Source of the DNA: Bacteroidaceae bacterium
GTDB taxonomy: Bacteria; Bacteroidota; Bacteroidia; Bacteroidales; Bacteroidaceae
Assembly: GCA_017458585.1 (NCBI GenBank)
Contig: JAFTAJ010000041.1
Location: forward strand, 1-39,072
Direction: 5' to 3'
Length of the DNA: 39,072 nt
Made by a program: the position numbers and the translations under genes. Within the stretch, counting starts at the first letter, position 1. Each line of letters starts with the position of its first letter. The notes beneath the pieces are model-generated. The model searched no databases. It was not told where the DNA came from and worked only from the letters and a program-made list of their open reading frames with translations. Below, piece after piece: positions 1 to 39,072 of the stretch.

Positions 1-468
1 GAGCAAGACCGCGACGTGCTGATCTTCTTCCTTACCGACCGGACGGAAAAGGCCGACCGCCTAAAAGGGTTCGACCTGAAAGGTAATGACTACATACCCA
101 AGCCGTTCTATCCCGAAGAACTCATTGCAAAGATAAAAGAGCGTTTTGAGCATCGACAGTCCTCACCATCCACTCGTATGACCATCGGCCAGACTATCTT
201 CGACAGCAATCTCTCAACCATAGAGAATAATGGAATGGTTCATCACCTCTCCGCCCGCCAGTCGGAAATTCTTGCCATCCTTGCACAGAACATCGGCCAG
301 GCCGTAAAGCGTGAAACCATTCTCAAAACTGTCTGGGGTAACGACAGTTACGCCAACTCCCTTGCTCTCAACGTGCAAATCACCTATATTCGCAAAGCAC
401 TCGCCCCCGATCCCACCATAGCCATTGTGTCGCTGAAAAAGCGAGGTATTGTCATGGATGTAAAATAA
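1..468 (+). CDS. OmpR-family response regulator, C-terminal part
   Basis: The reading frame is open from base 1, so the true start lies before the window. The visible part begins in the receiver domain: a hydrophobic strand (VLIFFLTDR) that carries the conserved Thr/Ser position, then the helix and the conserved Lys of the KPF motif (DYIPKPFYPEEL). A winged-helix DNA-binding domain of the OmpR/PhoB type follows (LSARQSEILAILAQN, then RETILKTVWG and NVQITYIRKAL). The family acts as phosphorylation-controlled transcription factors paired with a membrane sensor kinase, which would lie upstream and is not seen. The end (KKRGIVMDVK) is a variant of the usual GxGY wing terminus. The target genes cannot be told from the sequence. 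Confidence 0.9.
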   Translation, partial: EQDRDVLIFFLTDRTEKADRLKGFDLKGNDYIPKPFYPEELIAKIKERFEHRQSSPSTRMTIGQTIFDSNLSTIENNGMVHHLSARQSEILAILAQNIGQAVKRETILKTVWGNDSYANSLALNVQITYIRKALAPDPTIAIVSLKKRGIVMDVK

Positions 469-744
469 TTTAAAAGTATAGAAGGCATATCAGCCCAAGA
501 CCGCCCGACGCTCGACCTTTAGTCGCTTTGCCGGCAAAGAACACCCTCTTCTTTCCCTCTAGAAATAGATATGGAAGGTAAAGACGTGCGCCGCATCATG
601 GGTATCATCCAAGAGGCTATGCTCCACAAGGTGCATGATCCAGCAGGGAGATATGTGGAAATATAAATATGTCGTTAATTGTCTAATAGCCATCGAAGCA
701 ATATTATACGATAATGTGATTTAAGGTTATTTAATGATATTTTT
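469..744. other. Intergenic stretch with palindrome and a short unassigned ORF
   Basis: There is no convincing gene here. A perfect 14-bp palindrome (CTTTGCCGGCAAAG) lies at 526-539. A 31-codon ORF at 571-666 (starting MEGKDVRRIMGII) has no recognisable family and may be a gene remnant. The 3' part becomes AT-rich toward the promoter of the retron-like locus, which suggests the boundary of an acquired segment. Confidence 0.4.
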
Positions 745-776
745 TTTGCACATATAAGGAAAAAGAATTAATTTTG
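745..776 (+). promoter_or_regulatory. Bacteroidota-type promoter of the retron-like locus
   Basis: TTTG (745-748) is followed after 20 bp by TAATTTTG (769-776), a close match to the Bacteroidota sigma-ABfr -33/-7 pattern TTTG-N19-21-TAnnTTTG. Transcription would begin near 783, giving a leader of about 330 nt before the small ORF at 1113 and about 600 nt before the reverse transcriptase. Confidence 0.7.
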
Positions 777-782
777 CATCCT

Positions 783-1112
783 CGCTCTTTGAAATGGTAA
801 ATAGTTACGCGGTGCTTAGTTCTTGAAGTGAATTTAGTTTCACAACCGAAAAGGTCTTTGGACCCATTAGGACTGCCTTAACTGCTCTCGTTCGAGACTA
901 CCCTCTCGTTCATGGCACTTTGGCAGAAGAGTTGATTCGACAGAAACGACGAGTCGTTTATGGTCATCAATCGATTCAATAGTGTCTTTTTTGCTCAAAG
1001 TTTAATGGACACGGAATAAGGGGGATGGAACAGGAACAGCGCATATAGGACATTGCGTAACGTCGTAATGTAGGACACGGGTTCGACGTTGCCCGATTAA
1101 CGTCCTATATTT
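783..1112 (+). ncRNA. Structured leader, candidate msr-msd RNA of the retron
   Basis: The region between the promoter and the small ORF is non-coding and dense in inverted repeats. Seen are GTGAA/TTCAC (828-843), GGTC/GACC (853-864), TCTC/GAGA (886-897), AAACGAC/GTCGTTT with a 2-nt loop (944-959) enclosed by TTGAT/ATCAA (932-970), GTGTC/GACAC (982-1012), and a long hairpin with ATATAGGAC (1043-1051) pairing GTCCTATAT (1102-1110) around AACGTCG/CGACGTT (1059-1065, 1084-1090). The long hairpin ends 2 nt before the ATG at 1113. Retron reverse transcriptases use a non-coding RNA encoded just upstream, so this is the natural candidate. The a1/a2 stem and the branching guanosine cannot be assigned with confidence, and the exact RNA ends are unknown. 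Confidence 0.5.
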
Positions 1113-1361
1113 ATGTTGAAATTTATTTTTTATCATGAGGAGCAGAGACTAGGTTTCAGGCTCCTTGGCTCAGAGAGCCGTTGTTCCATCTCCAGCAGGA
1201 GAGTTGTTCTTTTAAATAATGGTAAGAAGAAAGGCCGGAAAAGACTCGGTGCAATCTTCAAGAGTTTGTGGAAAACGTTTCGCAAGTGTGTTGAGTTTAT
1301 ACTCGCCCTTGGTTTTATCGCAAAACTTGCATTGTTAATTTTGAACTGGCTCGGCTGGTAA
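1113..1361 (+). CDS. Small basic protein with one membrane helix, retron-associated
   Basis: This 82-codon ORF lies 18 bp before the reverse transcriptase. Its second half is clearly protein-like: a Lys/Arg-rich stretch (KKKGRKRLGAIFKSLWK), an amphipathic segment and a hydrophobic helix near residues 62-82 ending in NWLGW, as in a single-pass or amphipathic membrane peptide. The first half (about residues 9-30) is encoded by three consecutive hairpins (1139-1164, 1167-1179, 1189-1202), so it may be RNA rather than protein. No in-frame ATG exists after 1113, so a shorter protein would need a non-standard start. Position suggests a retron accessory or effector protein; small membrane effectors occur in some retron types. 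No family is recognised. Confidence 0.5.
   Translation: MLKFIFYHEEQRLGFRLLGSESRCSISSRRVVLLNNGKKKGRKRLGAIFKSLWKTFRKCVEFILALGFIAKLALLILNWLGW
1139..1202 (+). other. Three consecutive hairpins inside the small ORF
   Basis: Hairpin 1 is GGAGC (1139-1143) with GCTCC (1160-1164), plus an inner GAGAC/GTTTC stem. Hairpin 2 is GGCTC (1167-1171), loop AGA, GAGCC (1175-1179). Hairpin 3 is TCTCC (1189-1193), loop AGCA, GGAGA (1198-1202). Such a row of short-looped stems resembles the msr part of retron RNAs, but a translational control element is also possible. Confidence 0.5.
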
Positions 1362-1379
1362 CATCCCTACTTATTTTTT

Positions 1380-2249
1380 ATGCTCATTCAGAAAAACGAT
1401 ATATTATGTTCTTACGTTCTGCACAAGAGTGTAGAGCGTGTGAATTATATTATTGAACATCTAAAAGAGTTTTATACGGAGTTCTACCGCTATAAAACAG
1501 ACAAACTTGGAAACAAAAGGCTAAACAAACCACAGTATAAAGAGAAATATGGCGATTTTTGGACAAGGGTCATAAACCCACCAAAAGATGAACTGAAGGA
1601 AATTCAGAAGCGAATCAATAAATACTTGGTTGATAATATTGAGATGCCAGAGTATGCGTTTGGAGGTATCAAATCTCGTGATAATATCCGAAATGCGCGT
1701 TTCCACAAAGGACAGAAATATGTGTTTCAGACGGATCTGAAAGACTTCTTTCCATATATTACCCATAAAAAAGTATATGAAATGTTTGTGAGAGTCGGGT
1801 TCTCGCATGACGTTTCATCAATACTAACAAAGCTAACTACATATAACGGTCATCTCCCTCAAGGTGCGCCAACTTCTACCACTATAGCCAATTTGGTGTT
1901 TATGCCAACAGGAAGGGCTTTACAGGCAATTGCAAGACGTGAAGGCCTGAGATTCACAACATTTGTAGATGACGTGACCATGTCGTCACAAACAGACTTC
2001 AAACACGTAGTGCCAGAGATAATAGAAACAATTACATCCTACGGATTTAAGATTTCCCAAGGGAAGACGACATACAAATCAGGAATTACAGATATAACAG
2101 GAGTAAAGATGCTAAATAACTCTCTGACTGTTACTGATAAGTTTATTGTTGCCATCGAAAAGGAGGTGGATAATTCTTCACCGAGGGCAAAAGGATTATT
2201 AAACTATAAAGAGCGAATAAAGATATTATCAAAGTCAAAAAGTAAATAA
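1380..2249 (+). CDS. Retron-type reverse transcriptase
   Basis: The 289-residue protein carries the retron signature set. NARFH (105-109) matches the retron NAxxH motif. FQTDLKDFF (117-124) is palm motif A with catalytic Asp119. LPQGAPTS (159-166) is motif B, FVDD (195-198) is the YxDD active site with Phe at the first position, and DITG (238-241) corresponds to the retron VTG motif. Family members copy part of a structured RNA into multicopy single-stranded DNA and serve in anti-phage defence with an effector. The QGAPTST form argues against diversity-generating retroelements, which have an SQ motif. The length is a little short for the family, with a Lys/Ser-rich end. The gene is visibly AT-rich compared with the next one, consistent with horizontal transfer. 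Confidence 0.88.
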   Translation: MLIQKNDILCSYVLHKSVERVNYIIEHLKEFYTEFYRYKTDKLGNKRLNKPQYKEKYGDFWTRVINPPKDELKEIQKRINKYLVDNIEMPEYAFGGIKSRDNIRNARFHKGQKYVFQTDLKDFFPYITHKKVYEMFVRVGFSHDVSSILTKLTTYNGHLPQGAPTSTTIANLVFMPTGRALQAIARREGLRFTTFVDDVTMSSQTDFKHVVPEIIETITSYGFKISQGKTTYKSGITDITGVKMLNNSLTVTDKFIVAIEKEVDNSSPRAKGLLNYKERIKILSKSKSK

Positions 2250-2250
2250 T

Positions 2251-2319
2251 ATGCAAGAGTTCAGATTTGAGGATAAAGAAAGAAAAGCGATATTTTGGGG
2301 TAGTGCCTCATACATATAA
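2251..2319 (+). other. Short ORF just after the reverse transcriptase
   Basis: A 22-codon frame (starting MQEFRFEDKERKAIFW) begins one base after the reverse transcriptase stop codon. No family is recognised. It may be a truncated downstream gene of the retron unit or chance. The rest of 2320-2483 shows no gene. Confidence 0.2.
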
Positions 2320-2483
2320 TATGTTTGTCCAACCCACCGGCGAATCGCCTCTGATGGTCTTAGGCCGTGCGGTTTGTTTGGCTAAAAATAGTTAATGGTA
2401 ATATAAACGGCTGATAATCAATACAAAATCGTCGCAAAATAAGTTTTCAACGAAGATGAGTATTAAGTAAACTATCTCATACG

Positions 2484-2519
2484 CAATGGGGCGGACACAA
2501 TCACGTGTCCGCCCCATTG
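2484..2519. terminator. Long perfect hairpin, bidirectional terminator
   Basis: A 15-bp perfect stem (2484-2498 with 2505-2519) has a 6-nt loop. It lies between the convergent retron locus and the protease gene, whose stop is at 2535. It most likely ends the protease transcript and may also stop retron transcription. Confidence 0.75.
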
Positions 2520-2534
2520 TTTGTATAAGGTGAA

Positions 2535-5500
2535 TTATCTCACGATTACCTTTCTTCCGTTGGCGATATAGATGCCGGCGGGGAAGGCGATAATGTGTAC
2601 GCCCTCTACGGTATCGTTGAAGACACACTGGCCGTCGAGGGTGTAAACTTTCACGGCCTCGCCCTTCTCGAAGGCAAAGCGGATGCCGCCGAGCGTGCCT
2701 TCGATATTAGTGGTCTTGCCCTCGCGTATAGCATTATAGACATGGGTGATGCCGTCGGCCTCTATCACCTCGGTGTCTGCTTCGGCATCGAGGTCAAGAG
2801 TGAAGACGCCAGTGCTCAGACCCCATGCGTCGCCGTCGGGACCAAAGCCTATGCGGCTGAGGTCAATGGCGTGCGAGGTGCGATCTTTCACGCTGCCACC
2901 ATTCTGATTGAAGTTGTAGTAGGCCACGAGGCCGTTCTTATCTACGAGATCCTCGATATCGGTGAGCGGAGCGTTGATCAGCCCCTTCATGGTAGAGAGG
3001 GAGAGAGCCTTACTCCAGATACGCAGTTCGTCAATCTGACCCCGGTAGCCGTTGTCGCCGCCACTCACGAATAGCTTGCCCCAGTCGGTGGTGGAGGTGC
3101 CGATACGCGTGGTGGGACTGGCAAAGAGAACTCCGTCGCGGTAGAACTTCACGGCGCCGAAGGTGTAGCTGACGGCGTAGTGGTGCCAGGTACTGGAGAG
3201 GACAAACCCGTCGCCCGACTTGGCGGTCTTACCACCTACGGTGACCGACATGTTACCATCGTGGTCGGTGGTGATAGCGACCATTTCTTTTTCTGTCGTC
3301 ATATCGAGGGCTCCTTCGCATACGTAGGGCAACATCCACCACTCTATGGTGAAAGCCTTAGTTCCCTCACCAAAGAGATTGATCGTTGACTCCAGCCGTT
3401 CGCTGCCGCTCATAACGAGACCATTCTTGCTGTCGGCGTTGAGCACCATCAGCAGGCCTTGCTCGGTGCGGGAGGTGGTGCCGATGCTGTTACCCGACTC
3501 AAGAGTGATGTCGTAGTAGCCCGGATGTGTGGGAGTGAAAGATGAAGATTGGCCGTTGACTTCATAGTCGTGGATGCCGTTGGTGATGGTCCACTTCCAT
3601 GTTTCGGGATTCTGCAGTGTCTCATCGACGAGGTAGGTAGTCTCGCCGAGCATGATGTTGGGAGGATTGACAGCAAAGGCCACGCGTGGTGCCGAAGGTG
3701 ACACGGTGACATAAAGCGTCTTGCTGCTCTCGCCGCCGCTGTTGCGAGCCGTGAGGGTGATGGGGAACACTCCGGTGCGGCTGTAGGTGACGCCGGCATT
3801 GACGCTGTGTATCTCCTCTTGGTCGGCGCCGGGCGTGCTCCATGTGTAGGTGCAGTTGGAACCGCTCGACTGGTTGGCGAGACAGAAGAGGTCACCCTCT
3901 GCCTGCTCGGTATTGGCTATGGTGAAGTCGGCCACAGGAGCTTCGGGGCTCACCACGGTGACTTCTTGTGTAGCCTCAGCGGTGGTGCCGTCGATGCAGG
4001 TGGCGGTGTGAGTCACTTGGTAGGTGCCTGGTTGCTCAAAGGTTAAGTAGGGAGAGCTGCTGCTGGCGGTAGGCGTGGTGGCCTCGGGTGCTGACCACTG
4101 CCAGTTGACGGTATTGAGCAGAGCGGTGCTCTTGAAGTTGAGCGGCTCGCCGGCATACAGTGTGCCCTGCGGTGCATTGAAGGTGGCGGCATAGGTGGTG
4201 ACGGCACCCTTGAGTATGCTGTCATCGACCTTAGTCTCGCCATCGCTCAGCACCATGTCATAGTTGGAGGCGAGGTCTTTGATGTAGCGCTGGCCGTCGC
4301 GCTCTATTATGGTCATCGGGTAGTAGGCTACGAGGTCGCTATGTGCAGTGGGGCAGGCAACGCTCAGGCTCTTGTTGCGGTAGATGTCAGGCATGGAGCG
4401 GGCTGTGTTCCAGATACGCAGCTCGTCGATCTGGGCATCAAAATTGCGAAGCGAGAAGGTGCTGAGTGCGGGTATGCCGGTGTAGGATTCGGAAACAATA
4501 TTGCCCTTCTTCATTCCGTCGACATAGAGTGTCATCTGGTTGCCGTCGGCCACTATAGCGATGTGATACCAGGTGCCGGCCTTGACGGTGTTGGCTTTGG
4601 TTATGATGCGGTTGTTGGTGTCCCAGCCACACTGTATCTGGCCGGTGGCGGTGATGCAGAAGAACAGCGAACCCCATCCCTCGCCTATCTGCTGGTTGTA
4701 GCCCTTGACGCTGGTGGGCTTGATCCAAAACTCTATTGTGCCTTGTTTGATGCCCTCGCTGAGCAGACCGCTGACGGAGGCAGAGGCATCGCTGAGTTGC
4801 AACACCTGGTTGCTCTCCTCGTTAAACAACTCGCCCTGCTTGCGGCCCGGACTGCTGAGCTTCGACACCAGGCGCCTGTTGCGGTAGCTATATGCGGTGG
4901 CCACATAGTAGGTGGCATCCTCGTTGTCAACAATGTATGAGTGGCTGGTGGCAGGCACCTCGGCAATCTTGTCGGTACCTTTATATACATAGTAGCGTGC
5001 TATCTCATAGCTCGAAGGCATTGGCTCACTCCAGGTGAGACGCTTGCCGTTGAGTGCCACGTTGAGCGGAGCGTATATTTGCTGTCCGATAGTGGTGAGG
5101 GAGAGTAGCGTGGTCTTGCCACCGTTGAGTATTGCCACGGTATCTACGCGGGTTGGTATCTCCATGCCCTCGGTGTCGTTGGTGTAGTCCATGAGCGACA
5201 GGCGATAGACGGTGCCGGAGCCTATGGCTTTGGTCTTGCTATTGATTTGAAGGAAATATTTCACGGGCTTGGTCATATCGAAGGTGGAGGAGAGGTCGGT
5301 AACATCGTAGCCAAACTCCATGGGCTCGTATTTCATCCTTCCCTTCCATTTGCCCAGCATTGGCACTTCGGGCTCAGGCAGGTTGTTTTTATCGGTTTCG
5401 TCTTTCTGCCCATTGCCTGCGTAGTCGAAGAAGGGCATGACCTCGGTCTTGAGTGGCTCAGTGGCAGTGGTATCGGGGTTGATGCCGGCGCTAATGCTTA

Positions 5501-6593
5501 TCTCTGAGCGACGGCTATAGTCCATCACAATCTTCAGTACGCGCTGGGGCTCGTAATCCTTGCGCCAGGTGTAGTGACCTGAGTTCATGGGAAGCTGATC
5601 GGTGCCCATGGCGTAGCTGTACTTGTATGGGCAGTAGATGAAGCCCTGGTTGCACCAGCCGGCGCCCCACGAGTTGCAGATAATCCAGGCGCCCACTTCG
5701 TCCTTGTCAGCCTCGCCGTAAACGCCGTTGCCGTCGAGGTCAAACTCTATGCGGTCGTCATAGCCCACCACGGTGAGCGCGTGGTTGTAGACATCGCCCC
5801 AGGCAGCCACATAATACATGCCAACCACACCGATGGAGCGGTTGGTGGCTGTGTTGGGTATTGTCTGCCAATCGCCGTAGGCTGCCACACCGATACCGCT
5901 GACGCCGCCGCACATAAAACTCTCGTCGCCCCAGTGGTTCCAGAGGTACTGCTTCAGTTGCTCGCGGCCCTCCTCGGTGGTCTGGTCTTGGTCGCAGAAG
6001 GTGTCGCCACCCAGTGTGCGGTTAAACATTGCGGAGTACCACTTGTCGTAGCCTTGCATCCAGCCGTAGTCCTTCTCACTGGTGTCCTGCTGCCCGAAAG
6101 TGTTGCTGTAGGTGCGTCCGCCATATACAGCCACATTGGGCACTCCGTGGCGGTTCATAATCTCATACTTGCCGATGCCACAGTAGGTGTGCAGCCACGT
6201 GAAGTGGGTGGGCAACTGGTTCTCCTCATAGGAGGCATCAGCATCGCGATATGCATTCATTTCAAGATTCATGGTGTAGCCCACTGCTTGGGCTGAGCCA
6301 CATGAACCGCCGCTTTGGTTGATTACGGGTGGAAAGTATTTGGTCAGCGCGTTGTTCAGGTGGTCGGGCCGTTGGTTGCCGTAGCGTGCGCTGCGTGCAC
6401 TACCATTCTGAACTCTTGAACTTTCGAACTCTTGAACTTTTCCTACAGTGTTGCTATAGGTTTTCTCCACCTTGGGAAAAGGATTGGCATCAGGGTATGC
6501 CTGATAGTCCACCTTGATGTCCTGTGCACTCAATGTTCCGCACACCAGCGCGGCAGCGGCTGTCAGTAGCCGGGTCTTAATGTAGAGTTTCAT
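2535..6593 (-). CDS. Secreted papain-like (C1) cysteine protease with LamG and PKD domains
   Basis: The 1352-residue protein begins with a Sec signal peptide (residues 1 to about 23, ending LSAQ). The papain-like domain follows: Gln93 and Cys98 in INQSGGSCGS, His271 in NHALTVVGYDD and Asn307 in ICNSWGAGW form the catalytic set. A Ca-loop-like DLDGNGVYGEADKDE lies between His and Asn. Then come a LamG-like domain (around 630-750), three PKD/Ig-like modules (around 830-1070), a second LamG-like domain (around 1090-1210) and a C-terminal sorting domain of T9SS type (VYTLDGQ, then GIYIANGRKVIVR). The protein is therefore probably exported through T9SS and attached to or released from the surface, degrading host or dietary protein. 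The substrate is unknown. An octamer repeat at 6409-6440 encodes part of the propeptide. Confidence 0.85.
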   Translation of the reverse strand: MKLYIKTRLLTAAAALVCGTLSAQDIKVDYQAYPDANPFPKVEKTYSNTVGKVQEFESSRVQNGSARSARYGNQRPDHLNNALTKYFPPVINQSGGSCGSAQAVGYTMNLEMNAYRDADASYEENQLPTHFTWLHTYCGIGKYEIMNRHGVPNVAVYGGRTYSNTFGQQDTSEKDYGWMQGYDKWYSAMFNRTLGGDTFCDQDQTTEEGREQLKQYLWNHWGDESFMCGGVSGIGVAAYGDWQTIPNTATNRSIGVVGMYYVAAWGDVYNHALTVVGYDDRIEFDLDGNGVYGEADKDEVGAWIICNSWGAGWCNQGFIYCPYKYSYAMGTDQLPMNSGHYTWRKDYEPQRVLKIVMDYSRRSEISISAGINPDTTATEPLKTEVMPFFDYAGNGQKDETDKNNLPEPEVPMLGKWKGRMKYEPMEFGYDVTDLSSTFDMTKPVKYFLQINSKTKAIGSGTVYRLSLMDYTNDTEGMEIPTRVDTVAILNGGKTTLLSLTTIGQQIYAPLNVALNGKRLTWSEPMPSSYEIARYYVYKGTDKIAEVPATSHSYIVDNEDATYYVATAYSYRNRRLVSKLSSPGRKQGELFNEESNQVLQLSDASASVSGLLSEGIKQGTIEFWIKPTSVKGYNQQIGEGWGSLFFCITATGQIQCGWDTNNRIITKANTVKAGTWYHIAIVADGNQMTLYVDGMKKGNIVSESYTGIPALSTFSLRNFDAQIDELRIWNTARSMPDIYRNKSLSVACPTAHSDLVAYYPMTIIERDGQRYIKDLASNYDMVLSDGETKVDDSILKGAVTTYAATFNAPQGTLYAGEPLNFKSTALLNTVNWQWSAPEATTPTASSSSPYLTFEQPGTYQVTHTATCIDGTTAEATQEVTVVSPEAPVADFTIANTEQAEGDLFCLANQSSGSNCTYTWSTPGADQEEIHSVNAGVTYSRTGVFPITLTARNSGGESSKTLYVTVSPSAPRVAFAVNPPNIMLGETTYLVDETLQNPETWKWTITNGIHDYEVNGQSSSFTPTHPGYYDITLESGNSIGTTSRTEQGLLMVLNADSKNGLVMSGSERLESTINLFGEGTKAFTIEWWMLPYVCEGALDMTTEKEMVAITTDHDGNMSVTVGGKTAKSGDGFVLSSTWHHYAVSYTFGAVKFYRDGVLFASPTTRIGTSTTDWGKLFVSGGDNGYRGQIDELRIWSKALSLSTMKGLINAPLTDIEDLVDKNGLVAYYNFNQNGGSVKDRTSHAIDLSRIGFGPDGDAWGLSTGVFTLDLDAEADTEVIEADGITHVYNAIREGKTTNIEGTLGGIRFAFEKGEAVKVYTLDGQCVFNDTVEGVHIIAFPAGIYIANGRKVIVR
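6409..6440. repeat. 8-bp tandem repeat inside the protease gene
   Basis: Four octamers in a row read TGAACTCT, TGAACTTT, CGAACTCT, TGAACTTT on the plus strand. They encode the segment around KVQEFESSRVQ, just after the signal peptide and before the catalytic domain. The 15-mer GAACTCTTGAACTTT is present twice exactly (6410-6424 and 6426-6440). Confidence 0.8.
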
Positions 6594-6612
6594 ATATTTA
6601 CGATTTTGTATA

Positions 6613-6639
6613 TTGCTTGATAAAAATCAAGCAAAAGTA
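6613..6639 (-). promoter_or_regulatory. Promoter -7 box and overlapping palindrome for the protease gene
   Basis: On the minus strand TACTTTTG (6639-6632) matches TAnnTTTG. A perfect 9-bp inverted repeat, TTGCTTGAT (6613-6621) with ATCAAGCAA (6626-6634), overlaps its downstream edge and the expected start site. This could be an operator or a 5' hairpin that stabilises the mRNA. Confidence 0.55.
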
Positions 6640-6692
6640 CACATTATTATTTATACGCACGTGATAAAATTCCATATTTTGCTAAAATCAGC

Positions 6693-6700
6693 TAACTTTG
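6693..6700 (+). promoter_or_regulatory. Promoter -7 box for the SprT-like gene
   Basis: TAACTTTG matches TAnnTTTG and lies 17 bp before the start codon at 6718. No clear TTTG is seen at the -33 position. Confidence 0.5.
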
Positions 6701-6717
6701 CACTGAAATAATAAAGG

Positions 6718-7410
6718 ATGAGAGCGACATTAGATTTTCTGCAAGAGCGCTACGCGCAGTTCAATGCTTTAATGTTTGGCGGCGAGTTGCCACAGGTGAG
6801 GCTCCGCTTGAGCCGCGCCCGAACTTATCTGGGCCAGCTGCGCTACAGGCGCAGTCGCCCACTGTTTGGTCGCACCAAATATACCAACCTGACCATCTCG
6901 ATAAGCACTCTCTACGACCTGCCCGAGACTGAGGTGGAGGACACTCTCATCCATGAGATGATTCATCTGCAGATACTGCTTGGCGGTAAGCGCGACAGCT
7001 CCACCCACGGCCCCCTCTTCCGTGCAAAAATGCGCGAAATCAACGAGCAATTTGGTAGACATATTACCGTCTCGCACCATGCCACCGAACAGGAGCGGCA
7101 GCAGGATCAGCGCAAGCGCAATCATCTGATGTGCGTGTGTAGCCTCACCAGTGGAAAGCAGGGCATCATCCTTGCACGCCCCTCCAACATCTCCGGCCTG
7201 TGGCAGCGCCTGCCTCAACTGCCTGATGTGACGGACTGCCGCTGGTATCTCTCCACCGACACATATCTCAATCGCTATCCTCGCCCTCTCACTTTGAAGA
7301 TATACTCCATCCCCTCCGATATTCTGACTCGCATCATTGCTGAGGCGCGTCCCCTCGTGCGCCAGAACGGTCAGATATTTCCTGCTAAGTGCAAAATCGG
7401 AGGAGATTAA
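6718..7410 (+). CDS. SprT-like zinc metalloprotease
   Basis: The 230-residue protein has the zinc motif HEMIH (79-83) within DTLIHEMIHLQ, and a downstream HG at 97-98 that can supply the third His ligand. The N-terminal helix (LDFLQERYAQFNALMF) and the strand region (LGQLRYRR, LTISIST) fit the SprT-like fold. Eukaryotic relatives (Spartan) act on DNA-protein crosslinks; the bacterial role is less clear and is not shown here. There is no signal peptide, so it should be cytoplasmic. A C-terminal Cys pair is not obvious, so the usual zinc ribbon may be lacking. The gene converges on the next one with only 6 bp between stop codons. Confidence 0.8.
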   Translation: MRATLDFLQERYAQFNALMFGGELPQVRLRLSRARTYLGQLRYRRSRPLFGRTKYTNLTISISTLYDLPETEVEDTLIHEMIHLQILLGGKRDSSTHGPLFRAKMREINEQFGRHITVSHHATEQERQQDQRKRNHLMCVCSLTSGKQGIILARPSNISGLWQRLPQLPDVTDCRWYLSTDTYLNRYPRPLTLKIYSIPSDILTRIIAEARPLVRQNGQIFPAKCKIGGD

Positions 7411-7416
7411 GGTTTG

Positions 7417-7992
7417 TTATAAGCCTAATATTTCCTTGATGAGCGGTAGTACGGCGTGACGCAGCACCTTATCGTTGAGCCGGTGCTCGCCCTCAAAGCG
7501 GATGGCCTGGGGATAATGCTTGTGGAAGAGGTCGTAGGTGTTGACCGTGGGGTCGTTGATGCCGAAGAGTCCCCAACAGGTCTGCTGCTGCTCGGGCGTG
7601 AGGTCCTTAAACTGAAGACGCTCCATCTGATTGAAGTGCTGGATGATGTCGCGAGTGATGCGGAAGGTTTTCTGGTTGTCTTTCCTGCGATTGAGAAACT
7701 GATGCTCGCCTGTGCGCAGGACCTTGCTGAGCTTAGACATGTTGAGCGCCGGATTGACGCAGACTCTTTTGAAATCGCGCATTTGGTGAGCATACATGCC
7801 GCCCATGCTGGTGCCTATCACGAGGTCGGGCTGCTCCTGCTTGCAGAGTTGCTTTAGAAAAGGCAGGGCCTCAGCGGGATCGACGGGTATGTCGGGTGCT
7901 ACCACTTCGACTTTAGGCAGCATCTGGCGCAGCAGTTGCACTGTGCCGCTGGCCCCCGACGAGGCGAAGCCATGGAAATACATAATCTTCAT
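7417..7992 (-). CDS. YqiA-like alpha/beta hydrolase (UPF0227-type esterase)
   Basis: The 191-residue protein starts with MKIMYFHGFASS, the oxyanion HGF element typical of YqiA-like esterases. The nucleophile elbow is GTSMGG (about residues 59-64, nucleophile Ser), and the C-terminal GEHRLND probably supplies the catalytic His. It lacks a signal peptide and should be cytoplasmic. The natural substrate is unknown; family members hydrolyse short acyl esters in vitro. It shares a short divergent intergenic region with pnp. Confidence 0.75.
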   Translation of the reverse strand: MKIMYFHGFASSGASGTVQLLRQMLPKVEVVAPDIPVDPAEALPFLKQLCKQEQPDLVIGTSMGGMYAHQMRDFKRVCVNPALNMSKLSKVLRTGEHQFLNRRKDNQKTFRITRDIIQHFNQMERLQFKDLTPEQQQTCWGLFGINDPTVNTYDLFHKHYPQAIRFEGEHRLNDKVLRHAVLPLIKEILGL

Positions 7993-8023
7993 GCGAAAAT
8001 GCCAATTTTGAGTAAATGTGGTG

Positions 8024-8031
8024 CAAAAGTA
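8024..8031 (-). promoter_or_regulatory. Promoter -7 box for the YqiA-like gene
   Basis: The minus strand reads TACTTTTG, matching TAnnTTTG, about 32 bp before the start codon. Confidence 0.5.
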
Positions 8032-8075
8032 TTAAATAATGTGGTAATTAGCCCGTACATTATATAAAAAATAAG

Positions 8076-8083
8076 TAACTTTG
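8076..8083 (+). promoter_or_regulatory. Promoter -7 box for pnp
   Basis: TAACTTTG matches TAnnTTTG. It lies 47 bp before the pnp start, leaving a short leader. Confidence 0.6.
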
Positions 8084-8130
8084 CGCGAATTTTGGAAGTT
8101 ATAAGAAAAACAAATTAATTTTTTAGACAG

Positions 8131-10395
8131 ATGAACGTTATTACAAAAAAGATCCAATTGCCTGATGGTAGAGAGATTACCATCGAGACTGGCAAACTGG
8201 CCAAGCAGGCCGATGGATCAGCCGTGTTGCGTATGGGCAACACCGTTTTGCTCGCCGCTGTATGTGCCGCCGACGAGGCAGTGCCAGGCACCGACTTCAT
8301 GCCGCTGCAGTGTGACTATCGCGAGCAGTATGCCGCCGCAGGCCGTTTCCCTGGTGGTTTCACCAAGCGCGAAGGCCGTCCCTCCGACAATGAGATTTTG
8401 ATTTCCCGACTGGTGGACCGCGCTCTGCGTCCCCTCTTCCCGAGCAACTATCACGCCGAGGTGTATGTGAATATCATACTGTTTAGTGCCGACGGCGTTG
8501 ATCAGCCCGATGCATTGGCCGGCCTTGCCGCCAGCGCAGCTTTGGCATGCTCTGATATTCCGTTTGAGACTCCTATCTCTGAGGTGCGCGTTGCTCGCAT
8601 CAATGGCGAGTATGTCATCAACCCCACGCTGCCGCAGATGCAGGAGGCCGACATGGATCTCATGGTGGCTGCTACCGAGGAGAATATCATGATGGTAGAA
8701 GGCGAGATGAAGGAAGTGAGCGAGCAGGATCTGCTCGGTGCCCTCAAGGCTGCTCACGAGGCCATCAAGCCTATGTGCCGCATGCAGGTGGAGCTCAGCA
8801 AGGAGCTTGGCACCGATGTGAAGCGTGAATACTGCCACGAGGTGAACGACGAAGAGCTGCGTGAGCAGCTGCGTCAGGCTTGCTACCAGCCCGCTTACGA
8901 TGTGACGAAGCAGGCTCTCGAGAAGCATGCCCGCGCTGAGGCTTTCGAGAAGATTCGCGAGGACTTCAAGGTGGCTTATGCCGAGCAGCACACCGACCTC
9001 ACTCCTGAGGAATTGGAAGAGAAGAATGGTCTGATTGACCGCTACTATAACGATGTGGAGCGCGACGCTATGCGCCGCTGCGTGCTGGACGAGGGTGTCC
9101 GCCTCGATGGCCGCAAGACCACCGACATACGCCCCATCTGGTGCGAAGTAAGCCCGCTGCCCATGCCTCACGGAAGCTCCATCTTTACTCGTGGCGAGAC
9201 TCAGTCGCTCACTACTTGCACTCTCGGTACCAAGCTTGATGAGAAACTGGTGGACGATGTGCTCAACAAGAGCTACATGAAGTTCCTGCTCCACTACAAC
9301 TTCCCGCCATTCTGCACCGGCGAGGCCAAGGCTCAGCGCGGCACCGGCCGCCGCGAGATTGGTCACGGCCATCTGGCATGGCGTGCGCTCAAGGATATGA
9401 TACCCGATGACTTCCCCTACACTGTGCGCGTGGTTTCGCAGATACTGGAGAGCAACGGCTCGTCATCTATGGCCACCGTTTGCGCCGGCACCCTCGCTCT
9501 GATGGACGCAGGTGTGCCCATCAAGAAGCCTGTCAGCGGTATCGCCATGGGTCTTATCAAGAATCCGGGCGAAGAGAAGTATGCAGTGCTGAGCGATATC
9601 CTCGGCGATGAGGACCACCTTGGCGATATGGACTTCAAGACCACCGGTACCATCGATGGCCTCACCGCTACACAGATGGATATCAAGTGCGACGGTCTCA
9701 GCTATGAGATTCTGGAGAAGGCTCTCATGCAGGCCAAGGCAGGCCGCGAGCATATACTCGGCAAGCTGACTGAGACTATCGCAGAGCCGCGTCCCGACTT
9801 CAAGCCTCACGTGCCGCGCATCGTGGCCTTCGAGATTCCGAAGGAGTTTATTGGCGCAGTTATTGGTCCTGGCGGTAAGATTATCCAGGGAATCCAGGAG
9901 GAGACCGGTACCGTCATCACCATTGACGAGGAAGACGGCGTAGGTAAGGTGCAGGTGAGCGCTCCCGACAAGGAGAGCATCGAGGCCGGCGTTGCCAAGA
10001 TTAAGGCTATTGTTGCCCTGCCCGAAGTTGGCGAGGAGTATGATGCCAAGGTTATCAGCATCATGCCTTACGGCTGCTTCGTAGAGTTTATGCCGGGCCG
10101 CGAAGGTCTGCTCCACATCAGCGAGATGGACTGGAAGCGCCTTGAGACCGTAGAGGAGACCGGCCTGCAGGAAGGCGACATGATTAGAGTGAAGCTGCTC
10201 GAGATCAATGAGAAGACTGGCAAGTATCGCCTCTCCCACCGCGTGCTCCTACCCAAGCCAGAGGGTTACGAGGAGCGCCCGCAGCGTCCCCGTGGCCCGC
10301 GTCCACCGCGCCGTGAAGGCAATGGCGGAGGATTTCGCGACAATGGTGGACCGCGCCGTGAAGGTAACGGCGGAGGATTCCGCGAGAATAAGTAG
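8131..10395 (+). CDS. pnp: Polyribonucleotide nucleotidyltransferase (PNPase)
   Basis: The 754-residue protein degrades RNA 3' to 5' by phosphorolysis. It has the two RNase PH-like domains (from about residue 5 and from about 320, with [14 protein letters not shown] opening the second). The catalytic core region of the second domain is seen in [23 protein letters not shown] domain ([20 protein letters not shown]) and an S1 domain ([21 protein letters not shown]) follow. The usual length is about 700 residues; the excess is a basic Gly/Arg/Pro tail with a duplicated [11 protein letters not shown] unit, which probably adds RNA binding. It has its own promoter and terminator. Confidence 0.97.
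10306..10388 (+). repeat. In-frame duplication in the PNPase tail
   Basis: Two tandem near-identical units of about 42 bp encode [15 protein letters not shown] and [14 protein letters not shown]. They form an RGG-like basic tail. The base-level differences are at third codon positions, so the peptide is kept by selection or the duplication is not very recent. Confidence 0.7.
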
Positions 10396-10427
10396 ATTGC
10401 GCCTCGCGCGTACGCGTATAATATAAT

Positions 10428-10467
10428 AAGGTGTGCTGAATAGGTTTTCCTGTGTTCAGCACACCTT
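10428..10467 (+). terminator. Terminator after pnp
   Basis: A 13-bp stem (10428-10440 with 10455-10467) has a 14-nt loop and a short T stretch on its 3' side. The remainder of 10468-10638 shows no gene; it is AT-rich. Confidence 0.75.
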
Positions 10468-10638
10468 TGCTTATGCGCCTGGAGCAAATAATACGTAATT
10501 ATGCCCTGATAATTTAATTATGTCTTTTTGGTCATGTGGAATGGTCTAAAAGTCCCAAAAGTCCTAACAAATGTTAAATCAGACACAAAAGAGGGCTTTT
10601 TCTTATGCAAAAAGACATAGTATATGGTCGGAAAGGCA

Positions 10639-10646
10639 TACCTTTG
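10639..10646 (+). promoter_or_regulatory. Promoter -7 box for the beta-barrel gene
   Basis: TACCTTTG matches TAnnTTTG and lies 51 bp before the start codon. Confidence 0.55.
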
Positions 10647-10697
10647 CCGCGGTTTTAGAAAAATCACCTTTTTTATTAACTTTAAATTTTAAGTATT

Positions 10698-11261
10698 ATG
10701 AAGAAAATGATTCTTACTGCACTCGTTGCAGTTGCATCTCTGACCGTAAGCGCCCAGATTTGGGTAGGAGGCGAAGTTGGTTTCAACACCTGGAAGGAGT
10801 CTAATCCTAGCCTTAAGGGTAATCACTTTACCGTAGCCCCCGAGATTGGTTACAAGCTGAATGACAATCTGGATGTAGCAGTTCTCATTGGTTATGCTCA
10901 CGCAAAGAACGGTAGCGATCTTTTCAACTTCGAAATCCCCGCTTTTGAGAACGCCAATGGCTTCGAGCTCAATCCTTATCTGCGTTACACCTTTGTTAAG
11001 GCTGGTAACTTTGGCTTCTTCGTTGACGGTGGTTTCACCTATGCTCTGCTCCACATGTGTGGTGACAACAGGAGCATCAACGCTTGGGAGCTTGGCCTGA
11101 AGCCCGGTATCTCTTATGGTCTGAGTGACAAGGTTACCCTCGTAGCTCACGTTGGTTTTGCTGGCTATCAGTACGCAAAGCATCACGACTGGAAGCGCAA
11201 CGAGTTTGGCCTCGGTCTGGATGGCAACAACATCAGCTTCGGCTGCTATGTTAACCTTTAA
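10698..11261 (+). CDS. Small outer-membrane beta-barrel protein
   Basis: The 187-residue protein has a Sec signal peptide (MKKMILTALVAVASLTVSAQ) followed by alternating polar and hydrophobic strands rich in Gly and aromatics (VGGEVGFNTW, FTVAPEIGYKL, LDVAVLIGYAHAK, FGFFVDGGFTYAL). It ends in a strand with a terminal hydrophobic residue (SFGCYVNL). This fits an eight-stranded OmpX/OmpA-N-like barrel. Its role is unknown; such proteins are abundant in Bacteroidota envelopes. It stands alone between a promoter and a terminator. Confidence 0.8.
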   Translation: MKKMILTALVAVASLTVSAQIWVGGEVGFNTWKESNPSLKGNHFTVAPEIGYKLNDNLDVAVLIGYAHAKNGSDLFNFEIPAFENANGFELNPYLRYTFVKAGNFGFFVDGGFTYALLHMCGDNRSINAWELGLKPGISYGLSDKVTLVAHVGFAGYQYAKHHDWKRNEFGLGLDGNNISFGCYVNL

Positions 11262-11294
11262 TTGAAATAGCGGATTTATAATCCCTAAATAGTG

Positions 11295-11324
11295 TGGGGG
11301 CGACAGATTATTCTGCCGCCCCCA
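11295..11324 (+). terminator. Terminator after the beta-barrel gene
   Basis: TGGGGGCG (11295-11302) pairs with CGCCCCCA (11317-11324), extended by CAG/CTG across one mismatch, with a 6-nt AT loop. Confidence 0.7.
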
Positions 11325-11350
11325 TATTGTTGTTGCCCTTTTGGTCAAAA

Positions 11351-11385
11351 AACTCTTAACTCCTAACTCCTAACTCCTAACTTTT
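11351..11385 (+). repeat. 7-bp tandem repeat before the glycosyltransferase cluster
   Basis: Five heptamers in a row read AACTCTT, AACTCCT three times, and AACTTTT. The array ends just before the -7 box TACCTTTG, so it occupies the -33 and upstream promoter region. Confidence 0.85.
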
Positions 11386-11388
11386 TAT

Positions 11389-11396
11389 TACCTTTG
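11389..11396 (+). promoter_or_regulatory. Promoter -7 box for the glycosyltransferase cluster
   Basis: TACCTTTG matches TAnnTTTG, immediately after the heptamer array and only 7 bp before the ATG at 11404. If used, the mRNA would be nearly leaderless or translation would start at the in-frame ATG at 11428. Confidence 0.5.
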
Positions 11397-11403
11397 CGTC
11401 ATA

Positions 11404-12399
11404 ATGCAGAAGACTGACGTGGACAGTATGTTAAGAATATCGGTGGTGATGTGCACCTACAACGGTGATCGCTATCTCGGGGAGCAGCTGGAGAGCATAC
11501 TCCGGCAAGACTATCCCGTGGAGGAGATTATCGTGCAGGACGACGGCTCCACCGATGGCACGCTTGAGTTGCTGGACAAATATGCGCAACATTATCCGCA
11601 GATTAAGGTTTATAGCAATGATAGCGGCAACCACGGAATAAACGGCAATTTCTTCTCTGCCATGCAGCGGGCAAAGGGCGACTATATCGCCATCAGCGAC
11701 CAAGACGATATTTGGGAGCCCTATAAGCTGCGCCTGCAGGCTGAGGCTATTGGCGACAAGTTGCTCTGCTCAGGTTTCTCGGTGCCGTTTTCAAGCGACG
11801 GCTTCCCCGTGCAGGTCGATATGCGGCGCCCCTGTCTTCATGCGTTGCGCAATTGCTACCTGAGCGAGATGGCCGGCCACACGATGCTGCTGCGGCGCGA
11901 ACTGCTCGATATGCTCAAGGAGCACGGTGCTAGCATCACGCTCTACTACGACTGGCAGTTGGCTTGTGCCGCTACGGCAGGCGAGAGTGTGGCCTTTGTG
12001 GAGAAGAAGCTGGTGAATTTCCGTCGTCATAGCGATGCGGCTACGGCTACGGTGCCAGTTGGCAGCGGCCTGCTGTCTAAAGGAGCGTGGGACTACATCA
12101 AGACCTCAGTGGTGCACCATCGCTTCCTGCAGGGCGAGCTGAGGAAACGCTTCGCCATTGTCAAGCCTTTCTTGGAGCGACTGCCGTTTGATACTCAGAG
12201 TCGCAGCGTGGCACTCCAGATGAGCGAGCTGCATCTGCACAAGGGTTTCCCGTGGTTTGTGAAGCGTATAGTATTCTTCGTCAAGCACTCCCACCATATA
12301 TTCCACACGGAGGAGCGCAGGGCCGTGGTGCGTGTGCTGAGGGCGATGTTTTTTGTCTATTCTTGCGGCTACTACTATCGCAGCCGTTTGCCGAAGTGA
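11404..12399 (+). CDS. Family 2 glycosyltransferase
   Basis: The 331-residue protein has a GT-A fold N-terminus: ISVVMCTYNGDRYLGEQLESIL, then IIVQDDGSTDGT and the metal-binding region DYIAISDQDDIW. The SDQDDIW form is typical of GT2 enzymes of the rhamnosyltransferase-like group in surface polysaccharide clusters. It should be cytoplasmic or membrane-associated and add a sugar from a nucleotide donor to a lipid-linked glycan. The sugar cannot be told. The start could instead be the Met 24 bp downstream (MLRISVVM), which fits the family better and gives the promoter room. It heads a run of four genes with short gaps. Confidence 0.85.
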   Translation: MQKTDVDSMLRISVVMCTYNGDRYLGEQLESILRQDYPVEEIIVQDDGSTDGTLELLDKYAQHYPQIKVYSNDSGNHGINGNFFSAMQRAKGDYIAISDQDDIWEPYKLRLQAEAIGDKLLCSGFSVPFSSDGFPVQVDMRRPCLHALRNCYLSEMAGHTMLLRRELLDMLKEHGASITLYYDWQLACAATAGESVAFVEKKLVNFRRHSDAATATVPVGSGLLSKGAWDYIKTSVVHHRFLQGELRKRFAIVKPFLERLPFDTQSRSVALQMSELHLHKGFPWFVKRIVFFVKHSHHIFHTEERRAVVRVLRAMFFVYSCGYYYRSRLPK

Positions 12400-12406
12400 T
12401 AATGAT

Positions 12407-13222
12407 ATGAGAAACGAGAATTTGGAGCGAATGCGTCACGAGATGCTGCGCGAGGCGCAGCTGAAGATGCTCAGCATACTGGAAGCCATCGACAAAGTGT
12501 GCAAGGCCCATGACATAGGATATTGGATAGAGGGCGGCACCTTGCTTGGAGCCATGAGACACGGCGGTTTCATCCCTTGGGATGACGATGTGGACATCTC
12601 CATGCTGCGTTGCGACTACGAGCGTTTTATCGAAGTGGCCGCGAAGGAATTGCCGCCGCACCTCTTCTTGCAGACACGCAAGACTGATTCCAGTTTCCAT
12701 CACCGCGAGTGCAAGGTGCGCGACCTCAACTCCTTTATTGCTGATGGCGGCGACGATACTGGTGCCGATTATCAGAAAGGACTCTTTGTGGATATCTTTC
12801 CCTACGATGAGGGGCCCTCTAAGTTTCACAAACAGATGGGCAAAGTGGCCCGCGGCATCACTGTGGCAACCGTAGTCCTCGACGGTCTTCACCACTATTC
12901 GTGGCATGCTGTGGGGCAGTTGCTTTACTTCGGCATCAAGCGTCCGCTGCTCAAGGCGGTGTGGCGGTTGGGCTGCCTGCTGTGGGCTAACGGAGAGTAT
13001 GTGGCCATTGATCCCCACTTCAGCTGGTGCTGCGCCATTCACAAGAAGAGCAATCTCTTCCCGTTGGGCGAGGTGGAGTTTGAGGGGAAGTGTTTCTCTG
13101 CTCCTGCCAATCCCGATGCTTATCTAGCTACGCTCTACGGCGACTGGCACCAGATTCCGCCCAAGGAGAAGCAGCAGATTCACTCAATGCTCATCCTGCC
13201 TAAGCTGGTGAACAACGACTGA
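12407..13222 (+). CDS. LicD-family phosphotransferase
   Basis: The 271-residue protein has the LicD/fukutin nucleotidyltransferase-like signature GGTLLGAMRHGGFIPWDDDVD (split here as GGTLLGAMRHGG and FIPWDDDVD). The Asp residues in the second part are expected to bind metal. The family transfers phosphocholine, ribitol phosphate or similar groups to glycans, so this gene may decorate the polysaccharide made by its neighbours. The start was placed at the ATG 7 bp after the upstream stop (MRNENLERM), because an upstream extension would overlap the glycosyltransferase and reads as unrelated residues. The group transferred is unknown. Confidence 0.85.
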   Translation: MRNENLERMRHEMLREAQLKMLSILEAIDKVCKAHDIGYWIEGGTLLGAMRHGGFIPWDDDVDISMLRCDYERFIEVAAKELPPHLFLQTRKTDSSFHHRECKVRDLNSFIADGGDDTGADYQKGLFVDIFPYDEGPSKFHKQMGKVARGITVATVVLDGLHHYSWHAVGQLLYFGIKRPLLKAVWRLGCLLWANGEYVAIDPHFSWCCAIHKKSNLFPLGEVEFEGKCFSAPANPDAYLATLYGDWHQIPPKEKQQIHSMLILPKLVNND

Positions 13223-13225
13223 GCC

Positions 13226-14494
13226 ATGAAGATATTTATAATAAACACCACTGACCGTAGCGGCGGTGCAGCCATAGCGGCAGCCCGACTCAAGAACGCG
13301 CTGATTAACCTCGGTGAGAAGCCGCGTATGCTTGTGGCGCGCAAGGAAGGCGATGATCTCGCCACTTATGATGTGCGTCGCCCGTTGGGCTATAAGGCCT
13401 GCTGGCTGCGCGAGCGGCTCGGCATATTCCTGCGTCAGGGCTTAAGCAAGTCTCATCTGTGGGACATCGATCCCGCCACGGCTGGCGTGGACATCACTGC
13501 GCTCCCCGAGTTTAAGGAGGCAGACGTCATTCACCTCCATTGGGTGAACCAGGGATTCCTTTCACTCAAAGGGCTGCGTAAGATACTGAGCAGCAGCAAG
13601 CCGGTGGTGTGGACCATGCACGATGCGTGGCCGTTTACTGGATTGTGCCATTCGCCGCTCGATTGCCGCAATTTCCAGCAGCAGTGCGGCCATTGCATGC
13701 TGCTACGCAGGCAGGGCGAGCGCGACTGGTCGCGCAAGGTATGGGAGCAGAAGGCAAAGATTTATAATAATGTAGGTCGCGTGGCCTTTGTGGCGTGCAG
13801 CAAATGGCTGGCCGACATGGCACGGAGCAGCAGCCTGCTGAGCGGCCAGACGGTGCTCGACATCCCCAATCCTATCGACACTTACCTCTTCACTCCGCGC
13901 GACAAGGTGGAAGCCCGACACCAGCTCGGCCTGCCCACCGACAAGAAGTTGATACTCTTCTCTGCGTACAATGTGAATGCACCCATCAAGGGGCTGAGCT
14001 ATCTGCACGAGGCTCTGCGCCTGCTGGCAGAGAAGGACAGCGCTAAGGCCAATGAGATAGCCATCGTCTATGCTGGCAGGGGAACGGAGCAGCAGGATAT
14101 TCAGTGTCCTGTCTCCATTGCTCAATATCCTCTGGGCTATGTCACCGCCCCCAAGCAGATGGCTGTCATATACAATGCCGTTGACTTATTCTGCATCCCC
14201 TCATTGCAGGAGAACCTGCCCAACACCATTATGGAGGCTAAGGCCAGCGGCGTGCCTACCGTAGGATTCGATGTGGGTGGCATTCCGCAGATGATTGACC
14301 ATCTCCATGATGGCTATCTTGCCAAAGCCAAGGATGCTGCCGACCTCGCGAAAGGAATAGAGTGGGCTCTGTTTGAGGCAGACAGTATCGACCTTGCACA
14401 GCGCAATCGCTTTGCGGCTGTGGAGCAATACTCTGAGGCTCGCGTGGCAAAGAAATATCTTAAGCTTTATAAAGAGCTGGCTGAGAATGGCTAG
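13226..14494 (+). CDS. Family 4 glycosyltransferase
   Basis: The 422-residue protein has the N-terminal Gly-rich region MKIFIINTTDRSGGAAIAA and, near residues 320-350, the GT4 donor-binding E-x7-E region (PSLQENLPNTIMEAKASG, then VPTVGFDVGGIPQMI). It is a retaining GT-B enzyme, probably at the inner face of the membrane, that extends a lipid-linked glycan. The SGGAA start with a later HLHWVNQGFL segment is typical of Bacteroidota polysaccharide clusters. It starts 3 bp after the LicD stop, which indicates co-translation. The sugar specificity is unknown. Confidence 0.87.
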   Translation: MKIFIINTTDRSGGAAIAAARLKNALINLGEKPRMLVARKEGDDLATYDVRRPLGYKACWLRERLGIFLRQGLSKSHLWDIDPATAGVDITALPEFKEADVIHLHWVNQGFLSLKGLRKILSSSKPVVWTMHDAWPFTGLCHSPLDCRNFQQQCGHCMLLRRQGERDWSRKVWEQKAKIYNNVGRVAFVACSKWLADMARSSSLLSGQTVLDIPNPIDTYLFTPRDKVEARHQLGLPTDKKLILFSAYNVNAPIKGLSYLHEALRLLAEKDSAKANEIAIVYAGRGTEQQDIQCPVSIAQYPLGYVTAPKQMAVIYNAVDLFCIPSLQENLPNTIMEAKASGVPTVGFDVGGIPQMIDHLHDGYLAKAKDAADLAKGIEWALFEADSIDLAQRNRFAAVEQYSEARVAKKYLKLYKELAENG

Positions 14495-14495
14495 A

Positions 14496-14516
14496 GTTCA
14501 AATTTCAAACTACAAA
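14496..14516 (+). repeat. 7-bp tandem repeat between two glycosyltransferase genes
   Basis: GTTCAAA, TTTCAAA and CTACAAA follow each other at exactly 7 bp, filling the gap between the stop at 14494 and the start at 14522. Confidence 0.6.
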
Positions 14517-14521
14517 TCCCA

Positions 14522-15322
14522 ATGATAAAGATAACTGTTGCCACCGTGACTTGGAACGCTGCCGCTGTGCTGCAACGCACGCTCGACAGCGTGGCGGAGC
14601 AGGACTATCCCCATGTGCAGCACGTGGTGGTGGACGGCAGGTCTGCCGACAACACGCTGACGATGCTGCGCCAATATCAGGAGCGTGAGAGCACTGAGGG
14701 AGTGGAGCGCCATGAGATAATGGTACTCAGCGAGCCGGACAAGGGGCTCTATGACGCTATGAACAAGGCTATAGCAATGGCAGAGGGCGACTATATCCTC
14801 TTCCTCAACGCTGGCGACAAATTCCACGAACCCGACACGCTGAGCAAGATAGCAGATAAATGCTCAAAGCTCAATGCTCAATGTTCAATGTTACCCGCTG
14901 TTATCTACGGCGACACCGACATCGTGGATGACGAAGGTCATTTCTTGCGCAAGCGCCACCTGCGTCCGCCGCAGGAGCTGACATGGAAGTCGTTCAAGCA
15001 CGGCATGCTGGTGTGTCATCAGGCATTCTTTGCACGCACAGACATCGCCAAGCGTACACCTTACAATCTCAAATATCGCTTCTCTGCCGACTACGACTGG
15101 TGTATCCGCGTGATGAAGGAGGGCTCTGCCCTCAGTCTGCCTATGGCCAATGCCGATATTATCGTGGCTGACTATCTTGACGGCGGCATGACGGTGAAGA
15201 ATCACCGCAGCTCGCTGATGGAGCGCCTCCGCGTCATGGCCGCCCATTACGGCTGGCTGACAGCCACGGGCATGCACATTGGCTTCATCTTCCGTGCGCT
15301 GAAGCGACGCATAAAATCCTAA
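14522..15322 (+). CDS. Family 2 glycosyltransferase, WcaE-like
   Basis: The 266-residue protein opens with ITVATVTWNAAAVLQRTLDSV and has HVVVDGRSADNT and SEPDKGLYDAMNKAIAMAEGDYILFLNAGD. The EPDKGLYDAMNKG-like segment with FLNAGD is characteristic of the WcaE/colanic-acid-type GT2 group. A heptamer repeat (14862-14889) encodes a small Cys-rich insertion (CSKLNAQCSM) in a surface loop after the metal-binding region. It is the last gene of the run before the 21-bp array. The sugar is unknown. Confidence 0.85.
   Translation: MIKITVATVTWNAAAVLQRTLDSVAEQDYPHVQHVVVDGRSADNTLTMLRQYQERESTEGVERHEIMVLSEPDKGLYDAMNKAIAMAEGDYILFLNAGDKFHEPDTLSKIADKCSKLNAQCSMLPAVIYGDTDIVDDEGHFLRKRHLRPPQELTWKSFKHGMLVCHQAFFARTDIAKRTPYNLKYRFSADYDWCIRVMKEGSALSLPMANADIIVADYLDGGMTVKNHRSSLMERLRVMAAHYGWLTATGMHIGFIFRALKRRIKS
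14862..14889 (+). repeat. 7-bp tandem repeat inside a glycosyltransferase gene
   Basis: Four heptamers in register: GCTCAAA, GCTCAAT, GCTCAAT, GTTCAAT. Because 7 is not a multiple of 3, gain or loss of one unit would shift the frame. Confidence 0.8.
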
Positions 15323-15343
15323 TCAAGTCCGATCTTATTCATT

Positions 15344-15425
15344 AAAACTCCGTGCTGGTGCAGAAAAACCCCGTGTTGGCGCGAAAAAACTCCGTGCTGG
15401 CGCGAAAAAACTCCGTGCGGAGAAG
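15344..15425. repeat. 21-bp tandem array, four units with phased A-tracts
   Basis: CTCCGTGC-type cores start at 15348, 15369, 15390 and 15411, exactly 21 bp apart. Each is preceded by an A-tract of 4-6 bases and followed by TGGYGC in the first three units. There is no coding potential. Confidence 0.8.
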
Positions 15426-15445
15426 ATTAAAACGCGCGCTCGTGT

Positions 15446-15512
15446 AATTTTCATGCCCATGAAAATTAAAAATGGTGGGCATGAAATTTAATTTTGATGC
15501 CCACGAAAATTG
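15446..15512. repeat. Alternating direct/inverted repeat with ATGCCCA core
   Basis: ATGCCCA at 15453-15459, its complement TGGGCAT at 15476-15482 and ATGCCCA again at 15497-15503 have centres about 23 and 21 bp apart. The flanks are AATTTTC/GAAAATT. This continues the spacing of the 21-bp array before it. Confidence 0.7.
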
Positions 15513-15781
15513 TCGCTCCTCGCCTTTTTATCTTACGAGAGCGCTATTTGTTTTTGCAAGGTCGCGGTTTTCTTGTTTTAGCTCGATTATTCTTCGCCGT
15601 GGCACGCAAATCTCTTTGACGATATTTATGTTTCATATTGTGCGTTGAGAAATCATAATATAGATATATTTTTGTCTTCCGATTATATGAAAACCATGTT
15701 AAACCAGTAGAATCTTTATATACTATTATGCATTTTCATTAAAATATAAGCAAAATTATTGTTTCGTTCAGTATTATTCTA
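15513..15781. other. AT-rich intergenic stretch before the acyltransferase
   Basis: No gene is seen. The sequence is strongly AT-rich and leads to the promoter at 15759-15789. Confidence 0.5.
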
Positions 15782-15789
15782 TAAATTTG
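15759..15789 (+). promoter_or_regulatory. Promoter for the acyltransferase
   Basis: TTG (15759-15761) and TAAATTTG (15782-15789) are 20 bp apart, matching the Bacteroidota -33/-7 layout. The start codon follows 39 bp later. Confidence 0.6.
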
Positions 15790-15828
15790 CATTGTCTAAT
15801 TAACTCTAGTTTTATATATAGAAATAAT

Positions 15829-16842
15829 ATGCGAAAAGGCCAAATTCATTGGATAGCAATAGCTCAAGCGATTGCTATCATTATGGTGGTGATGTACCAT
15901 GTGAGGCTCTTGAACGCAACGACTGGAGAAAATTATGTCTTTATTGACAATATCTGCGGTTTCTTGGGGCATGTTCACATGCCCGTGTTTTTCTTGCTCA
16001 GTGGTTTCTTGTTGTATCATACGCGAATCAGTGTAAATGTGAAGATCGGTAATTTGTATAAGGACAAGGTGTTGCGACTTGTGGTGCCGTTTGTCTTTTG
16101 TACTATTCTCGGAAACATGGCACAGATTGTTTTTAATGGATTTGTGAAGCATCCTCACGATGTGACGGTGGCCTCTTTCTTTCAGTCGTTTTTCTTTGCA
16201 GGGGGCTACCCGTGGCCTCACCGATGGTTTTTGATGGCGCTGATTTTGATGATGCTTCTTTATCCATTTTATAAATTGGTTACAAGCAACAAAGCTGTGG
16301 AATGGATATTACTGCTACTTTTGGTGGCGATTCAATACGTTTCACTTCAGGCGGAGCCGAATGTGTTCTGTATTCAGCAATTTGTAGAATATTCGCCTTT
16401 TTTCTTCCTGGGAATCCTCTTATGCAAATACAGACTTTGGCAATGCCTTGCCTATTGGTGGCTGCCCTTTGTATTGTGGGCACTGGCTATAGTGATATAT
16501 CTCGTCCCCAGCTTGTGGGAAATGGCGCAATATGGATTGTTCGCTTATAGATTGCTATGTGTGTGCGCCCTAATTGCAACTGCGTTGCAGCTAAGCCGCT
16601 ACCGTCCGATGCTGTTTTCTTCGTTTAGAAACTATATCTTTCAGATATATATCTTTGGTGTAGCTTTTCAGGCCTTTGTGGAGTTGATAGTGTGGAGACA
16701 TCTCGGTTGCCCTGGAGCTTTAGTGCTGCCGTTCTTTGTACTCAATGTCCTTGCAGGCGTCTGGCTGCCGGTGCTTCTTAGCAAAATGGCGGAAAAGATT
16801 CCTTCCCGTCTTTTGCATGTGTGTATGGGCTTGCGCCAGTAA
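15829..16842 (+). CDS. Acyltransferase family 3 membrane protein
   Basis: The 337-residue protein has about ten hydrophobic segments. The first carries the motif IAIIMVVMYHVRLL with the conserved His, followed by MPVFFLLSGFLLY, as in integral-membrane acyltransferases of the OatA/WecH/ExoZ type (family 3). These move acetyl or succinyl groups onto surface glycans across the inner membrane. The start was placed at ATG 15829, since an upstream extension overlaps the promoter and would need a TTG start. Base composition is clearly more AT-rich than the preceding glycosyltransferases, so it was probably acquired separately. Its acceptor is presumably the local polysaccharide. Confidence 0.85.
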   Translation: MRKGQIHWIAIAQAIAIIMVVMYHVRLLNATTGENYVFIDNICGFLGHVHMPVFFLLSGFLLYHTRISVNVKIGNLYKDKVLRLVVPFVFCTILGNMAQIVFNGFVKHPHDVTVASFFQSFFFAGGYPWPHRWFLMALILMMLLYPFYKLVTSNKAVEWILLLLLVAIQYVSLQAEPNVFCIQQFVEYSPFFFLGILLCKYRLWQCLAYWWLPFVLWALAIVIYLVPSLWEMAQYGLFAYRLLCVCALIATALQLSRYRPMLFSSFRNYIFQIYIFGVAFQAFVELIVWRHLGCPGALVLPFFVLNVLAGVWLPVLLSKMAEKIPSRLLHVCMGLRQ

Positions 16843-16901
16843 TGTTCTTGCATATATTTGAGATATTATTTAGAAAAAACATCATTTTTTTGCCCTAAAA
16901 G

Positions 16902-16932
16902 TTGGCGGCGCTGAAAAAAATTATTATATTTG
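16902..16932 (+). promoter_or_regulatory. Promoter for the small charged protein
   Basis: TTGG (16902-16905) and TATATTTG (16925-16932) are 19 bp apart. A leader of about 70 nt follows. Confidence 0.65.
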
Positions 16933-17009
16933 CAATGGATGTATTTTGTCAGCGGAAGCCTCTGCTGGCAATAGTGAACTTCTTTATTAACCCTTAAACG
17001 CATTTTGTT

Positions 17010-17324
17010 ATGGAAAGAGGAGAAAGAAGAGAAATTAAAGAGCGGAAGTGGACTTCCAAGCTCAAGAAGATGTATCAGGGCGGCTTTAAGAGTTTTCTGA
17101 AAGTCAAGACCTCGGGCAATAAGCCGGAAGACTACAACGAGGCAGAGTCGTTCAGGGACCTTGAGAGCTCTAAGAGGGGAGTGAAGTACAAGAACACCGG
17201 CACCATCAAGCGCGATGCCAAGCAGCACACCATTAAGGAGCAGCACAAGCGCGACCTTAAGAACAAGTCGCTGTCGCTGGAGGAGCAGCAGGAGCTGGAC
17301 GAGGTGCTGGAGAGCAAGGAATAG
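17010..17324 (+). CDS. Small highly charged protein of unknown function
   Basis: The 104-residue protein is almost entirely Lys, Arg, Glu, Asp and Gln with few hydrophobic residues (for example MERGERREIKERKW and SLSLEEQQELDEVL). It has no signal peptide or membrane segment. It is predicted to be soluble and largely helical or disordered. It has its own promoter and terminator, which supports a real gene. I do not recognise the family. Its composition would suit nucleic acid or ribosome binding, but this is only a guess. Confidence 0.7.
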   Translation: MERGERREIKERKWTSKLKKMYQGGFKSFLKVKTSGNKPEDYNEAESFRDLESSKRGVKYKNTGTIKRDAKQHTIKEQHKRDLKNKSLSLEEQQELDEVLESKE

Positions 17325-17342
17325 GGAACTGACAGAATAGAA

Positions 17343-17374
17343 AAAAGAGGATAGATTTGCGTCTATCCTCTTTT
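17343..17374. terminator. Bidirectional terminator between the small protein and ilvC
   Basis: A 13-bp perfect stem (17343-17355 with 17362-17374), a 6-nt loop, and A and T tracts on the two sides. It suits both convergent transcripts. Confidence 0.85.
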
Positions 17375-17390
17375 CTGTTATACTTATGAA

Positions 17391-18434
17391 TTAGTCGTTT
17401 TCCGGACGAAGCTGGCGAACCACTGCGCCGGTGCGCCACATCTCGCTCTCGCGCAGGGCCTTGAGTTCCTCGTTGAGGCCTACGCGATAGTCGGGCTTAG
17501 AGTTGGAGTCGATAGAGATCTGTGCCTCGGTGCCTTCCTTCACGCTCTGGTAGAGCTTCTGCATCACGGGCTTGATGGCGTCGTGGAAGCGGGGGTACCA
17601 GTCGAGCGCTCCGCGCTGTGCGGTGGTGGAGCAGTTGGCGTACATCCAGTCCATGCCCTTGGCTGCAAACAGCGGCATGAGCGACTGGGTGAGTTCCTCT
17701 ACTGTCTCGTTGAAAGCCTCGGAGGGTGTGTGACCGTTCTCGCGGAGCACCTCATACTGGGCGAGGAGGAGTCCCTGGATGGCACCCATCAGTGAGCCGC
17801 GCTCACCAGTGAGGTCAGAGGTGGCCTCGCGCTGGAAGGTGGTCTCAAAGAGATAGCCGGAGCCGATGCCGATACCAAAGGCGAGCACCTTCTCCTTGGC
17901 GTTGCCGGAGGCGTCCTGATAAACAGCGTAAGAGCTGTTGAGACCGCGACCTTCAAGGAACATGGTGCGCAGCGAGGTGCCGGAGCCCTTGGGAGCTACC
18001 ATGATGACATCGATGTCGGCAGGAGGCACTACACCTGTGCGGTCGTTCCAGCAGATGGCAAAGCCGTGGGAGAAATAGAGGGTCTTGCCAGGGGTGAGAT
18101 ACTGCTTGATACGAGGCCATACCTCAATCTGCGCTGCGTCGGAGAGCAGCATGCAGACGATGGTGCCCTTCTCGGCTGCCTCCTCAAGAGAGAAGAGGGT
18201 CTTGCCGGGTACCCATCCGTCTTCTACGGCTTTCTGATAGGTCTTGCCTTCGCGCTGGCCTACGATAACATTGAAGCCATTGTCGCGCAAGTTACAGGCC
18301 TGGCCAGGTCCTTGCACTCCGTAGCCGAGTACGGCTATGGTTTCATTCTTGAGCACTTCGCGTGCTTTGTCGAGTGAGAATTCTTCTCTTGTGGCGACTT
18401 CTTCGATTACGCCGCCGAAATTGATTTTTGCCAT
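17391..18434 (-). CDS. ilvC: Ketol-acid reductoisomerase
   Basis: The 347-residue enzyme converts acetolactate or acetohydroxybutyrate to the dihydroxy acid using NADPH and Mg2+. The Rossmann motif is seen as VLGYGVQGPGQACNLRDNG (variant of the usual GYGSQGHAHA). Catalytic-domain markers include EATSDLTGERGSLMG (metal-binding Asp and Glu) and the later EELTQSLMP and NCSTTAQRGALDW. The PGQ variant near the cofactor site is unlike the E. coli enzyme. The gene is last in the ilv operon, 41 bp after ilvN; that gap contains an octamer repeat. Confidence 0.96.
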   Translation of the reverse strand: MAKINFGGVIEEVATREEFSLDKAREVLKNETIAVLGYGVQGPGQACNLRDNGFNVIVGQREGKTYQKAVEDGWVPGKTLFSLEEAAEKGTIVCMLLSDAAQIEVWPRIKQYLTPGKTLYFSHGFAICWNDRTGVVPPADIDVIMVAPKGSGTSLRTMFLEGRGLNSSYAVYQDASGNAKEKVLAFGIGIGSGYLFETTFQREATSDLTGERGSLMGAIQGLLLAQYEVLRENGHTPSEAFNETVEELTQSLMPLFAAKGMDWMYANCSTTAQRGALDWYPRFHDAIKPVMQKLYQSVKEGTEAQISIDSNSKPDYRVGLNEELKALRESEMWRTGAVVRQLRPEND

Positions 18435-18443
18435 AATATCTAG

Positions 18444-18474
18444 GTTCGTTAGTTATAAAGTTCGAAAGTTAATG
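18444..18474. repeat. 8-bp repeat between ilvN and ilvC
   Basis: Read on the minus strand, AACTTTCG, AACTTTAT and AACTAACG follow one another at 8 bp. It fills the ilvN-ilvC gap and resembles the other AACT-type arrays in the window. Confidence 0.5.
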
Positions 18475-18475
18475 T

Positions 18476-19006
18476 CTAATGATTGACGCCTAAGGTCTCC
18501 AGGTACTCGTCGAGCAACTCGCGGCGATTTTTGGTGACGGCGATGGCACCGCAGCGCACAAACTGCAGTACACAGCCGAAAGATTCGAGCGAAGCAAAGA
18601 GCGAGTCGATATCTTCAGGCAGGCCGGTGAGGGTAACGACGCTGTATGTCTCATTTACTTCCACTATCTTGGCGGAATGTTGGCGAATGGTGCGTGAGAT
18701 ATTGCTTTCTTCAAGCATCTTCGGCGTACTGAGCTTGTAGAGCGCCACTTCCTGGATAAAGATCTGGTCGGAGGTGTAGTAGCGAGCCTGCAACACATCG
18801 ATTTTCTTCTCTATCTGCTTGGTGACAAGCTGCACAGTCTCTTCGGTGCAGTAGCAAGTGATGGTGTATTTGTGCACTCCTGGGGTGCTACTTGAGCATA
18901 CGTTGAGGCTCTCGATGTTGACCTGACGGCGTGTGAACACGGCGGTTATCTGATTGAGGATACCGGCGAAATTCTCCGAGTAAGTGATAATGGTATATAG
19001 TGTCAT
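18476..19006 (-). CDS. ilvN: Acetolactate synthase small (regulatory) subunit
   Basis: The 176-residue protein has an N-terminal ACT domain (MTLYTIITYSENFAGILNQITAVF, then RRQVNIESLNV) that binds valine and transmits feedback inhibition to the large subunit. A second ACT-like half follows (around residues 75-165, IVEVNETYSVVTLTGLPEDIDSLF). The length is standard for the family. It starts 7 bp after the ilvB stop, so the two subunits are probably co-translated. Confidence 0.92.
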   Translation of the reverse strand: MTLYTIITYSENFAGILNQITAVFTRRQVNIESLNVCSSSTPGVHKYTITCYCTEETVQLVTKQIEKKIDVLQARYYTSDQIFIQEVALYKLSTPKMLEESNISRTIRQHSAKIVEVNETYSVVTLTGLPEDIDSLFASLESFGCVLQFVRCGAIAVTKNRRELLDEYLETLGVNH

Positions 19007-19013
19007 GATATGT

Positions 19014-20735
19014 CTATTTGATTTCTAGCATCATCTCATCTACATTGGCTCCTGGGGGCGTCATAGGCAGCACGTTGTCCTCCTCCATCACGGCACATTG
19101 CAGCAAGAACGGACCGTCGGTCTGCAACATCTCGGTGATAGCGTCGTCGAGGTCTTTACGCTCCACTACGGTGCGCGCCTTGATACCGTAGCCCTCAGCT
19201 ATCTTCTCATAGTCGGGATTGAGCATCGGGGTGAAAGAGTAGCGCTTGCGGAAGAAGAGATACTGCCACTGGCGCACATTGCCGAGGTAATTATTGTTGA
19301 GCAGGATTATCTTGACGGGAGCGTGCTGCTCCATGATGGTGCCCAGTTCCTGGATGGTCATCTGCAGGCCACCGTCGCCCACAAACAGACAGACAGTACG
19401 CTCGGGCGCCCCGAAAGTGGCACCGATAGCTGCAGGCAAGCCAAAGCCCATAGTGCCGCATCCGCCGGAAGTGATTACGGAGCGTCCCTCGGTGAACCTG
19501 AAGTAGCGGCAGCCGAAGAGCTGATTTTGGCCTACGTCGGTCACCAGTACAGCCTTGTTTTCTGTCAACTCGCTCACGCGGCGTACCACCTCGCCCATAA
19601 GGAGCGGACCCTCAGCGGGATGGACGGCGGGCTCAATGACCTTCTCGTTCTCCTGCTGCTCGTAGGGAGTGAAACGGGATATCCATAGGCTGTTGTCAGC
19701 GGGCTGTACATGCTTGGTGACTTCTGCCAGAGTCTGCTTGCAGTCGCCGAGCACGGCAAGGTCAGCGTGTATGTTTTTGTTGACCTCGGAGGGGTCTATC
19801 TCGAAGTGTATGACTTTGGCCTGACGGGCGTAGGTGTTGATATTGCCGGTGACGCGGTCGTCAAAGCGCATGCCTACAGCGATGAGCAGGTCACACTGGT
19901 TGGTGAGCACATTGGGGCCGAGGTTGCCGTGCATGCCAAGCATGCCCTTGTTGAGCGGATGGTCGGAAGGGAGGGCGCTGAGGCCGAGCATGGTGCAGCC
20001 AACGGGGATGTTGGCCTTCTCTATTAGCTCGCGCAATTCTTCGCGGGCATCGCCGAGCTCCACACCCTGACCTACGAGCATAAGGGGACGCTCGCTGTGG
20101 TTGATCATCTTGGCAGCGGTCTTGATGGCATCCTCGTCTATCTGCGGCACTGGCAGATATGAACGGATGAAATCCACACGCTTGGGCTCGTAGTCAACAA
20201 GGTTGGTCTGTGCATTCTTGGTAAAATCGAGCACCACGGGGCCGGGCCTGCCAGACTTGGCAATATAGAAAGCGCGGCTTACTGCCCATGCCACGTCTTC
20301 AGCGCGACGTATCTGGAAGTTCCATTTTGTGATAGGCTGGGTGACACCGATTACGTCAACCTCTTGAAAGGCATCGGTGCCGAGATATTCGGCACCTACC
20401 TGTCCGCAGATAACTACGAGGGGGGTGGAGTCTATCATGGCGTCGGCCACGCCTGTCACTGTGTTCATGGCGCCTGGGCCGGAGGTGACGATAGCGCAGC
20501 CTACCTTGCCGCTCACGCGGGCATAGCCTTGGGCTGCATGTATAGCTCCCTGCTCATGGCGCACAAGGATGTGGTTGAGCGTGGAGCGGTGATCGTAGAG
20601 TGCATCGTAGGACGGCATAATGGCTCCGCCCGGATAGCCGAAGAGTGTGGTCACACCTTCGTTCTCTAGGCTGCGCATTAACGCTTCTGCACCTGTAATC
20701 TTGTTATTTGGCATAGTGATAATGTTATTCTTCAT
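19014..20735 (-). CDS. ilvB: Acetolactate synthase large (catalytic) subunit
   Basis: The 573-residue ThDP- and FAD-dependent enzyme condenses pyruvate to acetolactate, the first step of valine and leucine synthesis. Visible markers are [15 protein letters not shown] with the catalytic Glu in [14 protein letters not shown], the GTDAFQEVD segment, and the ThDP motif [12 protein letters not shown] ending in [13 protein letters not shown]. The start given overlaps the ilvD end by 11 bp; the in-frame Met 21 bp later (MPNNKITG) would leave a 10-bp gap and is equally possible. Confidence 0.95.
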
Positions 20736-22536
20736 TCAGTATTCTTACTCCGCCCTTGTCTGCGCTGGCTACACTCTGGGCATAAGCGCGTAGGGCTTTG
20801 GAAACGAATCGGTTGCGTTTGAGTGGCTGCTGGGGACGAGCGGCCAGCTCCTCATCGCTGAGGCGCACATTGATAGAGCGGTTGGGGATGTCGATGTCTA
20901 TGATGTCGCCATCCATAATCTTGCCGATATTGCCGCCACTGGCTGCCTCGGGAGAGATATGGCCGATACTGAGACCACTGGTGCCGCCGCTGAAGCGGCC
21001 GTCGGTGATGAGTGCGCACTCCTTGCCCATGTGCATGGACTTGATGTAGGAGGTGGGGTAAAGCATCTCCTGCATGCCGGGGCCGCCCTTGGGCCCTTCG
21101 TGGGTAATGACTACCACGTCGCCCTTCTTGACCTTGCCGCCGAGGATGCCTTCGCAGGCATCTTCCTGGGAGTCGAAGACAACGGCAGGGCCACTGAAGC
21201 GCCAGATGCTCTTGTCCACACCGGCGGTCTTGACTACGCAGCCGTCTTGAGCTATGTTGCCGAAGAGGATAGCCATGCCTCCGTCTTTGGTGTAGGCGTG
21301 CTCAATGGAGCGGATGCAGCCGTTGACGCGATCGGTGTCGAGGGTGTCGTAGGTGCAGCTCTGGGCACCAAGCTTTGTGCAGAACTTGCCGGCAGGTGCC
21401 GACGAGTAGATGCGCTTGGCTTCGGGGTCGATATTTTCTTTTAAGATGGAGTATTTGTCAATATCTTCGGCGAGGGTGGCGCCATTGACGCGCTTTACGG
21501 AGGTGTCGATGAGACCTCCCTTGGCGAGTTCGCCCAGCAGATTGAGCATTCCGCCGGCACGGCCGCACTCCTGCACACTGTACTTCTGGCTGTTGGGCGC
21601 GAGCTTACAGAGGAAAGGCGTCTTGCGCGAGAGGGCGTCGATATCGGCCATAGTAAAGTTAACCTCGGCTTCCTGTGCCACAGCTAGCAGGTGGAGCACG
21701 GTGTTGGTGCTCGCTCCCATGGCGATGTCGAGTGTCATGGCGTTGAGGAAGGCTGCGCGTGTGGCTATAGAGCGGGGTAGCACGCTTTCGTCACCATCCT
21801 CATAGTAGGCCAGCGCGTTTTTCACAATCTGACGGGCGGCAGCCTTCATCAGTTCCACGCGGTTGGCGTGGGTGGCGAGTATAGTGCCGTTGCCAGGCAG
21901 GGAGAGGCCGATAGCCTCTGTCAGGTTGTTCATAGAGTTGGCGGTAAACATGCCAGAGCAACAACCGCAGCCTGGACATGCGCGATTTTCTATCTCGGCA
22001 AGGTCAGCATCGCTCACGGTGGGGTCACCGCCCTTTATCATAGCGATTACAAGGTCGAGATTCTCGCCTTTATAGCTGCCAGCTTCCATCGGACCGCCGC
22101 TCACAAAGACGGCAGGAATGTTGAGACGCATGGCTGCCATGAGCATGCCCGGGGTAATCTTGTCGCAGTTGGAGATGCATATCATGGCATCAGCCTTGTG
22201 GCCGTTAACCATGTATTCTACGGAGTCAGCGATGATGTCGCGCGAGGGCAGACTGTAGAGCATACCGTCATGACCCATAGCAATGCCGTCGTCAATGGCA
22301 ATGGTGTCAAACTCGGCGGCATAGCAGCCGAGACGCTCTATCTCTGCCTTTACTATCTGGCCGGCCTCATGCAGATGGGTGTGGCCAGGCACAAATTGGG
22401 TAAAGGAATTGACGATGGCAATGATGGGTTTGCCAAACTGCTCGCGTTTCATGCCGTTTGCAACCCAAAGGGCGCGGGCGCCAGCCATGCGGCGACCCTC
22501 AGTGCATACACTACTACGAAGTTTTATTTTGGTCAT
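20725..22536 (-). CDS. ilvD: Dihydroxy-acid dehydratase
   Basis: The 603-residue Fe-S enzyme dehydrates dihydroxy acids to the 2-keto acids of valine and isoleucine. It shows the cluster-binding cysteines in [15 protein letters not shown] and [18 protein letters not shown], and the substrate region [20 protein letters not shown]. The start was placed at MTKIKLRSS; upstream in-frame residues ([10 protein letters not shown]) look like leader sequence. It is the first gene of the ilvD-ilvB-ilvN-ilvC operon. An imperfect -7 box (GAACTTTG on the minus strand at 22571-22564) may drive it. No leader-peptide attenuator is seen. Confidence 0.95.
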
Positions 22537-22626
22537 AATAAGGCAAATTAATGAAGTGAAATGCAAAGTTCGTTAATTCTACTCAAACTTGTTGGTGCAA
22601 AGGGTGGAAAATATCAAAAATACAAG

Positions 22627-22674
22627 AAAAAGGCCACATTTGGTTGACAAAAGTTCACCAAACATGGCCTTTTT
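22627..22674 (-). terminator. Terminator after the Tyr/Arg-rich protein gene
   Basis: AAAAAGGCCA (22627-22636) pairs with TGGCCTTTTT (22665-22674), with an inner ATTTGGT/ACCAAA(C) stem. It separates the upstream gene from the ilv operon. Confidence 0.8.
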
Positions 22675-22694
22675 GTTATGTTTAGATATATTTT

Positions 22695-23546
22695 CTATCT
22701 GCGTCCGGAGCGTACTACGCCTCCACCTCCGCCATTGCCAGAGCTCTTGGGCGGCTGGCTATTGCGTGGCTGTGTGTTGGTGCGCGGTTGCTGCTGAGCG
22801 GGTGCGGAAGGAGCAGTGCGCTGTTCCGGCTTGCTCTGGTTACGCGAGTTGATCTGCGGACTGTGCACATTCTGGCGCTCGTTGCGATAGCGCGGATCAA
22901 TGGTGCGGTTGTGCTGGTCGCGGTTGCGATAGTAGTTGTCTCGCGGCTTTGGGGGCTGAGTACGCTGGCGGATGTTGGCGCCAAAGTCTGAGCGGCGGTG
23001 CATGCCAAAATCACGGGAACTGCGAATATGCACATCGGCGCGATAGCGACGGTCAACGGCGTAGCGGCTACTGTAATAGCCGGAGGGGTAGTGCACACGG
23101 GCGTGACCTCCACGATATACATAGAACACACTCGGACGGTCGTAGTAGTAGAATGAGCGGTTGGAGTAAACATTGTAAATGCGCAGATGCCAACCTGTGC
23201 GCGTGGTGTAGATGGGACGGAAGAAATACTCTGCGTTCATGAAGCGCTCATACTGCACATAGTCGAGCACATGGCGCATGTCTTCGTTGCGGTAGTCGAG
23301 ATAGTCGTAGTAGCGGTCGATAGCGTCGATGTAGCCATCGACTACGTCATCCATAATGTACTGCACAGAATAGATGAAATCGTAGTTTATCTCGTAGCAG
23401 TCGTCATACTGCATCGGAGTGAGGTCAAGCTCGTATGCCATACGGTCGCTGAGGAAGCGGGCATAGTCGCGGATCTTCGATTCGCTCAAAGCCATCATGT
23501 TGAGGCTGAGCACGGCAAACAGGGTTGCCAAAACAATCTTCTTCAT
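22695..23546 (-). CDS. Secreted Tyr/Arg-rich protein of unknown function
   Basis: The 283-residue protein has a Sec signal peptide (MKKIVLATLFAVLSLNMMA). Residues 25-110 are helical and very rich in Tyr and Asp (YDDCYEINYDFIYSVQYIMDDVV). The middle has aromatic repeats (YNVYSNRSFYYYDRP, HYPSGYYSSRY). The end is low-complexity Arg/Asn/Gln/Pro and finishes in GNGGGGGVVRSGRR. The repeats suggest an extracytoplasmic scaffold or matrix protein, but no known domain is recognised. It follows the lipoprotein gene by 67 bp with no promoter box between, so the two are likely co-transcribed. Confidence 0.75.
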   Translation of the reverse strand: MKKIVLATLFAVLSLNMMALSESKIRDYARFLSDRMAYELDLTPMQYDDCYEINYDFIYSVQYIMDDVVDGYIDAIDRYYDYLDYRNEDMRHVLDYVQYERFMNAEYFFRPIYTTRTGWHLRIYNVYSNRSFYYYDRPSVFYVYRGGHARVHYPSGYYSSRYAVDRRYRADVHIRSSRDFGMHRRSDFGANIRQRTQPPKPRDNYYRNRDQHNRTIDPRYRNERQNVHSPQINSRNQSKPEQRTAPSAPAQQQPRTNTQPRNSQPPKSSGNGGGGGVVRSGRR

Positions 23547-23613
23547 AATGGTTGGTTTTTGAGTGGTTAGTGAAAATGTTTGTTAGACTCTCTCTGCACG
23601 CGTAAACGGTGTG

Positions 23614-24219
23614 CTATTTTTCGTTGAAGTGGCTGCCGCGCTTGATGATAGCAGGAGCTTTCTTTGCTGACTTGGACTTAGCTGAGCCTTGGAACTGCTT
23701 GGAGTAGTCGTAGTGTACATCGTAGCCGTACCAGTCGCTAACTATCCACATGGTGGGAGTTGCCCAGTAGTAGTCGGTCAGCTTCGACAGACGGAAGCGC
23801 TTGTTGCTGTCACCAAAGTAGCCGCTGAAGTAGTTGTTGTCCAAACTGTAGTCGCGGATGAAGGTGTCAAGGCCAAGGTCATCATAGTAGGTGAGGTAGA
23901 TGATGCCGTTGCGAATACTCCATTCAAACTTGTACCACAGGTAGTCGTAGTAGCTGCGTACGGTGTGGGTGTCATCCCAGCTGTAGTAGTCTTCTTGGTA
24001 GCCGATGCCATGGGTGGCGTTGTGGTGGTCGGGCACCAGTTTGATGTAGGTGTAGTCGGCGTCATAGAAGAATCCGTCTTCATCTTCGTACCACATGCCC
24101 CAGTCGCCTTGCCATTCGCCACTGAGTACGCGGGCCTCGTTCTCATCATCGCTGTTGCAGGAGGAGAATCCTACCATTGCCACGAGGGCAACCGAAAGTA
24201 TAAAAAACAGTCTTTTCAT
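23614..24219 (-). CDS. Surface-type lipoprotein of unknown function
   Basis: The 201-residue protein has a lipoprotein signal peptide with lipobox FSSC and mature start CNSDDENE. Acidic residues right after the Cys match the Bacteroidota lipoprotein export signal, predicting display on the cell surface. The mature part is rich in Tyr, Trp and Asp (WQGDWGMWYEDEDGFFYDADYTYIK), suggesting a beta-rich lipocalin-like or similar fold. The C-terminus is basic (SKSAKKAPAIIKRG). No family is identified. It has a good promoter and is followed by the Tyr/Arg-rich gene. Confidence 0.8.
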   Translation of the reverse strand: MKRLFFILSVALVAMVGFSSCNSDDENEARVLSGEWQGDWGMWYEDEDGFFYDADYTYIKLVPDHHNATHGIGYQEDYYSWDDTHTVRSYYDYLWYKFEWSIRNGIIYLTYYDDLGLDTFIRDYSLDNNYFSGYFGDSNKRFRLSKLTDYYWATPTMWIVSDWYGYDVHYDYSKQFQGSAKSKSAKKAPAIIKRGSHFNEK

Positions 24220-24290
24220 TTTATTTATTTTTTATGGTTAATATTCTTTTGTTGGAGAATCGTGAGATCGTGGTCTGCTATCTCTTGGTG

Positions 24291-24324
24291 CAAAGATACT
24301 ATTTTTCGCTTATGTTACGGCAAA
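24291..24324 (-). promoter_or_regulatory. Promoter for the lipoprotein operon
   Basis: The minus strand reads TATCTTTG (24298-24291) with TTTG at 24324-24321, 22 bp apart. The leader is about 65 nt. Confidence 0.6.
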
Positions 24325-24426
24325 ATATTTTTAAGATATTTGCAGAGAATAACATTTTTTTAATTTATGTGAGCATTTTAATCTCTGTTTTGTCAACGAA
24401 ATGGAGGAATCGTCAAAAATCTGCAT

Positions 24427-24470
24427 AAAAAAGTGAGCCGGCACTCTGCGTAATGCTGAATGCCGGTCAC
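24427..24470 (-). terminator. Rho-independent terminator of the ppiD-like gene
   Basis: GTGACCGGCA pairs with TGCCGGCTCAC across a 1-nt bulge (24433-24443 with 24461-24470), followed on the minus strand by six T (24432-24427). This is the clearest intrinsic terminator in the window. Confidence 0.9.
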
Positions 24471-24513
24471 AAATTATGAAAGAAACTTTCGCTTCAGATT
24501 TATTCGCGCGCTA

Positions 24514-26709
24514 TTAATAGAATAGGTAGCGGCTGTCAGTTACCTTGGCCTTCTTCTTCAGGTAGCTGATGACGGGGCTCTCGCCGTAGTACTGGCGCGG
24601 GTTGAGAGCCATGCTGGCATGAGAGCGGGCGGCACCAGTGAGGTATTGCTGCTCATCATATTTGGCCTCGGGATCCTTGGTCTCCTTTGTTACCTGGTAG
24701 GCGAAGACTGCGTCGCGACCCTTGAGAGGACCGACAAACTGATTGACCTTTGCCTTGCTGATAGAACCAAGTATTACGGGGTCAAACTGATTGTCAGCGT
24801 AGAAGTTAACATTCTTTGCGGAGTCGGATACAGCACCCTTCTGTGCCATAACCTGATCAATGGACTTGGCGCCCTTGAGTTTGCCAAGAATCATTTCTGC
24901 TTTCTTGTCGCGGAGCACCTCGGCCTTTACCATGTCCTTGACATCATCGAGAGGCATGTAGCCTTTCTCGTGAGACTTGGCTACACCCACAACTAGCAGA
25001 TGATTGCCGTTATCGCAAACATAGAGCGGGGAAATCTGTCCGTCTTCAGCCTCATCGAATATCCACTTCTTGGCATCGTTGCTGATCCAGCGCATCATGT
25101 GGCGGTCTATGCCGGGCTGCGAGAAGTATTGCATCGAGAAGAAGTCCTCGGTGGTGATGCCGTTGAGGGTCTGTACATTGTAGCCGGCCTTGGCGGCGTT
25201 CTTCTCCATGGATTCTATGGTCTTGTTTTCTGCAATAAACTTGCTGAACTTGTTGTACTCGGCCTTGGAGGTCTCGCTGCTGTAGTTAACCGGACACTTG
25301 ATGACGGCGGCGTTGTACTTGGTGACCATATTCTTGCGGTCGGTAACCTGAAGGATGATGTTACCCTGCGGGAATTCGATATTGGCCATCTCGCCTACGG
25401 CCATTGACTGAGCCTTGTTGATGAAGGACAGGTTGTCCTCGTCCATAGTGGCATTCTCATACATGTTGCTGACCAGCCATGTGGAGTCGGCGGTCTGGCT
25501 GTACTTCTTTGCCATCTCAGCAAAGTCGGCACCGGCCTTCAAAGCTGTATAGATAGAGTCTGCACGCTTGCGGGCATCGTCGAGGTCCTTGCCACCCACC
25601 TGAATCTGGCGGATCTGGATAGAGTCGGGAGCCTGAGTCTTGGCAAGCAGGCGAATGATGTTCTGGGTATTGTCGGATACGGTGAGGAAGGGACCCTTTA
25701 CGGCACCTACGCCCATCGAGTCGAGCATAGCGCTGATGTCTGCGGGGAAGGCGTCGGCGGTGCGCGGAACATCGATGTAGATAACAGAGGACTGGGCACG
25801 ACGTACCACGCCGGCAACATCGTCAGTAGTTGCTATCTCCTGAGCAAACTCGGCCATCTTCTTGTCAAGCTCGGCCTTGTCGGCATCGCTAGCCTTCACT
25901 GTAACGGCTACATATTTGATATCCTTTGAATCAGCGTCGAGCTTGAAGTTCTCCTTCAGCTCATTGTACTTAGACTTCAGCTCTTCGTCACTAACCTTTA
26001 CATCGTTGTCGTTGATGGAGGCGTAGGGCACTGCAGCCAATAGCACATCCTTGTTGGTGGAGGTGGCTTCGTAAGCCAACTTGCTCTCCACGGGATTGGA
26101 GGTTATCGACATGTGGAGCAGAGCGTTGTACTTCTGCTGCAAGAGGGTCTCCTTGAGGGTCTTTTCTACAAACTGCCAGTAGCTGTAGAGCTTGTCGTAC
26201 TGCTCGCGATACTGCTCAGGCACGTTTGAGGAGCCGGCCTGCATCTTCTTATACTCGTCGAGGAAGCTCTTGAGCATGTTTGCATCGAAGCGACCTGTCT
26301 GCTGGTTTACAAACGGACTCTGCGCAAGCATCGGGTTTGTGCCCTCTGCCAGCACGTTGCGCATCTCCTGATCGGTGACGGTGAGACCCAGTTTCTCTGC
26401 CTCTGCCTCAATCAGCTTGTTGCTGACAAAGCTCTGCCAGGCCTGCTCCTTCAGAGCGGCGTCCTCGTCGTCAGTGAAGGTGGTCTTGCCCTGCGTCATA
26501 GAGAGGTAGGACTTATAAGACTCAATCAGCTGGCTGTACTCCTGCGAGTGGATTTTCTTGCCGTTGATGGTGGAGATTACTCCACTGTTTTGATTTCTCT
26601 GTGCCTCCGTAGCGCGGAAGAACTCCTCAGTGATAAAGGCGAGGAGTGCAAGACCGATGACTACTATCAGCAACTTACCGTGTTTTCTAATTCCTTGAAT
26701 AGCTGCCAT
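24514..26709 (-). CDS. PpiD-like periplasmic peptidyl-prolyl isomerase
   Basis: The 731-residue protein has a short cytoplasmic start, one membrane anchor (LLIVVIGLALLAFITEEFF, about residues 13-31) and a large periplasmic part. A SurA/PpiD-like N-terminal chaperone region (GKKIHSQEYSQLIESYKSYL) is followed by a parvulin-like domain around residues 360-460 (IQIRQIQVGG, then GADFAEMAKKYSQ). Such proteins help fold outer-membrane and secreted proteins as they leave the Sec channel. A minus-strand -7 box TAATTTTG (26785-26778) precedes it. The name ppiD fits by architecture, although Bacteroidota copies are distant from E. coli PpiD. Confidence 0.85.
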   Translation of the reverse strand: MAAIQGIRKHGKLLIVVIGLALLAFITEEFFRATEAQRNQNSGVISTINGKKIHSQEYSQLIESYKSYLSMTQGKTTFTDDEDAALKEQAWQSFVSNKLIEAEAEKLGLTVTDQEMRNVLAEGTNPMLAQSPFVNQQTGRFDANMLKSFLDEYKKMQAGSSNVPEQYREQYDKLYSYWQFVEKTLKETLLQQKYNALLHMSITSNPVESKLAYEATSTNKDVLLAAVPYASINDNDVKVSDEELKSKYNELKENFKLDADSKDIKYVAVTVKASDADKAELDKKMAEFAQEIATTDDVAGVVRRAQSSVIYIDVPRTADAFPADISAMLDSMGVGAVKGPFLTVSDNTQNIIRLLAKTQAPDSIQIRQIQVGGKDLDDARKRADSIYTALKAGADFAEMAKKYSQTADSTWLVSNMYENATMDEDNLSFINKAQSMAVGEMANIEFPQGNIILQVTDRKNMVTKYNAAVIKCPVNYSSETSKAEYNKFSKFIAENKTIESMEKNAAKAGYNVQTLNGITTEDFFSMQYFSQPGIDRHMMRWISNDAKKWIFDEAEDGQISPLYVCDNGNHLLVVGVAKSHEKGYMPLDDVKDMVKAEVLRDKKAEMILGKLKGAKSIDQVMAQKGAVSDSAKNVNFYADNQFDPVILGSISKAKVNQFVGPLKGRDAVFAYQVTKETKDPEAKYDEQQYLTGAARSHASMALNPRQYYGESPVISYLKKKAKVTDSRYLFY

Positions 26710-26777
26710 GTTATTATTGTTTTGTTTTTATTGTCTGATAAGGTTATTAAATGGAGCCTTTTCGGCATTTCAAGCTG

Positions 26778-26785
26778 CAAAATTA
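26778..26785 (-). promoter_or_regulatory. Promoter -7 box for the ppiD-like gene
   Basis: The minus strand reads TAATTTTG, matching TAnnTTTG, about 70 bp before the start. No clear -33 TTTG is seen. Confidence 0.45.
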
Positions 26786-26848
26786 GAAAAAAGATTGCAT
26801 ATACTTGATGTTTTTGCGTTACTTTTTGCGAAATAAGTGGAAAAATAA

Positions 26849-27535
26849 TTATTTGAAGTGTCCTCCTGGGGGCAAATTCTTGCTCTCAGTGGCAGTAGCT
26901 TTCTGTGGAGTACGCGGCGGCACCACCGTGGTGGGCTGTGGAGTTTCGTTCTGCTCTGCAGCCTTTATGGAGTCTGCAGTTTCGTCGGTGGTTTCATCTG
27001 GAATGGGGAATACGGCACGCGAATTATTGATGGTATAGTGGCGCATTTGCTCATCGGAGCGGAAACTAGTGCCTTCCACTTCTTTATCGGGGGTTTTGAT
27101 GTGGGAATAGACGTTGGAGTAAAACTCGTGCTTGCTCATATCCCAATAAAGGAGTTGCGAGTCAAACACGGTGCCGTCCATATTCCATACTTTCACACGT
27201 CCGCGCAGCTCCCACAGGCTTTGGTTGTACCAGTAGGCGGTGTCGGCAGTTACAAACATCTCGATGTGAAACTGCTGGTTGAAACGCTCCAGCAGCAGAC
27301 CCTTGGGGAAGGAATGGCGCGGGGGATTGGTGCGGTCATAGATGCGCCACTCCTCGGCAATCACCTTGTAGCGCAGAAGTCCTGAGTCGGAGATCAGCTT
27401 GCTCACGCCGTAGGAGGTCATAACTGACGTGGAGTCTCTTTGTCTGATGGCGTTGGCCGAGGGTGGCTTGCTGTCACCGCAAGCAGCGAAGGCAAAGGCG
27501 GCTGTTACGCAAAATATAATAAGGAGTTTCCTCAT
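26849..27535 (-). CDS. lptC: LptC-family LPS export protein
   Basis: The 228-residue protein starts with a lipoprotein-like signal (MRKLLIIFCVTAAFAFAACGDS). The body has the LptC/OstA-like beta-strand pattern: TSYGVSKLISDSGLLRYKV, EEWRIYD, FPKGLLLERFN, ADTAYWYNQSLWELRGRVKVWN and FDSQLLYWDMSKHEFYS. LptC receives LPS from the inner-membrane LptBFG complex and passes it toward LptA. The C-terminal 50 residues are a Pro/Thr-rich low-complexity tail not needed for the fold. The start was moved to MRKLL, 11 bp after the upstream stop, because that gives a proper signal peptide. Confidence 0.85.
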   Translation of the reverse strand: MRKLLIIFCVTAAFAFAACGDSKPPSANAIRQRDSTSVMTSYGVSKLISDSGLLRYKVIAEEWRIYDRTNPPRHSFPKGLLLERFNQQFHIEMFVTADTAYWYNQSLWELRGRVKVWNMDGTVFDSQLLYWDMSKHEFYSNVYSHIKTPDKEVEGTSFRSDEQMRHYTINNSRAVFPIPDETTDETADSIKAAEQNETPQPTTVVPPRTPQKATATESKNLPPGGHFK

Positions 27536-27546
27536 GGCGCATGTCG

Positions 27547-28872
27547 CTATCTCACCTTCCACTTCTCAAACCAGCGTGCACTGAATGTGATGCCCACGCA
27601 GAGGCGCAGATAGTCCTCTTTGAGGGCTCCGGTGGTGGAGGCTTGCATGTGCTCCCACTGAGCCGACACATTCAAAACGGAATGGCTGGTGTATTTGTTT
27701 ACTATTGGGAAGGCTGCTCCTGCGCTGACAAGGAAGGACTTGGGGCCTTTTTCGCCATTTACCTTGGCGTAGGGGGTGGAATATGCCACACCGGCGCGGT
27801 AGCAGATATGGTCTCTCACCTTCATGCCGCGTGGATTGGGCACAAACTCTACACCGGCGGCAATGCGATGGCGATCCTGGAAACTGTTCTTGGTGGCAAC
27901 ATATCTGGTGGTGCCGCCCTGTTCGCGCAGTTCGGGGAAACGACATCTGCTCCATCTTTGCAGAGTGTAGTCGAGCCCTACAGTCCACTGATAGTCGTGG
28001 TTCCAACTCAGACCTAAGCCTACACATGTCGGCAGACGATAGGCATGGGCTATTGTCATGGTGTCAGCATTACTGCCTGTGGCAGTGTTGCTCTGGGTGT
28101 TGATGAAGGTGGACTTTTGGCCGGTTAAGCGGCCGGGAGTGTATGTCACACCGGCAACGACACGGTCTTTCTTACCTAGTTTCTTCTCTCCCTGAAGGCC
28201 AAAATCGAAGCCTATGGTGTTTAGCCGTCCTTCGTAAGTGCGTGTATGGGTGTTGATACTTGTCTCGCTGTAGGTGACAGCGGATTTGTGGCTGTAGTCG
28301 CCCCAGATGTACTTCACATTCGCGCCGGCTGACAGTCCCTTCAGCGGTTGCCAACCGATACCGCCGTATAACTCGTGCAGACCGCCATCGCCACTATAGG
28401 TTGATGTGGAGGTCTTGGAGCCGAGACCATCAATATCGTCCATCTCGGTGGTGGACTTGAAGTCGTAGCCGATAGTGGTGAACGGACGTAGTCCCAGTGA
28501 GACGCCGAGGCCTTTTTTGAGCCTGAAGGCAGCGGTCAGATAGTCAAGCGTGGAGTTATGGGCATTGACCTTAGTGCCGCTCTCGCGCATGTAGCTGTTT
28601 TGAAGCGAGAGACCTATGTCGAAAAGGAATCGTAGCGAATCCATCTCCGAGTAGGAGGCGGGATTTTGGCGGTTGATAATGTTAGGGTCGCGCATACCAA
28701 TAGCAACTCCGGCCATACCCTTGTTAAAGCCCATGGCCTCGTCGGCCAGTATGCCCCAACCGTAGCGCGAGTAGGGCGAGTTGGTGCCGCTGCTCTGGGC
28801 GGAGACCTGTAGTGCGAGTGCCGTGGCAGCTATTGCCAGTAGGAGTCTTGCTCCTCTAAATCTTGTCTTCAT
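27547..28872 (-). CDS. Outer-membrane beta-barrel protein of the coaX-lptC locus
   Basis: The 441-residue protein has a signal peptide (MKTRFRGARLLLAIAATALALQVSAQ) and starts GTNSPYSRYGWGILADEAMGFNKGMAGVAIGMRDPNIINRQNPASY (quoted in part), which resembles the N-terminal hatch of FadL-like barrels. Many amphipathic strands follow (LGVSLGLRPFTTIGYDF, LSAGANVKYIWGDY, RVVAGVTYTPGR) and a final barrel strand. The function is unknown; similar barrels are found next to coaX in other Bacteroidales. It overlaps the coaX end by 17 bp and precedes lptC, implying a joint envelope role. Confidence 0.75.
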   Translation of the reverse strand: MKTRFRGARLLLAIAATALALQVSAQSSGTNSPYSRYGWGILADEAMGFNKGMAGVAIGMRDPNIINRQNPASYSEMDSLRFLFDIGLSLQNSYMRESGTKVNAHNSTLDYLTAAFRLKKGLGVSLGLRPFTTIGYDFKSTTEMDDIDGLGSKTSTSTYSGDGGLHELYGGIGWQPLKGLSAGANVKYIWGDYSHKSAVTYSETSINTHTRTYEGRLNTIGFDFGLQGEKKLGKKDRVVAGVTYTPGRLTGQKSTFINTQSNTATGSNADTMTIAHAYRLPTCVGLGLSWNHDYQWTVGLDYTLQRWSRCRFPELREQGGTTRYVATKNSFQDRHRIAAGVEFVPNPRGMKVRDHICYRAGVAYSTPYAKVNGEKGPKSFLVSAGAAFPIVNKYTSHSVLNVSAQWEHMQASTTGALKEDYLRLCVGITFSARWFEKWKVR

Positions 28873-29593
28873 TATATTGTAGTATATGGTTCAGGCCTCG
28901 CAGTACCAATGAGCGGTCTACGATTGCCTCAATGTCTAAAGTTTTGCTTATCAGGGGAGCATCCCCACCGGTAAGTATTACGCGCGGTTTGCCGCATTGC
29001 TGCTCCATCGCGCGGGCGCACCCCTCTATCTCATATTGTATGCCGCGTAGTGCTCCGCAGCGCAGTGCCGTGGCGGTGCTGTTGCCAAACAAAGGAAGCT
29101 CGCCGTCGGGCTCCACCTCGGGCAGTAGTGCGGTGCGTTCGTGCATGGCGCGCAACCGCATCCGCAGTCCGGGCGCGATGTTGCCTCCAATGTAGGTGTC
29201 GGCGGCGCATGCCTCGTAGGTGACGCAGCTGCCGGCATCAACCACCAGCAGGTTTTCGCCGGGCCATTGAGCCATGGCACCTGCCACGGCGGCCACGCGG
29301 TCAGCGCCGAAGGTCTTGGGCGTTTTATATGCAATTGTGAACGGAAGGGGAGTGTCCTTGTCCAGTAGCACAACCTTTATCCTCAAACTCTTGAGCAGAC
29401 GAATCAGGTCAGTGGGCTTGCCTGCTACGGAGCAGATAATCGCTTTATCTGCGCCGCGTCGCTTGGCAGCCTCGCAGAGAGAGGTCAACGCCTCACCGCT
29501 GGCCACGCGCTCGGGGTCTTCAATTTCTTCGCCGTTGGCGAATGAGTATTTGGCCCCGCTGTTGCCTATATCTACCAGCAGCTTACAGCTCAT
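28856..29593 (-). CDS. coaX: Type III pantothenate kinase
   Basis: The 245-residue enzyme catalyses the first step of CoA synthesis, pantothenate phosphorylation. It has the ASKHA-fold markers of the CoaX type: LLVDIGNSGAKYSF (phosphate loop, Asp8), the GADRVAAVAGA motif, VVDAGSCVTYE and TGGDAPLI. The length is normal. It overlaps nagA by 11 bp on one side and the OMP gene by 17 bp on the other, so it lies inside one operon. Confidence 0.95.
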   Translation of the reverse strand: MSCKLLVDIGNSGAKYSFANGEEIEDPERVASGEALTSLCEAAKRRGADKAIICSVAGKPTDLIRLLKSLRIKVVLLDKDTPLPFTIAYKTPKTFGADRVAAVAGAMAQWPGENLLVVDAGSCVTYEACAADTYIGGNIAPGLRMRLRAMHERTALLPEVEPDGELPLFGNSTATALRCGALRGIQYEIEGCARAMEQQCGKPRVILTGGDAPLISKTLDIEAIVDRSLVLRGLNHILQYNEDKI

Positions 29594-30749
29594 TCCTTAC
29601 GATGTTGCCCTGCTGCATCACAAAGTGAATCTGCACATCGCTGTCATAGACGCAGATGTCGGCATCCTTGCCTTTCTCCAGCGTTCCCTTGCGCCCAAGC
29701 TCGCCCATGATGCGGGCTGGGGTCTCCGACGACATGCGGATGGCATCCTCCAGCGGTATCTCGGCCATCTGCACGCAGGTGCGGATGAGGCGGTCCATGG
29801 TGGCTATGCTGCCGGCCAGAGCCGAGCGGTCGGCCAGTTTGCATACACCGTCCTCCAGTATCACACGCGGGTCGAAAGCCACATCGCTGTCGCTGGCGGA
29901 GCAGGCCAGCGCGTCGGTAATGAGTGCGGTGTGCTCCACACCCTTCACCATGTAGATCATGCGCAGAATAGTGGGCGGCACATGGATGCCGTCGGCTATC
30001 ATCTCCACGCTCATCTCGGGAAAGGTGTAAACGCTCTCCACCGTACCCTCGTGCTTGAACTCGCGCACGTTGTGGAAGCCGGGCATGGCATTGTAGAAAT
30101 GGGTGACATGGCGGAAACCTGCGTCCCACGCGCGCTTCACATCCACATACTCTGCCTTGGTGTGGGCAATGGCGGCCAGCACGCCGTGGTCGGTGCAGTA
30201 GCGGCCGAACTCAGTGGTGCCTGGCAGCTCGGGAGCCTCGTCCCAGCGCTTCAGCGCCTTGGTGCCGTCGATGATGGGCTCATAGTCGGCGGGGATGGGC
30301 GGAGTGATATACTCGGGCATCTGGGCGCCTGCCTTGCCGGGGTTGAAATACGGCCCCTCGAGGTGCAGACCCAGCACGGGCGACTTCTCTTCGGCCATCA
30401 GCTTCTCGCAGGTGGCGAGGGCGGCCTTGATCATGGGCACCGACGACGAGGAAAGGGTGGGGTAGATGCTCGTTGTACCGTATCTCATGTGGGCGGCGAT
30501 GGCAGTGCGGAAAGCTTCTTCCGTACCTTCCATGAAGTCGCGCCCACCTCCCCCGTGGATATGCAGTTCTATGCCGCCGGGCACAATATCCATACCCTTG
30601 GCGTCAATCACTTCGGCACCGGCCACGTCGATGTTGCCGCTGCTCACCTCGGCTATCTTGCCGTTGTTCACAACCACGGTGCCGTCTTTCACCCAGCCTT
30701 GCGGGGTGAAGACGCGACCGCCTGTAATCTTTGTTATCTTCTGTTCCAT
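29583..30749 (-). CDS. nagA: N-acetylglucosamine-6-phosphate deacetylase
   Basis: The 388-residue amidohydrolase converts GlcNAc-6-P to GlcN-6-P. Metal and substrate sites are visible: GIELHIHGGGGRDF, HLEGPYFNPGKAGAQ (catalytic-site Glu), VTHFYNAMPGFH (metal His with substrate-binding Asn) and TALITDALAC (catalytic Asp). The first gene of the nagA-coaX-OMP-lptC run, it has a good promoter. It links amino-sugar recycling with the envelope genes behind it. Confidence 0.93.
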   Translation of the reverse strand: MEQKITKITGGRVFTPQGWVKDGTVVVNNGKIAEVSSGNIDVAGAEVIDAKGMDIVPGGIELHIHGGGGRDFMEGTEEAFRTAIAAHMRYGTTSIYPTLSSSSVPMIKAALATCEKLMAEEKSPVLGLHLEGPYFNPGKAGAQMPEYITPPIPADYEPIIDGTKALKRWDEAPELPGTTEFGRYCTDHGVLAAIAHTKAEYVDVKRAWDAGFRHVTHFYNAMPGFHNVREFKHEGTVESVYTFPEMSVEMIADGIHVPPTILRMIYMVKGVEHTALITDALACSASDSDVAFDPRVILEDGVCKLADRSALAGSIATMDRLIRTCVQMAEIPLEDAIRMSSETPARIMGELGRKGTLEKGKDADICVYDSDVQIHFVMQQGNIVRNEL

Positions 30750-30775
30750 TTCAAGCGTTGGTTTCTGTTATTCCG

Positions 30776-30806
30776 CAAAAGTACACTTTTTCTGCGACAC
30801 GGCAAA
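30776..30806 (-). promoter_or_regulatory. Promoter of the nagA operon
   Basis: The minus strand reads TTTG (30806-30803), 19 bp, TACTTTTG (30783-30776), a good Bacteroidota -33/-7 pair. Confidence 0.7.
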
Positions 30807-30956
30807 ATAAAGTGGCCCAAATTCCCATTTTCTTATAATATATTATAATAATGTACGCGCGCGTTAAGAAATGTTTAGCCTTACCGCCCACCGAAAGAAG
30901 CCGATTTCAGCTCGCCAAATTACGTTCTCTCGCAGAAAAATCGCGTGCTCATTTGT

Positions 30957-31062
30957 TTTTCTTAGCTAAGAAAAGTTCTTTCCTTAGCTAAGAAAAGCCC
31001 TAACCTTAGCTAAGAAAACATCTTTTCTTAGTTAAGAAAAGTTCTAACCTTAGCTAAGAAAA
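30957..31062. repeat. 22-bp tandem array of five CTTAGCTAAG palindromes
   Basis: CTTAGCTAAG occurs at 30961-30970, 30983-30992, 31005-31014 and 31049-31058, with a variant CTTAGTTAAG at 31027-31036; the period is exactly 22 bp. Each is followed by AAAA. Copies one and four extend to 18-bp near-palindromes through flanking TTTT and AAAA. Confidence 0.9.
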
Positions 31063-31230
31063 ATAAATCTGCTCTGTTTTTTTCCGCGCGAGATGCGTTA
31101 TTTCTATTTTCCGCAGAGTGAAAAAATGATTCCGCATACTCTAAAAAACGGGCAGGTGGCTGAAAAACGATGCGAAATTGTGGAGAAACGCGGGAAAATG
31201 ATTAAATTCGCGCCGTAAAAGGCGAAAAGA
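31063..31230. other. Intergenic stretch before the flippase with spaced A-tracts
   Basis: No gene is seen. A-tracts have centres near 31123, 31145, 31165, 31176, 31186 and 31196, spaced at about one or two helical turns. An imperfect -7 box (TAAATTCG, 31203-31210) lies 20 bp before the start codon. Confidence 0.4.
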
Positions 31231-32697
31231 ATGGCTAATCTCAAGTCTCTGGTCAAGGACACGGCTGTTTATGGACTGAGCAGCATAGTGGGCAGGTTTC
31301 TCAACTATCTGCTGGTGCCGCTCTATACGGCCAAAATCTCTGCTGCTTCGGGTGGCTACGGCGTGGTCACCAATCTTTACGCCTACACTGCGCTGATACT
31401 TGTGCTGCTCACTTTTGGCATGGAGACGACTCTTTTTCGCTTCGCCAATAAGGAGGGCGAGAAGCCTGACACGGTGTTCTCCACAGCAATGCTCATCGTG
31501 GGTGTTCTTACGGCTGTTTTCCTTGTAGTAATCTTCGGTTTCATCGGACAAATTGGAGAGCTTATCGGCTATGGCGACCGTCAGGTCTTGGTGCTGATGA
31601 TGGCGACTGTGGTGGCTCTCGATGCATTGCAGGCAATTCCCTTTTCTTTCCTGCGTTTTCAGAACCGCGCTGTGCGTTTCGCCTCGCTGAAGCTGCTGTT
31701 TATTGTTCTGAATATAGGCATCAATGTGCTGTATTTCATCGTGCTGGGAAAGACCGATGTGTTCTATGTGTTTAGCATCAATCTGGTCTGCACGTCGTTT
31801 GTCACTTTGTTCTTTATTCCCGACCTGATAAAGATACGTTGGTCTTTCAGCGCGCGGCTGCTGCGTCAGATGCTTTCTTATTCATGGCCTATATTGATAT
31901 TGGGCGTAGCGGGTATTCTAAATCAGGCTGCCGATAAGATTATCTATCCTTATGTGCGCACCGGACTGCAGGGCGAAGTGGAGCTGGGCATTTACGGCGC
32001 GTGTGTGAAAATAGCTATGGTTATGGCCATGATAACCCAGGCTTTCCGCTATGCCTACGAGCCTTTTGTCTTCGGCAAGGCCAAAGATAGCGATAGCCGC
32101 GAGACCTACGCCAAGGCGATGAAGTATTTTATTGTCTTTACCCTGCTGGCATTCCTCGTTGTGGTGGGCTGGCTCGATGTGCTGAAGTACATCATCGGGC
32201 GCGACTACTGGAAGGGTCTGCGCGTGGTGCCGATAGTGATGGTTGCCGAGATTCTTATGGGTGTGTATTTCAACCTTTCGTTCTGGTATAAGCTTATCGA
32301 CCGCACTATCTGGGGCCTCTGGTTCTCGGTGGCAGGCTGCCTGGTGCTCATAGCGGTAAATATTATTTTTATTCCCAAGTTTGGCTACATGGCGTGTGCT
32401 TGGGGCGGTGTCGCCGGCTATGGTACCGCTACATTGCTCTCTTATTTCGTCGGGCAGCGCAAGTTCCCTATACGCTATCCCCTTGGCTCTATTGCTGTCT
32501 ATGTGTTGATTGCCGCCTTGTTTACTGCCGCAATGATGCTGATGCCTAAGTCATGGCCGGCGTGGCTGCGACTCGGATTTAACTCAGCGCTAATCCTTCT
32601 CTTTGTGGCCCACATCCTTTACCACGAGTGGCTGAAGCCCCGCCGCCACCGTGCTACTGCCCCTTATGAGAAACAAATACAAAAAATACATCAATGA
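31231..32697 (+). CDS. Wzx-like polysaccharide flippase
   Basis: The 488-residue protein has about 12-14 membrane helices and starts LKSLVKDTAVYGLSSIVGRFLNYLLVPLYT, typical of the polysaccharide synthase/MOP-superfamily flippases. These move lipid-linked glycan units across the inner membrane. It stands apart from the glycosyltransferase cluster at 11-15 kb, with no polymerase or ligase in the window, so the pairing is an inference. The last Gln codon and the TGA stop fall within the terminal repeat of a foldback element, so the native C-terminus was probably changed by an insertion. Confidence 0.88.
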   Translation: MANLKSLVKDTAVYGLSSIVGRFLNYLLVPLYTAKISAASGGYGVVTNLYAYTALILVLLTFGMETTLFRFANKEGEKPDTVFSTAMLIVGVLTAVFLVVIFGFIGQIGELIGYGDRQVLVLMMATVVALDALQAIPFSFLRFQNRAVRFASLKLLFIVLNIGINVLYFIVLGKTDVFYVFSINLVCTSFVTLFFIPDLIKIRWSFSARLLRQMLSYSWPILILGVAGILNQAADKIIYPYVRTGLQGEVELGIYGACVKIAMVMAMITQAFRYAYEPFVFGKAKDSDSRETYAKAMKYFIVFTLLAFLVVVGWLDVLKYIIGRDYWKGLRVVPIVMVAEILMGVYFNLSFWYKLIDRTIWGLWFSVAGCLVLIAVNIIFIPKFGYMACAWGGVAGYGTATLLSYFVGQRKFPIRYPLGSIAVYVLIAALFTAAMMLMPKSWPAWLRLGFNSALILLFVAHILYHEWLKPRRHRATAPYEKQIQKIHQ

Positions 32698-32813
32698 GAG
32701 ATGTGCTGTGCACGTTATGCGGCGTTTTCCTGAAAATCTGCGAGCAAGCTCGCGCCTTTACAGTAAAATCCGCATAAGATGGCGGAGCCCTCTTCTCTCA
32801 TTGAAAAATACAT
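32682..32813. mobile_element. MITE-like foldback element with 10-bp flanking repeat
   Basis: The element spans 32692-32803. Its ends are the perfect 9-bp inverted repeats CAATGAGAG (32692-32700) and CTCTCATTG (32795-32803). It is flanked by exact 10-bp direct repeats AAAAATACAT (32682-32691 and 32804-32813), as expected for a target-site duplication. Inside are nested stems TTATGCGG/CCGCATAA (32715-32722, 32770-32777), TTTT/AAAA, and GCGAGC/GCTCGC (32740-32745, 32748-32753). There is no room for a transposase, so it would be moved in trans. A terminator role for the folded RNA is possible too. Confidence 0.75.
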
Positions 32814-32830
32814 CGCTACGCTAAAATAAA

Positions 32831-33274
32831 ATGATATTCAAAATTACTCAACTCAAGGAGGTAAATCCAAGCCTTGCCGTGCAGCTGCGTAATTACGTGT
32901 ATGATGTGCAAGGGGCGTGCCAGGAAGTACACGCGGAAATGGGCCCGTTTCTTAACGAGTATATGTATCAAGATGCGCTGGCAATACTGCTGCGTGAGAA
33001 GGACATAGAGTTTGAAAAGGAGTATTACTTCTCGGTGTCGTTTCATCAGCAGGTAATCAAGCACAAACACTATGTCGATTTCTTTTGTAAGCACAATATT
33101 TTTGTGGAGTGCAAGGCGGTGGAGTCACTGTGCAAAGAACATAGGCAGCAGCTGTGGAATTATATGCGGCTCACTGGCAACAGGATAGGCTTGCTGTACA
33201 ATTTTGCACCTCCGAGAGATGAATGTGAAAGATACTATTACGATAGTGAAAAGGGTCATATGTATATGTTCTGA
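32831..33274 (+). CDS. GxxExxY-family protein (PD-(D/E)XK-like nuclease fold)
   Basis: The 147-residue protein fits the GxxExxY family: GPFLNEYMYQDALAILLREKDIEFEKE, then HYVDFFCKHNIFVECKAVESL and QLWNYMRLTGNRIGLLYNF. The name-giving motif appears as G-x3-N-x2-Y rather than G-x2-E-x2-Y. The Asp of YVDFF and the ECKA segment look like the D...ExK nuclease core. The function of the family is not established. The gene begins 17 bp after the direct repeat of one foldback element and ends 27 bp before another, so it is bracketed by two such elements. Confidence 0.85.
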   Translation: MIFKITQLKEVNPSLAVQLRNYVYDVQGACQEVHAEMGPFLNEYMYQDALAILLREKDIEFEKEYYFSVSFHQQVIKHKHYVDFFCKHNIFVECKAVESLCKEHRQQLWNYMRLTGNRIGLLYNFAPPRDECERYYYDSEKGHMYMF

Positions 33275-33293
33275 CAGTAGGCGGTAGTTTTCT

Positions 33294-33438
33294 GTATTTT
33301 TCTTTTCAAGAACTTTCAAATCCGTCAGGATTATAAAGGCTATTGGCAAGAAGGTGATGTAATGTGAAATTACAATCGGCCTCTTGCCAATAGCCTTGAT
33401 ACAGCGCGAAGTGCTGAAGTTCTTGAAAAGGGTATTTT
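33294..33438. mobile_element. Second foldback element, candidate MITE
   Basis: A nested inverted repeat covers 33302-33430. Its outer arm CTTTTCAAGAACTT (33302-33315) pairs with AAGTTCTTGAAAAG (33417-33430), the middle arm AAGGCTATTGGCAAGA (33336-33351) with TCTTGCCAATAGCCTT (33382-33397), and a small inner stem GTAAT/ATTAC is at 33359-33373. The flanks carry GTATTTT on both sides (33294-33300 and 33432-33438), a possible 7-bp target duplication. It lies between convergent genes, so a large terminator is the alternative, but two perfect arms of 14 and 16 bp are more than a terminator needs. Confidence 0.6.
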
Positions 33439-33472
33439 CGGTATTTGTTGAGCGGATGGTGCGCCGCAGGAC

Positions 33473-34480
33473 TTACAGCTGCTCGAGGAAAGCGATTCGG
33501 CTTTCCGTTGAGGGGTGGGTGCTGAACAGCCTGCGGAACCAATTGCTCACGCTGCCACCTTTCAGCGCCATCGGCTGTATGATAAACAGTTGCTGCACAT
33601 CTTCGTGACCGTCACGGGCTGCATACGGCGCTTCGCTGATCTTGCGCAGCGCCGAGGCCAGGGCAAGAGGATTGCCGCAGAGCTCTGCTCCGCCGGCATC
33701 GGCCATATACTCGCGCTTGCGGCTGATGGCAAAGCGAGTGAGCAGTGTGAAGAAGTAACCCAGGGCTGCGAGTACAGCGGCGATGGCAAAGATGACGATG
33801 ATGGCCACTCCGCCGTTGGAGTCGCGGCTGTTGCGGCTGCGGCTGCGCCCACCGCCTCCCCAGAGGAAGGTGTTCCATAGTATTCTGAGGGCTATACTCA
33901 TCAGCGCGGCCATAATGCCCACAAACACTATGCTCACAATCAGCAGGCGTGTGTCGCGATTGCGGATGTGGGTCAGTTCGTGGCCGATTACGCCCGCCAG
34001 CTCCTCGTCGTCAAGCGTGTCGCACAGACCTGTAGTGACGGTGACGGTGTACGACTTGCGGTCTATGCCTGATGCAAAGGCATTGAGCTCTGGCGAGTCA
34101 ATGACATTTATTTCCGGCATGTCCATACCGCAGGTCATCGTCAGATTCTCCACGATGTTATAGACTCGGGGATTCTCTTTGCGCTCAAGCGGCTTGGCTT
34201 TTGTGGCGTGGCGTATCATGCTGGTGTTGGCAAAATAGGCTATCACAAACCAGATGCCTACCACTGCTACTGCCCACGGCACTATGCTGATGAAATAGTC
34301 GCTGGCGATGGTGTGTATGGCTCTGGGGCTGTAAAAAGAACTGTCATGAGTCTCAATATATGCCATGATGTAGCTGAATGCCAACACCAAGCCTATCACC
34401 ACCGCCGGAAACAATAGTAATAATAAGGTGGAGCGCAGATTGTTCTTGCGCTGCTGACTATATAGTCCTACGTACTTCAT
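33473..34480 (-). CDS. htpX: HtpX-like M48 membrane metalloprotease
   Basis: The 335-residue protein has two N-terminal membrane helices (about 18-40 and 64-84), the zinc motif HELTH (167-171, in VIGHELTHIRNRD), and the third ligand Glu in SRKREYMADAGG. Two more helices lie around 180-200 and 225-245. The link between them is an unusual Gly/Arg/Ser-rich loop (GGGGRSRSRNSRDSNGG). HtpX proteases remove misfolded membrane proteins. Its start shares one base with the lemA stop (TAATG), so the two are translationally coupled. This lemA-htpX pairing is common. Confidence 0.92.
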   Translation of the reverse strand: MKYVGLYSQQRKNNLRSTLLLLLFPAVVIGLVLAFSYIMAYIETHDSSFYSPRAIHTIASDYFISIVPWAVAVVGIWFVIAYFANTSMIRHATKAKPLERKENPRVYNIVENLTMTCGMDMPEINVIDSPELNAFASGIDRKSYTVTVTTGLCDTLDDEELAGVIGHELTHIRNRDTRLLIVSIVFVGIMAALMSIALRILWNTFLWGGGGRSRSRNSRDSNGGVAIIVIFAIAAVLAALGYFFTLLTRFAISRKREYMADAGGAELCGNPLALASALRKISEAPYAARDGHEDVQQLFIIQPMALKGGSVSNWFRRLFSTHPSTESRIAFLEQL

Positions 34481-35043
34481 TAAAAGCTAATCTCAGGTGC
34501 CTGGTCGTAAGTGGCGCGCTCCTCCTTCGGAACCTCAAACATAGGCTCGGTGTGGAAACCAAACATATTTGCAAAGATATTTGAGGGGAAGGTCTGCACA
34601 GCGTTGTTGAGCTCCTTGGTGGCGGAGTTGAAGAAGCGGCGCGATGCGGCGAGCTTGTTCTCGATGTCGCTGATTTCGCCCTGCAGCTGCAGGAAGTTCT
34701 GGTTGGCCTTCAGGTCAGGATAGGCTTCGAGGCTCACCTTGAGGCCTGCCAGTGCGGAGGTCAGCTGATTCTCTGCCTGAATCTTGTCGTTGATGCTGGT
34801 GGCGTTCATGGCGGCGGCGCGGGCTGCGGTCACGTTCTCCAGTACGCTCTTCTCATGGGCTGCGTAGCCCTTCACTGTGGCTACAAGCTGTGGGATGAGG
34901 TCGTGACGCTGCTTCAGCTGCACGTCGATGTTGGCGAAGGCATTCTCGCGGTTGTTGCGCATGCGCACAAGATTGTTGTAGATGCTCACACACCAAATGG
35001 CGAGGATCACAACGATAGCAATGATAATGATAAGTGCAATCAT
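34480..35043 (-). CDS. lemA: LemA-family membrane protein
   Basis: The 187-residue protein has an N-terminal membrane anchor (MIALIIIIAIVVILAIWCVSI) followed by the LemA helical bundle (YNNLVRMRNNRENAFANIDVQLKQRHDLIPQLVATVKGYAAHE). The role is unknown in molecular terms, but the gene commonly accompanies htpX and suggests a membrane quality-control module. The C-terminal half keeps the typical FPSNIFANMFGF segment. The promoter box lies 59 bp upstream. Confidence 0.93.
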   Translation of the reverse strand: MIALIIIIAIVVILAIWCVSIYNNLVRMRNNRENAFANIDVQLKQRHDLIPQLVATVKGYAAHEKSVLENVTAARAAAMNATSINDKIQAENQLTSALAGLKVSLEAYPDLKANQNFLQLQGEISDIENKLAASRRFFNSATKELNNAVQTFPSNIFANMFGFHTEPMFEVPKEERATYDQAPEISF

Positions 35044-35101
35044 AATTGTGTGTTTTTAGGGTTATTTGTGTGTTTAATTCGCTTTAAAAATGTTTTCGCT
35101 G

Positions 35102-35109
35102 CAAAAATA
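35102..35109 (-). promoter_or_regulatory. Promoter -7 box for lemA-htpX
   Basis: The minus strand reads TATTTTTG, matching TAnnTTTG, with a leader of about 50 nt. Confidence 0.55.
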
Positions 35110-35194
35110 CAAGAAAAATTCAGAATTAGCCGACACAACTATAGGAAAAAAGAATATTTTAACACTTTATTAACGTTATATCAAAAGAAAGTAT

Positions 35195-35202
35195 TATCTT
35201 TG
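35195..35202 (+). promoter_or_regulatory. Promoter -7 box for the large dockerin-like protein
   Basis: TATCTTTG matches TAnnTTTG; the start codon follows 69 bp later, giving an AT-rich leader. Confidence 0.6.
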
Positions 35203-35271
35203 CACGCTGAATTATAGTATCGAAACATCTTTTTCCATTATTATTAACCCTTTTTTAAAACATTAAACTCT

Positions 35272-38200
35272 ATGAAAAAGTATTTACTTTTGATGCTCAC
35301 CATCTTGATGGGAGCAATGATGAGCAATGTTGACGCTAAGTGGGTATTGGGCGACCAGAAGGGAGCCAGCGATATCCATGTGGGCGACACCATTGTTCTG
35401 GAGTTCATCAACCTCAGCGGTTATGAGGAAGGACGCTTCTTGGCTGGATACAAGGAGTCAGCTGCCGGAATCCTGACTGATGAGAACATCTATGTGGTGG
35501 AGGAAGGACCGATTGACATCCGTACCGGTGCTCCTACCGTTTATCTGAAGCGCGCAATCGATGATCCGACTCGCGAAGAAGGAATGAACGGTTACATGAA
35601 GTACAACGGCGGATGGGGTACCATCTCCTATACTCCTGACCCCGCTAATGCTGCAAACCTGCAGATTATCTCCTGCGGTGAGGACATTCCTTGGTCCAAC
35701 ACCTACAGCTTTGATGAGTGGGATTCCATGGTTGACGAAGACGGCAACCATATCTTCCGCGATGACGCAGAGTACACCGAGGAGACTATTGCCAGCTGGC
35801 GTAACCACTCCGGTAAGAAGGCTACCGACAAATCAGTAGGCTTTGTTTACTCTACCGGTGAGAATATGTACAAGGATTTCGCCTATCTTGGCTCTTGGAA
35901 CAGCGCAGAGAACATCTGGTTCTGGGGATACACCGACACTAACCAGTGGGATGTATATGGCGTAAGCTATGAGGAAGACTTCCTGGGCGACCTTCAGGAT
36001 CTTATCGATATGTATCTGGAGGAGGGCGAGTATGTTGCAGGCACCGATCCTGGCTTCTATAGCGAGGAGGCAGTGAATGCTTACAATCAGGCAATGCAGG
36101 AAGGTCTTGAGCTTTCCATCACCAGCACCGACAACGAGGAGCTCAAGGCTATGATCGACAGGCTCAAGGCTGCTCACAAGGCTCTCACCAGCACCTATGT
36201 GCCCATCACCGAGGGCTACTACTATTTCGTTATCGCATTTGAGAAGTATCTCAATGAGTATGGCCACGAGAAAGCTGCATATATTCCTGATGGCGATATG
36301 AGGCTTGGCTACAAGACCTTCGATGCTGAGGATGCTAATTTCGTATTCGAGGTTACCAAGGCTGACGAGGAGAACGAATGGTGGGTACAGCACCTGCTGA
36401 CCGGCTATTACGTGGGCAATCCCACCAACTGGTACGGCGTACGTATTCCTGTTACCACTGGTAAGGATGAGCCGCAGAACATCCGCTACTACGATGCTGG
36501 CAAGTGCGTAGGTAAGTGGTTCTGGGGTAGCCACAGCGAGCACAGCACTTCTTACTGTGCAGGCCTTACCGGCACTGGCACTCCTGCCGACAACGAAGGT
36601 CTCCTCCACAACTGGGGACAGTGGGCTGATGGCGGTACTGTTAGCGACCAGTACAACTGCTGGTATCTCCGCAAGATTACCGACCAGGCTACTATCGACG
36701 CCTTCGATGAGGCTCGTGCTCAGGCTCAGCGCACTCGCGAACTCCGCGAACTCGTTGCTGATGGTACCGAGCTCTACAACAAGCTCTTCACCTATGAGCC
36801 TGACTACTCTGAGAAGCTCATCACCACCGTCAGCGGCGGTGCCAAGGAGGAGCCCGCAGAGGACAACCAGCTGACCATCTCCACCATCCGCAAGCAGGGT
36901 GTTGCATTTGCCGACAAGTATGAGTTCCTGATTGACGAGGACGACACCACCTACATGCAGGGTGAGGGTTATCTCCGCATTGTGCTCAAGGAGCCAAAGC
37001 AGATGATTACCTTTGTATATAATACGCGCGACCCCGAGGGACGTGGTTCCAATCCTAACTGGAAGACTTGGGGTGCCAACGAGCGTCCTAAGACAATCAA
37101 CCTCTATGGTTACAACACCGTAGCCGGTGACACTGTATTCGGTAGTCCTATCGGCACTGGTATCGACATGGGCTCTCTGCCCCTGCCCGCAACCTACACC
37201 TTCGACTTTGGCAAGCCCGTTGACCGCGTTGCATTCTATGTAACCGAGAACGCCAACGGTGGTTCTTACTTCACTCTCTCCGAGTTCCAGATGTACGAGG
37301 CTAAGGTTAACCAGACCAAGTCGCAGTACTACACCACCGAGGGTCTGGCTCCAAAGGCTGACGCTCTGAATGAGATCCTCCCCACAATGCGCGAGATTGT
37401 TACCAACAACACCGCTACCGACGAGGACATCCAGAATATGAAGGCTGCTGTTGAAGCAGTTAAGGAGATGTTTGCCGACACCACCGCTCTTGCCGCTCTT
37501 ATTGCCGAGAGTGAGCAGATGCTCGCCGTCATTGAGGTTGGCGATGAGATGGGTCAGCTCTCTGACCAGGCACTCGCTGACGCTCTGCAGGCAGCTATTA
37601 CCGATGCACGCGCAACTGCATTCACCGATCCTATTAATCCTACAACCGTGAAGGCTGCTGAGAAGGCTGTTCGCGAGGCTAAGGCTGCCTTTATGGCTGG
37701 CATCAAGAGCTTCGAGCAGGGCAAGTGGTACTTCATCGTAAATATGGATACCGAGCGCACAGGCGATGCTGGTGCAGAGGATGCCTTCTGCAATGGTAAT
37801 GCCATCTATCTCAACAAGAACTACGCTGACGGTTCCATCACCAAGTGGGGTCTCTTCGACGAGGGCAGCATGAGCCTCAATGCCGACAACAACCCGAGTG
37901 CTATGTGGCGCTTCGTTCCTGTTGAGGGCACCGAGTTCTTTGCTGTTCAGAACCTCTACACTGGTTACTACCTGGGCGACTACGCAGGCGACAACATCAA
38001 CCTGCCTGTTAGCGAGACTCCCGTTCCTTACGAAATCGCTATCGCTGGCAACGGTGGATTCTACTTCTACCCGCGTGGTTCCAAGAACAAGAGTCACCTC
38101 GCAATCTGGCCCGAGGGCTATGATGCTGACGTAGTTTGCCATCCGTCTGTTGACGCTGCTTCTGTATGGACTCTGATCGAGGTTGATCCCGAAGAGCAGG

Positions 38201-39072
38201 AGGCTATCTCCATTGGCGTCTTTGCCATGAACCTCATCGACGTAATGGCTGTGCCGTTCGCAATTGACGACCTTGCTGAGTACAACGAGGATGTTCACAC
38301 CTATGCTGTAAAGAAGATGACTCAGGAGTCCAACGAGGCTGGTGAAATGGTTACCACTGTTGAGCTTTATGAGAAGGCACACTTCGATGCTGGCGAGCCT
38401 TGCATCATCGGCCTCGGCGCATGGGAGAGTCCTGAAGACGAAGCACCCTTCGAGGACTTCGATCTCGTTATCCCGTTCCCGACAGGTGACATCGTTGACC
38501 ACACTCACAGCTTCGTAGCTAATGGTATCGTTGGTGGTCTCCACGGTATCTCATTCTCAAATGTAGCCGTATCTACTGGTAAGGAATTTATCCCCTACTC
38601 GGGTGGTTTCGGTGCTATGACTGGTGTTATCGATCCTGCCACATATCGCGGAGAGGTTGAGGACGTAGAGACCGCTGCAACCCTTGTGATTGTTGGTGAT
38701 ATCAACGCGATAAGCGACCGTGAGCCCGCCGACGTTAATGGCGACGGCAGCAAGAACACCGCCGACGTAGTTGCTGTTTACACCTTCATCGAGCAGGGTG
38801 CCGCCAGTGGCTTCGCACGCGAGGCAGCTGACGTAAATGGTGACAGCAATGTTAACACCGCTGACGTAGTTGCCATCTACACCGCCATCATCGGTAACGC
38901 TGGCAGCAATGGCTTTGCTAAGTCTGGCGCTTTCTATCCCGGTGCTGAGACCATCGACGGAAGCGACAACGTGCTGACCATCCTCGTGGAGAGCACCGAC
39001 GATCTGTCGAAGATTCCCGTAACCCTCTACCTCACCAACCCGACCAACGGTATCACCGCAGTCGAGGCAACC
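35272..39072 (+). CDS. Large secreted multidomain protein with dockerin-like repeats, 3' end beyond window
   Basis: The frame opens at ATG 35272 and runs without a stop through the window edge, at least 1267 codons. It starts with a Sec signal peptide (MKKYLLLMLTILMGAMMSNVDA). FIVAR-like helical linkers follow (around residues 240-310 and 690-820), along with beta-rich modules with paired Trp/Tyr (YYYFVIAFEKYLNEYG, WFWGYTDTNQW). Two dockerin-type calcium-loop repeats lie at residues 1154-1173 (DVNGDGSKNTADVVAVYTFI) and 1187-1206 (DVNGDSNVNTADVVAIYTAI). Continuation past them (VLTILVESTDDLSKIPVTLYL) suggests a further domain. This resembles Bacteroidales surface or secreted proteins; the ligand is unknown. 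A 903-codon reverse-strand frame inside it is a shadow. Confidence 0.85.
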   Translation, partial: MKKYLLLMLTILMGAMMSNVDAKWVLGDQKGASDIHVGDTIVLEFINLSGYEEGRFLAGYKESAAGILTDENIYVVEEGPIDIRTGAPTVYLKRAIDDPTREEGMNGYMKYNGGWGTISYTPDPANAANLQIISCGEDIPWSNTYSFDEWDSMVDEDGNHIFRDDAEYTEETIASWRNHSGKKATDKSVGFVYSTGENMYKDFAYLGSWNSAENIWFWGYTDTNQWDVYGVSYEEDFLGDLQDLIDMYLEEGEYVAGTDPGFYSEEAVNAYNQAMQEGLELSITSTDNEELKAMIDRLKAAHKALTSTYVPITEGYYYFVIAFEKYLNEYGHEKAAYIPDGDMRLGYKTFDAEDANFVFEVTKADEENEWWVQHLLTGYYVGNPTNWYGVRIPVTTGKDEPQNIRYYDAGKCVGKWFWGSHSEHSTSYCAGLTGTGTPADNEGLLHNWGQWADGGTVSDQYNCWYLRKITDQATIDAFDEARAQAQRTRELRELVADGTELYNKLFTYEPDYSEKLITTVSGGAKEEPAEDNQLTISTIRKQGVAFADKYEFLIDEDDTTYMQGEGYLRIVLKEPKQMITFVYNTRDPEGRGSNPNWKTWGANERPKTINLYGYNTVAGDTVFGSPIGTGIDMGSLPLPATYTFDFGKPVDRVAFYVTENANGGSYFTLSEFQMYEAKVNQTKSQYYTTEGLAPKADALNEILPTMREIVTNNTATDEDIQNMKAAVEAVKEMFADTTALAALIAESEQMLAVIEVGDEMGQLSDQALADALQAAITDARATAFTDPINPTTVKAAEKAVREAKAAFMAGIKSFEQGKWYFIVNMDTERTGDAGAEDAFCNGNAIYLNKNYADGSITKWGLFDEGSMSLNADNNPSAMWRFVPVEGTEFFAVQNLYTGYYLGDYAGDNINLPVSETPVPYEIAIAGNGGFYFYPRGSKNKSHLAIWPEGYDADVVCHPSVDAASVWTLIEVDPEEQEAISIGVFAMNLIDVMAVPFAIDDLAEYNEDVHTYAVKKMTQESNEAGEMVTTVELYEKAHFDAGEPCIIGLGAWESPEDEAPFEDFDLVIPFPTGDIVDHTHSFVANGIVGGLHGISFSNVAVSTGKEFIPYSGGFGAMTGVIDPATYRGEVEDVETAATLVIVGDINAISDREPADVNGDGSKNTADVVAVYTFIEQGAASGFAREAADVNGDSNVNTADVVAIYTAIIGNAGSNGFAKSGAFYPGAETIDGSDNVLTILVESTDDLSKIPVTLYLTNPTNGITAVEAT

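Follow-up and report, generated by a model that had tools for sequence, protein, structure and literature searches.

Covariation between the msd and the effector mRNA suggests control by nucleic acid pairing in a type VI retron of the Bacteroidaceae

The reverse transcriptase (RT) gene near the start of the window, by which we mean the whole 39,072-nt stretch of Bacteroidaceae DNA analyzed here, raises the question of what kind of element it belongs to and how the small protein (SP) encoded just upstream of it might be controlled. Retron RTs are marked by NAxxH (X) and VTG-like (Y) motifs together with a catalytic DD box. The RT open reading frame (ORF) at 1380 to 2249 on the plus strand encodes 289 amino acids and contains NARFH (105 to 109), QGAPTS, FVDD (195 to 198), and ITG (239 to 241), the full motif set that an initial annotation had listed. 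Among 13 aligned RTs, the N and the A of the X region are kept in 12 each and the H in all 13, the DD is kept in 13 of 13, and the T and G of the VTG-like motif are kept in 12 each. Since the PADLOC profile RT_VI matches the window RT at an E value of 3.7e-71 (next-best retron type, 6.3e-51), the best PDB matches by sequence are structures of retron Ec86 (1.1e-26), and the RT structure model (mean pLDDT, 87.7) has retron RTs as its 18 best Foldseek matches, the system belongs to a known retron type, and the same three lines of evidence rule out a non-retron RT. The earlier impression of an unclear type and a possibly new system is therefore superseded, as RT_VI fits far better than any other type. 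Judged by sequence, the locus is a bacterial anti-phage element of the type VI retron kind, which is known but has been little studied; retron types are reportedly treated in Mestre et al. 2020. When the RT was used as the query against its own genome (92.5% complete), one match was obtained. The AT richness of the locus relative to its neighbors was confirmed, with a G+C content of 0.387 for 745 to 2249 versus 0.466 for 1 to 740 and 0.563 for 2535 to 6593.

A scan of the genome collection with the RT gave 7 loci at 76 to 100% RT identity. Genomes with RT matches numbered 24 of 201 in the family, 3 of 19 in the genus, 47 of 395 in the class, 11 of 393 in the order, and 14 of 395 in the phylum, counts in which the looser E limits take in other retron types. 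The comparative set comprises 31 loci, window included, from the genome searches and three plasmids, each with a nameable SP ORF. Near-copies and duplicates (L001, L002, L004, L036, L069, and refetched copies) were excluded, as were L076 (no SP ORF listed and a stop inside the RT) and L079 and L091 (SP not named); L088 was retained despite one stop in its RT match. Loci L046 to L065, which match RT_VI, were judged from gene layout and size to be other retron types and were not included, the filter having found no RT in several of them. The 28-locus sets omit the near-copies L003, L005, and L085, and a strict set of 19 loci was picked by eye. RT matches were also found in 41 plasmid records, 3 of which are used in the locus set, in 7 phage records, and in viral contigs (71 loci at 22 to 39% identity).

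The features of the locus, in window coordinates, are as follows.

745 to 776, plus strand: Bacteroidota-type promoter, TTTG at 745 to 748 and TAATTTTG at 769 to 776, as judged by the consensus.
784 to 794, plus strand: boxA-like GCTCTTTGAAA, start of the presumed transcript (GYTCTTTGA in 28 of 31 type VI leaders).
804 to 814, plus strand: a1 strand of the noncoding RNA (ncRNA), partner of a2 (permutations and paired changes).
815 to 864, plus strand: msr, with CTTAGTTC (presumed branching-G region), a hairpin at 828 to 843, and a weaker hairpin at 853 to 864, from aligned leaders.
865 to 1050, plus strand: msd, template of the presumed msDNA, placed by its position between msr and a2 and with an approximate 5' boundary.
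982 to 987, plus strand: 5' arm of an msd hairpin, able to pair with copy 1 or copy 2 (pairing permutations).
1007 to 1014, plus strand: copy 1 of a direct repeat (GGACACGG) in the msd, the complement of which the msDNA would carry (repeat search and permutations).
1021 to 1033, plus strand: msd segment antisense to SP codons 23 to 27 (permutation tests and covariation).
1033 to 1041, plus strand: another antisense register, GGAACAGCG, which by inspection can pair with CGTTGTTCC within the same target.
1051 to 1061, plus strand: a2 strand of the ncRNA (covariation with a1).
1073 to 1080, plus strand: copy 2 of the direct repeat (GGACACGG) in the SP 5' untranslated region (5'UTR), followed by a hairpin at about 1078 to 1096 (repeat search and permutations).
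1113 to 1361, plus strand: small effector candidate of 82 amino acids, a diverged SP_VI with a net charge of +13 and a hydrophobic C-terminal stretch (PADLOC, dN/dS, and alignment).
1181 to 1193, plus strand: target of the antisense segment in the small ORF (TTGTTCCATCTCC, codons for an R-C-S-I-S stretch).
1380 to 2249, plus strand: type VI retron RT (RT_VI profile, structure model, and Foldseek).

The small ORF looks coding, as all four relatives compared (L003, L005, L006, and L007) retain its in-frame ATG and its frame, with one 3-nt indel and pairwise dN/dS values of 0.27 to 0.75. An SP start downstream of the antisense target was considered and is not favored, given the ATG at 1113 and the frame kept in these four relatives. 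The hydrophobic C-terminal stretch has a Kyte-Doolittle mean of 2.43 over 19 residues, and this membrane-type ORF, which co-occurs with the RT, is still the natural effector candidate that it was first thought to be. The SP_VI profile matches it weakly (0.0073; 0.0066 for L006), at the same place and with the R-C-S motif, and at best it appears to be a diverged SP_VI. The SP of the sister lineage L074 matches SP_VI at 1.3e-14, and no match up to an E value of 10 was found for the SPs of L009, L038, L066, and L086, none of which has an HTH gene.

The HTH_VI gene is usually regarded as a core part of type VI retrons. It is absent between SP and RT in the window, where 18 nt separate the SP stop from the RT start. 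SP, HTH, and RT are found together in 21 of the 31 type VI loci, and HTH is missing in the other 10 (the window, L003, L005, L006, L007, L009, L038, L086, L087, and L066, the last on Bacteroides uniformis plasmid pBUN2). Placement of the RT among retron types, a check that had been suggested at the outset, gave type VI: in an RT tree of 28 rows, without L090, L067, and L087, the window clade (five rows, no HTH) groups with the HTH-bearing L074 and L078 (support 100/100 and 100/99, the latter in the 28-row tree), and the HTH label changes four times across the tree. The net charge of the SP is +7 to +15 in 9 of the 10 loci lacking HTH (+1 in L087) versus -6 to +5 in the 21 loci with it, and absence of HTH goes with a strongly basic SP on several branches of the RT tree.

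The reading of the locus as a retron with its own Bacteroidota promoter was supported. Of the 31 leaders examined, 28, including that of the window, have the boxA-like motif, and 24 of these have a TAnnTTTG box at most 24 nt upstream of it. The motif itself, GYTCTTTGA, would be expected about 0.005 times per 480 nt; it was not found in the leaders of L067, L086, and L089 among the 31 examined. The genome of the window holds the promoter-boxA pattern four times, the window being one of these, versus two occurrences of a reversed control pattern, and one of the other three matches (L094) lies, by eye, inside protein-coding DNA. No 16S rRNA gene was found in this genome, and one was obtained from 2 of 21 related genomes (L096 and L097, of one genus). 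In L096, GTTCTTTGA is located about 180 nt upstream of the 16S rRNA gene, and the 16S leader of L097 contains only the one-base variant ACTCTTTGA. The motif may act as an antitermination site that helps RNA polymerase to cross the long untranslated leader. The start of the presumed retron transcript thus carries a motif like that in one Bacteroidota 16S rRNA leader, that of L096, which suggests antitermination of a noncoding defense RNA.

The leader is long and structured, as had been noted, with fold z scores of -4.0 for 783 to 1380 and -5.9 for 1010 to 1220. Leader alignment revealed a conserved block of CTTAGTTC and a hairpin directly after a variable stretch, which in the window is 804 to 814. 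In the first msr hairpin, 100% of cells are paired and one pair shows changes in both strands; the second hairpin is weak, being paired in 60.7% of cells. We take the branching G to lie in the CTTAGTTC region, as judged from known retrons, and the ends of the msDNA are likewise putative. The variable stretch finds a partner at 1051 to 1061: among the 28 loci with a recognizable boxA-like 5' end, to which the a1/a2 search was limited, the best helix has at least 7 contiguous pairs in 26, although helix lengths here and in both links described below are best choices within a search range and hence inflated, the permutations being the fair test. In those permutations, none of 50,000 was as good as the own a1/a2 partners in 25 loci, and the same was true in 17 more distant loci; only 16 of 28 loci have their own partner in first rank when seen from at least one side. 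In the seven rows made up of the window clade, L074, and L078, 10 of 33 pairs are changed on both sides versus 3.6 in shuffles and 1 to 4 in slid versions; for a1/a2, this holds for 6 of 11 pairs. We therefore regard the pairing of 804 to 814 with 1051 to 1061 as the a1/a2 stem of a retron and place the ncRNA at about 784 to 1061, with a1, msr, msd, and a2 in this order.

RNAalifold alone does not give the a1/a2 stem and draws the antisense link between msd and ORF in its place. A closed unit at 1021 to 1193, as seen in the minimum-energy fold, was rejected as the ncRNA because the a1/a2 covariation sets the ncRNA at 804 to 1061 and because that fold has this same antisense link as its outer stem. 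The initial annotation had put the leader and the small ORF in the place where retrons carry msr-msd and often an effector. The leader has the a1-msr-msd-a2 layout with covarying a1 and a2; as a correction, the part from a1 to a2 lies wholly upstream of the small ORF, though pairing extends into the ORF. No Rfam family matches 600 to 2500 up to an E value of 1, and the exact msr pattern was found in no stretch of the viral contigs.

Two segments of the msd appear to be tied to the SP mRNA. The first is the segment just upstream of a2 that is complementary to the R-C-S-I-S codons of the SP. A pairing run anchored at these codons reaches at least 8 in 26 of the 31 loci and 6 to 7 bp in the other five (L006, L066, L088, L089, and L090). 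When own partners were compared with those from other loci, none of 50,000 permutations was as good in 28 loci (z, 7.8), nor was any of 50,000 in 19 more distant loci, and a test on RNA-duplex energy agrees (0 of 20,000 in 28 loci). Across the 28 loci, at least two Watson-Crick pair types occur in every one of target columns 1 to 10. Protein conservation alone is insufficient to explain the link, because all four Watson-Crick pair types are found at column 9, which is the third position of a codon, with 1 unpaired locus of 28. A second antisense register to the same codons, like GGAACAGCG, is seen in the window clade and, at the same place, in its neighbors L074 and L078.

The second link is a direct repeat, one copy of which lies in the msd and the other about 40 nt before the small ORF; the msDNA, carrying the complement of copy 1, would therefore be antisense to the 5'UTR, where the sequence recurs as copy 2. 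A repeat of at least 7 nt is present at the corresponding places in 27 of the 31 loci examined, the exceptions being L043, L075, L086, and L089. Its sequence varies among families (GGACACGG, TTTTAGGCACGTG, TGTAACAGG, and TACGGCAGGA), and the copies agree within a locus. Own partners scored 21.5 versus 14.0 for partners from other loci (28 loci; z, 10.1), and none of 50,000 permutations reached the own score in 28 or in 19 loci. Eight shifted comparisons and one complement comparison served as controls and stayed within an absolute z of 1.8 versus 7.8 and 10.1 for the two links, six of the eight shifted controls being slightly positive (z, 0.8 to 1.8), perhaps through composition. By itself, the 8-nt repeat of the window is not significant, as 12.5% of 200 shuffles contained one as long; in the same single-locus test, 10 of the 31 loci were at 5% or less and 21 were above 5%, and one of the 10, L083, has its best repeat at another place. 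We take the case for the repeat to lie in its place and its covariation. The order of copy 1, antisense segment, a2, copy 2, and SP start recurs among loci. The repeats share a GCAGG/GCACGG-like core, and part of their likeness may reflect protein binding. Copy 2 in type VI 5'UTRs is often followed by a GGC...GCC-like hairpin (1078 to 1096 in the window), the stem of which shares the last bases of the repeat.

The potential of the msd and the msDNA to pair with the SP mRNA, and the conservation of this potential, are well supported by the comparisons of sequences, and from them we infer silencing and its direction, the toxicity of the SP, and triggering by phage. Our results lead us to propose, as the probable reading, a toxin-antitoxin arrangement within a type VI retron in which first the ncRNA and then the msDNA would silence the effector mRNA. 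One transcript, with a presumed start at about 783 and the boxA-like motif, would carry the ncRNA, SP, and RT, and the SP would be a small toxin acting on the membrane. Until reverse transcription sets in, the msd RNA would pair with the SP coding region. In retrons, the RT begins its copying at a2 and proceeds into the msd, so that the antisense segment would be the first template copied, followed by copy 1. Synthesis from a2 would thus use up the antisense segment first, and the complement of copy 1 in the resulting DNA could pair with copy 2 upstream of the SP start, in the 5'UTR, thereby blocking translation or drawing RNase H. The SP would be kept off by RNA at first and by DNA afterwards, and a phage that destroys or binds msDNA, or disturbs the RT or RNase H, would allow the SP to be made and the infected cell to be stopped.

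More tentatively, and with slightly more doubt than belief, we suggest the specific form in which the msDNA is a DNA antitoxin, synthesized beside the effector ORF and pairing with the effector 5'UTR, and the prior RNA antisense lock is consumed by DNA synthesis, a two-stage, self-replacing control shared by the type VI retrons of Bacteroidota. In either form of the proposal, the two links could not both act through the msDNA, because the msDNA would carry the sense version of the antisense target. A DNA-RNA pairing of 8 to 13 nt is short, which counts against such silencing, and the antisense target is at codons 23 to 27, away from the start codon, which counts against a simple block of translation.

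A serious rival, even if we consider it unlikely, is a switch made of RNA only, in which the 5' arm of the msd hairpin (982 to 987) alternates between copies 1 and 2, with the antisense segment bound to the small ORF, such that alternative folds would set expression and the msDNA would serve elsewhere, for example in phage sensing. It is serious because several loci have an arm able to pair with the one copy or the other, and the arm does so better than permuted partners for both copies (0 of 20,000 each in 24 loci); moreover, the antisense link contains G-U wobble pairs, as expected of RNA-RNA pairing. The arm effect is, however, weaker (own 13.6 versus 11.4 in 24 loci) than that of the repeat, and the arm pairs with copy 1 by at most 5 bp in 9 of the 27 repeat-bearing loci.

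Rather unlikely in our view is a retron in which the RT-msDNA-ncRNA complex itself binds and silences the SP and the two links serve RNA processing or reverse transcription, for example if access to the start of the msd depended on SP translation. The position of the antisense segment, a few nucleotides from the expected start of reverse transcription, and that of its target, where translating ribosomes would clear it, are in line with such a role, and retrons typically keep their effector in a complex, according to PMC12548924. Sequestration by protein would nevertheless have no need of the links and would leave the covariation of two separate segments with the effector mRNA unexplained.

DRT2 uses repeat motifs for template jumping, and jumping of this kind between the two copies, producing repeated cDNA, would fit direct repeats spaced 59 to 72 nt apart in 25 of 27 loci (81 to 86 nt in the other two) and the spacing of 66 in the window, a multiple of three, yet it is very improbable, since the spacing is not a multiple of three in 17 of the 27 loci, which leaves no repeated reading frame across the family and led us to reject a DRT2-like concatemer gene, and since a2 is found between them, in the position expected of a retron start.

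What surrounds the locus varies among close relatives. Compared with L001 and L003 to L007, the upstream flank of the retron has a full match in L001, partial matches (81 to 243 nt) in L003 to L005, and none in L006 or L007; downstream, L001 is the sole match, over 222 nt. Flanks that differ in this way are as for a mobile or often exchanged cassette. On a Riemerella anatipestifer plasmid (L067), a type VI retron with SP, HTH, and RT is located between two insertion-sequence transposases and near an annotated florfenicol resistance gene.

What is new here are the two links between the msd and the SP mRNA, which suggest that nucleic acid pairing controls the SP. This wiring and the boxA-like motif were not visible to the initial annotation. 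Retron effectors are generally described as being held in a complex of protein, RNA, and DNA, and covariation in type VI ties the template RNA and the presumed cDNA to the effector mRNA. This would give the msDNA a concrete, sequence-specific job, and the mechanism is testable by paired mutations; the links also offer a simple rule by which type VI ncRNAs can be found and aligned. If the proposed mechanism is true, this is a toxin-antitoxin system whose antitoxin is reverse-transcribed DNA. Neither links between msd and SP mRNA nor boxA in retrons were reported in the literature searched, which covered few preprints and subscription journals, so that priority is not established.

Among known systems, the window is most directly compared with type VI retrons (RT_VI, SP_VI, and HTH_VI), with which it shares the RT family, a small protein upstream, and a leader with the msr at its 5' end; a relative of this type, L037, has SP_VI (8.6e-31), HTH_VI (2.3e-29), and the RT. 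In contrast to these, there is no HTH gene in the window retron, whose strongly basic SP is matched only weakly by SP_VI. With retron Ec86 and other solved retrons, it shares the RT fold, these being the best PDB matches by sequence and structure, but the effector is different. DRT2 is likewise a defense RT with a structured ncRNA, as described in PMC12039810, but it belongs to another RT family, and the window-type repeat spacing keeps no common reading frame. Type I toxin-antitoxin systems, as outlined in PMC8309996, resemble the proposed arrangement in the way they would work, though not by membership, in that a small, hydrophobic, basic protein is matched by a nucleic acid antisense to its mRNA. 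Here, however, the antisense agent would be the retron ncRNA and its presumed cDNA, and the antisense segment lies on the same strand as the SP, apparently within the same transcript, rather than having a transcript of its own.
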